A DNA stretch of 46,146 bases from contig JAJZET010000228.1 of the NCBI GenBank assembly GCA_021805685.1, positions 1 through 46,146 on the forward strand, read 5' to 3'. This stretch comes from Pseudomonadota bacterium. GTDB taxonomy: Bacteria > Pseudomonadota > Gammaproteobacteria > Xanthomonadales > Rhodanobacteraceae. Shown here in pieces: positions 1-46,146 of this stretch. The number at the start of each line of letters is the position of its first letter. The stretch's first letter is position 1. The translations under genes were made by a program, and so were the position numbers. Below the pieces are notes generated by a model that was not told where the DNA came from, made no database searches, and worked only from the letters and a program-made list of their open reading frames with translations.

Positions 1-1
1 G

Positions 2-607
<606 letters not shown>

Positions 608-640
608 TCTTTGTGATCGTCGCTGATCGCGAGAATCAAA

Positions 641-664
641 CGTGCGGCCATCCATGGCCGCACG
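641..664. repeat. Perfect palindrome, copy 1 of a dispersed repeat
   Basis: An 11-base arm (641-651), a CC spacer and its reverse complement (654-664) form a perfect palindrome after katG. Its central 20 bases (643-662) recur exactly at 33372-33391 after the tRNA-Glu gene. Both copies lie in intergenic DNA just downstream of a gene. This suggests a small REP-like family, or a shared 3'-end hairpin. There is no T-run, so it is not a classical terminator. Confidence 0.7.
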
Positions 665-672
665 TCAACGAA

Positions 673-699
673 AACCCCTCCCCCTCAGGGGGAGGGGTT
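673..699. terminator. Strong GC hairpin downstream of katG
   Basis: Arms 673-684 and 688-699 are perfectly complementary over 12 bases (AACCCCTCCCCC and its complement) with a 3-base loop. It lies between the convergent katG and response-regulator genes and could end transcription from either side. There is no clear T-run on the plus strand. On the minus strand the hairpin is followed by only a short TTTT within CGTTTTC-like sequence. Confidence 0.5.
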
Positions 700-732
700 G
701 AGTGGAAACAGTGAGGAAGTAGCGACAAGCTC

Positions 733-1311
733 TTACTGATCGTTCGGTTTCGGCGGCAGCATATGTGCCTCGTCCGGCATCGCGATATCCGGGATCGCGT
801 CCCATTCGGCCTGGCTCACGCCGGGCGGCAACACGGGATCTGCGGTCGTGGTGCGCGCCGTCAAGCGGCCGGCCAGCACCAGTTGGCGGATGCGTTCGAA
901 CACTTCCACGCGGCCGAACGGCTTCTTCATGAAATCGTCCGCGCCGTAACGCTTCACGTAGAACTGCTCGGTGGCCTGCACGTTGCCGCTGATCATCACG
1001 ATGGGCACGTGCCGCGTGGCAGCCTCGTGCCGCAGCGTCCGCAGCACCTCGAAGCCGGACATGCCGGGCATCACGATATCCAGGAAGACCAGGCCCGGCG
1101 GTTCCTCCCGCGCCAGCGCCAGCGCGCTTTCGCCGTCGGCTGCCTTGAGCACCTCGTAGCCGTCCTGCGCAAGCATCTTGCCCAGCACGGCACGGATCGT
1201 GGCCGAATCGTCCACCACCAGCACCCGCGTACTGGCCACCGCGCGGACCCGCGGTTCGCTGTGGCGGCGCTCGCCACCCACCAGCCTCTTGAACAGCCCC
1301 AAACCAGCCAT
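733..1311 (-). CDS. CheY-like response regulator (PilG/PilH type), paralogue 1
   Basis: A stand-alone receiver protein of 192 residues. The ATG at 1311 is chosen because a GGCGGGAG ribosome-binding site lies just upstream; the frame stays open further upstream but with basic, low-complexity sequence. The receiver domain spans about residues 28-150. It shows the acidic pair in VLVVDDS (D34, D35), the phospho-acceptor D78 in LVFLDIVMPG, and the lysine in DDFMKKPF. An N-terminal tail GLFKRLVGG precedes the domain, and a proline-rich tail of about 40 residues follows it. No DNA-binding domain is present, so it probably acts by protein contact, as in chemotaxis or twitching systems; that is inference. 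A clear paralogue lies at 5049-5594 with the same tail and the same MISGN.QATEQFYV region. Confidence 0.85.
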   Translation of the reverse strand: MAGLGLFKRLVGGERRHSEPRVRAVASTRVLVVDDSATIRAVLGKMLAQDGYEVLKAADGESALALAREEPPGLVFLDIVMPGMSGFEVLRTLRHEAATRHVPIVMISGNVQATEQFYVKRYGADDFMKKPFGRVEVFERIRQLVLAGRLTARTTTADPVLPPGVSQAEWDAIPDIAMPDEAHMLPPKPNDQ

Positions 1312-1393
1312 CTCCCGCCCCTTTCGCCGACGAAGGCGCCCGCGCCGGCGCAGTTTCCGCGCGGGCGCGGCCGGGCGCAAGCGCTTGCCGGCC

Positions 1394-1978
1394 TCAAGGA
1401 GTGCCGGCAAGCCCTCGCGGTTCGTAACAGAGCAGCATGTTGCCGTTGCCGAAGCGCCGGAATCGGTTGAGGCGCAGGTCCACGCCGTGTTCGAGGCCGC
1501 CGAACAGCGGCCTACCTCGCCTGCCCAGCACGACAGGGATGACCACCAGTTGGTATTCGTCGATCAGCCCGGCCGCCCCCAGCGCAACCACCAGTTCGCC
1601 GCTGCCGAGGATCACCAGATCCGCACCTGGCTGGCGCTTCAGCACCTGCAGCCGTTCCACCGCATCGCCCTGCAACACCGTGGTGTTGTTCCAAGCGGCT
1701 TCACGGAGCGTGCGCGAGCAGACGAACTTCGAGAGCGCATTCATGCGTTCGGCCACCAGCGGCTCGTTCTGTGCAGCCGCCGGCGTGGGCCACCAGGACG
1801 CCATCATCTCGTAGGTGCGACGGCCGAACACCAGCTCGCCGCCACTGGCGGCGTTGCCCTGCACGAAGGCGTCCCACTCCGCGTCGCGTTCCCGCCGGTG
1901 GGTCCAACCGAAGTCGCCGTCCGTGCTGGCGTAGCAGCCGTCCAGGGTGAGCATTTCAAAAACCGTGAGTCTGCGCAT
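1394..1978 (-). CDS. Dihydrofolate reductase / RibD C-terminal family protein
   Basis: A protein of 194 residues of the RibD C-terminal / DHFR-like reductase family. It opens with RRLTVFEMLTLDGCYA, typical of the family's first strand (VxxxxSLDG in most members). It then shows GELVFGRRTYEMMASWW, the nucleotide-binding LVILGSGELVVAL, and LIDEYQLVVIPVVLG near the end. Members usually bind NADPH, but substrates of the stand-alone type are mostly unknown. It starts 27 bases after the glutathione S-transferase stop on the same strand, so the two probably share a transcript under the divergent TetR regulator. Housekeeping folate DHFR is unlikely, since this family differs from FolA. Confidence 0.8.
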   Translation of the reverse strand: MRRLTVFEMLTLDGCYASTDGDFGWTHRRERDAEWDAFVQGNAASGGELVFGRRTYEMMASWWPTPAAAQNEPLVAERMNALSKFVCSRTLREAAWNNTTVLQGDAVERLQVLKRQPGADLVILGSGELVVALGAAGLIDEYQLVVIPVVLGRRGRPLFGGLEHGVDLRLNRFRRFGNGNMLLCYEPRGLAGTP

Positions 1979-2005
1979 GTTGGCACCTGGTCCTGTCGGG
2001 ATGGG

Positions 2006-2641
2006 TCAAGCCACGGCGTCGGCGGCCGCCACGCTCGGGAACGGATCGCGCCATGCCGGCAGGGCCTGCAATTGCCGGTGCCACCGCGCAAGGTGTTGAA
2101 AACCGTCCAGTGGCAGCCGGGCTTCCCGTGCCCAGCCCAGTGGCGTGGAAACCGCGAAATCCGCCACGCCGAGCCGGTCGTCGACCAGCCATTCATGCGC
2201 CGCCAGGTGTCCGTCCAGGACGGCCGCGAATTGCCGGAAGAACTTCTCCGCCTCCGCCACCGCGGCTGCATCGGCTTCGCCCATGCCCAGCCAATGCTTG
2301 ATCAGGTGCTCGAAGTACAGCGCGGCGCCATGCCGCGAGAAATGCGCCTGGTTCCAGGACAGCCAGCGCAGCACCTCGACCTGCAGCGCGGGCGCGGACG
2401 GCCACAGGTCCGAACCGGCCTTGGCCGCCAGGTGCACCATGATCGCGTCGGCTTCCCACAGGCGCAGCGCACCGTCGACCAGCAACGGCACCTTGCCGTT
2501 CGGGTTCAGCGCGAGATACGGCGGCTGCCGGTGCTCGCCATGCGCAAGGTCGACGCGCACGTAGTCGACCGGCGACTCCAGGTATTTCGCCACCGCGCAG
2601 GCTTTGCGGGGGTTGAAGGTCTCGGCGTAGTACAGCTTCAT
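2006..2641 (-). CDS. Glutathione S-transferase family protein
   Basis: A cytosolic GST of 211 residues. The thioredoxin-like N-terminal domain runs to about residue 80: MKLYYAETFNPRKACAV gives the first strand, LNPNGKVPLLVDG carries the cis-proline (V before P) that fixes the gamma-glutamyl group, and LWEADAIMVHLA supplies the usual E-[AS] contact. The all-helical C-terminal domain follows, with the VADFAV-type N-capping motif near residue 160. The family conjugates glutathione to electrophiles or reduces them. It is divergent from a TetR gene across a 108-base gap containing an operator-like palindrome. A detoxification unit induced by a small molecule is therefore the likely reading. The substrate cannot be told from sequence. 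Confidence 0.85.
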   Translation of the reverse strand: MKLYYAETFNPRKACAVAKYLESPVDYVRVDLAHGEHRQPPYLALNPNGKVPLLVDGALRLWEADAIMVHLAAKAGSDLWPSAPALQVEVLRWLSWNQAHFSRHGAALYFEHLIKHWLGMGEADAAAVAEAEKFFRQFAAVLDGHLAAHEWLVDDRLGVADFAVSTPLGWAREARLPLDGFQHLARWHRQLQALPAWRDPFPSVAAADAVA

Positions 2642-2690
2642 GGGGAGTGCTCCTCGATGGTGGAGGACCCCAGTCTGCGACGCATCTTCT

Positions 2691-2706
2691 TATGTTCAAG
2701 AACATA
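2691..2706. promoter_or_regulatory. Operator-like palindrome in the GST/TetR divergent promoter region
   Basis: The 16 bases TATGTTCAAGAACATA consist of 7-base arms around an AA centre. It is the only AT-rich inverted repeat in the 108-base gap between the divergent GST and TetR genes. Its size and position suit binding of a TetR dimer that represses both directions. Binding is inferred, not shown. Confidence 0.65.
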
Positions 2707-2749
2707 TTCTGCGCCGGCGCTAGGCTGTAACGACACCGGAGGAAACGCC

Positions 2750-3340
2750 ATGCCTTACAGCGCCGACCACAAGCAGCGAACCCGTGCACTGATCGTCGAA
2801 TGCGCCCGCACACTGTTCAACCGCAAGGGCTTCATCGAGGTGTCGATCGACGAGATCATGGCCAGCGCCGGACTGACCCGCGGCGGCTTCTACAACCACT
2901 TCAAGACCAAGGAAGAGCTGTTCATGGAGGCGGTGGCGACCTACCAGGACTTCAGCCCGACCGATCGCTGGCCGGAGCTGGACTTCGATCCGGCGCGCTG
3001 CGGGACAGCGTTCGCGCGCCAGGTGGTCGACGCCTACCTTTCCCGGGAGCACCTGGACGACATCGAGGGCCAGTGCCCAATGATCGCGCTGCCTTCCGAC
3101 GTAGCGCGCGCCGGCCCCGGCGTGAAGCGCGCCTATTGCGGGCTGTTGGAACGCATGGCCGGCATGTTCGCGCAGAGCGTTGACGCGCCGGCCGATGCCC
3201 AGGCCTCGCGTCGACGTGGCCTGGCTCTCGCCGCGTTGTGCGTGGGTGGCATGGTGCTGGCACGCACCATCGACGACGACGCTTTCCGCGAGGAGATCCG
3301 CGCGGCGGCGCGCGCCACGGCACATGAAATGATCGGCTGA
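2750..3340 (+). CDS. TetR/AcrR family transcriptional repressor
   Basis: A protein of 196 residues starting at an ATG with an excellent GGAGGA site 7 bases upstream. The N-terminal helix-turn-helix is clear. HKQRTRALIVECARTLFNRKGF leads to VSIDEIMASAGLTRGGFYNHF and then KTKEELF, the canonical TetR recognition region at about residues 8-55. The rest is the variable ligand-binding and dimerisation domain, including a CPMIALPSDVAR stretch seen in many TetR regulators of this type. It is transcribed away from the GST and reductase-like genes, with the palindrome at 2691-2706 between them. It most likely represses itself and that pair until an inducer binds. The inducer is unknown. Confidence 0.92.
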   Translation: MPYSADHKQRTRALIVECARTLFNRKGFIEVSIDEIMASAGLTRGGFYNHFKTKEELFMEAVATYQDFSPTDRWPELDFDPARCGTAFARQVVDAYLSREHLDDIEGQCPMIALPSDVARAGPGVKRAYCGLLERMAGMFAQSVDAPADAQASRRRGLALAALCVGGMVLARTIDDDAFREEIRAAARATAHEMIG

Positions 3341-3419
3341 TGCCGATGCGCCGCCACCCGCACCGAGGGCGCGCGGAAACGACCAGGGCTCAGGTCCGCC
3401 ATCCGCGTGCGCGCTCGGA

Positions 3420-3620
3420 GTCTCAACCCTCCCCCCTCGGCGGCGGTCCATCCCGTCGCTGTCGGGTGGGGCGCGGCGACGCCGCGCGATAGTTCAGTTC
3501 GCGGTTCCACGAGCTCGGCTGTCCGGCAGGCGATGAACCGCCCACCGCGCACGCATGCTCTCCCCGCGCGTCCGCTCCCCGGCTCCTCCGGGTACGTTCC
3601 GGTCGCCCGGAAACCTCCGC
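3420..3620 (-). ncRNA. Probable omega (right-end) RNA of the TnpB element
   Basis: TnpB guide RNAs are made from the 3' end of tnpB and the right end of the element. This segment has three good hairpins: 3597-3612 (6-base arms TTCCGG/CCGGAA), 3471-3487 (7-base arms GCGCGGC/GCCGCGC) and 3448-3469 (CCA-CCCG/CGGGTGG, one bulge). The coding sequence here loses resemblance to TnpB, consistent with an RNA function. If the element ends at 3420, the natural guide would be read from about 3419 down to 3400. Ends and folding are inferred. Confidence 0.45.
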
Positions 3621-4820
3621 GAGCAGGCGCAGGCCCTCGCGCTCGATGTTCTTCGCTGCATTGAGATCGCGGTGGTGGTTCGCGCCACACGCCGGGCAGA
3701 CCCAGCGGCGATCCTTGAGCTGCAGGCCGGCATGGACCTGCCCGCACGCGCCGCACGTCTTGCTGCTCGGGTAGAAGCGGTCGACGATGCTGACCACCCG
3801 ACCCCGCCACGCGGCCTTGTAGGCCAGTTGCCGCCGGATCTCGCCCAAGCCGGCATCGGCTACCGAGTGCCGGAACGCCCGCCGCCCCATGCCTCGTGCC
3901 ATCGCCTTCACGGCGAGGTCCTCGATGCAGATCACCTGCGCGCCCGCGACCAGACGCGCCGTCAGCTGGTGATGGTGATCACGCCGGCCGTCCGCGATCT
4001 TCGCGTGCAGGCGGCCGATGGCGCGCTGGGTGCGCCGCAGGCGGTTCGACACGGCGAGGGACGCGCCTTTCGGGAACGGCCGGGCCGGATCGAGCCCTTG
4101 GCGTGCTGCTGCGGCATCGCGCTGGCGCACGTAGTGCCGCTGGTAGCGTCTCAGGCGCTTCTGGTGGTGGCTGAGGTGCTTCGGCGCGGCGATGATCGCG
4201 CCGGTGCTCAGCGCCGCGGTGTCCTTCACGCCCAGGTCGACGCCGATCGACGGCAGCGTTGCTGTGAAGGTCGTCGGTATTGGCACGCCGTCCGCCGTGA
4301 AGCACGCGAACCATCGTCCTGCGCCGTCGCGGCTCACCGTGACGCTGCGCAGGCGGCCCGGCATCGGCGCGGTCACCCGGAAGCGGACCCGGCCGATGCC
4401 GTCGAGCTGCACGCTGCCACGCTTACCCTGGAGGGTCACGAGCCCCAGCCGGCGCTGATCCAGCGTGAACCGCGCCGACTGCACCGTGCCGAACTTCCGC
4501 CGACGCGGCCGCTTCGCCCGACCGCCGAAGAAATTGCGCCACGCGCGGTCGAAGTCCCGCAGCGTCTGGTTGAACGGTTCGCGCGGTAGCGTGGCCAGCC
4601 AGGCCGTTTCCGGGGCCTGCCGTAGCGCGGTGTACCGGCGCGACAGGTCGATGCCCGACAGCTTCGTGCCGTCCGCGCGCCAGGCCGCATCCTTCTCACG
4701 CAACGCCCAGTTCCACACCCACCGCCGCGCGCCAAACAGGCGCGACAGCACCCGTGCCTGCGCCGGCTTCGGCGACAACCGCACGCGGTACGCGCGATCG
4801 AGGGTGGGTACGTCGGTCAT
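3423..4820 (-). CDS. tnpB: RNA-guided endonuclease TnpB (transposon accessory nuclease)
   Basis: The frame is 465 residues long. RuvC-like catalytic residues are all present: D195 in GVDLGVKD, E300 in CIEDLAVK and D385 in NHHRDLNAAKNI. A zinc finger lies between them (CGACG at about 356-360 and CPACG at about 375-379). The N-terminal region has the usual YRVRLSPKPAQ and RRWVWNWAL features and a basic stretch RPRRRKFG. TnpB proteins are RNA-guided DNA nucleases, ancestors of Cas12, that cut at the donor site and so favour transposon retention. Recognisable TnpB sequence ends near residue 400. The last 65 residues are low-complexity and overlap the predicted omega RNA, which is common in this family. 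The nuclease looks intact. Confidence 0.9.
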   Translation of the reverse strand: MTDVPTLDRAYRVRLSPKPAQARVLSRLFGARRWVWNWALREKDAAWRADGTKLSGIDLSRRYTALRQAPETAWLATLPREPFNQTLRDFDRAWRNFFGGRAKRPRRRKFGTVQSARFTLDQRRLGLVTLQGKRGSVQLDGIGRVRFRVTAPMPGRLRSVTVSRDGAGRWFACFTADGVPIPTTFTATLPSIGVDLGVKDTAALSTGAIIAAPKHLSHHQKRLRRYQRHYVRQRDAAAARQGLDPARPFPKGASLAVSNRLRRTQRAIGRLHAKIADGRRDHHHQLTARLVAGAQVICIEDLAVKAMARGMGRRAFRHSVADAGLGEIRRQLAYKAAWRGRVVSIVDRFYPSSKTCGACGQVHAGLQLKDRRWVCPACGANHHRDLNAAKNIEREGLRLLAEVSGRPERTRRSRGADARGEHACAVGGSSPAGQPSSWNRELNYRAASPRPTRQRRDGPPPRGEG

Positions 4821-5000
4821 GGGGGCGTTGTATCAGCCGAACCGCTCACGGGTTGAGACAGCTGGCCATTCGCCGCCGGACGTCCGCCTCGCTCCGCGTG
4901 ATCGCCGACGTGGCTGCATGCGGGCCGCACGCGGCACGCTTCGATTCGACTCCGGGGGCCGGCGGGGTCTTCGTCGTCCGTGACTCATCCAATGCGCGAT

Positions 5001-5018
5001 GGCCCGCTCGCGCGGGCC
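5001..5018 (-). terminator. Hairpin downstream of response regulator 2
   Basis: GGCCCGC and GCGGGCC are separated by a 4-base loop, 30 bases past the stop of the response-regulator gene. No T-run follows, so it is at best a weak or Rho-assisted terminator. The rest of the 4860-5048 gap shows nothing else I can support. Confidence 0.3.
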
Positions 5019-5048
5019 GTCGGCGTCGGAACGAAACCCGCAAACCGC

Positions 5049-5594
5049 TCAGGCGGCCATGCCCGGCGCCACGTCGGGCAGCATCCCGACCGGCAACGGC
5101 GTGGCCGCCCCGAGCGGCTCGGCAGCACGCGGGGCCAGCCGCCCCGCGTGCACCAGCGCCTCGATGCAGGCCCGTACCTCGGCGTGGCCGAACGGCTTTT
5201 TCATGAAATCGTCGGCGCCGTAGCGCTGCACGTAGAACTGCTCGGTGGCCTGCGGGTTGCCGCTGATCATCACGATGGGGATATGCGCGGTGCGCGGATC
5301 GTGGCGCAGCGCGCGCAGCACCGCAAAGCCGTTAATGCCCGGCAGCACGATGTCGAGGAAGATCAGCTCGGGCAGCTCGCCCCTTGACAGCTCGAGCGCA
5401 CGCTCGCCGTCGGCGGCCTTCTGCACCGCATAACCGTCCTGTTCCAGCATGCGCCCCAGCACCGCGCAGATCGTCGGCGAGTCGTCCACCACCAGCATGC
5501 GCGTGCCCGCCGGCGCCAGCCGCGGGATTTCCAGCCGTTGCGCCGACGCCTCTGTGCCACCCAGCCAACGCTTGAAGAAACCCTTGCCGCTCAT
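5049..5594 (-). CDS. CheY-like response regulator (PilG/PilH type), paralogue 2
   Basis: A receiver-only protein of 181 residues, started at the ATG at 5594 by comparison with its paralogue: both begin with a short tail, GFFKRWLGG here and GLFKRLVGG at 733-1311. The receiver spans about residues 31-155, with D37/D38 in MLVVDDS, the phospho-acceptor D81 in LIFLDIVLPG and the lysine in DDFMKKPF. The region around MISGNPQATEQFYVQRYGADDFMKKPFG is nearly identical to the paralogue at protein level, and also visibly at DNA level. There is no output domain. The pair is probably a tandem duplication later split by the accessory block in between. Confidence 0.85.
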   Translation of the reverse strand: MSGKGFFKRWLGGTEASAQRLEIPRLAPAGTRMLVVDDSPTICAVLGRMLEQDGYAVQKAADGERALELSRGELPELIFLDIVLPGINGFAVLRALRHDPRTAHIPIVMISGNPQATEQFYVQRYGADDFMKKPFGHAEVRACIEALVHAGRLAPRAAEPLGAATPLPVGMLPDVAPGMAA

Positions 5595-5691
5595 CGCGAT
5601 GCCCCCTGCCTTCATGCGGGTATGCGCCCCGGCGCCCCGACCTTGTTGCGCATGGTGCGGCAGAATGACTGGGCAATCTGCGAAGCACTGC

Positions 5692-6108
5692 TCAGATGAC
5701 GCCAGGATCGTCCTTCCATCGGCGCAATTCGCGGCGCGCATGCTTGTCCGGCCGACCGGGCGGCGCCTGCACACCGATCAACCGGCGCTGTTCGCGCCAT
5801 GCCTCGCGCGCCAGCCGGCTGGCTTCGCTCTCGCGATACAGTGCCTGCGCCAGCTTGGCCGGACCGCGTTTGTCGGCCAGTGCGAGTACCTCGACCTCCA
5901 GCCGTTCCTCGCCGCGGACGATCTTCAGCACGTCGCCTGCACGCAAGACCTTGGCCGGCTTGCAGCCTGCGCCGTTGACATCAATCTTGCCGCCGTCGAT
6001 GGCCTGCTTGGCAAGGCTGCGCGTCTTGAAGAAGCGCGCGGCCCACAGCCATACGTCGGCGCGCACCTCGAATGCATTGTCAGTGGAGGTTTCCTTCATC
6101 GCAGGCAT
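5692..6108 (-). CDS. hslR: Heat-shock protein 15 (S4-domain RNA-binding protein)
   Basis: A basic protein of 138 residues of the Hsp15 family, which binds 50S subunits still carrying nascent chains after translation aborts and helps recycle them. The S4 domain occupies about residues 14-80, with VRADVWLWAARFFKTRSLAKQAIDGGKIDVNG matching the S4 core, followed by KVLRAGDVLKI. A basic tail with WREQRRLIG and ARRELRRWKDD completes the family pattern. The ATG at 6108 is chosen; a second ATG at 6099 is possible. It lies 50 bases downstream of the AEC transporter gene on the same strand. Confidence 0.85.
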   Translation of the reverse strand: MPAMKETSTDNAFEVRADVWLWAARFFKTRSLAKQAIDGGKIDVNGAGCKPAKVLRAGDVLKIVRGEERLEVEVLALADKRGPAKLAQALYRESEASRLAREAWREQRRLIGVQAPPGRPDKHARRELRRWKDDPGVI

Positions 6109-6158
6109 TATCGCTCCGCTTCCGGTGCGGGATCGCAACGGCGGCGCAGGCCGGAAGC

Positions 6159-7064
6159 CTAGGCCGCAGGCAGCCAGAGGTTCATCAGCGGCACCGTGAG
6201 CAGGGACAACACGATGCCTGCACCCAGCACGGTATTCGCCAGTTCGGGATCGAGTCCGTACTCGTCGGCCAGGATGGTGGCCGACACCATCGGCGCCATC
6301 CCCGCCTGCAGTACGCCCGCGGTGAGCGTGAGTCCGCCCACGCCCGCCACCGCGCCCAAGGCCAGGCACAACGCCGGTGCCAGCAGCAGCTTCCAGCCTA
6401 GGCCGCTGGCTACCGCGCCGAACTGGTGCCGGCCCATGCGCAGGCGGAACTGCAGGCCCACCGAGAACAGCGCCAATGGCGTCAAGGTCACGCCCAGCGG
6501 ATGAAAGACGCCATCCAGCATAGCCGGCCAGCCGCCGAGCAGACCGACCAGCGCCCCCACCACCAAGGCAACAAAGGCGGGAAACGTGAGGATGCGACGG
6601 GCAATCAGGCGCGGATCGGGCGTGCGCCCCGCATAGACGCAGGCCACCACCACGCCCACCGAGGCTAGCAACGGAAAACAGCCCAGTTGGTCGGCCACCA
6701 CCGCCAGCGTCAGGCCCGCCTGTCCATGCAGGGCCTGTAGCATCGGGTAGCCCATGAATGAGGTGTTTCCCAGGCCACACACCAGCACCAGTGCACCGAC
6801 CCGGCCACGTGACCAGCCCAGCCGCCGACCCAGCCACGCAAAGAGCATCCAGGCGCCAAAGAAGGTGAGCCACATCGCGGCCACCGGAAACCACAGCTGC
6901 GCGTCAAGCTTCAGCGTGGGGATCAGCTCCAGCACCAGCGCCGGCAGGGCGATATTGAGGACCCACCAGTTCAGCCCGTGCACGATGCCGGCTGGCGGGT
7001 GCGCATGGCGGCGCACCAGCACGCCCAACACCAGACAGACGAACAGCAGCAGCAAGGCACTCAT
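6159..7064 (-). CDS. AEC-family (auxin efflux carrier-like) transporter
   Basis: A very hydrophobic protein of 301 residues with about ten predicted membrane spans, the size and pattern of AEC-family carriers. It begins MSALLLLFVCLVLGVLVRR. A CGLGNTSFMGYPML stretch matches the conserved Asn-Thr-Gly/Ser-[FY]-[MI]-G-x-P motif of the first repeat. The second repeat ends with MAPMVSATILADEYGLDPELANTVLGAGI, also typical. Related bacterial carriers export or exchange organic acids, but the substrate here is unknown. The start at 7064 is the first Met of the hydrophobic frame. The gene diverges from the unknown gene at 7179. Confidence 0.85.
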   Translation of the reverse strand: MSALLLLFVCLVLGVLVRRHAHPPAGIVHGLNWWVLNIALPALVLELIPTLKLDAQLWFPVAAMWLTFFGAWMLFAWLGRRLGWSRGRVGALVLVCGLGNTSFMGYPMLQALHGQAGLTLAVVADQLGCFPLLASVGVVVACVYAGRTPDPRLIARRILTFPAFVALVVGALVGLLGGWPAMLDGVFHPLGVTLTPLALFSVGLQFRLRMGRHQFGAVASGLGWKLLLAPALCLALGAVAGVGGLTLTAGVLQAGMAPMVSATILADEYGLDPELANTVLGAGIVLSLLTVPLMNLWLPAA

Positions 7065-7178
7065 CGGGACGTTTCGCGGGAACCAGTCCGCATTAGATGC
7101 GATCCTGGCTGCCGCCGGAAGCCCGCACGGCAGCCGCCGGCATGCGAAAATGGCGCGATCCCGCACTATGCAGGCACC

Positions 7179-7523
7179 ATGAGCTCCAGACCCTACGATT
7201 TCCGCCAGTTCCAGGCCGAACTGGCCGCACTCGACCAGTCCAGCCCCCAACCGAAACCGGTAGCGCCCACCGAACCGAAAACCAAACCGATCGGCAAGCG
7301 CGCTGCCGAGGCCATGCGTATCGCCCGTGCCCGCGAGGAGTTCCTCGCCCTGCGCGAGCGGCACCAGCTCAGCGTGGCCGACGTGGTGGCGTTCTTTCCC
7401 GAGGAGGAGGGTATCGCCTACCTGCAGCAGTTGCTGGCGACTTCGGAGAAAAAGCCGCGGCGGCGCCGGAACGTGGCGAGTGCTCACATCGCGTCTATTG
7501 ACCCGCCTCCGGACGAGGAGTAA
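7179..7523 (+). CDS. Unrecognised small protein with basic C-terminal patch
   Basis: A protein of 114 residues that I cannot assign. It is soluble. The N-terminal half is proline- and lysine-rich (about residues 20-40) and probably disordered. The middle is predicted helical (EEFLALRERHQLSVADVVAFF), followed by PEEEGIAYLQQLL. A basic cluster KKPRRRR at about residues 90-97 could contact nucleic acid, and the tail is acidic (PPPDEE). The length and helix-then-basic-cluster pattern loosely resemble small nucleoid-associated proteins, but the H-NS core motif is not present. It diverges from the AEC gene and is followed 32 bases later by a secreted protein gene. Confidence 0.7.
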   Translation: MSSRPYDFRQFQAELAALDQSSPQPKPVAPTEPKTKPIGKRAAEAMRIARAREEFLALRERHQLSVADVVAFFPEEEGIAYLQQLLATSEKKPRRRRNVASAHIASIDPPPDEE

Positions 7524-7555
7524 GAAAAAAGTCCGACCGTCACAAGGACTTTGAC

Positions 7556-8092
7556 ATGCGGACCTCGTTCCTTTTGCTCGCGGCCGCTGCCTTGCTGGGC
7601 AGCACATGCGCCATCGCCGACGATTCGATGTCGCTCAACCGGTTTCCCCACAAGGTCGAACCGGTGCTGGTGCGTGTGGATGCGCACGGCAGGGTCACCG
7701 AAGCTTCTCCAGCCTACGCGCTGCCAGCGAAGATGTCCCGGTTGCTGAACGCCAATATCCGGGAAATGATCAGCAAACCTGCCACCGACAAACATGGCAG
7801 GCCCATATCAAGCGAGTTCATCATGAACTTGGCGCTACAGGCCAAACCGAGCGGCGTGGGCCACTACGAGGCTTATTTCACCTATGTCTCGGCCAAACCC
7901 GTACCACCGGGTTCGTGGTACTGGGTGCATATCGATGGCGTCCGCCTGGCGCTGGCCAACCAGGAGAGCCTGTATATCCACCGCATGCGCCCAGCCCTCC
8001 CAGTACAACCGGACTTCAGCGGTTACCGCACCACCGTCACACCACCCCAGCAAATGCCTGCAATGCAAAGTCATCCGCAACACGCGCGATGA
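7556..8092 (+). CDS. Unrecognised secreted protein
   Basis: A protein of 178 residues with a clear signal peptide (MRTSFLLLAAAALLGSTCAIA, cleavage near residue 21) and therefore probably periplasmic. The mature part has no motif I recognise. It includes YEAYFTYVSAKPVPPGSWYWVHIDG around residues 102-127, with several aromatic and proline residues, and ends in a Gln/Pro/His-rich tail. The residues around ALQAKPSGVGHYEAYF resemble periplasmic TonB-type C-terminal folds only weakly, so no function is claimed. An AAGGAC site lies 8 bases before the ATG. A strong bidirectional terminator follows at 8109-8138. Confidence 0.7.
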   Translation: MRTSFLLLAAAALLGSTCAIADDSMSLNRFPHKVEPVLVRVDAHGRVTEASPAYALPAKMSRLLNANIREMISKPATDKHGRPISSEFIMNLALQAKPSGVGHYEAYFTYVSAKPVPPGSWYWVHIDGVRLALANQESLYIHRMRPALPVQPDFSGYRTTVTPPQQMPAMQSHPQHAR

Positions 8093-8108
8093 ATCCACGT
8101 GCACAACG

Positions 8109-8138
8109 AAAAGGCCCGTCGCCTGCGACGGGCCTTTT
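8109..8138. terminator. Bidirectional intrinsic terminator between convergent genes
   Basis: 14-base arms AAAAGGCCCGTCGC (8109-8122) and its exact complement (8125-8138) give a GC stem flanked by A-run and T-run. It can serve both the secreted protein gene (plus) and htpG (minus). Confidence 0.9.
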
Positions 8139-8163
8139 CGTCAAGAGGATTGGCGGTGGAGAT

Positions 8164-10038
8164 TTAGCTGCCCAGCAGCACCCGGTTCAAGCGCTGCACG
8201 AATGCGGCCGGGTCGGCCAGCTGTGCGCCAGCGGCAATCTCGGCCTGCTCCAGCAGCAGCGTGGCCAAGTCCTTCGCCTTGGCCTCGTCGGCTTCGGCTT
8301 CGACGCGCTTGAGCAAGGCATGCTGCGGATTGATCTCCAGCGTGGGCTTGCTGTCGGGTAGCTCCTGGCCGGCTTCGCGCAGCAGGCGGGCGAGATGCGG
8401 CGCCATCTCGTAGTCGTTGAGCGCCAGGCAGGAGGGTGAATCGGTGAGGCGGGCAGAAACCTTCACCTCGCCCACGCGCTCGCCGAGCAGCTCCTTGAGT
8501 TTCTTGAGCAGCGGCTCGGCCTCTCTGGCCGCCTCCTCCTGCTGCTTCTTCTCGGCCTCGTCCAGCGGCAACTCGCCCTTGGCCACGTTGCGCAGCTTCT
8601 TGCCCTCGTACTCGCCGAGGTAGCCGACCATCCACTCGTCGATCCGGTCGAACATCAGGAGTACCTCGATGCCCTTGGCACGGAACGCCTCCAGCTGCGG
8701 GCTGCCAGCGGCGGCGGCGTAGCTGTCGGCGGTGACGTACCAGATCGCATCCTGGCCCACCGCCATGCGGCCGAGGTAGTCGTCCAGCGAGACGTTCTGC
8801 CTGGCGCCCTCGCCCTTGGTGGACGCGAAGCGCAGCAGCTTGGCGATGCGCTCGCGGTTGCTGGCGTCCTCGCTGATGCCTTCCTTCAGCGTGTTGCCGA
8901 AGGCCTTGAGGAAGGTGGCGAACTTCTCGGGCTCATCCTTGGCCAGCTTCTCGATCAGATCCAGCACGCGCTTCACGCAGGCGGACTTGATGCGCTCCAA
9001 CTGGCGGTTGTGCTGCAGGATCTCGCGACTGACATTGAGCGGAAGGTCGTCGGCATCCACCACGCCGCGCACGAAGCGCAGGTAGTTCGGCAGCAGCTCC
9101 TCAGCCGCGTCCATGATGAAGACGCGCTTGATGTAGAGCTTCAACCCCTTGCGCTCGTCGCGCCCGCCCATCATCAGGTCGAACGGCGGCTGCGAAGGAA
9201 GGTAGAGCAGCGTGGTGAAGCTCTGGCTGCCCTCGACGCGGTTGTGCGTCCACGCCAGCGCATCATTGAAGTCGTGGCCCAGCGATTTGTAGAAGCCCTG
9301 GTAGTCCTCGTCCGAAATCTCGGACTTGGGCTTGGCCCACAATGCGGAGGCATCGTTGGCGGTTTCCCACTCGTCGGTTGGCTTGCCTTCCTTCTCCACC
9401 GGGATGCGGATCGGAAAGGCGACGTGGTCGGAATACTTGCGGATCAGCGACTTCAGTTGCCAGCCCTTGAGGAATTCGTCCTCGTCGGCCTTGAGGTGCA
9501 GGATCACCGCGGTGCCGCGCTCGGCCAGTTCGACCGGCTCCAGCGCGTATTCGCCCTTGCCGTCGCTCTCCCACTTCACGCCCTCGCCGGCCGGCGCGTC
9601 GGCGCGCCGGGTGAGCACGCTGACCTTGTCGGCCACCACGAACGCGGAATAGAAGCCCACGCCGAACTGGCCGATCAGCCGGGCGTCGGCCTTCTGTTCG
9701 CCACTCATCGCCTCAAGGAAGCGGCGCGTGCCGGAGCTGGCGATGGTGCCGATATTCGCCACCACCTCGTCGCGCGTCATGCCGATGCCGTTGTCGCGCA
9801 CGGTGATGGTGCGCGCGGCTTCGTCCCAGCTCACGTCGATGTGCAGGTCACCTTCGCCCGCCAGCAGCTCGGGCTTGCCGATGGCCTCGAAGCGCAGCTT
9901 GTCGCAGGCGTCGGAGGCATTGGAGATCAGCTCGCGCAGGAAGATCTCCTTGTGCGAGTACAGCGAATGGGTAACCAGGTGCAGCACCTGGGCGACTTCG
10001 GCTTCGAATTTGCGGGTTTCGGTGGCGGTTGAGTTCAT
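8164..10038 (-). CDS. htpG: Molecular chaperone HtpG (bacterial Hsp90)
   Basis: A protein of 624 residues, normal for HtpG. The N-terminal ATPase (GHKL) domain is intact: the stretch [18 protein letters not shown] carries the catalytic Glu and Asn, with [11 protein letters not shown] and [11 protein letters not shown] for the nucleotide lid. The middle domain contains [16 protein letters not shown] and [28 protein letters not shown]. The C-terminal dimerisation domain ends LLGS. It is a cytoplasmic, heat-induced folding chaperone. The ATG at 10038 fits the family start ([15 protein letters not shown]). It follows htpX by 70 bases on the same strand. No confident sigma-32 promoter was found in that gap. 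Confidence 0.97.
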
Positions 10039-10108
10039 CGGTTTGGCTTCCCTGAAAGTCCGGCATGCACGCCGGTTGGTTCTTCGCGCCCAAGCAGGAG
10101 CGCGCAAA

Positions 10109-11002
10109 TCAAGCAGCGTTCTGCAGCGCGGCGATGCGCTCTTCCAGCGGCGGATGGCTCATGAACAGGCGCTGGAAGCCGGTGCCCATGCGATCGGAGA
10201 TGCCAAACGCAGCGAGGGTCTTCGGCAGGCTGTTCTCGCCGTGCCCCGCCTGCAGCCGCTGCAGCGCGGAAATCATCGCGCCGCGGCCGGCCAGCTTGGC
10301 GCCGGCCGCGTCGGCGTGGAACTCGCGCCAGCGCGAGAAGGCCATCACGATCATCGAGGCGAACAGGCCGAACACCAGCTGCAGCGCCATCACGGTGACG
10401 AAATAGCCAATGCCCGTGCCGCCGCGGTTGTCGTCGCGGCCACCGGACAGCCAGCTGTCCACCAGCCGTCCCACCACGCGCGCGGCCAGGATCACCAGTG
10501 TGTTCAGCACGCCCTGGATCAGGGTCATGGTCACCATGTCGCCGTTGGCGACGTGGCCGATCTCATGACCGAGCACGGCGGCCACCTGGTCGCGGTCCAT
10601 CTGCTGCAGCAGGCCGGTGCTTACCGCCACCAGCGCGCTGTTCTTGGTCATGCCGGTGGCGAAGGCGTTCATTTCCGGCGCGTCGTAGATAGCCACCTCG
10701 GGCATGCCGATGCCTGCGTTCTGCGCGTGCCGGCCCACCGTCTCCACCAGCCAGCGCTCGGCTTCGCTGGCCGGCTGCTCGATCACCCGTGCACCGGTGG
10801 TCATCTTGGCCATCCACTTGGACATGGCCAGCGAGATGAAGGCGCCGCCCATGCCGAACACGGCGGCGTAGATCAGCAGGCCGGTGCTGCCGCCGAACCC
10901 CTGCGCGGCCGCCATCTGGTCCACTCCGAGCAGGTGGCAGACGATGCTCAGCAGGAACAGGACGGCGAGGTTGGTACCGAGGAAAAGAAGGATGCGGCGC
11001 AT
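10109..11002 (-). CDS. htpX: Membrane zinc protease HtpX
   Basis: A protein of 297 residues of the M48B family, an inner-membrane metalloprotease that degrades misfolded membrane proteins with FtsH. Two N-terminal membrane helices (about residues 4-24 and 34-54) are followed by the zinc motif HEIGH in [15 protein letters not shown]. Two further hydrophobic segments and the downstream Glu in [14 protein letters not shown] complete the pattern. The ATG at 11002 begins the family-like [15 protein letters not shown]; a GTG at 11023 would add seven residues but has no better ribosome site. Together with htpG it forms a stress pair. A second M48 protease (bepA) lies at 43980-45677. Confidence 0.95.
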
Positions 11003-11119
11003 GGCTGTCTCGTTGGCAGTCACGGGGACGGAAATCTTGCCGATGAGTGTAGGCGCTGCCGGATGTTTTCAAGCCGGGCTCCACTCGCCAGCGGGGCGGC
11101 AGACAGGCAGACTTCGGCG

Positions 11120-11983
11120 ATGGAATACCGCGGACGCTTCGCTCCCTCGCCCACCGGCCTGCTGCACTTCGGCTCGCTGGTCGCCGCCGTCGGCAGCTGG
11201 CTGCGCGCGCGGCAGGCCGGCGGCCGCTGGCTGCTGCGCATGGAAGACATCGACCCGCCGCGCGAGGTTCCCGGCTCGGCGGCCGCCATCCTCGCGGCTT
11301 TGCCGGCGTTCGGGCTGGTCGCGGACGAACCGGTGCTGCTGCAGTCGGAGCGCCGCGCCGCCTACGACGCCGCGTTTGCACGGCTGCGCGAGATTGACGC
11401 GGTGTTTCCCTGCTGGTGCAGCCGCAGCGAACTGGCCGCCGCCGGACCGCATCGCGACGGACGCTGCACCAGCCGGCCCGACCCGGGCCGCGAACCGGCA
11501 TGGCGGTTGCGTACGCCGGACATCGACGTCGCCTTCGACGACGCCTTGCAGGGACCGCAGCGACAGAACCTGCGCGAAGCCGCCGGCGACTTCGTGATAC
11601 GCCGCGTCGAGGGCCTGTATTCCTACCAACTGGCCTGCGTGGTGGACGACGCCCACCAGGGCATCACCGAGGTGGTGCGCGGCAGCGACCTGCTCGACTC
11701 CACGCCGCGGCAGATCCACCTGCAACGCCTGCTGGGACTGCCCACGCCACGCTACCTGCACCTGCCGCTGGCGCTGGACGCGCAGGGACGCAAATTGTCC
11801 AAGTCGTCGCAGGCGGTGCCGGTCGATCCCGCCGATCCGCTGCCGGCCTTGCGCCGTGCGCTGGAGTTCCTTGGCCAGCCACCTACCGCCGAGGCCGGGG
11901 ACGCGCCTACATTGCTGGCTTCGGCATCGCGCCGCTTCGATCCGACCCGCCTGCCGCACCGCAACGGTTGCTTTGCCGGCTGA
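11120..11983 (+). CDS. gluQ: Glutamyl-queuosine tRNA(Asp) synthetase
   Basis: A protein of 287 residues resembling the catalytic half of glutamyl-tRNA synthetase. It opens with GRFAPSPTGLLHFGSL, the HIGH-type motif, and has the KLSKS lysine motif at RKLSKSSQ. It lacks the anticodon-binding domain, which together with the length identifies GluQRS. Cysteines in FPCWCSRSEL and a later DGRC form the zinc site of the family. The enzyme attaches glutamate to queuosine in tRNA-Asp. It is divergent from htpX. Its 3' end overlaps a probable promoter for the following reductase gene. Confidence 0.93.
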   Translation: MEYRGRFAPSPTGLLHFGSLVAAVGSWLRARQAGGRWLLRMEDIDPPREVPGSAAAILAALPAFGLVADEPVLLQSERRAAYDAAFARLREIDAVFPCWCSRSELAAAGPHRDGRCTSRPDPGREPAWRLRTPDIDVAFDDALQGPQRQNLREAAGDFVIRRVEGLYSYQLACVVDDAHQGITEVVRGSDLLDSTPRQIHLQRLLGLPTPRYLHLPLALDAQGRKLSKSSQAVPVDPADPLPALRRALEFLGQPPTAEAGDAPTLLASASRRFDPTRLPHRNGCFAG

Positions 11984-11994
11984 GCAGTTATAAA
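11968..11994 (+). promoter_or_regulatory. Possible sigma-70 promoter for the acetoacetyl-CoA reductase gene
   Basis: TTGCTT (11968-11973), 15 bases, then TATAAA (11989-11994). The spacer is short, but the -10 is the best in this GC-rich area. It would give a leader of about 65 bases before the ATG at 12068. Confidence 0.4.
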
Positions 11995-12067
11995 TCTGGC
12001 GGGTGGGCCGACGCCGGTTGCCGACCGTTGCGCGAGGCGCCCATCATCCAACCCAAGGAGACTCGAC

Positions 12068-12808
12068 ATGACGCAGCGCACGGCATTGGTTACGGGCGGC
12101 ACGGGCGGCATCGGCAGCGCCATCGTGCGCTACCTCGCCCGCCAGGGGCATCGGGTCGCCACCAACTACCGCAATGCCGAGAAGGCCGAAGCCTGGCGCA
12201 AGGCCATGGCCGACGAGGGGATCGAGGTGTGCATGGTGTCCGGCGACGTCTCCGACCCGGCCTCCAGCGAGGCGATGATCCAGGAGATCGCCGGCCAGTG
12301 CGGCCCGGTGGACATCCTGGTCAACAACGCGGGCATCACCCGCGACACCACCTTTCACAAGATGAGCTACCAGCAGTGGACGGAGGTGCTGAACACCAAC
12401 CTCAACGCCTGCTTCAACGTCACCCGCCCGGTGATCGAGGGCATGCGCGAGCGCAAGTGGGGTCGCATCGTGCAGATCAGCTCGATCAACGGCCAGAAGG
12501 GCCAGTACGGTCAGGCCAACTACGCCGCCGCCAAGGCCGGCATGCACGGCTTCACCATCTCGCTGGCACAGGAAAACGCCAAGTTCGGCATCACCGTGAA
12601 CACCGTCTCGCCCGGCTACGTCGGCACCGACATGGTGATGGCGGTGCCGGAGGAGGTGCGCGCGAAAATCGTGGCGCAGATCCCGGTGGGCCGGCTCGGC
12701 CGTCCCGACGAGATCGCCCACGCCGTGGCCTTCTTCACCGGCGACGAGGCGGCGTGGATCACCGGCGCCAACCTCGCCATCAACGGCGGGCACTACATGG
12801 GTTGGTAG
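12068..12808 (+). CDS. phbB: Acetoacetyl-CoA reductase (PhbB/PhaB type, SDR family)
   Basis: A short-chain dehydrogenase of 246 residues. The NADPH-binding TGGTGGIG lies at about residues 9-16, NNAG at about 88-91, and the catalytic Ser-Tyr-Lys in QISSINGQKGQYGQANYAAAKAG. The QKGQYGQ.NY stretch, the NTVSPGYV.T.MV region and the GGHYMGW ending are the pattern of PHB-type acetoacetyl-CoA reductases rather than FabG. It reduces acetoacetyl-CoA to (R)-3-hydroxybutyryl-CoA for polyhydroxybutyrate. An AAGGAGA site precedes the ATG. No thiolase or PHB synthase is visible nearby, so the pathway genes must be elsewhere. Confidence 0.9.
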   Translation: MTQRTALVTGGTGGIGSAIVRYLARQGHRVATNYRNAEKAEAWRKAMADEGIEVCMVSGDVSDPASSEAMIQEIAGQCGPVDILVNNAGITRDTTFHKMSYQQWTEVLNTNLNACFNVTRPVIEGMRERKWGRIVQISSINGQKGQYGQANYAAAKAGMHGFTISLAQENAKFGITVNTVSPGYVGTDMVMAVPEEVRAKIVAQIPVGRLGRPDEIAHAVAFFTGDEAAWITGANLAINGGHYMGW

Positions 12809-12879
12809 CCGTTGCTCCGGGGCCGGCCCGCCCGGGCATGGCCGGCCCCGACACGAACACGGCGACGCGCCGGACACCG

Positions 12880-14196
12880 ATGGAAACGACCTTCTCCGCA
12901 CCGCTGGGCAAGATCCTCGACCTGCTGCTCGACGCCATCTGCATCGTCGACGCAGAGGGGTACTACGTGTTTGTCAGTGCCGCTTTCGAGCGCATCTTCG
13001 GCTATGCCCCCGACGAAGTGATCGGCAGGCAGATGATCGACCTGGTGCATCCCGAGGACCGGGAGATCACACTGCGCACGGCCGCTGCAATCATGGACGG
13101 CAAGCATGCGTCCAATTTCCAGAATCGCTACGTGCGCAAGGACGGCCGGATCGTGCACATAATGTGGTCGGCGCGCTGGTCCGAGGACGACTGCGTGCGG
13201 ATCGCCGTAGCCCGCGACATCACCGAACTCAAGCGCGCCGAGTCGATGCGCCTGGCACTCCACGCCATCTCCGAGACGGCGCACGCCGCCCAGGATCTGC
13301 CTGCCGTGTTCGAGCAGGTGCACCGGATCGTCGACGACATCCTGCCCATGGCCAGCTTCATCGTCGCCCTGCGGAACCCGGTGGATGGCCGCCTCGAAGT
13401 CCCGTATGCCGCCTGCGGCGGCGAGGCGCCGCCCACCGCGGGAAGCCTCGCCGCCGAGGTGATCCGCAGCGACAAGGCCGTGCAATCGACCGTCGGGGAT
13501 TCGCACTGGTTGGGCGTGCCGCTGTACGCGAAGGAAAGCCCGATCGGGGCGCTGGTCGTGGAGCAGAAAGTGCGAACCAGCCATGCCAGGGCCGACGCCG
13601 AACTGCTGGAATTCGTCGCCACCCAACTGGGCACGGTGATCGAGCGCAAGCAGGACCAGGTCCAACTGCACCACCTGGCCCTGCACGACCCGCTGACCGA
13701 CCTGCCCAACCGTACCCTGTTCCACAACCGCCTGCAGGCCACGCTGGAGAGCGCCGCGCGTGCGGAATCGCGGGCGGCCCTGCTCTACATCGACCTGGAC
13801 GGCTTCAAGCAGGTCAACGACGTGCATGGCCATGCCGTCGGCGACCTGCTGCTGTGCGAGGTCGCTGCCCGCATCCGCGGTTGCCTGCGCGAACGCGATA
13901 CGGCGGCGCGCGTCGGCGGCGACGAGTTCGTGGTGCTGCTGGATGTGGCCACGCCAGGGCATGCTGTAGAGGTCGCGGAACGGATCCGCACGGCGCTGGC
14001 CCGGACCCATCTGTTGCAAGGCCAGATGATCCGCGTCTCGGCCAGCATCGGCGTGGCCACGTTCCCGCAGGACGGCCAGGACAGCGAGCAGCTGAGCCGG
14101 GCGGCCGATCGGGCCATGTACCGGGCCAAGAAGGCCGGCGGCAACCGCACCCGGACCGCTGCTCCGGCCGAGGCCGAGGCCGGCGATCAGGCCTGA
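12880..14196 (+). CDS. Diguanylate cyclase with PAS and GAF sensor domains
   Basis: A protein of 438 residues. A PAS domain covers about residues 10-118 (VDAEGYYVFVSAAFERIFGYAPDEVIG, ending RDITELKRAE), then a GAF-like domain about 125-258, then GGDEF from about 265. The catalytic GGDEF is at 346-350 in RVGGDEFVVLL, and the product-inhibition site RERD lies at 337-340, exactly five residues before it. It should make cyclic di-GMP and be inhibited by it. No membrane helix or EAL domain is present, so it is a cytoplasmic sensor. An in-frame ATG at 12838 would add 14 residues; the start is uncertain. Its end overlaps the convergent tcdA by 10 bases. Confidence 0.92.
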   Translation: METTFSAPLGKILDLLLDAICIVDAEGYYVFVSAAFERIFGYAPDEVIGRQMIDLVHPEDREITLRTAAAIMDGKHASNFQNRYVRKDGRIVHIMWSARWSEDDCVRIAVARDITELKRAESMRLALHAISETAHAAQDLPAVFEQVHRIVDDILPMASFIVALRNPVDGRLEVPYAACGGEAPPTAGSLAAEVIRSDKAVQSTVGDSHWLGVPLYAKESPIGALVVEQKVRTSHARADAELLEFVATQLGTVIERKQDQVQLHHLALHDPLTDLPNRTLFHNRLQATLESAARAESRAALLYIDLDGFKQVNDVHGHAVGDLLLCEVAARIRGCLRERDTAARVGGDEFVVLLDVATPGHAVEVAERIRTALARTHLLQGQMIRVSASIGVATFPQDGQDSEQLSRAADRAMYRAKKAGGNRTRTAAPAEAEAGDQA

Positions 14197-14981
14197 TCGG
14201 CCTGCAGCAAGCGCTCCATCACCTTGCCCACCGCCGCAAAGGCGAATGCGCCGGTAACGTGCGTCGCCGCGCCCAGCCCGCCGCCGCAGGCCAGGTTCAG
14301 GGCATCGCCGCCCGGCGGCCGGTTGCCGCACACGCTGCCATCGGGCTGCGGGTACTGCACGTTCTGCAGCGAATACACGGCCGACACGCCGAAGTAGCGG
14401 TCCGGGTTGCGCGGAAAATGGAAATCGGTGCGGAGCTTCTTGCGGATCAGGCTGAACATCGCATCGTGCTCGGTGCGCGAGAGGTCGCGCACGCGGATCT
14501 GCGTGGGGTCGGTGCGACCGCCCGCCGAACCCACGCTGACGATGGGAAGCTTGCGGCGGCGGCACCATGCGATCATCTCCAGCTTGACGCGGAAGGCGTC
14601 GCAGGCGTCCAGCACCGCGTCGTAGCCACGGTCCAGCAACTCGTCCAGCGTGGAAGTGGTGAGGAAGCGCTCGATGCCCTCCAGCCGCAAGGCCGGGTTG
14701 ATCGCACGCAGCCGCGCGGCCATCACGCCCACCTTGGGTTTGCCGAATTCGCCGTCCAGCGCGTGCATCTGGCGGTTGGTGTTCGATACGCATACCTCGT
14801 CGGCGTCGATCAGGGTGAGCCGCCCCACGCCGCTGCGTGCCAGCGCCTCGGCCGCCCACGAGCCCACGCCGCCCACGCCCACCACGCAAACATGGCGCTG
14901 CGCCAGTTTCGCCACGCTGCCGACGCCATACAGCCGTTCGATGCCGGCGAAGCGCTCGTGGGGGAATGCGGTGTCGCTCAT
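14187..14981 (-). CDS. tcdA: tRNA threonylcarbamoyladenosine dehydratase
   Basis: A protein of 264 residues of the E1-like ThiF/CsdL family. The nucleotide-binding loop is in CVVGVGGVGSWAAEALARSG at about residues 32-51, with LIDADEVCVSNTNRQ following. VLDACDAFRVK and IVSVGSAGGRTDPTQI are typical of TcdA. The ATG at 14981 gives the family start with RFAGIERLYG. The enzyme uses ATP to cyclise t6A37 to ct6A in ANN-decoding tRNAs, usually with the CsdA-CsdE sulfur relay, whose genes are not in view. The gene converges on the diguanylate cyclase and diverges from the cytochrome-like gene. Confidence 0.92.
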   Translation of the reverse strand: MSDTAFPHERFAGIERLYGVGSVAKLAQRHVCVVGVGGVGSWAAEALARSGVGRLTLIDADEVCVSNTNRQMHALDGEFGKPKVGVMAARLRAINPALRLEGIERFLTTSTLDELLDRGYDAVLDACDAFRVKLEMIAWCRRRKLPIVSVGSAGGRTDPTQIRVRDLSRTEHDAMFSLIRKKLRTDFHFPRNPDRYFGVSAVYSLQNVQYPQPDGSVCGNRPPGGDALNLACGGGLGAATHVTGAFAFAAVGKVMERLLQADQA

Positions 14982-15064
14982 GGGGTACGGCCTTGCTGCG
15001 GGACGCGCGATTCTATCGCCGGCCGGGTTATGCTCGCCGCATTTCCCCCTTGAAGAGCCGCCCC

Positions 15065-15454
15065 ATGCGTGCAGCACTGCTGATCCTGCTCGGTCTCGCC
15101 ATCGGCGTCATCGGCACCGCCCAGGTGATGAGCGCGCTGGCCGCGCGCAACCCCATGCCCAAGGCGGTGATGCACACCATGGGCTACCACATGGGAGCGC
15201 TGAAGCAGGCGATGAAGGCACAGCAATGCGACGCGGCGAAGACCCTGCCTCACCTGCTGCGTCTGCAATCCACCGCCACCGACATCCTGCCCACGTTCGG
15301 CATCGCCGACCGCGGCTTCAGCGACGACGAGAACAAGCTGCAGGCCAGCCTGCAGCAGGCCATCGCATCCGCCCCGGCCAACTGCGCGGCGCTCGCCACG
15401 GCGCTGAAGCCCGTGGGCGAGTCCTGCCAGGACTGCCACCAGCAATACCGCTAG
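15065..15454 (+). CDS. Small cytochrome c'/c556-like protein
   Basis: A protein of 129 residues. A single N-terminal hydrophobic segment (about residues 3-26) is a signal peptide or anchor that would carry it to the periplasm. The rest is mainly helical, with one haem-binding motif, CQDCH, five residues from the end (CQDCHQQYR). That layout, a four-helix bundle with a C-terminal CxxCH, is that of cytochrome c' and c556. These are single-haem periplasmic proteins that bind small gases or carry electrons. Another pair of cysteines upstream is not in a CxxCH pattern. The gene diverges from tcdA and overlaps the convergent DUF962 gene by 4 bases. Confidence 0.7.
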   Translation: MRAALLILLGLAIGVIGTAQVMSALAARNPMPKAVMHTMGYHMGALKQAMKAQQCDAAKTLPHLLRLQSTATDILPTFGIADRGFSDDENKLQASLQQAIASAPANCAALATALKPVGESCQDCHQQYR

Positions 15455-15753
15455 AAGCTGAGCTTGCCGCGCAGCATCTGCGCGTACATCACCCAGTCGC
15501 CCAGCAGACTGTAGAGCGGGTGGCGGAAGGTGGCCGGGCGGTTCTTCTCGTAGACGAAGTGGCCGATCCACGCGCAGCCGTAGCCGGCCACCGGCAGCAG
15601 CCACAGCCATGCCGGTCGCCCGCTGGCGATCGCCAGCAGCAGGATCAGCAGCACCAGCGTGCTGCCGACGAAATGCCAGCGCCGGCACAGCCGGTTGCTG
15701 TGCTCGCCCAGGTAGTAGGGATAAAACGCGCGGAAGCTGGCGAATTCGGCCAT
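15451..15753 (-). CDS. DUF962 / Mpo1-like small membrane protein
   Basis: A protein of 100 residues with the DUF962 pattern: FRAFYPYYLGEHSNRLCRRWHFVGS, then two hydrophobic segments (about 30-45 and 48-66), then GHFVYEKNRPATFRHPLYSLLGDW. The conserved His residues of the family are present (H18, H27, H65, H78). Yeast Mpo1 in this family is an iron-dependent dioxygenase acting on long-chain 2-hydroxy fatty acids; whether bacterial members do this is not established. It sits between the cytochrome-like gene (convergent) and pirin (same strand, 10 bases upstream), so it may share pirin's transcript. Confidence 0.85.
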   Translation of the reverse strand: MAEFASFRAFYPYYLGEHSNRLCRRWHFVGSTLVLLILLLAIASGRPAWLWLLPVAGYGCAWIGHFVYEKNRPATFRHPLYSLLGDWVMYAQMLRGKLSF

Positions 15754-15763
15754 GTCGTCCCCC

Positions 15764-16633
15764 TCAGCCCGGCAACGGGATGGATTCCTGCTCGTCGCCC
15801 GGCACGACGGGGAAGCGCCCCTCGCGCCAGTCGGCCTTGGCCTGCTCGATGCGTGCGTCGTCGGCGGCTACGAAATTCCACCAAAGGCGGCGCTCGCCAT
15901 CCAGTGGTGCACCACCGAACAGCATCACGCGACTGGGCCGGATCGCCTTGATCGCCGCCGCAGCGCCGGATTGCGCCGCCATCTGCCCTGCGGCCAGCGT
16001 CGTATTGCACCAGGCCAGCTCGCCCTCGATCACGTGCACGCCGTACTCGGCATGCTCGGCCGGCAGAGCCAGTTCGGCGCCGGCATCGAGCCGTGCCTCG
16101 GCAAAGAACATTGGCGCGAACACCTTTACCGGCGAAGCCTCGCCCCAGCCGGTGCCGGCGATCAGCACCAGCGCGACGCCAGGACGGCGGATGCGCGGCA
16201 ACGCGTCGGCTTCGTGGTGGTGGAAGGCTGGCGCGACCTCCGCCTGGTCGCGCGGCAACGCCACCCAGACCTGGATGCCGTGCAGCCGCTGACCCGCGGC
16301 GCGCACCTCCGGCGGCGTGCGTTCGGAGTGCACGATACCGCGGCCGGCGGTCATCCAGTTCACCTCGCCTGGACGGATGTCGGCCAGGCTGCCCAGGCTG
16401 TCGCGGTGGCGGATGCTGCCATCGAACAGCCAGGTCACCGTGGCCAGGCCGATATGTGGATGCGGCCGTACGTCCATGCCCTTGCCTGGCGCGAAGTCCA
16501 CCGGCCCCATGTGGTCGTAGAACACGAACGGCCCCACGTGACGCGCTTCGAGCACGGGAAGCAGCCGCCGCACGGCGAAACCGTCGCCGAGATCGTGCCG
16601 GCGGCCTTCGATCAGGATCGGTTGCGCGTCCAT
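15764..16633 (-). CDS. Pirin family protein
   Basis: A bicupin of 289 residues. The N-terminal cupin has the pirin signature VRPHPHIGLATVTWLFDG, with GEVNWMTAGRGIVHSE further on; the three His and one Glu are the metal ligands. A second cupin follows, starting about residue 170. The ATG at 16633 is supported by a GGGAGGG site. Bacterial pirins have been reported as quercetin dioxygenases or as regulators, so the exact role is open. The gene lies in a tight minus-strand run with a flavin reductase upstream (13-base gap) and the DUF962 gene downstream, suggesting co-transcription. Confidence 0.92.
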   Translation of the reverse strand: MDAQPILIEGRRHDLGDGFAVRRLLPVLEARHVGPFVFYDHMGPVDFAPGKGMDVRPHPHIGLATVTWLFDGSIRHRDSLGSLADIRPGEVNWMTAGRGIVHSERTPPEVRAAGQRLHGIQVWVALPRDQAEVAPAFHHHEADALPRIRRPGVALVLIAGTGWGEASPVKVFAPMFFAEARLDAGAELALPAEHAEYGVHVIEGELAWCNTTLAAGQMAAQSGAAAAIKAIRPSRVMLFGGAPLDGERRLWWNFVAADDARIEQAKADWREGRFPVVPGDEQESIPLPG

Positions 16634-16646
16634 CGTCCCTCCCCGT

Positions 16647-17705
16647 TCACCAGGCTCGCTGATATTGCGCCGGCGCGGGCAGGGACGCACCCAGCTCCTG
16701 GGCGGCACGGCGCGGGAAATACGGATCGCGCAGGCTCTCGCGGGCAATCAGCACCACGTCGGCTTCTCCGTTCGCCACGATCGCCTCGGCCTGCTTCGCC
16801 TCGGTGATGAGGCCCACCGCACCGGTGGCCATGCCCGTCTCGTGCCGGACCTGTGCGGCGAACGGCACCTGGTAGCCGGGACCCAGCGGAATCCTGACGT
16901 GCGGCACCAATCCGCCGCTGGAGACGTCGACCAGGTCCACACCCAGCGCCTTCATGTCGCGCGACAGCTGCACGCTCTGCTCCACGTCCCAGCCACCTTC
17001 GGCCCAGTCGGTGGCCGAGATGCGCAGCCACAGCGGCAACTCCTCCGGCCACACCTCACGCACCGCGGCGACCACCTCGCGCACCAGCCGCGTGCGGTTC
17101 TCGTAGCTGCCGCCGTAGGCGTCTTCGCGCCGGTTGCTCAACGGCGACAGGAACTGATGCAGCAGGTAGCCGTGGGCGGCATGCAGTTCCACCAGCTTGA
17201 AGCCGGCGACCAGCGCGCGCTGCGCGGCGGCACGGAAATCGGCGAGCACCTGGCGGATGCCCGCCGCATCCAGCGCCAGCGGCACGTGCCAGCCGGCATC
17301 GAACGGCACGGCCGACGGCGCTACCGTGGTCCACGCGCCCTGTGCCGCGGCGAGGGAGCCACCGCCCTCCCACGGCCGTTGCGCGCTGGCCTTGCGGCCG
17401 GCGTGTGCGAGCTGCACCCCGGGTACCGCGCCTTGCGCAGCGATGAAGGCCACGATCGGCTGCCATGCCGCCAACTGGGCCTCGTTCCAGAGGCCGGTGT
17501 CGCCGGGCGAGATGCGCCCTTGCGCCGACACCGCAGTGGCCTCGGCAATCACCGCGCCTGCACCACCCACCGCACGGCTACCCAGGTGCACCAGGTGCCA
17601 GTGGTCGGGCAGGCCATCGGTGGCCGAGTACTGGCACATCGGCGATACCACGATGCGGTTGCGCAGGCTGAGGCTGCGCTGCTGGATGGGCTCGAACAAT
17701 TTCAT
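16647..17705 (-). CDS. NADH:flavin oxidoreductase, old yellow enzyme (YqjM-like)
   Basis: A TIM-barrel flavoprotein of 352 residues. It starts MKLFEPIQQRSLSLRNRIVVSPMCQYSA, the YqjM/xenobiotic-reductase form in which the Cys at about residue 24 tunes the flavin. VQLAHAGRKAS and the substrate-binding HAAHGYLLHQFLSP follow. SNRREDAYGGSYENR and ARESLRDPYFP are further family marks. The enzyme reduces activated C=C bonds or nitro groups with NAD(P)H. It lies 13 bases upstream of pirin and 55 bases downstream of a hydrolase gene on the same strand. This is plausibly a small detoxification or redox operon, but substrates are unknown. Confidence 0.93.
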   Translation of the reverse strand: MKLFEPIQQRSLSLRNRIVVSPMCQYSATDGLPDHWHLVHLGSRAVGGAGAVIAEATAVSAQGRISPGDTGLWNEAQLAAWQPIVAFIAAQGAVPGVQLAHAGRKASAQRPWEGGGSLAAAQGAWTTVAPSAVPFDAGWHVPLALDAAGIRQVLADFRAAAQRALVAGFKLVELHAAHGYLLHQFLSPLSNRREDAYGGSYENRTRLVREVVAAVREVWPEELPLWLRISATDWAEGGWDVEQSVQLSRDMKALGVDLVDVSSGGLVPHVRIPLGPGYQVPFAAQVRHETGMATGAVGLITEAKQAEAIVANGEADVVLIARESLRDPYFPRRAAQELGASLPAPAQYQRAW

Positions 17706-17760
17706 GAGGCGACCGGCGTGGGAATGGAAACCCTTACAGTGCCGGCGCGAAACGCCCACA

Positions 17761-18663
17761 TCAAGGGCCGGGACGGTGCGCTGCGGTGAACGCTGCGTCG
17801 CGCGTGGCGATCCACTCGGCAATGCGTGCGGCGACCGGTCCGGGCGCCTTCATCCAGCCGAAATGATCCGCCGGGAGGCCGCCGAGGTCACCGGGCGCGA
17901 GCTGTTCGTGCCGGCAGGAGGCGTTCGGCATCTTCCCCAGCAGCCAGTCCAGCGAGGCGGCCGGCCCCAGCCAGTCGTCGCGCAGGCGTTGCGCCAGCAC
18001 CGGCAGCTCCAGCGCGGCCAGACGTTGCTCGAGGTCCTCGCCCATGCCCGCCGCCGCATAGCGCCCGGTACGCCCGCTGCGCGCCCAGTCCGCCACCACG
18101 CCACGCGCCTCGTTGCCGCCGAAACCGATGCGCCGTCCGGGCAGATGGCCACGCAAGCCCGCCAGCATCGGCGCCAGCAGGTAGGCCATGCCGATCAGAG
18201 CACCCTGGCGGAACCGCCGCCAGTACGGCGCGCCGCTGGCCACCAGCGCAATGCCCGCCATGTCGCGGGGATGCAGCGAGGCATACAGGCACGCCAGCTG
18301 ACCGCCGAGGCTGTGGCCGCCCAGCCAGCAACGCGCCTGCGGCCAGTGCGCCCGCATCGCCGCCAGCCCGGCCGGCAAGTCGATCTGCAGCAGCTCGCGA
18401 TAACTCCAGTCGCAGCCGTGTCCGGCACGCAGGCTGCTGGAACCGATGCCGCGCCATTCGTGCAATGCCACCGCCACGCCGCTGGCCGCCAGCGCCGCGG
18501 CCAGCGGCAGGTAGTGCTTCGCCGGCACGCCCATCGCCGGCAACCAGTACACGGCGTCGCGCGGCACGCCAGCTGGCGCCGCGCACAGCAGCTCCACCCG
18601 CGCGCCATCGGCCATCACCAGCGGCAGCACGACAGGTTCCGTGGCGGTTGTCACGGCGTCCAT
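17761..18663 (-). CDS. Alpha/beta hydrolase
   Basis: A protein of 300 residues with an alpha/beta hydrolase fold. The nucleophile elbow is GHSLGG with Ser118. An oxyanion-type stretch LPAMGVPAKHY lies near residue 41, and the HEWRGIGSSS strand follows. A histidine in PADHFGWMK at about residue 270 is a candidate for the catalytic base; similar proteins carry a His at that place. There is no signal peptide, so it is cytoplasmic. The substrate is not predictable. It heads the minus-strand run hydrolase, flavin reductase, pirin, DUF962. A cold-shock gene terminator lies just upstream. Confidence 0.82.
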   Translation of the reverse strand: MDAVTTATEPVVLPLVMADGARVELLCAAPAGVPRDAVYWLPAMGVPAKHYLPLAAALAASGVAVALHEWRGIGSSSLRAGHGCDWSYRELLQIDLPAGLAAMRAHWPQARCWLGGHSLGGQLACLYASLHPRDMAGIALVASGAPYWRRFRQGALIGMAYLLAPMLAGLRGHLPGRRIGFGGNEARGVVADWARSGRTGRYAAAGMGEDLEQRLAALELPVLAQRLRDDWLGPAASLDWLLGKMPNASCRHEQLAPGDLGGLPADHFGWMKAPGPVAARIAEWIATRDAAFTAAHRPGP

Positions 18664-18720
18664 TGAAAAGTGCGGCCAGGGACGGACGCCCGTTTGACTT
18701 CCGCGAGCAGGAGTGCGCGC

Positions 18721-18748
18721 AAAGAAAAAGGCCGGCTTGCGCCGGCCT
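18721..18748 (-). terminator. Intrinsic terminator of cold-shock gene 1
   Basis: Read on the minus strand: AGGCCGGC, a 4-base loop, GCCGGCCT, then a run of T (the complement of AAAGAAAAA at 18721-18729). It lies 20 bases past the stop of the cold-shock gene. Confidence 0.9.
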
Positions 18749-18769
18749 CTCCCGCTTGCAAGGCAGCGA

Positions 18770-18979
18770 TCAAGCCGGAGCGACCTCTTCGGCCTGCAGG
18801 CCCTTCTGGCCCTGCACCACCTTGAAGCTCACCTTCTGGCCTTCCTGCAGGCTCTTGAAGCCCGTGCCGGTGATGGCACGAAAATGCACGAACACGTCAG
18901 GGCCATTCTCGCGGCTGATGAAGCCGAACCCCTTGGCGTCGTTGAACCACTTGACGGTACCTGTTTCACGATCCGACAT
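18770..18979 (-). CDS. cspA: Cold-shock family protein, copy 1
   Basis: A single cold-shock domain of 69 residues. It carries [17 protein letters not shown] (RNP1, KGFGFI) and DVFVHFRAI (RNP2, VFVHF) and ends AEEVAPA. It should bind single-stranded RNA or DNA as an RNA chaperone. Its neighbour at 19243-19452 differs at only a handful of positions, mostly near the start and end. A GGAGTGA site precedes the ATG. The leader contains a 10-base motif also found in the other copy's leader. Whether it is cold-induced or constitutive cannot be told. Confidence 0.95.
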
Positions 18980-19034
18980 GACTCACTCCGATCCAATCCA
19001 GACGCTTGAGACAAGCCGGCCCCCTCGGGCCGAC

Positions 19035-19044
19035 GGCTTACTGG
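19035..19044 (-). promoter_or_regulatory. Shared leader motif of cold-shock gene 1
   Basis: CCAGTAAGCC in the transcript sense, 55 bases before the ATG. The same ten bases occur in the leader of the second cold-shock gene at almost the same distance (19505-19514). Possibly a cold-box-like RNA element; function is inferred. Confidence 0.5.
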
Positions 19045-19194
19045 GCATGCCGGGGTCGGGTGTAGCGACATGGAACGGAACGGTTCCACACCGGGCACGC
19101 ACGTGGCCAAGCAGACGCAGTGAACCAAGCATAACGGAAATTCAGGAATGCGAGGGAGATGTCAAGCGGCGCGAGATGAAGCTGTCGCGGACAT

Positions 19195-19224
19195 AAAAAA
19201 ACCGGGCATCGCTGCCCGGTTTTT
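19195..19224. terminator. Intrinsic terminator of cold-shock gene 2
   Basis: ACCGGGCA (19201-19208), loop TCGC, TGCCCGGT (19213-19220), flanked by an A-run on the left and a T-run on the right. It works on the minus strand for the cold-shock gene ending at 19243. Confidence 0.9.
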
Positions 19225-19242
19225 GTTCGACGCTGGCGACGA

Positions 19243-19452
19243 TCAGGCCGCGCTGACTTCGTCGGCCTGCAGGCCTTTCTGGCCCTGCACCACCTTGAAG
19301 CTCACCTTCTGGCCTTCCTGCAGGCTCTTGAAGCCATTGCCGGTGATCGCGCGGAAATGCACGAACACGTCCGGGCCGTTGTCACGGGCGATGAAACCGA
19401 AGCCCTTGGCGTCGTTGAACCACTTGACGGTACCGATCTGACGATCAGACAT
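19243..19452 (-). CDS. cspA: Cold-shock family protein, copy 2
   Basis: A single cold-shock domain of 69 residues with RNP1 (KGFGFIAR) and RNP2 (VFVHF), nearly identical to the copy at 18770-18979. Differences include QIGTV for ETGTV at the start, ARDN for SREN, and ADEVSAA for AEEVAPA at the end. It has its own terminator and a GGAGTGA ribosome site. Its leader shares CCAGTAAGCC with copy 1. A tandem duplication with separate transcription units is the simplest explanation. Confidence 0.95.
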
Positions 19453-19504
19453 AAATCACTCCACATGGGTAAAAGAGACTCGACCGCCGCGACATGCGGT
19501 GGCC

Positions 19505-19514
19505 GGCTTACTGG
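19505..19514 (-). promoter_or_regulatory. Shared leader motif of cold-shock gene 2
   Basis: CCAGTAAGCC in the transcript sense, 52 bases before the ATG at 19452; see the matching site at 19035-19044. Flanking leader sequence is otherwise mostly diverged. Confidence 0.5.
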
Positions 19515-19684
19515 TGTGCAAAGGAAAACAACCCCGGGGGTGAACAGATGAGGCAGATCGCGGATCGGCTGCATCGGGTCACCGGTACTAGGCGACCCCG
19601 GCAAACGCAGTGCGCCTATGATAACCGATAACCGCATTGCGCCGCCCGATGCCAGAATCGCCGCTTTCTGCCGAGGATCGCCGC

Positions 19685-20023
19685 TTGAACATCCGCCCGT
19701 TGCTGCCGCTGTGCGCCGTCCTGTTGCTCGCCGGCTGCGCCACCACCGGTCCGGCGCACCCGGCACCCAGGGCGCCGGCCGCGATTACCGGCGTGGCTTC
19801 CTGCGACGCCTACCTGTCCAGTTACCTGGCCTGTCACCGCGCCGCCGCGATCTATCCGGCGGACCAGCTGCAGGCACATTACCAGGCGATGCGCGACAGC
19901 CTGCTGCATGGAGCGCAGGATCCGGCAACCCGTCCGTACCTGGACGCGCGCTGCCGCCTGCTGGCCAGCCAGATGAAGCAGACCATGCACGGCCGCTCCT
20001 GCGGCGCGCCGGCGTCGAACTGA
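19685..20023 (+). CDS. Unrecognised small lipoprotein
   Basis: The TTG at 19685 is chosen as start because a GAGGA site lies 7 bases upstream and it gives a perfect lipoprotein signal: NIRPLLPLCAVLLLAGC, with lipobox LAGC at about residue 18. An ATG at 19649 would add a 12-residue polar lead. The mature protein of about 95 residues has a proline/alanine linker, then a helical part with several cysteines (SCDAYLSSYLACHRAA, DARCRLL, GRSCG) that may form disulfides. It has no family I can name. It is probably attached to the inner or outer membrane from the periplasmic side. Its stop is 1 base from that of the convergent glycosylase gene. Confidence 0.7.
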   Translation: MNIRPLLPLCAVLLLAGCATTGPAHPAPRAPAAITGVASCDAYLSSYLACHRAAAIYPADQLQAHYQAMRDSLLHGAQDPATRPYLDARCRLLASQMKQTMHGRSCGAPASN

Positions 20024-20024
20024 A

Positions 20025-21356
20025 TCACCCCTTCCAGGCGGCGCGCAGCAACGGTGCCAGCGGCGCCGGCCGGCAGCGGCCCAGCCGGATCGCCGGCGTG
20101 CCATGCCAGCCGGCCGTACGGGAGATCGCGGCGGCGATCTCCCCCGCGAGGCGCGGCGTCGGCTCCACGCCCGGCTCCAGGAACAGCGCCTTGATCTCGA
20201 ACACGCCTTCGGCCCGATGGGCCTTGGCATCCAGGCGGCCAACCAGTGCACCGCGATGCAGGATGGGCAGCACGTAGTAGCCGTACCGCCGTTTCGATGC
20301 GGGAACGTAGCACTCGATGCGGTAGTCGAAGTCGAACATCGCCAGCAGGCGGGCGCGGTCCCACACCAGCGGATCGAATGGCGACAGCAGCGTGGTATGC
20401 GTGGCGCGCAGCCGTCCGCGACGGGCGCGCTCCAGCGCGCCGGCATGCTCAGGGTGCACGTAGCCCGGCGCATCCCAGCCGCGCACCGTCACCTCCAGCA
20501 ATGCGCCGTCGGCCAACAGCGGCGCCAGCTCGCGCGCGGTCACCGCCGGCTTGAGGCGGAAGTAGTCGGCGATCCAGCGGGCCTGGGTGATGCCCAGCGC
20601 CTGCACGCTCTCGAGCACGAAATGCCGACGCAGCTGCTGCGTATCGAGCCCGGTCGGGGCAAACGGCGGATCGAGTTTCGCCAGCACGCGCTCGGCAAGG
20701 TCGTACACGCGCTGGAAGCGCTCGCGCCGCGTCACCATCAAGTCGCCCAGCGCGAACCACGCCTCCAGCCAGCGCTTCTCTGGCTTCCATTCCCACCAGC
20801 CGGACACACCGCGGTCCTCGCGCGGGAAATCCGAGGCCAGTACCGGGCCACCGTCGCGGATGCGCGCGAGCAATGCGTCCATGGCCGGCTTGTGCTCACG
20901 ATGCATGCGTTCGGCGTGGCGGTGCGCCCAATGGCTGCCGCGTTCGCGCCAGGCACGGTGCGCGGCCAGATCGCGTGCGGCGACGAAACAGGCCTCGTGC
21001 GCCCAGCATTCGGCGACCCGGCCGTCGGCCAGCGCCTCGTCCAGCCATGCCGCCGGGTAATCGCCCAGTCGCGAATGCAGCACCAGATACGGGCTGCGCG
21101 CGACCACGTGGATGGAATCGATCTGCAGCAGGCGCATGCGTTCGATGCTCGCCACCAGGCCGTCGCGCGACGGGCGCCCACGCGGCGCCTGCAGCAAACC
21201 CTGGGCATGCAGCTGCAGCGCGCGCGCCTGCGACGGCTGCAAGGTGATGGCGCCAGCTGAAGCGGCGTTCAACGGCGTGCCGCTTTCACGATGTCTCGAC
21301 ACGAATATTGCGGCGACATTTACACAGCCTTTGCTAGCGTCTTGGGCAGGCTTCAT
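20025..21356 (-). CDS. YcaQ-type winged-helix DNA glycosylase (HTH_42 family)
   Basis: A protein of up to 443 residues. The core matches the HTH_42 family, whose E. coli member YcaQ removes alkylated bases and unhooks interstrand crosslinks. The catalytic Q-x-D pattern is visible in RMRLLQIDSIHVVARSPYLVLHSRLGDY. WAHEACFVA, then YYVLPILHRGALVGRLDAKAHR and LSPFDPLVWDRARL, are strong family marks. The ATG at 21356 has a GGAGGA site, but the family start would be near residue 35, so the first residues may not be translated. The gene diverges from a small secreted protein gene. A DNA-repair role is inferred from the family. Confidence 0.85.
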   Translation of the reverse strand: MKPAQDASKGCVNVAAIFVSRHRESGTPLNAASAGAITLQPSQARALQLHAQGLLQAPRGRPSRDGLVASIERMRLLQIDSIHVVARSPYLVLHSRLGDYPAAWLDEALADGRVAECWAHEACFVAARDLAAHRAWRERGSHWAHRHAERMHREHKPAMDALLARIRDGGPVLASDFPREDRGVSGWWEWKPEKRWLEAWFALGDLMVTRRERFQRVYDLAERVLAKLDPPFAPTGLDTQQLRRHFVLESVQALGITQARWIADYFRLKPAVTARELAPLLADGALLEVTVRGWDAPGYVHPEHAGALERARRGRLRATHTTLLSPFDPLVWDRARLLAMFDFDYRIECYVPASKRRYGYYVLPILHRGALVGRLDAKAHRAEGVFEIKALFLEPGVEPTPRLAGEIAAAISRTAGWHGTPAIRLGRCRPAPLAPLLRAAWKG

Positions 21357-21423
21357 CGGCAGCGTCCTCCGACGCCACCAAGGGGGCCCGCATTCCTTCC
21401 GAACATTCTGGCATGGAGTAACG

Positions 21424-21735
21424 ATGATGAAATCTTGCAAAGCATGGTTGCCTGCACTCGCCGCCGGCGCACTGTTTTTCGCCGGAGCATCCTTCGCCCA
21501 GGACAACGCTGGCCAGACCCCGGCACCCATCGTGACCGTGCGCAGCGTCCCGCCTGCGGCGCCGAAGATCGGGACGCCGCCGCCGTTCAACCAGCTTTCC
21601 GGCGGCAGCAAATGGATCACCCAGGAGCAGGCCGAAGCCTATCCGCCGCTGGCCAACGACTTCCTCGATGCCAGCCACGGTGCTGAGCGAATCAACAAGA
21701 CGCAATACGAAGCGTGGGTGAAACAGATCCAGTAA
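21424..21735 (+). CDS. Small secreted protein, unrecognised
   Basis: A protein of 103 residues with a signal peptide (MMKSCKAWLPALAAGALFFAGASFA, cleavage near residue 25). The mature part is proline-rich first (PPAAPKIGTPPPFNQLSGG), then a short helical segment: ITQEQAEAYPPLANDFLDASHG and AERINKTQYEAWVKQI. That segment resembles a degenerate EF-hand-type helix-loop-helix, as seen in small periplasmic proteins of this group; calcium binding is not established. Two ATGs lie together at the start. A good terminator follows at 21750. Confidence 0.75.
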   Translation: MMKSCKAWLPALAAGALFFAGASFAQDNAGQTPAPIVTVRSVPPAAPKIGTPPPFNQLSGGSKWITQEQAEAYPPLANDFLDASHGAERINKTQYEAWVKQIQ

Positions 21736-21749
21736 AGCTTCGAGCATCG

Positions 21750-21778
21750 AACCGGCCGCATCAATGCGGCCGGTTTTC
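21750..21778 (+). terminator. Intrinsic terminator after the small secreted protein gene
   Basis: AACCGGCCGCA (21750-21760), loop TCAA, TGCGGCCGGTT (21765-21775), continuing into TTCG. Confidence 0.85.
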
Positions 21779-21905
21779 GTTCGGGCGATGCTTCCCAGCG
21801 CCCGCTAAGGGCAGGGAGACGCTTTCGGTGATTCCATGCGGCTGATCCACAAACGACGGCCGCGCATGACCTAGACTCCACGTACACCCGTGCGATGGAG
21901 TCGCC

Positions 21906-22991
21906 ATGAAGCACCTTCGCCTGCTCCTGCTGGCTGGCGTGCTCGCCACCGGCATCTGCCATGCGCAGAACCCCGACCCGATGGACATCCGCGCCTGCAC
22001 CGCGATCGAGAGCGATGCGCAACGGCTGGCCTGCTACGACCGCGCCACCGGGCGCGACCGGTTGCCCGCCGCGCAGAAACGCACGGACCAGACGCCCGCA
22101 GCGGACACCAGCGTGTTCTCGCACGACCGGCAGGTTGCCGTGGTCGACGCATCCGCGCCGGCCAAGGTATCGAAGCCACTTTCGCTGCTGGACAGCCGCT
22201 GGGAGCTGTCGCCGGAGAGCAAGCTCGGCACCTTCAACCTGCGCGGCTACCAGCCGGTGTACGCACTGCCGCTGTTCGCCACCAGTAATCAGAACAACAG
22301 GCCACAAAGCCCCAATCCGAACAACACCGTACCAACGCCACAGCAGTTGCAGAACGTCGAAGGCAAGTTCCAGCTCAGCCTCAAGACCAAGGTCTGGCAG
22401 GGCGTATTCGGCAGCGCCGGCGACCTGTGGTTAGGCTATACGCAGAGCTCGCGCTGGCAGGTCTACAACGCCGCGATCTCGCGTCCGTTCCGCGAGACCG
22501 ACTACGAACCGGAGGCATTGCTGGTGTTCGACGCGCACTACCGGCTGCTGGGCTGGGAGGGCCGGCTGCTCGGCATCGGCGTTAACCACCAGTCCAACGG
22601 ACGCAGCGATCCGCTGTCGCGCAGCTGGAACCGGGTCATCGCCGACTTCGGTTTCGAGCGCCCTGGCTGGACCATCATGTTCCGCCCGTGGTGGCGCATT
22701 CCCGAGGCGCGCCGCAACGACGACAACCCGGATATCAGCAACTACATGGGTCGCGCCAGCATGCAGATCGTCCATGAATGGCACGGACAGGAGTTCGGCA
22801 TGATGCTGCGCCACTCGCTGCGCGGCGGCAGCCAGAGCCACGGCGCCGCGCGTTTCACCTGGAGTTTCCCCGTCGCCGGCAACGTGCGCGGTTACATGGA
22901 GCTGTTCAAGGGCTACGGCGAAAGCCTGATCGACTACAACCACAATGCCACGTACTTCGGCGTGGGCGTGTCGCTGCTCGACTGGTACTGA
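21906..22991 (+). CDS. pldA: Outer-membrane phospholipase A (PldA/OMPLA)
   Basis: A protein of 361 residues with a signal peptide (about residues 1-20). The catalytic motif GVNHQSNGRSDPLSRSWNR contains His228 and Ser230, the active-site pair of OMPLA. Beta-strand-rich sequence follows (YMELFKGYGESLIDYN, then the C-terminal aromatic FGVGVSLLDWY), as expected of an outer-membrane barrel ending in an aromatic residue. The region between the signal peptide and the barrel (about 25-150) includes the CTAIESDAQRLACYD stretch common in this lineage and an Asn/Gln/Pro-rich linker. The enzyme hydrolyses phospholipids that reach the outer leaflet. Confidence 0.93.
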   Translation: MKHLRLLLLAGVLATGICHAQNPDPMDIRACTAIESDAQRLACYDRATGRDRLPAAQKRTDQTPAADTSVFSHDRQVAVVDASAPAKVSKPLSLLDSRWELSPESKLGTFNLRGYQPVYALPLFATSNQNNRPQSPNPNNTVPTPQQLQNVEGKFQLSLKTKVWQGVFGSAGDLWLGYTQSSRWQVYNAAISRPFRETDYEPEALLVFDAHYRLLGWEGRLLGIGVNHQSNGRSDPLSRSWNRVIADFGFERPGWTIMFRPWWRIPEARRNDDNPDISNYMGRASMQIVHEWHGQEFGMMLRHSLRGGSQSHGAARFTWSFPVAGNVRGYMELFKGYGESLIDYNHNATYFGVGVSLLDWY

Positions 22992-23029
22992 ACCCGTCGG
23001 CACGACCGGTGCGCCACTGGAGGCAGCCC

Positions 23030-23491
23030 ATGAGCAACCCGCTTGCAATCCGCCCCGTGACCGCTGCCGACCATGCCGCGTGGAGGCCACTGTGGGATGG
23101 CTACAACGCGTTCTATGGCCGCAGCGGCCGCACCGCCCTGCCGGAAACGATCACCCGCACCACCTGGGCGCGCTTCCTCGACCCGGCCGAGCCGGTGCAT
23201 GGGCTGGTGGCCGAACGCGACGGCGTGCTGCTGGGGCTGGCGCACTACCTGTTCCACCGCAGCACGATCCAGGTCGAACCCAACTGCTACCTGCAGGACC
23301 TGTTCACCGCGACCGAGGCACGCGGGCTTGGCGTCGGGCGCGCCCTGATCGAGCGCGTCTACGAACTCGCCCAATCGGCGGGCGCGCCGCGCGTGTACTG
23401 GCAAACCCACGAAAGCAACGCCACGGCCATGCGGCTCTACGACCAGGTGGCCGAGAAATCGGGCTTCGTGGTCTACCGCAAGCTGTTCTGA
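23030..23491 (+). CDS. GNAT-family N-acetyltransferase
   Basis: A protein of 153 residues with the GNAT fold. IRPVTAADHAAWRPLWDGYNAFYG begins it, CYLQDLFTATEARGLGVGRALIERV carries the acetyl-CoA loop (motif A, RGLGVGRA), and the end is MRLYDQVAEKSGFVVYRK. It resembles the small bacterial acetyltransferases often annotated as spermine/spermidine-type, but the acceptor substrate is not predictable. A GGAGG site precedes the ATG. It follows pldA by 38 bases and could share its transcript. Confidence 0.9.
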   Translation: MSNPLAIRPVTAADHAAWRPLWDGYNAFYGRSGRTALPETITRTTWARFLDPAEPVHGLVAERDGVLLGLAHYLFHRSTIQVEPNCYLQDLFTATEARGLGVGRALIERVYELAQSAGAPRVYWQTHESNATAMRLYDQVAEKSGFVVYRKLF

Positions 23492-23587
23492 CACCGCCGC
23501 ACGCGGCGGCCATGCCCGAACGGACCCGCGCGCTGACCAGCCCAAACCTGACTTGACCTGTCGGCGAGCTTGCCCGGCCAGAAACAA

Positions 23588-23612
23588 CGACGCCGCCTGA
23601 CCGGCGGCGTCG
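23588..23612. terminator. Hairpin between convergent acetyltransferase and slyD genes
   Basis: Ten-base arms (23588-23597 and 23603-23612) around a 5-base loop. A second, smaller hairpin (CCCGGC/GCCGGG, 23633-23650) lies closer to slyD. Neither has a T-run, so both are moderate candidates. Confidence 0.5.
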
Positions 23613-23656
23613 CAACCCACGATGGCAATCCCCCGGCGTCCCTGCCGGGTCGTGCG

Positions 23657-24139
23657 TCAGTGGTGATGACCACCCGCGCCGTGTACGTGGCCATGCGACA
23701 GTTCTTCCTCGCTGGCTTCGCGCACACCCGTCACCTCGATGGCAAAGTGCAGCGGCTTGCCGGCCAGCGGATGATTGCCGTCGATGTGCACCTTGTCGCC
23801 ATCGACCTTGGTCACGGTGACGTTGATCACGCCCTGCGGGCCGTGGCCCTGGAACTGCATGCCAGGCTGGATGTCAGCCACGCCTTGGAATGCCTCGCGC
23901 GGCACTTCCTGCACCAGTTCCTCGTGGCGCACGCCGTAGCCTTCCTCCGGTGTGACGTGGGCATCGAACTTGTCGCCTGCCTGGCGGCCTTCCATCTGCT
24001 TCTCCAGGCCCGGCACGATGTGGCCATGGCCGTGCAGGTAGGCCAGCGGCTCGCGGCCGTCCGAGCTGTCGACGACCTGGCCCTGGTCATCGGTCAGCGT
24101 GTAGTGGAAGGTGACGGCGGCGTTCTTGGCGATCTGCAT
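23657..24139 (-). CDS. slyD: FKBP-type peptidyl-prolyl isomerase SlyD
   Basis: A protein of 160 residues. FKBP-part marks are VTFHYTLTDDQGQVVDSS and the PLAYLHGHGHIVPGLEKQMEG stretch. The insert-in-flap chaperone domain follows at about residues 70-125 (PEEGYGVRHEELVQEVPREAF), then VDGNHPLAGKPLHFAIEV. The tail is His-rich (HGHVHGAGGHHH), as in SlyD proteins that bind nickel for hydrogenase or urease maturation. The ATG at 24139 fits the family start. It diverges from the PBP4-type gene. No nickel enzymes are seen in this window. Confidence 0.93.
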   Translation of the reverse strand: MQIAKNAAVTFHYTLTDDQGQVVDSSDGREPLAYLHGHGHIVPGLEKQMEGRQAGDKFDAHVTPEEGYGVRHEELVQEVPREAFQGVADIQPGMQFQGHGPQGVINVTVTKVDGDKVHIDGNHPLAGKPLHFAIEVTGVREASEEELSHGHVHGAGGHHH

Positions 24140-24227
24140 GGACAGGTTCCGGCGGGGATGAAAGGGCCGGTTTCCACCGGCGCGGGCCGATAAGCCTAGC
24201 AGATGGAGACTTTGCGATACTCCGCGC

Positions 24228-25769
24228 ATGAAACCTGTCCTCCGCGTCGCCGCACTGCTCTACCCGTTGATCCTGCTCTGCGCCACGCCGCCAACGACGG
24301 TGCATGCAGCCACACTTCCCGCGCCCCGGGAGCCGCATTCGCTGGCGGCGCAGATCGACGCGATCATCGACCAGCCACGCTACGCCGCCGCCGACTGGGG
24401 CATCGCGGTCGTGTCGCTGGACAGCGGTCGCACCGTGTACGGACACCGATCCGGCAAGCTGTTCGAACCTGCCTCTACCGCCAAGCTGTTCACTGCGGCA
24501 TTGACGCTGGACACGCTCGACCCGCAGGCGCGCATCCCCACGCGTCTGCTCTCGGCCGCGCCCATTCGCCACGGCACGCTCGCCGGCCCGCTGCTGCTGT
24601 ACGGCATGGGCGACCCCACGCTGGGCACGCCCGCCGCCAATCCCGGCTGGGCGGACGACCTCGCGGCGCAACTGGCTGCACGCGGCATTCGTGTCGTGCG
24701 CGGCGACCTGGTTGCCGACACCACGTATTTCTCCGGCCCTTCGCTGGGCAACGGCTGGGAGGCCAGCGACCTGCTGGGCTGGTTCGCCGCGCCCGCCTGC
24801 GCACTGACCGTGCACGAAAACACCGTGGCGCTGACGCTGGCACCCGGCCGTGCCGCCGGCCGACCGGTACGCCTGGATTTCACGCCGTCGGTGGCGACGC
24901 CGCCGCTGGTGGGCACGCTCGCCACGGCGCCGGCGCACACGCCCGACGACATCAACCTCTATCGCCTGCCCGGCGACACGCTGCTGCACGCCTTCGGCAG
25001 CATCGCCGTCGGCACGCCGGCGCGGACCTACCGCCTGGCCATTCCCGACCCGGCCCGCCAGGCGGGCGAGGAATTGCGCGCGGCGATGCGACGCCACGGC
25101 ATCCGGCTGGCCGGCAAACTGCGCGTGCTTGCCTGGCCGGAGCGCGACGACGCACTGCGGACCAACGCACGGGCGCTGGCCGAGGTGCTGTCGCCACCCG
25201 TGAGCGACATCCTCACCCAGGGCCTCAAGCGCTCGCAGAACCTCTACCTGCAGAACCTGCTGCAACTCGACGGCGTCAGCGCGAAGGCCGCGGCGGCGAA
25301 CCAGCCCGATGCGCCCAGCGGCTTCCTGAGCAGCGAAGCCTGGGGACTGCGTGCGTTGCACGCGTTGCTGGAGCGCATCGGGATCGCGCCGTCGTCGGTG
25401 CTGATGGAGGAAGGCAGCGGCCTGTCGCGCGGCGACCTGGTCACGCCCGCGGCCATGGCGCAGCTGCTGCAATACATCGCCGCGCAGCCGTGGTCATCCA
25501 TGCTGCGCGGCATGCTGCCGCTGGCCGGCGTGGACGGCACGCTGGAATGGCGCATGCGCGACGGCCCGGCCACCGACAAGGTGCACGCCAAGACCGGCAG
25601 CATGACCTTCGTGCACAGCCTGGCCGGCTATGCCACCACCGCCGACGGCCAGCGGCTGGCGTTCGTGATCATGCTCAACAACTACGACCGCGGCGAAGGC
25701 GAGCCGGGTGCCGACCGCGACATCGATGCCATCGTGCAGTTGCTGGCCGGCTGGCACGGCAGCGATTGA
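24228..25769 (+). CDS. dacB: D-alanyl-D-alanine carboxypeptidase/endopeptidase (PBP4, DacB)
   Basis: A protein of 513 residues with a signal peptide (about residues 1-27), so periplasmic. The three active-site motifs of class C penicillin-binding proteins are present: SxxK (S83-T-A-K86 in EPASTAKLFT), the SxN-type region in MEEGSGLSRGDLVTP, and KTG in VHAKTGSMTF. NLYLQNLL and the LSRGDLVTP block are DacB-like. The enzyme trims and splits peptidoglycan cross-links. It diverges from slyD across 88 bases, and its stop lies 6 bases from that of the convergent glutathione peroxidase gene. Confidence 0.93.
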   Translation: MKPVLRVAALLYPLILLCATPPTTVHAATLPAPREPHSLAAQIDAIIDQPRYAAADWGIAVVSLDSGRTVYGHRSGKLFEPASTAKLFTAALTLDTLDPQARIPTRLLSAAPIRHGTLAGPLLLYGMGDPTLGTPAANPGWADDLAAQLAARGIRVVRGDLVADTTYFSGPSLGNGWEASDLLGWFAAPACALTVHENTVALTLAPGRAAGRPVRLDFTPSVATPPLVGTLATAPAHTPDDINLYRLPGDTLLHAFGSIAVGTPARTYRLAIPDPARQAGEELRAAMRRHGIRLAGKLRVLAWPERDDALRTNARALAEVLSPPVSDILTQGLKRSQNLYLQNLLQLDGVSAKAAAANQPDAPSGFLSSEAWGLRALHALLERIGIAPSSVLMEEGSGLSRGDLVTPAAMAQLLQYIAAQPWSSMLRGMLPLAGVDGTLEWRMRDGPATDKVHAKTGSMTFVHSLAGYATTADGQRLAFVIMLNNYDRGEGEPGADRDIDAIVQLLAGWHGSD

Positions 25770-25775
25770 GCCGGC

Positions 25776-26261
25776 TCATGCTCTCAGCAGGCGGGCCAGC
25801 TCCTTGCCGATCTTTTCCGGCGTGTCGGTGGGCGCATAGCGCTTTACCGTCTTGCCGTCCGCATCGACCAGGAACTTGGTGAAGTTCCACTTGATCGCCT
25901 CGCTACCGAGGATGCCCTTGCCCTCGTGCTTCAGCCACTGGTAGAGCGGGTGAGCACGGTCGCCATTCACCTCGATCTTGGCGAACAGCGGGAAGCTGAC
26001 GTCGTAGCTGGTGCTGCAGAAGTCGCGGATCTCCGCCTCGTCGCCCGGCTCCTGGTGGCCGAACTGGTCACAGGGGAAGCCCAGCACCGCCAGGCCGCGC
26101 TCGCGCCATTCGCGCCATAGCTTTTCCAGCCCGGCGTACTGCGGGGTGAAGCCGCACTTGGAGGCCACGTTGACGATCAGCAAGGTCTTGCCCTGCCATT
26201 CGGACAACGATCGCTCGTTGCCGTCGATGTCGCGCGCGTTGAAGTCGTAGATGCTGCTCAT
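25776..26261 (-). CDS. Glutathione peroxidase (thioredoxin-fold, Cys type)
   Basis: A protein of 161 residues. The peroxidatic cysteine is C36 in NVASKCGFTPQY, followed by LGFPCDQFGHQEPGDEAEI, and the WNFTKFLVDADGKTVKRYAP end. The tryptophan and asparagine of WNF complete the active site with the Gln of the CDQFG block. Bacterial members reduce peroxides with thioredoxin or glutathione. It starts at 26261. It diverges from metN and converges on dacB, so it probably forms its own transcript. Confidence 0.95.
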   Translation of the reverse strand: MSSIYDFNARDIDGNERSLSEWQGKTLLIVNVASKCGFTPQYAGLEKLWREWRERGLAVLGFPCDQFGHQEPGDEAEIRDFCSTSYDVSFPLFAKIEVNGDRAHPLYQWLKHEGKGILGSEAIKWNFTKFLVDADGKTVKRYAPTDTPEKIGKELARLLRA

Positions 26262-26333
26262 GGCCAGGGTTCCGTGGATGGACGTATGGAAGTCTACGCC
26301 AGAGGCTAGAATGTCCGCCCACCTCGACGCCGA

Positions 26334-27344
26334 ATGCCCGTGATCCGCTTCCTCGACGTACACAAGTCCTACCGCGTGGACGGCAAGGACATTCCCGCGC
26401 TGCAGCCGTTCAGCCTCGACATCGTGGATGGCGAGGTGTTCGGCATCATCGGCCATTCCGGCGCCGGCAAGTCCACCCTGATCCGCCTGATCAACCTGCT
26501 GGAGCGGCCCAGTGGCGGACGCATCCTGATCGGCGACACCGAGATGACCGCCTTGCCGGAACCGGCACTGCGCGCGCAGCGCCGGCGCATCGGCATGATC
26601 TTCCAGCACTTCAACCTGCTCGCCTCGCAGACGGTGGCGGACAACGTGGCGTTCCCGCTGCGTCTGGCCGGCGAGCGCGACGCGGCGAAAATCCGTGCAC
26701 GCGTCGCCGAACTGCTCGCGCGCGTCGGCCTCGACGAACACGCGGGCAAGTACCCTTCGCAGCTTTCCGGCGGTCAGAAGCAGCGCGTGGGCATCGCCCG
26801 CGCCTTGGCCAACCGGCCGGAGATCCTGCTGTGCGACGAGGCCACCAGCGCACTCGATCCGCAGACCACCGCCTCGGTGCTCGATCTGCTCGCCGCGATC
26901 AACCGCGAACTCAAGCTCACCATCGTGCTGATCACCCACGAGATGGACGTGGTGCGCCGCATCTGCGACCGCGTGGCCGTGCTCGACGCCGGCCGCATCG
27001 TGGAGAGCGGCACGGTGGCCGACGTCTTCCTGCATCCCAGGCATGCCACCACGCGGCGCTTCGTGGCCGAGGCGCTGCCGGAGGAGGCCGCCACCGCGCA
27101 GGCGCCGGCCGTGGTCGGCCGCGTGATGCGCCTGACCTTCCGCGGCGCCACCACGCTGCAGCCAGTGCTCAGCCGCGTGATGCGCGAGCACGGCGTGGAT
27201 TTTAACCTGCTCGCCGGCCGCATCGACCGCATCAAGGACCTGCCCTACGGCCAGCTCACCCTGACGCTGGACGGCGCGGGCAGCGACGCCGCGTTAGCGG
27301 CGCTGCGCCAGGCCGGCATCGAAATCGAGGAGGTGGCCGCATGA
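26334..27344 (+). CDS. metN: Methionine ABC transporter ATP-binding protein
   Basis: A protein of 336 residues. Walker A (GHSGAGKST), Q-loop ([11 protein letters not shown]), ABC signature (LSGGQKQR), Walker B ([12 protein letters not shown]) and the switch histidine (LITHEMD) are all present. The last 90 residues form a NIL/ACT-like domain ([11 protein letters not shown], then [17 protein letters not shown]). In MetN that domain senses internal methionine and blocks transport. It is followed at once by metI with an ATGA overlap. A TAGAAT box at 26307-26312 is a candidate -10. Confidence 0.95.
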
Positions 27345-28024
27345 CGCTCTCGCCACTGCAGAGCCTGTTCCCCAACATCGACGACTGGGGCGAGCTGGGT
27401 CGCGCCTGCATCGACACCCTGCTGATGCTGGGCGGCTCGCTGACGCTCACCGTGCTGATCGGCCTGCCGCTGGGCGTGCTGCTCTACCTCACCGGCAAGG
27501 GGCAACTGCGGGCGATGCCTCGGCTCTACGGCTCCATCTCGCTGCTGGTGAACGTGCTGCGCTCGGTGCCCTTCATCATCCTGATGATCGTGCTGATGCC
27601 GGTCACTTACGCGCTGGTGGGCACCAAGCTGGGCGTGCGCGGCGCGATCCCGCCACTGGTGATCGGCGCCGCGCCGTTCTTCGCACGGCTGGTGGAAACC
27701 GCGCTGCGGGAGGTGCAGAAAGGCGTGATCGAGGCGGCGCAGGCGATGGGTGCCAGCACCTGGCAGATCGTGCGCCACGTGCTGCTGCCCGAGGCACGGG
27801 CCGGCATCGCCGCCGGGATCACGGTGACCGCCATTGCACTGGTGGGCTACACCGCGATGGGCGGCGCCATCGGCTCCGGCGGCCTGGGCGACCTCGCCTA
27901 TCGCTACGGCTACCTCAGCTACGAGTCCGACTACATGGTCGTGACCGTGGCGTTGCTGGTGGTGCTGGTGCAGCTGCTGCAGATGCTGGGCGACCGCATC
28001 GTGGCGCGTTATAAGCGCCACTGA
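27341..28024 (+). CDS. metI: Methionine ABC transporter permease
   Basis: A membrane protein of 227 residues with about five spans. It begins 4 bases before the end of metN (ATGA), so it is translationally coupled. The EAA-type loop that docks the ATPase is visible as [26 protein letters not shown], and [29 protein letters not shown] is typical MetI. Together with MetN and MetQ it imports D- and L-methionine across the inner membrane. Confidence 0.95.
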
Positions 28025-28090
28025 TCCGGTTATTTCCCCGCCAACGTTCGGACGTCTAGTCTGCAAGCACCCCGGAAACCGCCATGAACC

Positions 28091-28165
28091 ATGCTGCTGC
28101 TCGCCGCCCTCTCGGCCATCCTCTCGCTCCTGCTGCTGGCAGGCGTGGCCCGCAAACCGTCGTGA
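28091..28165 (+). CDS. Possible 24-residue hydrophobic peptide upstream of metQ
   Basis: An ATG at 28091 opens a short frame encoding a very hydrophobic stretch (MLLLAALSAILSLLLLAG, then VARKPS) and stopping at 28163-28165, five bases before the metQ ATG. It looks like a single membrane span with a positive tail, or a decayed signal sequence. It overlaps an alternative, implausible metQ extension in another frame that starts at 28084. A weak GGAAAC site lies about 13 bases upstream. Whether it is translated is unknown; it may couple translation of metQ. Confidence 0.35.
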   Translation: MLLLAALSAILSLLLLAGVARKPS

Positions 28166-28170
28166 CACGA

Positions 28171-28959
28171 ATGGTCCGCGCCACGGTCTGCGCGGCCTTC
28201 GCCTTGCTGCTCGCAGCCTGCTCAGCGCCGAAGGAGGGCGCCAACACGCTCACCGTGGCCGCCACCGCGGTGCCGCACGCGGAGATCCTGAAGCAGGTGC
28301 AGCCCATCCTCGCGAAGGAAGGCGTAAAGCTCCGGATCAAGGTGTTCGCCGACTACGTGCAGCCGAACATGCAGGTGGCCGAGAAGAACATCGACCTCAA
28401 CTACTTCCAGACCAAGCCCTACCTCGACGCATTCAACCAGGAACACGGCACCGACCTGGTGCCCATCGTCGGCGTGCACATCGAGCCGTTCGGCGCCTAC
28501 TCGCGCCGGATCAGGAGCATCGACCAGTTGCCGGACGGCGCCACCGTGGCGCTGCCGAACGACCCCAGCAACGAAGGTCGCGCCCTGTTGCTGCTCGCCA
28601 AGAACAAGCTGATCACGCTGAAGGATCCCGCCAACGCGCTGGCCTCGCTCAAGGACATCACGGCGAACCCGAAGCACCTGCGGTTCAAGGAGCTCGAAGC
28701 GGCGATGCTGCCGCGCACGCTGGACGAAGTGGACCTGGCGCTGATCAACACCAACTACGCACTGGCGGCAGGCCTTAACCCCACCAAGGACGCGCTGCTG
28801 ATCGAAAGCAAGGATTCGCCCTATGTGAATTACCTGGTGGGCCGCCCCGACAACCGCAATGATCCGCGCGTGCAGAAGCTGGCGAAGGCGCTGACCAGCC
28901 CGGCGGTCAAGGCGTTTATCGAGCGAAAGTACCGCGGCGCGGTGTTGCCGGCGTTCTGA
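28171..28959 (+). CDS. metQ: Methionine-binding lipoprotein
   Basis: A protein of 262 residues from the ATG at 28171. This start is chosen because it gives a clean lipoprotein signal (MVRATVCAAFALLLAACS, lipobox LAAC). The ATG at 28084 would add 29 basic residues in front. The mature protein has the NlpA/MetQ pattern: TVAATAVPHAEILKQVQPIL, DLNYFQTKPYLDAFN, PNDPSNEGRALLLL, and DLALINTNYALAAGL. It binds methionine at the outer face of the inner membrane for MetNI. A 146-base gap from metI contains the small hydrophobic frame described separately. Confidence 0.93.
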   Translation: MVRATVCAAFALLLAACSAPKEGANTLTVAATAVPHAEILKQVQPILAKEGVKLRIKVFADYVQPNMQVAEKNIDLNYFQTKPYLDAFNQEHGTDLVPIVGVHIEPFGAYSRRIRSIDQLPDGATVALPNDPSNEGRALLLLAKNKLITLKDPANALASLKDITANPKHLRFKELEAAMLPRTLDEVDLALINTNYALAAGLNPTKDALLIESKDSPYVNYLVGRPDNRNDPRVQKLAKALTSPAVKAFIERKYRGAVLPAF

Positions 28960-29019
28960 ACCGGATGCGGCGGCGCTACCAGCGCGCCCCGCGCGACCCG
29001 CAATCGCCCCGGAGGCCGC

Positions 29020-29406
29020 TCAGGCGGCGGCCATCTGCTTCGGGATCGAGCGATTGGTATGGGTGATGCGATTCTTCTCGTCCACGTAGACGCAGGTGGG
29101 CTGGAACTGCGCCAGCTCCTTCTCGTCGATCTGCGCAAACGCGGCGATGATGATGAGGTCGCCCACCTGCACGCTGCGGGCGGCGCTGCCGTTCACCGAG
29201 ATGATGCCCGAGCCTTCCTCCGCGCGCAGCGCGTAGGTGACGAAGCGCTCGCCGTTGTCGATGTCCCAGGCGTGGATCTGCTCGTACTCGCGGATGCCCG
29301 CGGCGTCGAGCAAGTTGCCGTCGATGGCGATCGAGCCTTCGTAGTGCAGCTCGGCGTGGCTGACGGTGGCGCGATGGATCTTCGCCTTGAACATGTTCAG
29401 GTGCAT
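29020..29406 (-). CDS. panD: Aspartate 1-decarboxylase
   Basis: A protein of 128 residues. It makes beta-alanine for pantothenate. The self-cleavage site G24-S25 is present in HYEGSIAID, giving the pyruvoyl cofactor. [15 protein letters not shown], the [15 protein letters not shown] segment and the [11 protein letters not shown] block match PanD throughout. It starts at the ATG at 29406. It lies 101 bases downstream of panC with a probable promoter of its own in the gap, so it can be expressed independently of the panBC transcript. Confidence 0.97.
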
Positions 29407-29445
29407 GACTACGGATTCCTGCGGGGACGGCCCACGTGGCCGTAC

Positions 29446-29474
29446 ATTATCGAACCGGTGGCATTGCGTCGCAA
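29446..29474 (-). promoter_or_regulatory. Probable sigma-70 promoter of panD
   Basis: On the minus strand, TTGCGA (-35, 29469-29474), 17 bases, GATAAT (-10, 29446-29451). It gives a start about 30-35 bases before the panD ATG. A GGCCCACGTGGCC inverted repeat lies between it and the gene. Confidence 0.55.
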
Positions 29475-29507
29475 CATCGGCCGTTCAGCCAGGAAGATGG
29501 GGGCGCT

Positions 29508-30353
29508 TCAGTCGAAGGGAAGGTTGTCGATCAACCGCGTCGTGCCCAGGCGTGCGGCGATCAGTGCCACCAGCCCCTCGCGCTCGCCATCGGCCGGTTC
29601 CGACAGGTCGTCGGCACGGCGTATCGCGGCGTAGTCGGGCACGAAGCCTGCGCGCTCCAGCTTGGAGTGCGCCACCTCCTCGATGATGTGCCGCGCATGC
29701 CCCCGGCCCAGCAGGTCGCGCATCTGCTGCAGGGTTTGCCGGACCAGCGGGGCCTGCTTACGTTCCGCCTCGGTGAGGTATTGGTTGCGCGAGCTGAGCG
29801 CCAGGCCGTCCTCGGCACGCAGCGTGGGCGCCCCCATCACCTTCACCGGCAAGGCCAGGTCGCGCACCATGCGTTCGATCACCTTGAGCTGCTGGAAATC
29901 CTTCTGGCCGAACACCGCCAGATCCGGCTGCACCAGATTGAACAACTTGCACACCACCGTCGCGACGCCGTCGAAGTGGCCGGGGCGGTGCGCCCCCTCC
30001 AGCGTGTCGGTGATGCCGGGCACGTGGATGCTCACGCTCTGCTCGGCGCCAAACGGGTACATCGTCGCCACTTCGGGCGCAAACAGCAGGTCGCAGCCAT
30101 GCTCGGCAAGGCCCGCCTGATCCTGCACCAGCGTGCGCGGATAGCGTTCGAAATCCTCGTTCGGCCCGAACTGGGTGGGATTGACGAAGACCGTGGCCAC
30201 CACGCGGTCGGCGCGCGCGCGCGCCAGCTTCAGCAGGGAGTGGTGCCCGGCGTGCAGGTTGCCCATGGTGGGCACCAGCCCGACGGTCTGCCCCTGGGAA
30301 CGCCAGCCGCGGACGACAGCGCGCAGTGCCGGGGCGTCTTGCACGGTTTGCAT
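29508..30353 (-). CDS. panC: Pantothenate synthetase
   Basis: A protein of 281 residues. It joins pantoate and beta-alanine with ATP. The HIGH-like motif is VPTMGNLHAGHHSLL, and the KMSKS-like part is ALSSRNQYL. TVFVNPTQFGPNEDFERYPRT and FGQKDFQQL are also diagnostic. It follows panB by 24 bases on the same strand, in the order pcnB-folK-panB-panC-panD. Confidence 0.97.
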   Translation of the reverse strand: MQTVQDAPALRAVVRGWRSQGQTVGLVPTMGNLHAGHHSLLKLARARADRVVATVFVNPTQFGPNEDFERYPRTLVQDQAGLAEHGCDLLFAPEVATMYPFGAEQSVSIHVPGITDTLEGAHRPGHFDGVATVVCKLFNLVQPDLAVFGQKDFQQLKVIERMVRDLALPVKVMGAPTLRAEDGLALSSRNQYLTEAERKQAPLVRQTLQQMRDLLGRGHARHIIEEVAHSKLERAGFVPDYAAIRRADDLSEPADGEREGLVALIAARLGTTRLIDNLPFD

Positions 30354-30377
30354 GGCGTGTTCTCGTCCAGTGGAAGC

Positions 30378-31208
30378 TCAGTTGAAGCAGTGCTCGGGCG
30401 CAGGGAAGGCTCCGCTGCGCACGTCGGCCGCGTAGGCGGCGAGCGCGGCCGCCACAGAATCGCGACCGGCGAGGAAATCCTTGCTGAACTTGGGCCGCTT
30501 GCCGGGAGTGATGCCGAGCATGTCCTGGATCACCAACACCTGGCCGTCGCAATGCGGACCGGCGCCGATGCCGATCACCGGGATTTTCAGCTCGCGGGTC
30601 ACCCGCTCGCCCAGCGTGCTGGGCACGCCTTCCAGCACCAGCAGATCCGCGCCCGCCGCCTGCACGGCCTGCGCCTCGGCGAGGATGCGGTCGGCGGTCT
30701 CCTGCTCGCGGCCCTGGATGCGGAACCCGCCGAACTTGTGCACCGACTGCGGGGTGAGGCCCAGGTGCGCGCAGACCGGAATCGCCCGCGCCACCAGTGC
30801 GGAAACCGCGTCCAGAATGTGCGGACCGGCGCCCTCGATCTTCACCATCGCCGCCCCTGCCTCGCCGACCAGGCGTGCGCCGGCTTCCAGCGCATGCGGC
30901 ACGTCGCGATCAGCCATGAACGGCAGGTCGGCCACCAGCAGCGTGGCCGACAAGCCGCGCGCCGCGGCCTGCGTGTGGTAGACCATGTGATCCAGCGTCA
31001 CCGGCAAGGTGCTCTTGTGGCCCTGGATCACCATGCCCAGCGAATCGCCCACCAGCGCCACGTCGATACCGGCCAGCTCCACCTGCGCGGCAAGACTGTA
31101 GTCGTAAGCGGTGAGTACCGTTATGCGACGGCCTTCGGCCTTCATCGCATGCAGGCCTGGCACGGTGACCGGCTTGCGCGCGGGAACGTTAGCGGAATCC
31201 ACGTACAC
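30378..31208 (-). CDS. panB: 3-methyl-2-oxobutanoate hydroxymethyltransferase
   Basis: A protein of 276 residues with a TIM-barrel. It transfers a hydroxymethyl group from methylene-tetrahydrofolate to ketoisovalerate. ITVLTAYDYSLAAQVELAGID, VGDSLGMVIQGH, and VKIEGAGPHILD are family marks, as are CAHLGLTPQSVHKFGGF and VPVIGIGAGPHCDGQVLV. The start is a GTG at 31208 with a GAGG site. The gene lies between folK (45 bases upstream) and panC, linking folate and pantothenate steps in one transcript. Confidence 0.97.
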   Translation of the reverse strand: MYVDSANVPARKPVTVPGLHAMKAEGRRITVLTAYDYSLAAQVELAGIDVALVGDSLGMVIQGHKSTLPVTLDHMVYHTQAAARGLSATLLVADLPFMADRDVPHALEAGARLVGEAGAAMVKIEGAGPHILDAVSALVARAIPVCAHLGLTPQSVHKFGGFRIQGREQETADRILAEAQAVQAAGADLLVLEGVPSTLGERVTRELKIPVIGIGAGPHCDGQVLVIQDMLGITPGKRPKFSKDFLAGRDSVAAALAAYAADVRSGAFPAPEHCFN

Positions 31209-31253
31209 GGTGATGCCTCGGATCGGGAGTGGTCGATTATCCGCTGCGCCGCA

Positions 31254-31754
31254 TCATTCGGCCAGCCGGGCTTCGCCCAGGCATTCGCAGCCTCGCTTAT
31301 CCGCTGCAGCGAGCAGATCGGCCACGCGCCCCTGCCCGGGCAAGACGAGATCGGGCGCCAGATCGGCCAGCGGCAGCAACACGAAGGCACGCTCGCCGAT
31401 GCGCGGATGCGGCAGGGTGAGGCGGGCATCGGCCAGTTGCACGCCGTCCATGTGCAACAGGTCGAGATCCAGCGTGCGTGGCCCGTTGCGCTCGGCACGG
31501 ACGCGGCCGGCCCGCTGTTCGATCGCCAGCAAGGCGTCGAGCAGCGCGTGCGGCTCGAGGGCGGTTTGCAGCAGCACGGCGGCATTGACGAACGGCGGCT
31601 GCTCCAGCACGCCCCACGGCGGCGTGCGGTACAAGCGCGAGCGACGCAGCACCCGCGTGGAAGGCAGCCGCGCCAGCGCGTCCATGGCGTCGACTACCTG
31701 CCGCTGCGGCTCGCCCAGGTTCCCGCCCAGCGCGACGTAGGCGGCGATGCTCAC
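31254..31754 (-). CDS. folK: 2-amino-4-hydroxy-6-hydroxymethyldihydropteridine pyrophosphokinase
   Basis: A protein of 166 residues of HPPK, a folate biosynthesis enzyme. It starts with a GTG at 31754: YVALGGNLGEPQRQV is the family N-terminus, followed by YRTPPWGVLEQPPFVNAAV and GPRTLDLDLL with the metal-binding aspartates. Its GTG overlaps the pcnB TGA (GTGA), so translation is coupled. Order and overlap match other gammaproteobacteria. Confidence 0.95.
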   Translation of the reverse strand: MSIAAYVALGGNLGEPQRQVVDAMDALARLPSTRVLRRSRLYRTPPWGVLEQPPFVNAAVLLQTALEPHALLDALLAIEQRAGRVRAERNGPRTLDLDLLHMDGVQLADARLTLPHPRIGERAFVLLPLADLAPDLVLPGQGRVADLLAAADKRGCECLGEARLAE

Positions 31755-33166
31755 GCCGGCTTCGGCTTGGCCGCCGGCTTGCGTCGACGCCGTTTGCGCG
31801 CAGGCGCGACGGCTGCAGCGACCCATTCGGAATCGCCGCCACCGCCACCGTGCGTCGGCAACGCCGCCGCAAGCGTGTCGTGCGGCAACTGCTGGGCGTG
31901 ATCCCACCATTGGCCGAGCTCGCGGATCGCCGGCGATTCGTGCGCCCGCAGCAGCAGGAAATCGAACGCGGCGCGGAAGCGCGGGTGCGCCAGCAGGCGC
32001 AATACCCTCTTGCGCTGGATCTGTTCGAAACGCGGCTGCAGCGACCAGATCTCCTCCATGGTGAAGGTGAATCGCCGCGGGATCGCCACGCGCTGGCACT
32101 GCTCGGCCACCACCTGCATCGCGGCGCGCGCCCAGGCCTCGTTCGCGTCCTTGCCGCGGGTGATCTGCTGGTGCGCCACGTCGCGCACCTCGCCCCAGAG
32201 CAGCACGGCAAACAGGAAGGCGGGTGTCACCGATTTGCCCTCGGCCACGCGTTCGTCGGTGTTCGCCAGACCCTGCTCGACCAGGGCCCGCAAGGCTTCG
32301 TCGCCGCGCTTCAGCGCGCGCGCCGTCGCGGGAAAAAGGAACTGCAGCAGGCCGCATTGTTCGAGCATGCGGAAGCTCTTCAGGCCGTGCCCGGCGAGGA
32401 ACATCTTCAGCGACTCGTCGAATAGCCGCGCCGGCGAGGCTTCAAGCAGCAGCGACCCCAGCTCCGCGAAAGGCGCGGTCGCGGCCGCGTCGATGGTGAA
32501 GCCCAGCTTGGCCCCGAGCCGCGCCGCGCGCAGCATGCGCACCGGGTCCTCGCGGTAGCGCGTGGCCGGCTCGCCGATCAGGCGCAGCACGCGATCCTCC
32601 AGGTCCCGCATGCCACCCACGTAGTCGCGCACCGAGAAGTCACTGATGTCGTAGTACATCGCGTTGACGCGGAAGTCACGACGCAACGCATCCTCCTCGA
32701 TCGTGCCCCACACGTTGTCGCGCACGATGCGGCCATCCACGATGTGCCGCTCGCCTTCCGCGCCCTCTTCCTCGCCGGTGCCACGGAAGGTGGCCACTTC
32801 GATGATTTCCGGCCCGAACACCACATGGGCCAGCCGGAACCGGCGACCGATCAGGCGACAATTGCGGAACAGCTTCTTCACTTCGTCCGGCGTGGCGTTG
32901 GTGGCTACGTCGAAATCCTTTGGCCGGCCGCCCAGCAGCAGGTCGCGCACCGCGCCGCCGACCAGATAGGCGTCGTAGCCCGCCTCGTTGAGGCGGTAGA
33001 GCACACGCAGTGCAGCCTTGCTGATGTTCTTGCGGGAAATCGTGTGCTGCTCGCGCGGGATGATGCGCAGCGCGGGCCTGGCGTCGTTCCTGGCTTCGGG
33101 ATTCAAGCGGCTGGGATCCTTGCGGGTATCTTGTCCGGCCGTGGCCGCGCGACGGCGCAACGGCAT
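31751..33166 (-). CDS. pcnB: Poly(A) polymerase I
   Basis: A protein of 471 residues from the ATG at 33166. The frame is open further upstream but runs through the tRNA gene, so that part is not coding. The nucleotidyltransferase site is [24 protein letters not shown] with D84 and D86. [29 protein letters not shown] matches the E. coli N-terminal region. A basic tail ([14 protein letters not shown]) resembles that of E. coli PcnB. The enzyme adds poly(A) tails that speed RNA decay. Its start codon abuts the promoter of the divergent tRNA-Glu gene. Confidence 0.95.
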
Positions 33167-33193
33167 TGCCGAACGAAACAATTCCGCTATACT
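33166..33193 (+). promoter_or_regulatory. Promoter of the tRNA-Glu gene
   Basis: TTGCCG (33166-33171), 16 bases, TATACT (33188-33193), 20 bases before the tRNA. The -10 is overlapped by TAGTAT on the opposite strand (33189-33194), which could serve pcnB. The -35 touches the pcnB start codon. Confidence 0.75.
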
Positions 33194-33213
33194 ACCGCGC
33201 TCTGCAAGACTTC

Positions 33214-33289
33214 GCTCCCATCGTCTAGCGGTCCAGGACACCGCCCTCTCAAGGCGGGAACACGAGTTCGAACCTCGTTGGGAGCGCCA
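33214..33289 (+). tRNA. tRNA-Glu (anticodon CUC)
   Basis: A 76-base cloverleaf including encoded CCA. The acceptor arm GCTCCCA pairs with TGGGAGC, then G and CCA. The anticodon stem CCGCC/GGCGG encloses loop CTCTCAA with anticodon CTC, reading GAG codons. The T arm has GTTCGAA. GAG is a common glutamate codon in a GC-rich genome. Confidence 0.97.
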
Positions 33290-33371
33290 TTTGCTTGTGC
33301 GATTCGTCCGGAATCGCCGTGGCGCGCAGGTAGCGGCAAGGTTCAAGTGCTTGCCCTGCCCTCGCGCCGAC

Positions 33372-33391
33372 TGCGGCCATCCATGGCCGCA
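33372..33391. repeat. Palindrome, copy 2 of the dispersed repeat
   Basis: Identical over 20 bases to 643-662 downstream of katG (9-base arms around CC). It lies between the tRNA-Glu gene and its terminator. Confidence 0.7.
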
Positions 33392-33400
33392 CTCTCCAGG

Positions 33401-33439
33401 AACAAACGGCACGATCCAGCGATCGTGCCGTTTGTTTTT
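33401..33439 (+). terminator. Intrinsic terminator after tRNA-Glu
   Basis: 16-base perfect arms (33401-33416 and 33421-33436) around loop CAGC, followed by further T residues. It is a very strong hairpin ending the tRNA transcript. Confidence 0.9.
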
Positions 33440-33587
33440 GGGCAGCCGCCCGGCAACAAAACTCCAACCCAAGTTTCCAGATGCGGCGCGGAGTGGCCGC
33501 GCCATCTCCCTAGTCGCGCCAGCGACTTTTCACTCCCCGCGCATTGCAGTCATACTTGCCAACGCCCGAACGCAAGAGCCCCATCCC

Positions 33588-33911
33588 ATGACCTTTGTCG
33601 TCACCGACAACTGCATCAAGTGCAAGTACACCGACTGCGTGGAAGTCTGCCCGGTCGATGCCTTCCACGAAGGCCCGAACTTCCTGGTGATCGATCCGGA
33701 CGAGTGCATCGACTGCACGTTGTGCGAGCCGGAATGCCCGATCAACGCGATCTATCCGGAAGACGATGTGCCCGGCGGGCAGGAAGCGTTCGTGGCGTTG
33801 AATGCCGAGCTGGCGAAAGCCTGGCCGGTCATCACCGAGCGCAAGGATGGCCTGCCCGACGCAAAGGATTGGGAGGGCAAGCCGGACAAGCTCAAGCTGC
33901 TCCAGCGCTGA
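33588..33911 (+). CDS. fdxA: 7Fe ferredoxin (FdxA)
   Basis: A protein of 107 residues. Two cluster motifs are seen: [18 protein letters not shown] (C9, C12, C17, C21) and [16 protein letters not shown] (C40, C43, C46, C50). The widened first motif is that of [3Fe-4S]/[4Fe-4S] ferredoxins such as Azotobacter FdI. The ATG at 33588 gives the standard [17 protein letters not shown] start. It carries electrons in the cytoplasm; partners are not shown by the neighbours. A bidirectional terminator follows. Confidence 0.96.
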
Positions 33912-33964
33912 GCCTGAATCGGGGACCGCGGCACGCAAGGACCGCAGTTCTCCCCGGCACCTAC

Positions 33965-33993
33965 GAAAATGCCGCCCATCGGGCGGCATTTTC
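33965..33993. terminator. Bidirectional terminator between fdxA and the bamC-like gene
   Basis: GAAAATGCCGCCC (33965-33977), loop ATC, and its complement (33981-33993), with A-run and T-run on the two sides. Confidence 0.9.
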
Positions 33994-34013
33994 GTTACGG
34001 AATGGCGCACCGA

Positions 34014-34571
34014 TCAGCCGGCCATGCCCTTCTTCAACGTATCGATCAGCTTGGCGACCGCACCGGCACTGCCCTGCGCACGCACTTCGCTGGCGCTGCT
34101 GCCACTGGGATTCACGGTGACCTGGACCGGATGCGTGCCGGTGGTGGCGCTCTTGTCCTTGTGGCTGAACAGACGACCGAAGAAACCCTTCTTCTTCAGC
34201 GTCACGTCTTCGCCGCCCACCACGTTCACGGTGTAGGTGTGCGCGCTGTCGTCGTGGCTGACGACCTTGCCGGCGCTACCGGCGGCCAGCAGCTGGCCCA
34301 CTTTCTGGTAGGTGCCATCGACGCTGCCGTTGACCACGAAGGCGTCCGAGATCTGGCCCGCAGGGATCGCGGCCTGCTGGCCCGAACCCGGCGGCGGAAT
34401 CACCAGCGCCGCGGTGGCCGGAGGCGTATCGAGGCCCGGCGGGATTTCCAGCGGAGCCTCCTGCTTGGCCGTTTCCCACGCCTTCGTGGATCGGAACATG
34501 CCGCAACCGGAGAGCAACAGGCCCGCAAAGGCCAGCGCCGGCAGGGTCACGAGTAGCGAGGATTTCTTCAT
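34014..34571 (-). CDS. bamC: BamC-like outer-membrane lipoprotein
   Basis: A lipoprotein of 185 residues (MKKSSLLVTLPALAFAGLLLSGC, lipobox LSGC). The start of the mature part, with WETAKQEAPLEIPPGLDTPPATAALVIPP, resembles the unstructured BamC N-terminus that binds BamD. A domain of about 90 residues follows (DAFVVNGSVDGTYQKVGQLL, TYTVNVVGG). It lies 50 bases downstream of dapA, the same dapA-bamC order as in E. coli. It is shorter than E. coli BamC (one helix-grip domain instead of two), so the call rests partly on position. Confidence 0.7.
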   Translation of the reverse strand: MKKSSLLVTLPALAFAGLLLSGCGMFRSTKAWETAKQEAPLEIPPGLDTPPATAALVIPPPGSGQQAAIPAGQISDAFVVNGSVDGTYQKVGQLLAAGSAGKVVSHDDSAHTYTVNVVGGEDVTLKKKGFFGRLFSHKDKSATTGTHPVQVTVNPSGSSASEVRAQGSAGAVAKLIDTLKKGMAG

Positions 34572-34621
34572 GCAAGGGTTTCCGTGGAAGGTTCGTTGAT
34601 GGCCGCCAGGGCGGCTTGCGA

Positions 34622-35515
34622 TCAGGCGGCGTGCGCCAAGGATGCCAGACTGGACAGCGCATCGCGCAAACGGGCGCGATCCGGGCCTTCGGCCAGCTCC
34701 ACCAGAGGCAACCGCGGCAGCGCCGTACCCAGCCCCAGTTCCGGCAAACCGGCCTTCACCGCAATCGGGTTGGGTGCGCAGTTCAGCGCCTGCACCAAGG
34801 GAGCCAGCACGTCGTCACAACGCGCGCTGGCGGCACGATCGCCACCCGTCGCCGCGTCGCACAGCGCACGGAACGCCCTCGGCGCCAGGTTCGCCACCAC
34901 CGAGATGGTGCCGGCAGCACCGGCCAGCATGGCCTGCGCCGCCGTACCGTCGTCGCCGGAGAGATAGACGAAATCCGGGCGCGCAAGTTCCGCAAGCGCG
35001 GCGATGCGCTCGGCGTCGCCACGTGCCTCCTTGATGCCGACGATGGCGGGGTGCCCGGCGAGCTGCGCCACCGTCTCCGGCAGCAGGTCGCAGGCGGTAC
35101 GGGCCGGCACGTTGTAGAGCAGCACCGGCAAGCCGCCGTGTTCGGCGACCTCGAGGAAGTGACGCCGCATGCCTTCCTGCGTGGGGCGCACGTAGTACGG
35201 CGTCACCACTAGCGCGGCATCGGCGCCCAGCGCCCTGGCGCGGCGCGTGAGCGCCACGGTCTTCGCGGTGCCCGCCTCGCCGGTGCCGGCGATCACCGGC
35301 ACGCGGCCGGCGACATGCTCCACCGCAAACGCGAGCAGGCGATCGAACTCGTCGTGCTCGAGCATGTGCGCCTCGCCGGTGGAACCGGCCACCACCAGCG
35401 CCTGCGTGCCACCGGCGAGCTGGTAGTCGAGCAGGCGCGCGAACGCCGGCAGGTCGAGCGCGCCGTCGGACGCGAACGGCGTCGCCAGCGCGCAGATGCT
35501 TCCGCGAATGTCCAA
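34622..35515 (-). CDS. dapA: 4-hydroxy-tetrahydrodipicolinate synthase
   Basis: A TIM-barrel aldolase of 297 residues. It condenses pyruvate and aspartate semialdehyde for lysine and diaminopimelate. The Schiff-base lysine is in AIVGIKEARGD, VVAGSTGEAHML holds the GxTGE motif, and VTPYYVRPTQEG carries the tyrosine. No ATG or GTG fits the family start; the TTG at 35515 (DIRGSICALATPF) is chosen. It is divergent from gcvR, the same neighbourhood as in E. coli (bcp-gcvR-dapA-bamC). Confidence 0.93.
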   Translation of the reverse strand: MDIRGSICALATPFASDGALDLPAFARLLDYQLAGGTQALVVAGSTGEAHMLEHDEFDRLLAFAVEHVAGRVPVIAGTGEAGTAKTVALTRRARALGADAALVVTPYYVRPTQEGMRRHFLEVAEHGGLPVLLYNVPARTACDLLPETVAQLAGHPAIVGIKEARGDAERIAALAELARPDFVYLSGDDGTAAQAMLAGAAGTISVVANLAPRAFRALCDAATGGDRAASARCDDVLAPLVQALNCAPNPIAVKAGLPELGLGTALPRLPLVELAEGPDRARLRDALSSLASLAHAA

Positions 35516-35547
35516 GGGTCGAATACCGCTTGATAAACCAGCCTTGC

Positions 35548-35577
35548 ATGTTACTTGCGGGCTTGCTGGAGCGGCAA
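35548..35577 (-). promoter_or_regulatory. Probable promoter of dapA
   Basis: On the minus strand, TTGCCG (35572-35577), 18 bases, TAACAT (35548-35553). The start would lie about 25 bases before the TTG codon. Confidence 0.45.
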
Positions 35578-35632
35578 GTAAGCTGGCTGGCGCGATTCCC
35601 GCGCCGCGCGGGTTCCGGCACAGGCCATTCCA

Positions 35633-36193
35633 TTGAAACCGACGCCCCCCGCCCGTTCGGGCAGCGACAACCAGCTGTTGATCCACGCACTGACTTCGGC
35701 CGCCCATTCGCCGCTCACCGCGCTCACCCGCCGCATTGCCGATGCCGGCTGCAGCCTGGCCGAATCGCGCGTGGCCACCATCGGCAACGAGGTATCGATC
35801 ATGCTGCTGGCCAACGGCGCCTGGGACGCACTGGCCAAGCTAGAGACCGCGCTGAACAAGCTGGCACGAGACGAAAACCTGCGCCTGGCCCACTACCGCA
35901 CCACGCCGCGCGAGCCGAACTCGCATCTGCTGCCGTACATGGTGGAGATCATCTCCGCCGACCGCCCGGGCATCGTGGCGCGCATCGTGGAGTTCTTCAG
36001 CCAGCAGGGCATCAGCGTGGAGCAACTGCACTCCACCCGCTACCACGCCATGCAGACAGGCGCGGAGATGTTCCAGGCGCAGTTCACGATCGGCATTCCG
36101 TCCGATCTGCACATCGCCGCCTTGCGCGACGACTTCCTGGAACTGTGCGATGGGCTGAACCTGGACGCCATCATGGATCCGGTGAAGTTCTAG
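35633..36193 (+). CDS. gcvR: Glycine cleavage system transcriptional repressor GcvR-like
   Basis: A protein of 186 residues with two ACT domains: about residues 15-85 (LLIHALTSAAHSPLTALTRRIADAGCSLAESR) and about 100-180 (VEIISADRPGIVARIVEFFSQQGISVEQLHS). E. coli GcvR lacks a DNA-binding domain and works by binding GcvA with glycine; this one likewise shows only ACT domains. The start is a TTG at 35633, since no in-frame ATG or GTG lies near. Divergent dapA and downstream bcp match E. coli order. No gcvA is in view, so the partner may differ. Confidence 0.87.
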   Translation: MKPTPPARSGSDNQLLIHALTSAAHSPLTALTRRIADAGCSLAESRVATIGNEVSIMLLANGAWDALAKLETALNKLARDENLRLAHYRTTPREPNSHLLPYMVEIISADRPGIVARIVEFFSQQGISVEQLHSTRYHAMQTGAEMFQAQFTIGIPSDLHIAALRDDFLELCDGLNLDAIMDPVKF

Positions 36194-36337
36194 CGACTTC
36201 GGCAGCCGATCCGGCGCGGACGCGAGTTCGTAGGATGCGCCTGTACGATGCCCGCTGACAAGGCTGTCTCCGTCACATTCATCGCGCTAGTCTCTCCTCG
36301 CACAACAGCGAGACCCCGCCGGGTTTCCGGAGAGACC

Positions 36338-36799
36338 ATGCCAGATATCGGAAAGAAGGCCCCCGCCCTCAGCGGCATCACCGGCGACGGCGGCACGCTC
36401 AAGCTCGCCGACCTCAAGGGCCAATGGATCGTGGTGTATTTCTACCCCAAGGATGCCACCCCGGGCTGTACCAGCGAGGCGCAGGACTTCCGCGACCTCT
36501 ACCCGAAATTCCGCAAGCGCAACGCCGAGGTCGTCGGCGTCTCGCGTGACTCGGCGAAGTCCCACGCCAACTTCGCCGCGAAGCAGGAACTGCCGTTCCC
36601 GCTGGTGTCCGACGCGGACGAAACCTGGTGCAAGGCCTTCGATGTCATCCACGAGAAGGTCCTCTACGGCAAGCGACACATGGGCGTGGTGCGCAGCACC
36701 TTCCTGATCGCGCCGGACGGCAAGCTGGCCGCCGAATGGCGCGGCGTGAAGGTGCCCGGCCACGCACAGGCCGTGCTCGACGCCATCCCCGCCAAGTGA
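36338..36799 (+). CDS. bcp: Peroxiredoxin, Bcp/PrxQ type
   Basis: A peroxiredoxin of 153 residues. The peroxidatic cysteine is C44 in KDATPGCTSEAQDF. The usual PrxQ resolving cysteine five residues on is Q49 here; the only other cysteine is C98 in DETWCKAF. It may therefore act as a 1-Cys enzyme or use C98. VGVSRDSAKSHANF and STFLIAPDGKL are typical of the family. A CCGGAGAG site supports the ATG at 36338. It removes hydroperoxides in the cytoplasm, usually with thioredoxin. Confidence 0.94.
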   Translation: MPDIGKKAPALSGITGDGGTLKLADLKGQWIVVYFYPKDATPGCTSEAQDFRDLYPKFRKRNAEVVGVSRDSAKSHANFAAKQELPFPLVSDADETWCKAFDVIHEKVLYGKRHMGVVRSTFLIAPDGKLAAEWRGVKVPGHAQAVLDAIPAK

Positions 36800-36881
36800 C
36801 CGCACCGCTGCAAGCCATCGCCGCCGCGGCACCCGCCCTGCCGCGTTCCCTTCGTATTGTCCCACGCGAGGTTCCTGCCGC

Positions 36882-38261
36882 ATGACCGCAAGCAAGCGCA
36901 TCTACGCCCTGGATACCAACGTGCTGCTGCACGACCCGACGTCGCTGTTCCGCTTCGAAGAGCACGACGTGTTCATCCCGATGACGGTGCTGGAGGAACT
37001 GGACGAGAAGAAGAAGGGCGCCTCCGAAGTCTCGCGCAACGGCCGCCAGGTCAGCCGTTTCCTCAACGAGCTGATCGTGCGCGGCAACGGCCACGGCATC
37101 AGCAACGGCCTGGAGCTGACCAACCCGCAGGGCGTCAACCTCAAGCGCGGCGGCGCCGTGGGCCGGCTGTATTTCCAGCAGCGCACTAGCGCCAACCACG
37201 GCAAGGCGGACAACCTGATCCTCGCCGCGGTGATCGAACTGCGCGAGCAGAATCCCGAGCGCGCGGTGATCCTGGTCAGCAAGGACATCAACCTGCGCAT
37301 CAAGGCGAAGATCTACGGCATCGACGCGGAGGACTACGAGAACGACCGCGCGCTGGACGATTTCGCCCTGCTCTACACCGGCTCCAACGCCCTACCCGAG
37401 AACTTCTGGGACACGCATCCGGAAGTGCAGTCTTGGAACGAGCGTGGCCGTACCTACTACAAGCTGACGCGCCGCGAGGACGAGGATTGGCATCCCAACC
37501 AGTGCCTCTACCTGCCCGGCGAAGGCGGCGTGGAATTGCGCGTGCTCAGGGTCGACGACGACAAGGCCACGCTCGCGCTGATGGACGACCACAGCCACGC
37601 CAATCATCACGTGTGGGGCATCGCGGCACGCAACCGCGAGCAGAACTTCGCGCTCAACGTGCTGATGGATCCCGACGTGGACTTCGTCACCCTGCTCGGC
37701 ACCGCCGGTACCGGCAAGACCCTGCTGGCACTGGCTGCCGGCCTGGCCCAGGTGATGGACCAGCAGCGCTACCGCGAGATCATCATGACCCGCGCCACCG
37801 TCAGCGTGGGCGAGGACATCGGCTTCCTGCCCGGCACCGAGGAGGAGAAGATGACGCCGTGGATGGGCGCACTCACCGACAACCTCGAAGTGCTCGCCAA
37901 CCCCGAGGAAGGCGGCTCGTGGGGCCGCCAGGCCACCAACGACCTGCTTGCCTCGCGGATCAAGATCCGCTCGCTCAACTTCATGCGCGGACGCACCTTC
38001 CTGTCGCGCTACCTGATCATCGACGAGGCGCAGAACCTCACGCCCAAGCAGATGAAGACCCTGATCACCCGCGCCGGCCCCGGCACCAAGATCGTCTGCC
38101 TCGGCAACGTCGAGCAGATCGACACGCCCTACCTCACCGAAACCACCTCCGGCCTCACCTACGCGGTGGACCGCTTCAAGCAATGGGAACACTCGGCGCA
38201 CGTCACCCTGCGTCGCGGCGAGCGTTCGCGACTCGCGGATTTTGCGTCCGAGGCACTGTAA
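36882..38261 (+). CDS. PIN-domain PhoH family ATPase
   Basis: A protein of 459 residues. An N-terminal PIN nuclease-like domain (about residues 5-130) begins RIYALDTNVLLHDP and contains LEELDEKKKG and VILVSKDINLRIKA, with acidic residues for metal. The C-terminal PhoH ATPase has Walker A GTAGTGKTLLAL (about residue 275), SVGEDIGFLPGTEEEKM, and Walker B YLIIDEAQNLTPKQ. It is the PhoH2/YlaK arrangement, which in other bacteria has RNA helicase and ribonuclease activity. The gene follows bcp by 82 bases. It is not the same as the PhoB regulator at the window end. Confidence 0.93.
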   Translation: MTASKRIYALDTNVLLHDPTSLFRFEEHDVFIPMTVLEELDEKKKGASEVSRNGRQVSRFLNELIVRGNGHGISNGLELTNPQGVNLKRGGAVGRLYFQQRTSANHGKADNLILAAVIELREQNPERAVILVSKDINLRIKAKIYGIDAEDYENDRALDDFALLYTGSNALPENFWDTHPEVQSWNERGRTYYKLTRREDEDWHPNQCLYLPGEGGVELRVLRVDDDKATLALMDDHSHANHHVWGIAARNREQNFALNVLMDPDVDFVTLLGTAGTGKTLLALAAGLAQVMDQQRYREIIMTRATVSVGEDIGFLPGTEEEKMTPWMGALTDNLEVLANPEEGGSWGRQATNDLLASRIKIRSLNFMRGRTFLSRYLIIDEAQNLTPKQMKTLITRAGPGTKIVCLGNVEQIDTPYLTETTSGLTYAVDRFKQWEHSAHVTLRRGERSRLADFASEAL

Positions 38262-38307
38262 TAGCCGACATCGACCGGCTACCCGCATGCACGAAAGGGA
38301 GATCCAG

Positions 38308-38523
38308 ATGCGTGACAAGATCCTTGGTGCCGTCGGCATCCTGTTGGGAGGCTTCATGACCTGTCGCTGGATTGCGGGGCACACGGCCCATGCCGCCCCG
38401 GCGGGAGATACGGTCTACGCCGCGGGTTACCTGGTGGGCCAATGGGGCGCGCACATCTTCGGCCTTGCCTGCCTGCTGATCGGGACTTTCTGCCTTTTGA
38501 GGAAGGCCACGCCCTCCTCCTGA
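38308..38523 (+). CDS. Small membrane protein, unrecognised
   Basis: A protein of 71 residues with two hydrophobic segments (about residues 6-20 and 47-65) separated by a polar, Ala/Gly-rich loop. It starts at an ATG preceded by GGGAG, 46 bases after the PhoH gene and 8 bases before thiD. It has no motif I can name. Membrane location is inferred from hydrophobicity. Confidence 0.65.
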
Positions 38524-38531
38524 TACCGCCC

Positions 38532-39317
38532 ATGCTCCAAGCAACACTGCCAATCGCCCTCACCATCGCCGGCTCCGACTCCGGCGGTGGTGCGGGCATC
38601 CAGGCTGACCTGAAGACCTTCCATGCCTATCGGGTACATGGGCTGTCGGCCATCGCCGCGATCACGTCGCAGAACACGCGCGGCGTGACCGCGGTACACC
38701 CGGTGCCGCTCGCGCACATCCGCAGCCAAATCGCCGCGGTGTTCGACGACTTTCCCGTCGGCGCGGTGAAGACCGGCATGCTGGGCAGCGCGGCCATCGT
38801 GCGGCTGGTGGCACGCGAGATGGCGGCACGCAAGCCGGCGTGGCTGGTGGTCGATCCGGTGATGATCGCCACCAGTGGCGCGCGGCTGCTCGACGAGAAC
38901 GCCATCGCGGTGCTGCTGAACGAACTGATCCCGCTGGCCGACGTGCTCACCCCCAACCTGCCCGAGGCCGAGGCGCTGCTGGGCTACCCGCTCCGCAGCC
39001 CGAATGACTGCATGCGCGCCGGCGCCGACCTGCTTCCACTGGGCGCCTGCAGCGTGCTGCTGAAGGGCGGCCACGGCGGCGGCCGCGAGGTGGTGGACCG
39101 CTTTTTCGACGCGCGCGGTGTGATGGAGTTGCGCCATCCCCGGCTGAAACTCGAGGCGCACGGCACCGGCTGCACGCTGGCCTCGGCGGTCGCCGCCGGC
39201 CTAGCCGGGGGGCGGTCGCCGCGCAGCGCCGTGCGCCGCGCCGTGGCCTACGTGCAGCATGCACTGGCGCGCGGTTACCAGCCCGGCGGCGCGGCGCTAC
39301 GCGTGTTGTCGCACTGA
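38532..39317 (+). CDS. thiD: Hydroxymethylpyrimidine/phosphomethylpyrimidine kinase
   Basis: A ribokinase-fold kinase of 261 residues. Its start [23 protein letters not shown] is diagnostic for Thi[43 protein letters not shown] and the C-terminal anion hole [16 protein letters not shown] follow. It makes HMP pyrophosphate for thiamine. No other thiamine genes lie beside it. Confidence 0.96.
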
Positions 39318-39387
39318 CCCACCCCATCGCGGCGGCCGTTGGTGCGAGCGCTAGAATGACGGCCAGCCCGCACCCGACTGCCTACCG

Positions 39388-40326
39388 ATGACCCTGCGCC
39401 TAGTCCTGCTGATCCTGCTCCTGCTGTTCGTGCTTTGCGTGCTGCTGGTGCACCTGCGCGGGCGCGTACGGCTGCGCTTCGACCGCCAGCTGGTTGACCA
39501 CTCGGCCATCTTCGCGCCCTACAACCTGCTGATGTACGCGTTCTCGGCGGTGCCGGCGCGGCCCATCCTCGAGCGCCGCGGCTTCCCGCAGCTGGACCTG
39601 CTGCAGGCGAACTGGCAGACCATCCGCGAGGAGGCGCTGTCGCTGTTCGATGAAGGCCATATCCGTGCCGCGCAACGCAGCAACGACGCCAGCTTCAACA
39701 GCTTCTTCCGGCAGGGCTGGAAGCGCTTCTACCTGAAGTGGTACGGCGAACCGCTGGCCTCGGCCGAGGCGTTGTGCCCGAAGACGGTGGCCCTGCTGCA
39801 ATCCATTCCCAGCATCAAGGCGGCGATGTTTGCCACGCTGGCGCCGAACAGCAAGCTCAACCGGCACCGCGACCCGTTCGCCGGCTCGTTGCGCTACCAC
39901 CTGGGCCTGATCACGCCGAACTCGCGCGACTGCCGCATCTTCGTGGACGGCGAAGAGCATGCCTGGGGCGACGGCAAGGACGTGGTGTTCGACGAGACCT
40001 ACGTGCACTGGGTGGAAAACAAGACCGACCAGACCCGGGTGATCCTGTTCGCCGACGTGGAGCGCCCGCTGCGCACGCGCTGGATGAGTGCGATCAACCG
40101 GCGCGTGAGCGCCTTCATGGGCAGGATCACCGCCTCCCCGAACACCGAATCGCCGGAGGAGAAGACCGGTTTCGTCAACCGGCTGTTCGCGCTCAGCCAG
40201 CACAATCGCGAACGCAGTCGTGCCTTCAAGAGAAGGCACCCAAAGCTGTTCCGTAGCCTGAAATACTTGGGATTGCTGTTCCTGGCATGGCTGATCCTGT
40301 GCGCGCCGTGGCCGTTCGCACGCTGA
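39388..40326 (+). CDS. lpxO: LpxO-like aspartyl/asparaginyl beta-hydroxylase
   Basis: A protein of 312 residues with an N-terminal membrane helix (about residues 3-22) and a C-terminal hydrophobic segment (about 290-308). The iron-2-oxoglutarate site includes HRDPFAGSLRYHLGL (the H-x-D pair) and the distal His in ETYVHWVENKTDQTRVILFADVERP, followed by the Arg that binds oxoglutarate. LpxO hydroxylates the fatty acyl chain of lipid A. The membrane anchors and YNLLMYAFSAVP region fit this, but some homologues hydroxylate other substrates. Confidence 0.85.
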   Translation: MTLRLVLLILLLLFVLCVLLVHLRGRVRLRFDRQLVDHSAIFAPYNLLMYAFSAVPARPILERRGFPQLDLLQANWQTIREEALSLFDEGHIRAAQRSNDASFNSFFRQGWKRFYLKWYGEPLASAEALCPKTVALLQSIPSIKAAMFATLAPNSKLNRHRDPFAGSLRYHLGLITPNSRDCRIFVDGEEHAWGDGKDVVFDETYVHWVENKTDQTRVILFADVERPLRTRWMSAINRRVSAFMGRITASPNTESPEEKTGFVNRLFALSQHNRERSRAFKRRHPKLFRSLKYLGLLFLAWLILCAPWPFAR

Positions 40327-40328
40327 GG

Positions 40329-40361
40329 CGGTAACGTCGACGCCACCTCGCGCGTCCTTGC
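40329..40361 (+). promoter_or_regulatory. Candidate ECF41 sigma-factor promoter, in front of the sigma gene
   Basis: CGGTAACG (40329-40336), 16 bases, CGTCCTTGC (40353-40361). Exactly the same 17 fixed bases at the same spacing lie before the AhpD-like gene (41275-41307). A 16-base spacer and CGTC at -10 are what ECF41 factors are described to use. Confidence 0.75.
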
Positions 40362-40385
40362 TGCGATCCCTTCGAGGAAACCGCC

Positions 40386-41312
40386 ATGGACCCGCAAACC
40401 GCCCTGTTCCAGCAACACCGTCCGCGCCTCTTCGGGCTGGCCTACCGCATGCTCGGCACGCCCGCCGACGCCGAGGACGTGCTGCACGACGCCTGGCTGC
40501 GCTGGAACGCGCAGGACACCGCCGCGCTGGACGATCCCGAGGCCTGGCTGGTCACCGTGACCACGCGCCTCGCGCTGGATCGCCTGCGCCGCGCCAGAAC
40601 CGAGCGCGAGCACTACCCCGGCCCCTGGTTGCCTGAACCGCTGGTGGATGAAGCCGCGCCGGCCGACGGCAGCGGCGCCGAGACGCCCGAAGCCGCGCTG
40701 GAGCGCGGCCAGACCCTCACGCTGTCCTTCCTCACCCTGCTGGAGCGGCTGGGCCCGGACGAGCGCGCCGCCTTCCTGCTCAACGAAGTGTTCGACTACA
40801 GCCACGCCGAAACGGCGGCCATCCTCGGCATCACCGAGAACGCCTGCCGCCAGCGCGTGCACCGCGCCCGGGCGCGGCTGCGCGAGGATCGCCCACGCTT
40901 CAGCGTGGACGCGCGCGCCCAGCAGCGCCTGCTGCTGCGCTTCGTGGCCGCGATGGAGCAGCCCACGCTGGACTCGTTGCGCGCGCTGTTCGCCGAGGAC
41001 GCCATCCACATCTCGGACGGCGGCGGCGTGGTCGCCGCCACCCTGCATCCGCTGCACGGCGCCGAGCGGCTGGCGCGGCTGTACCTGCAGATCGCCCACA
41101 ACACCCGTCTGCAGCCGCTGCGCTACAGCCTGCTCACGCTCAACGGGGCGCCGGCCCTGCTGGCCTGGTCCGGCAGCACGCTGACCACCGCGATCTGGAT
41201 CGAAGGCGACGGCGACCGCATCTCCGCCATCCACGCGCTGCGCCATCCGGGGAAGCTGGCGCGGCTGGCGGCGACGGTAACGAATCCACAGGCCGGTGCG
41301 TCCTTGCACTGA
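40386..41312 (+). CDS. sigJ: ECF sigma factor, ECF41 (SigJ-like) group with SnoaL-like C-terminal domain
   Basis: A protein of 308 residues. Sigma region 2 is RLFGLAYRMLGTPADAEDVLHDAWLRW, and region 4 is LGPDERAAFLLNEVFDYSHAETAAILGITENACRQRVHRARARLR. In place of an anti-sigma partner there is a fused SnoaL/NTF2-like domain (about residues 175-300). The linker has GPWLPEPLVDE, matching the WLPEP motif of ECF41 factors, and DGGG and HPGKL are the C-terminal motifs in slightly altered form. The next gene is an AhpD-like oxidoreductase, the usual ECF41 partner. A GAGGA site precedes the ATG. It probably drives itself and that partner. Confidence 0.93.
   Translation: MDPQTALFQQHRPRLFGLAYRMLGTPADAEDVLHDAWLRWNAQDTAALDDPEAWLVTVTTRLALDRLRRARTEREHYPGPWLPEPLVDEAAPADGSGAETPEAALERGQTLTLSFLTLLERLGPDERAAFLLNEVFDYSHAETAAILGITENACRQRVHRARARLREDRPRFSVDARAQQRLLLRFVAAMEQPTLDSLRALFAEDAIHISDGGGVVAATLHPLHGAERLARLYLQIAHNTRLQPLRYSLLTLNGAPALLAWSGSTLTTAIWIEGDGDRISAIHALRHPGKLARLAATVTNPQAGASLH
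41275..41307 (+). promoter_or_regulatory. Candidate ECF41 sigma-factor promoter, in front of the AhpD-like gene
   Basis: CGGTAACG (41275-41282), 16 bases, CGTCCTTGC (41299-41307), lying in the last codons of the sigma-factor gene. It is identical in its fixed parts to 40329-40361. The ATG is 58 bases after CGTC. Confidence 0.75.
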
Positions 41313-41359
41313 ACGGCCCATTCCGGTCGTCATCCGCCCACCGACACAGGAGTTATCCC

Positions 41360-41818
41360 ATGACCCGCATTTCCGTCCAGCGCCACTACGCCGTCATGCA
41401 GCCGCTGATCAAGCTTGGCGAGGAGATCCGCCAACGCGGCCATCTCGACGCGAAACTGGCCGACCTGGTGCTGATGCGCTGCTCGCAGATCAACGGCTGC
41501 GCCTTCTGCCTCGACATGCACAGCAAGGACGCCCGCGCCGCCGGCGAAACCGAGCAGCGCCTGCACCTGCTGCCCGCCTGGCGCGAGACCAAGCTGTACA
41601 GCGAGGCCGAACAGGCCGCCCTGGCCTTCGCGGAGGAACTCACCGAGCTGCCCTCCCACGAGTCGGTGCCCGATGCGCTCTACGAGCGGGTGCGCCAGCA
41701 CTTCGACGACGCGGGGGTGATCGACCTGGTGCTGCTGATCGGCCTGATCAACACCTGGAACCGGCTCAACATCGCCGTGCGCACCGAGGGCGGACACTAC
41801 AAACCCGCCGCGCACTGA
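41360..41818 (+). CDS. AhpD-like / carboxymuconolactone decarboxylase-family oxidoreductase
   Basis: A protein of 152 residues of the AhpD family. The redox motif is CAFC in MRCSQINGCAFCLDMHSKDA, with the His three residues after the second Cys. ELPSHESVPDALYERVRQHFDDAGVIDLVLLI and INTWNRLNIAVR are typical of the proteins that accompany ECF41 sigma factors. An AGGAG site lies 8 bases before the ATG. The reaction is unknown; many members reduce peroxides or use Cys-Cys chemistry. A strong terminator follows at 41906. Confidence 0.9.
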   Translation: MTRISVQRHYAVMQPLIKLGEEIRQRGHLDAKLADLVLMRCSQINGCAFCLDMHSKDARAAGETEQRLHLLPAWRETKLYSEAEQAALAFAEELTELPSHESVPDALYERVRQHFDDAGVIDLVLLIGLINTWNRLNIAVRTEGGHYKPAAH

Positions 41819-41905
41819 ACACGCGGACGCCGCCCACGACAAGACAACAGGATTACCGTCCTGCACTCCAGCATGGCGCCGCAGGGTGGCACAGGGATGT
41901 GCCCC

Positions 41906-41939
41906 ATGAAAAAGCCGCGGTTTCCCGCGGCTTTTTCAT
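41906..41939. terminator. Bidirectional terminator between the AhpD-like and isocitrate dehydrogenase genes
   Basis: ATGAAAAAGCCGCGG (41906-41920), a 4-base loop, and its exact complement (41925-41939), with A- and T-runs flanking the GC stem. It can end both convergent transcripts. Confidence 0.92.
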
Positions 41940-41952
41940 CATGCCTAGCCGA

Positions 41953-42966
41953 TCAGGCCGCGACGCGCCTGGCGATCGCCGCACCGAAGCTCTCGGTGGA
42001 ACCCTTGCCGCCGAGGTCCGGCGTCACGCTGTCGCGGTCGTTCGCCATGGTGTCGCGGATCGCGGCGCGCAGCTTGTCGCCCTTGGCCACCATGCCGAGG
42101 TGGTCGAGCATGTCCGCCGCGGCCAGCAGCAGTGCGCAGGGGTTGGCGATGCCCTTGCCGGCGATGTCCGGCGCCGAGCCGTGCACAGCCTCGAAGATCG
42201 CCGCACCCTCGCCGATGTTGTCGCCTGGCGCCAGGCCCAGGCCGCCGACCAGGCCCGCGCACAGGTCGGAGAGGATGTCGCCGAACAGGTTGGTGGTGAC
42301 GATCACGTCGAACTGCTCGGGGCGCATCACCAGCTGCATGCAGGTGTTGTCCACGATCATCTCGTTGAACTCGATCTGCGGGTATTCCTTGGCAACTTCG
42401 CGCGCCACGTTCAAGAACAGGCCCGAAGCGGTCTTGATGATGTTGGCCTTGTGCACCGCCGTGACCTTCTTGCGGCCCTTCTTCACCGCCAGCTCGAAGG
42501 CGTAGCGCACGATGCGCTCGCTGCCCTTGCGGGTGTTGCGGATCATCGAGGTCGCCACTTCGCCGTCCTCCGACAGCGTCTGGCCCTCGGCCAGGTAGGC
42601 GCCCTCGGTGTTCTCTCGCACGGTGATGATGTCGATATTGTCGAAGCGCGCCTTGGTGCCCGGGAAGCTGATCGCCGGACGCACGTTGGCGTACAGGTCG
42701 AAGTGGCGGCGCAGGGTGACGTTGATCGAGGTGAAGCCGCCGCCGATCGGGGTGGTCAACGGGCCCTTCAGCGCCACCTTGTGCTCGGCGATCTTGTCCA
42801 GCGTGGCCTTGGGCAGCAGGTCGCCATGCTTCTCCAGCGCGACCATGCCGGCGTCCGCGAAATCGTAGGTAAGGCCGCAATCCAGCGCGTCGAGCACGCG
42901 CAGCGTGGCGGTCATGATCTCCGGGCCGATGCCGTCGCCCGGGATCACCGCGATGGTCTTGCTCAT
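41953..42966 (-). CDS. icd: Isocitrate dehydrogenase, NAD-type (short homodimeric form)
   Basis: A protein of 337 residues of the isocitrate/isopropylmalate dehydrogenase family. It begins TIAVIPGDGIGPEIM. IGGGFTSINVTLRRHFDLYANVRP (substrate-binding Ser and Arg), VRENTEGAYLAEGQ, NLFGDILSDLCAGLVGGLG and FEAVHGSAPDIAGKGIANP follow. The short length and the R-E-N-T-E-G region match the NAD-dependent enzymes of Xanthomonas rather than LeuB or the larger NADP enzyme. NAD preference is inferred. It starts at 42966 and acts in the TCA cycle. Confidence 0.92.
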   Translation of the reverse strand: MSKTIAVIPGDGIGPEIMTATLRVLDALDCGLTYDFADAGMVALEKHGDLLPKATLDKIAEHKVALKGPLTTPIGGGFTSINVTLRRHFDLYANVRPAISFPGTKARFDNIDIITVRENTEGAYLAEGQTLSEDGEVATSMIRNTRKGSERIVRYAFELAVKKGRKKVTAVHKANIIKTASGLFLNVAREVAKEYPQIEFNEMIVDNTCMQLVMRPEQFDVIVTTNLFGDILSDLCAGLVGGLGLAPGDNIGEGAAIFEAVHGSAPDIAGKGIANPCALLLAAADMLDHLGMVAKGDKLRAAIRDTMANDRDSVTPDLGGKGSTESFGAAIARRVAA

Positions 42967-43165
42967 GGGGGAAACTCCGTGGGGGAAGAATGCCGTCGAC
43001 AACCGCCGCAGCAAGGGCGTACGGGAGCCTGTATCGCCGCAATTATCGCCGATCCATACGGCAGCGAACAGCCAAGAAGCGGCGCAGGCGGTTGAAAATC
43101 CTCGCACGCAGCATCGCGGAAAATGGCATGGCGCCCCCGTTCCCGACGGGACGAGGCGCGCCGGG

Positions 43166-43567
43166 TCAGCCGTGGTCGGCGCAGGCGGCGTCGGCCGTGG
43201 CCTCGCCCTCTTCCAGCTTGTCGAGGAAATCGACGGCGCGGCGCAGGTGCGGAATCACGATGGATCCGCCCACGACCAGGCCCACGCTGAACGTCTCGAA
43301 GAACTCTTCACGCGTGACGCCGGCGTCCTTGCACTGCGCCACGTGATAGCTGATGCAGTCGTCGCAGCGCAGCACCATCGAGGCGACCAGGCCCAGCAGC
43401 TCCTTGGTCTTCACGTCCAGCGCACCGGGCTTGTAGGTCTGCGTGTCCAGCGCGAAGAAGCGCCGCACCACCTGGTTGTCCTCGGCCAGGATGCGTTCGT
43501 TCATGCGCTGGCGGAACGCGGTGAACTCGGCCACGCGGTCCTTTTCGCCGCCCTGCCCGGCACTCAT
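43166..43567 (-). CDS. AhpD-like / carboxymuconolactone decarboxylase-family protein
   Basis: A protein of 133 residues. The redox motif is CDDC in VLRCDDCISYHVAQCKDAGV, followed by a His four residues on, the AhpD arrangement. LDVKTKELLGLVASMVLRCDDCISYHV is the core of the family. Its ATG overlaps the TGA of the glutaredoxin gene (ATGA), so the two are translationally coupled and may work as electron donor and acceptor. It has a different length and little resemblance outside the motif to the AhpD-like protein at 41360. Confidence 0.87.
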   Translation of the reverse strand: MSAGQGGEKDRVAEFTAFRQRMNERILAEDNQVVRRFFALDTQTYKPGALDVKTKELLGLVASMVLRCDDCISYHVAQCKDAGVTREEFFETFSVGLVVGGSIVIPHLRRAVDFLDKLEEGEATADAACADHG

Positions 43568-43830
43568 GCCGCAGTTCCCAGCAGTTCCGCCAGCTTGCCG
43601 CTGCGGTCCGCCGCCACCAGGTCGTCGTAGCCACCGACGTGCTGGTCGTTGATGAAGATCTGCGGCACGGTGCGCCGGCCACCGCTGCGCGCCAGCATGG
43701 CATCGCGCTGCGCCGGATCGGTATCGACCCGCACTTCACTCCATTCCAGCCCCTTGGACTTGAGCAGGTTCTTGGCCGCCACGCAGTACGGGCATACCGC
43801 GGTGGAATAGACTTCGATCTTGGACATCAC
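43564..43830 (-). CDS. grxC: Glutaredoxin 3
   Basis: A glutaredoxin of 88 residues. The active site CPYC (C13, C16) is in IEVYSTAVCPYCVAAKNLL. RTVPQIFINDQHVGGYDDL is the glutathione-binding TVP-cis-Pro region and GG..D. It reduces disulfides in the cytoplasm with glutathione. It overlaps the AhpD-like gene (ATGA) downstream. The ATG at 43830 is followed by a second Met. Confidence 0.95.
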   Translation of the reverse strand: MMSKIEVYSTAVCPYCVAAKNLLKSKGLEWSEVRVDTDPAQRDAMLARSGGRRTVPQIFINDQHVGGYDDLVAADRSGKLAELLGTAA

Positions 43831-43979
43831 GAAACTCCGATTGCCTGCGCACCATGTAGGGGCAAAAAAACCTGGAACAAGCCTCCGAATCCGCGGTCAA
43901 TCCACACACATCGGAATGTGGCCATGACGGCCCTCCGCCCGACTCCGACAATCCAGGGACGGCCGCAAGACACCCACCC

Positions 43980-45677
43980 ATGATACCCGCCCGCATGGCA
44001 CCACGACGCCCCGCCACACGCCTGCTCACGGCCCTGATCCTCGCCGGCCTCGCCTTCGCCGCCGGGGCGCAGGACAGCTCGCGCCTGCCCGACCTCGGCA
44101 GCTCGGCCAATGCGCTGATCTCGCCGCAGGAGGCGCAGGACTACGGTGCCTCGATGCTGCGCCAGATGCGTGCGCTGGGCATGGTGGTGGACGACCCGCT
44201 GCTCGAGGACTACATCAACGACCTCGGCTTCCGGCTGGTCGCTGCCTGCGCCAAGCCGCGCGACCACTTCCAGTTCTTCGTGGTCAAGGACAACGAGGTC
44301 AACGCCTTCGCCATGCCTGGCGGCTACATTGCGGTGAATTCCGGCCTGATCACCATCACCCGCAGCGAAAGCGAACTGGCCGGCGTGATCGCGCACGAAA
44401 TCGGGCATATCACGCAAAACCACCTGCAGCGCGCGTTCGAGGATTCGAAGAAGGATGCACCGCTGATGGCGCTCGTGCTGCTGGGCGCCATCGCCGCCAG
44501 CACGGCCGGTCGCAGCGGCGGCGACGCGCCGATCGCCGTGCTGGCCGGCGGACAAGGCCTGCTGGCGCAGAAGGAAATCAACTTCACCCGCAAGGACGAG
44601 ATCGAAGCCGACCGCGCCGGCATCAAGACCCTGGCCAACGCGGGCTTCGATCCCAACGCGATGGCGGCGTTCTTCCAGCACATGCAGGACGTGTTGAGCA
44701 CGGGCGCGGGCGGCGAAGCGCCCTCCTTCCTGCAGGATCACCCGGTCACTAGCGACCGCATCGCCGACGCCAAGGCGCGCGCCGGCGCACTGATCGCCGA
44801 ACAGCAGCGACGCCCTTCCGGCGACACGTTGCTCGCGGGCCAATGGGAACAGATCAGCGCACCGATGCCCTTCGTGCACGGCCCGATCCGGCTTGGGGCG
44901 AACGCCGCCGACCCGGCCGGCCTCGACACTTACCAGCTGATGCGCGAACGCGCGCGTGTGCTGACCGGCAACCCCATCAAGCTGGTCGACTACTACGCCA
45001 GCAACCTGAAGAGCAATCCGGGCTTCGATACTCCGGCCAACCGCTACGGCTATGCGCTGGCGCTCACCCGCAGCGACCGCGGCGCGCAAGCCGTGGCGCA
45101 GCTCCAGCCATTGCTGAAGGCACATGCCGGCAGCCTGATCCTGACCCTGGCGCTGGCCGACGCCGAGCGCCAAGCCGGGCAGCGCGATGCCGCACTGGCG
45201 TTGTATCGCCAGCTCAACCAGCAGTCGCCGCGCAACCGCGCAGTGGCGCTGGCCTACGCCACCGCGCTCACCGAACGCGGCGACAAGTCGCAGGCCGGCA
45301 CCGCCGCCGACCTGCTGCGCCCGCTGCTGGAAAACAGCGACGATCCAGCGCTGTACACCGCGTATGCCCGCGCCAGCGACAAGGCCGGCGACAGCGAGCG
45401 CGCCGGCGAGGCCTGGGCCGACGCCAGCTACTACGCTGGCCGTCCGTTCGACGCGATGGAACAGCTCAAGCGACTGCTCAGGCGCGACGACCTCAGCTAC
45501 TACGCGCGCTCGCGCATCCAGGCACGCATCGCCGAACTCACCCCGCTGGTGCTGGAACTGCGCAAGCGCAAGATCGACACGCCGGACAACCCTGCCACCC
45601 AGAACGGCTCGCAGCAGTTGCAAGGCCAGCGCTGTGCCGGGCGCCTGTGTCTGGGCCTGGACGCAGGCTCCCATTGA
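43980..45677 (+). CDS. bepA: Beta-barrel assembly-enhancing protease BepA-like (M48 protease with TPR)
   Basis: A protein of 565 residues with a signal peptide (about residues 1-31, ending in GAQ). The M48 site HEIGH (H139-H143) lies in AGVIAHEIGHITQNH, with the third ligand Glu in KDEIEADRAGI. The C-terminal half (about 330-540) is TPR-like (YGYALALTRSDRGAQAVAQL, DAALALYRQLNQQSP). BepA in the periplasm helps LptD assembly and degrades stalled barrels. A second in-frame ATG at 43995 is possible. It is followed by phoB after 162 bases. Confidence 0.93.
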   Translation: MIPARMAPRRPATRLLTALILAGLAFAAGAQDSSRLPDLGSSANALISPQEAQDYGASMLRQMRALGMVVDDPLLEDYINDLGFRLVAACAKPRDHFQFFVVKDNEVNAFAMPGGYIAVNSGLITITRSESELAGVIAHEIGHITQNHLQRAFEDSKKDAPLMALVLLGAIAASTAGRSGGDAPIAVLAGGQGLLAQKEINFTRKDEIEADRAGIKTLANAGFDPNAMAAFFQHMQDVLSTGAGGEAPSFLQDHPVTSDRIADAKARAGALIAEQQRRPSGDTLLAGQWEQISAPMPFVHGPIRLGANAADPAGLDTYQLMRERARVLTGNPIKLVDYYASNLKSNPGFDTPANRYGYALALTRSDRGAQAVAQLQPLLKAHAGSLILTLALADAERQAGQRDAALALYRQLNQQSPRNRAVALAYATALTERGDKSQAGTAADLLRPLLENSDDPALYTAYARASDKAGDSERAGEAWADASYYAGRPFDAMEQLKRLLRRDDLSYYARSRIQARIAELTPLVLELRKRKIDTPDNPATQNGSQQLQGQRCAGRLCLGLDAGSH

Positions 45678-45744
45678 CCGACCGGCCAGGGACCGCCGCC
45701 TTTCCGGGCAGCGTGGCCGTCCCTGGCGGCCCGTTTAGTGCCTG

Positions 45745-45793
45745 CTGTCATGAAAGCGGACATGAGCCGTCCCGTGTCATTGCGTCGTAACAT
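45745..45793 (+). promoter_or_regulatory. Pho-box-like repeats upstream of phoB
   Basis: Four seven-base units resemble the PhoB half-site CTGTCAT: CTGTCAT (45745), CGGACAT (45757), GTGTCAT (45774) and GTAACAT (45787). Spacings are 12, 17 and 13, not the classical 11. They lie before a possible -10 (around CAATATC, 45803-45809). This suggests autoregulation by PhoB, at modest confidence. Confidence 0.4.
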
Positions 45794-45839
45794 TCCTGCA
45801 CTGCAATATCACGGTCAAAATCCAACGGATCCCGCCCGC

Positions 45840-46146
45840 GTGCACAAGCGCATCCTGATCGTCGAAGACGAAACCTCGATCCGTGAAATGATCGCCTTCG
45901 CCCTGCGCAAGGCTGATATGGAGGCGATGCAGGCCGCCGACGCCCGGGCCGCGCAGCTCGCCATTTCCGAGCAGGTGCCTGACCTGATCCTGCTGGACTG
46001 GATGCTGCCCGGCATGAGCGGGCTGGAGCTGGCGCGCCGGCTGCGCAAGGAAGAGTTGAGCCGCGAGATCCCCATCATCATGCTCACCGCGCGCGGCGAG
46101 GAGATGGATCGTGTCAACGGCCTCGAGGCCGGCGTGGACGACTACG
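45840..46146 (+). CDS. phoB: Phosphate regulon response regulator PhoB, N-terminal part (3' end outside window)
   Basis: The gene runs off the right edge; about 102 residues are seen. They form a receiver domain: ILIVEDETSIREMIAFALRKADM, then LILLDWMLPGMSGLELARRLRK with the phospho-acceptor aspartate, and IIMLTARGEEMDRVNGLEAGVDDY, which is the PhoB form. The GTG at 45840 starts it with HKRILIVEDE. In-frame ATGs at 45750 and 45762 would add about 30 residues, but they fall inside the Pho-box-like repeats, so they are less likely. The DNA-binding domain is outside. Confidence 0.9.
   Translation, partial: MHKRILIVEDETSIREMIAFALRKADMEAMQAADARAAQLAISEQVPDLILLDWMLPGMSGLELARRLRKEELSREIPIIMLTARGEEMDRVNGLEAGVDDY

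Follow-up and report, generated by a model that had tools for sequence, protein, structure and literature searches.

The ECF41 locus and its two predicted promoters

The window (the whole stretch of 46,146 nucleotides that was analysed) comes from a bacterium of family Rhodanobacteraceae and carries a gene for an ECF41 / SigJ-type sigma factor, followed 47 nt downstream by a gene for a carboxymuconolactone decarboxylase (CMD) / AhpD-like protein. The other neighbours are an LpxO-like gene, whose profile score was under its cut-off, and an isocitrate/isopropylmalate dehydrogenase gene, which is convergent with the CMD gene. The features of the locus are as follows.

40330..40356, + strand: P1, predicted promoter of the sigma gene (-35 GGTAACG at 40330-40336, spacer of 16 nt, -10 CGTC at 40353-40356)
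40357..40361, + strand: CTTGC, extension of the -10 element of P1, from base counts in orthologues
40386..41312, + strand: ECF41 / SigJ-type sigma factor, 308 aa, from domain profiles, a PDB match, the linker motif and a structure model
41276..41302, + strand: P2, predicted promoter of the CMD gene inside the sigma frame (-35 GGTAACG at 41276-41282, spacer of 16 nt, -10 CGTC at 41299-41302)
41303..41307, + strand: CTTGC, extension of the -10 element of P2, from base counts in orthologues
41360..41818, + strand: CMD / AhpD-like protein, 152 aa, with CxxCxxxH, from profile matches
41909..41936, no strand assigned: perfect 12-bp inverted repeat AAAAAGCCGCGG-TTTC-CCGCGGCTTTTT between the CMD gene and the convergent dehydrogenase gene

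The original prediction had assigned the sigma factor to the ECF41 type and its partner to the AhpD-like proteins, and both assignments stood up. Sigma70_r2 and r4_2 of Pfam both matched the sigma protein, and its score against NF007214 (SigJ) was 278.6 bits, above the cut-off of 271, which it alone passed among the seven matches in the window's genome; the score against TIGR02957 (284.8 bits) was under the cut-off of 323. The best PDB sequence match was SigJ (5xe7). The protein is laid out as sigma2, a linker with WLPEP (invariant in all 17 aligned sigma proteins), sigma4, a SnoaL-like extension of about 140 aa past sigma4, and the tail VTNPQAGASLH, which is encoded by the P2 stretch. It also carries DGGG and HPGKL, the latter being the counterpart of NPDKL in the protein of locus L085, and we take DGGG and the NPDKL-type motif to be known ECF41 motifs. 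No Pfam match to SnoaL was found in the sigma protein at E 0.001. The predicted structure, a model of moderate confidence (mean pLDDT 67, pTM 0.46), matched SigJ 5xe7 (fold rank 2) and SnoaL-like/ketosteroid isomerase structures, with low whole-chain TM-scores (0.38-0.44), and on this model the C-terminal domain is predicted to be SnoaL-like. No anti-sigma gene adjoins the sigma gene.

The partner matched CMD/AhpD-like profiles and has the CxxCxxxH motif. Near the sigma locus, 43166-43567 (- strand) encodes another protein with a CMD domain, a short one of 133 aa. The inverted repeat, which has A and T runs, is likely to be a two-way terminator serving the CMD and isocitrate/isopropylmalate dehydrogenase genes; it was absent from the output of an automated terminator scan.

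The pattern CGGTAACG-N16-CGTCCTTGC was found exactly on the + strand at 40329-40361 and 41275-41307, with all 17 fixed bases identical, spacers of 16 nt each and different spacer sequences, just as originally described. The placement described earlier was also reproduced: site 1 starts 57 nt 5' of the sigma start codon, and site 2 starts 85 nt 5' of the CMD start and spans approximately sigma codons -13 to -2. From P1, transcription would start near 40362-40363, which would leave about 23 nt of leader. GTMACR-N16-CGTC had no further match in the window beyond P1 and P2, and a consensus scan of 40300-41960 gave no sigma70-like promoter.

The window's own genome (3.07 Mb in 294 contigs, 87% complete) contains four exact copies of GGTAACG-N16-CGTC, namely P1, P2 and those at C62:12452 and C244:115339. 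The site at C62:12452 lies 45 nt 5' of an ORF, and the sequence after its CGTC differs. The longer pattern GTAAC-N17-CGTCCTT was exact at the two window sites only; up to one mismatch gave six sites, against 15 for the reversed control. The genome scan proposed earlier, GGTAACG-N16-CGTC with up to one mismatch, was uninformative, since it returned 86 sites and its reversed control 140; frequency at random positions, which had been offered as a sign against the motif, would wrongly count against it at this stringency.

Conservation of the promoter pair and the site within the sigma gene

The pair was followed through a sample of 197 genomes of the GTDB family. When near-full-length sigma matches with at least 65% identity were taken as orthologues (the partial match in G174 was excluded), 83 of the 197 genomes contained 84 such matches, and 80 of these 84 loci were scored for GTMACR-N16-CGTC. 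The motif was present 5' of the sigma gene in 79 and at or after the end of the sigma gene in 77 of the 80 loci. The spacer was 16 nt in every motif (79/79 and 77/77), in agreement with the CGTC and 16-nt spacing given originally, and in 72 of the 77 loci the downstream motif stood at exactly -36 relative to the sigma stop. The other four loci (L148 and L086-L088) have both motifs too. The upstream motif was missing in L060, and the downstream motif was missing in L115, in L141, which has an in-frame stop, and in L147. The last belongs to a genome with two ECF41 copies (G005:C8) and is the second of them, 67% identical, and a CMD-type ORF with its own ECF41-type motif (L093) lies about 8 kb from it.

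GGTAACG, which had been put forward as the -35 element of the lineage, did not hold as such: GTCAC dominates at both the sigma sites (70/79) and the downstream sites (68/77), GTAAC accounts for nine of each, and the two forms are mixed within single loci (L040, L041, L045 and L047). After CGTC, the sigma sites have C in 76 and then T in 68 of 79, and the downstream sites have C (76), T (77), T (73), G (72) and C (53) of 77. Two bases 5' of GT, C is found at 77 of 79 sigma sites and 76 of 77 downstream sites. By these base counts, the C two bases before GT and the CT after CGTC are conserved additions to the published consensus.

Named relatives with the locus belong to Rhodanobacter, Fulvimonas, Frateuria and Dyella. 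The comparison with related Rhodanobacteraceae that had been suggested covered 18 loci, and both motifs were present in all 15 full-length loci of close relatives (L068-L082; 14 are titled Rhodanobacteraceae and L080 only 'Proteobacteria'). No motif was found in the remaining three, which are L083 (49% identity), L084 (decayed) and L085 (Arthrobacter, 38%). Nine distant ECF41-like matches (44-51% identity, L151-L159) had the upstream motif in five cases and the downstream motif in three. The mean number of matches to GTMACG-N16-CGTCCTKG was 1.88 in the 83 genomes with the orthologue versus 0.49 in the 114 without it, the reversed control giving 0.37 and 0.25, respectively. Within the window's genus, CNGTMACR-N16-CGTCC had 41 sites in 15 genomes, fewer than the 132 of the reversed control; by hand, the 41 sites were sorted into 11 sigma promoters (one being the scar in G127 described below), 10 CMD sites, six small-gene sites and 14 singletons. 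Further recurring sites among the matches listed, such as GTCACGCGCAGCTCCAGCACGGCGTCCTTG in G005, G031, G046, G161 and G185, are present also in genomes without the sigma gene and were rejected as candidates; they look like conserved coding DNA.

The second site lies within a reading frame, and one may ask whether it is a promoter at all. It might be kept merely through a conserved C-terminal peptide, VT..P...SLH, and locus L077 does retain ASLH though the motif is gone from that place. We regard this explanation as very improbable, since codon choice at site 2 is fixed beyond residue identity. In a codon test with 79 sigma genes and 125 scored positions, the six largest excesses of synonymous conservation (codons -4, -5, -11, -12, -3 and -10) were all inside the motif, where Ser is encoded by TCC in 74 of 74 cases and Leu by TTG in 68 of 73, versus 7.8% of Leu codons elsewhere. 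The motif also occurs outside coding DNA. Among the loci whose flanks were read (L038-L067 and L086-L089), five genomes have a second, tandem CMD gene, and in four of them (L086, L087, L088 and L089), which had first been spotted through their extra motif, a separate copy of the motif lies about 76 nt upstream of this gene, in non-coding DNA; the second CMD gene of G094 (L059) has none. In L089 (G087:C250), the first tandem CMD copy is apparently frame-shifted and the second is whole. In L077, other DNA lies between the sigma end and the motif, which stays about 80 nt 5' of the CMD start, and in L054, too, the motif is displaced yet still 5' of the partner gene. The protein of L085, a more distant ECF41, stops a few residues past NPDKL and has no such tail. 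The codon constraint, the non-coding copies and L077 together indicate that a DNA element, not the peptide alone, is under selection, and we read the sigma tail VTxPxxGASLH as largely a translated promoter. The in-frame promoter would be a clean example of one DNA stretch under two constraints.

A chance repeat can be considered in the same way. With up to three mismatches, the full pattern matched the window at two places, both of them the known sites, and 100 shuffles of the window gave 0.18 matches on average, with two or more in 4 of 100. Since the shuffle test alone is only moderately strong, the case is settled by conservation: both window matches are exact, and retention of the sites across the 80 loci refutes a chance repeat, which we consider practically negligible. 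From the conservation and the codon constraint, the two sites very probably act as promoters for the ECF41 sigma gene and its CMD/AhpD-like partner, as originally proposed.

A third, unlinked site ahead of a small gene

The original two-site picture was supported for the pair and missed a third, conserved site that is not linked to the locus.

C244:115366-115338 of the window's genome, - strand: P3, predicted promoter of a small gene, from the motif match and conservation

An 87-aa ORF lies 51 nt 3' of this site (C244:115339 in the exact scan), and in another genus two sites (L090 and L091) precede homologous ORFs of 81 aa. Homologues of the small protein (80-87 aa) were found in 102 of the 197 family genomes; outside the family, the sampled order gave 11 weak matches, with E of 1e-9 or higher. 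The protein had nothing above the cut-off in Pfam or NCBIfam (DUF7709 appeared at E 0.022), and a PDB search with it gave no credible relative.

We examined 90 small-gene loci in 88 genomes, leaving out 14 genomes (nine with weak matches, three of genus g11, and G013 and G049, the source of the lead) and counting the window's own genome, which was part of the lead. The motif was present within 250 nt 5' of the aligned small-gene start in 57 of 66 genomes with a sigma orthologue versus 3 of 22 without one (Fisher p 8e-10, relatedness ignored), and these counts are not independent because 15 of the 22 sigma-free genomes come from one genus. By genus, the sigma-bearing genomes had the motif in 6/8 (g1), 10/13 (g19), 6/6 (g6), 11/12 (g14), 13/15 (g18), 6/6 (g20), 2/2 (g3), 1/1 (g8), 0/1 (g10), 1/1 (g21) and 1/1 (g22), and the sigma-free genomes in 2/2 (g1), 0/2 (g19), 0/1 (g14), 1/15 (g11), 0/1 (g12) and 0/1 (g13). 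Controls gave 0 of 90 loci on the opposite strand, 0 of 90 for the reversed sequence and 23 of 18000 for base-shuffled sequence. Nine of the 66 sigma-bearing genomes lacked the motif at the scored small-gene copy; one of them, G009, has it on the other copy. At ten loci with two small-gene copies, the motif is on one only, which is the better-matching copy in nine and the other in G009.

Several genomes depart from the general pattern. G127 (one contig, 100% complete) has no sigma gene and has kept the small-gene motif; behind its LpxO gene (L291), an intact P1-type motif, GTCACG-N16-CGTCCTTG, is followed by a fusion in which about 30 sigma codons run into the final 23 codons of the CMD gene, the scar of a deletion that is probably recent. 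G147 (92% complete), in which no sigma orthologue was found, has also kept the small-gene motif; its LpxO gene is followed by other DNA and then by a CMD gene (73%) that has no motif. The small-gene motif of G147 may be a relic, a sign of a missed sigma gene or the site of another sigma factor. G137 has CMD homologues, with no motif near the one examined. In G133, the small-gene site is at -170, a single case among the 15 examined g11 genomes, and is probably due to chance. G174 (L084 / L286), a metagenome assembly close to the window, has a sigma pseudogene and no match at either local promoter, and its CMD frame is 95% identical.

It could be that P1 and P2 are ECF41 promoters and that the small-gene site is read by a co-occurring other ECF sigma factor or by another regulator. 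The small-gene motif without a sigma orthologue in G127 and G147 would fit this, as would genus g11, in which the small gene and the efflux operon are present and the motif is missing in 14 of the 15 examined genomes. However, the small-gene site has the same half-sites and the same 16-nt spacer as P1 and P2, and GTAAC, which is rare elsewhere, is the form at all eight motif-bearing small genes of the window's genus, where it is common at P1 and P2. The scar in G127, with its intact promoter, means that the small-gene motif there can be a relic, and the sigma-free genomes of g14 and g19 have the motif in 0 of 3. We consider a separate regulator of the small gene improbable and prefer the reading in which the ECF41 sigma factor serves all three sites, which suggests that this sigma factor controls more than previously thought.

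In the window's genome (L280), profile scans place a MarR gene after the small gene and, further on, EmrA-like and EmrB-like genes, with a TTGACA...TAGAAT-like stretch, seen by eye, between the small gene and marR. The sister locus L282 showed the order MarR-NodT-EmrA, MarR there by homology and NodT by profile, and L287 had OEP and HlyD matches; TIGR00711 (EmrB) and TIGR01845 (NodT) were over their cut-offs, and the EmrA models were under theirs. A small-gene copy lies directly 5' of marR in all eight neighbourhoods (L280, L282-L285 and L287-L289). Genomes without the ECF41 orthologue or the motif also encode a protein of about 80 aa immediately 5' of marR. In G082 (L285), the copy adjoining marR has no motif; between marR and the copy that does carry it lie a second small gene and, on the opposite strand, an AraC-type gene, so the link with the pump is weakened. 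That the three-promoter Rhodanobacteraceae regulon ties the AhpD-like enzyme to a small protein modulating, or co-expressed with, a MarR/NodT/EmrAB pump is a tentative proposal that we would hold at somewhat less than even chances; on it, the ECF41 sigma factor would be more than a switch for one gene.

A proposed three-target regulon and known ECF41 systems

We think it highly probable that P1, P2 and the unlinked P3 are all read by RNA polymerase with the ECF41 sigma factor, and that its regulon has three conserved targets. This reading draws on sequence comparison: conservation, the codon constraint, the joint occurrence of sigma gene and third site, and the loss of the motifs beside the broken sigma gene of G174. 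The active sigma factor would transcribe its own gene from P1, giving positive autoregulation; P2, in the last dozen sigma codons, would drive the CMD/AhpD-like gene; and P3, 5' of the gene for the 87-aa protein ahead of the MarR/EmrA/EmrB-type efflux operon, would be read by the same sigma factor, possibly with some read-through from the small gene into the operon. By analogy with the studied ECF41 systems, the sigma activity is expected to be under the control of the fused SnoaL-like domain, and the signal it responds to might be oxidative damage or some small molecule.

The ECF41 systems of Bacillus licheniformis (ydfG) and Rhodobacter sphaeroides (RSP_0606) were characterized by Wecke et al. 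2012 (PMC3426412), and the statements that follow apply to the portions of the cited papers drawn on here. In those two systems, 5'RACE and reporter data gave TGTCACA-N16 with CGTC or TGTT, and the measured leaders of 22 and 23 nt resemble that of about 23 nt predicted for P1 (PMC3426412). The systems described there share with ours the WLPEP linker, given as an ECF41 feature, the long C-terminal extension, the lack of an obvious anti-sigma factor, a CMD partner with CxxC, the -10 CGTC, a spacer of 16 +/- 1 nt, and a promoter before the COE gene and/or the sigma gene. They differ in the -35 element, which is TGTCACA there and NGTMACG/A here; GGTAACG of the window departs from TGTCACA at three of seven positions, whereas CGTC and the spacing are exact and the family majority has GTCAC. 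The gene order here, ECF then COE, is a minority in that work (53 of 373; among the 53, the sigma gene had a promoter in 14 and the COE gene in 24; Table 4, PMC3426412), and here the COE promoter has a fixed place within the sigma reading frame. The portions drawn on report the COE gene as the sole target, together with the sigma gene if the two are cotranscribed (PMC3426412, PMC6180224), in contrast to the third, unlinked motif found here; this restriction was observed in B. licheniformis, R. sphaeroides and S. meliloti and is not part of what defines the group. RpoE9 of Sinorhizobium meliloti, also ECF41, has a CMD gene as its target and -35/-10 elements matching ECF41, as here, and differs in that the CMD gene is upstream and is the single target reported (PMC6180224). 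We also drew on parts of PMC8999054 and PMC11837500, and no report of this third target was found in the ECF41 and Rhodanobacter ECF sigma literature, as judged by titles and the openings of abstracts. SigJ of Mycobacterium tuberculosis (ECF41; PDB 5xe7) has the same domain architecture as the window's sigma factor. RpoE10 of Azospirillum brasilense, another ECF41 sigma factor, reportedly affects motility and lateral flagella, in work attributed to Dubey et al. 2020. As far as that partial account goes, it is alike in having effects wider than one COE gene and differs in that these concern motility and lateral flagella.

Seen beside these systems, P1 and P2 are by their sequences a known kind of promoter pair, and what is new relative to the portions drawn on is the conserved, predicted third target. 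For this widespread sigma group, one target was known in the three systems considered. P3 offers an independent reporter for ECF41, and the small protein represents a family without an assignment above the cut-off in Pfam or NCBIfam. The conserved site beside a multidrug-efflux-type operon hints at a role for ECF41 in dealing with toxic organic compounds or peroxides, and if the tie to the pump is true, one signal sensed by the SnoaL-like domain would trigger detoxification together with efflux.
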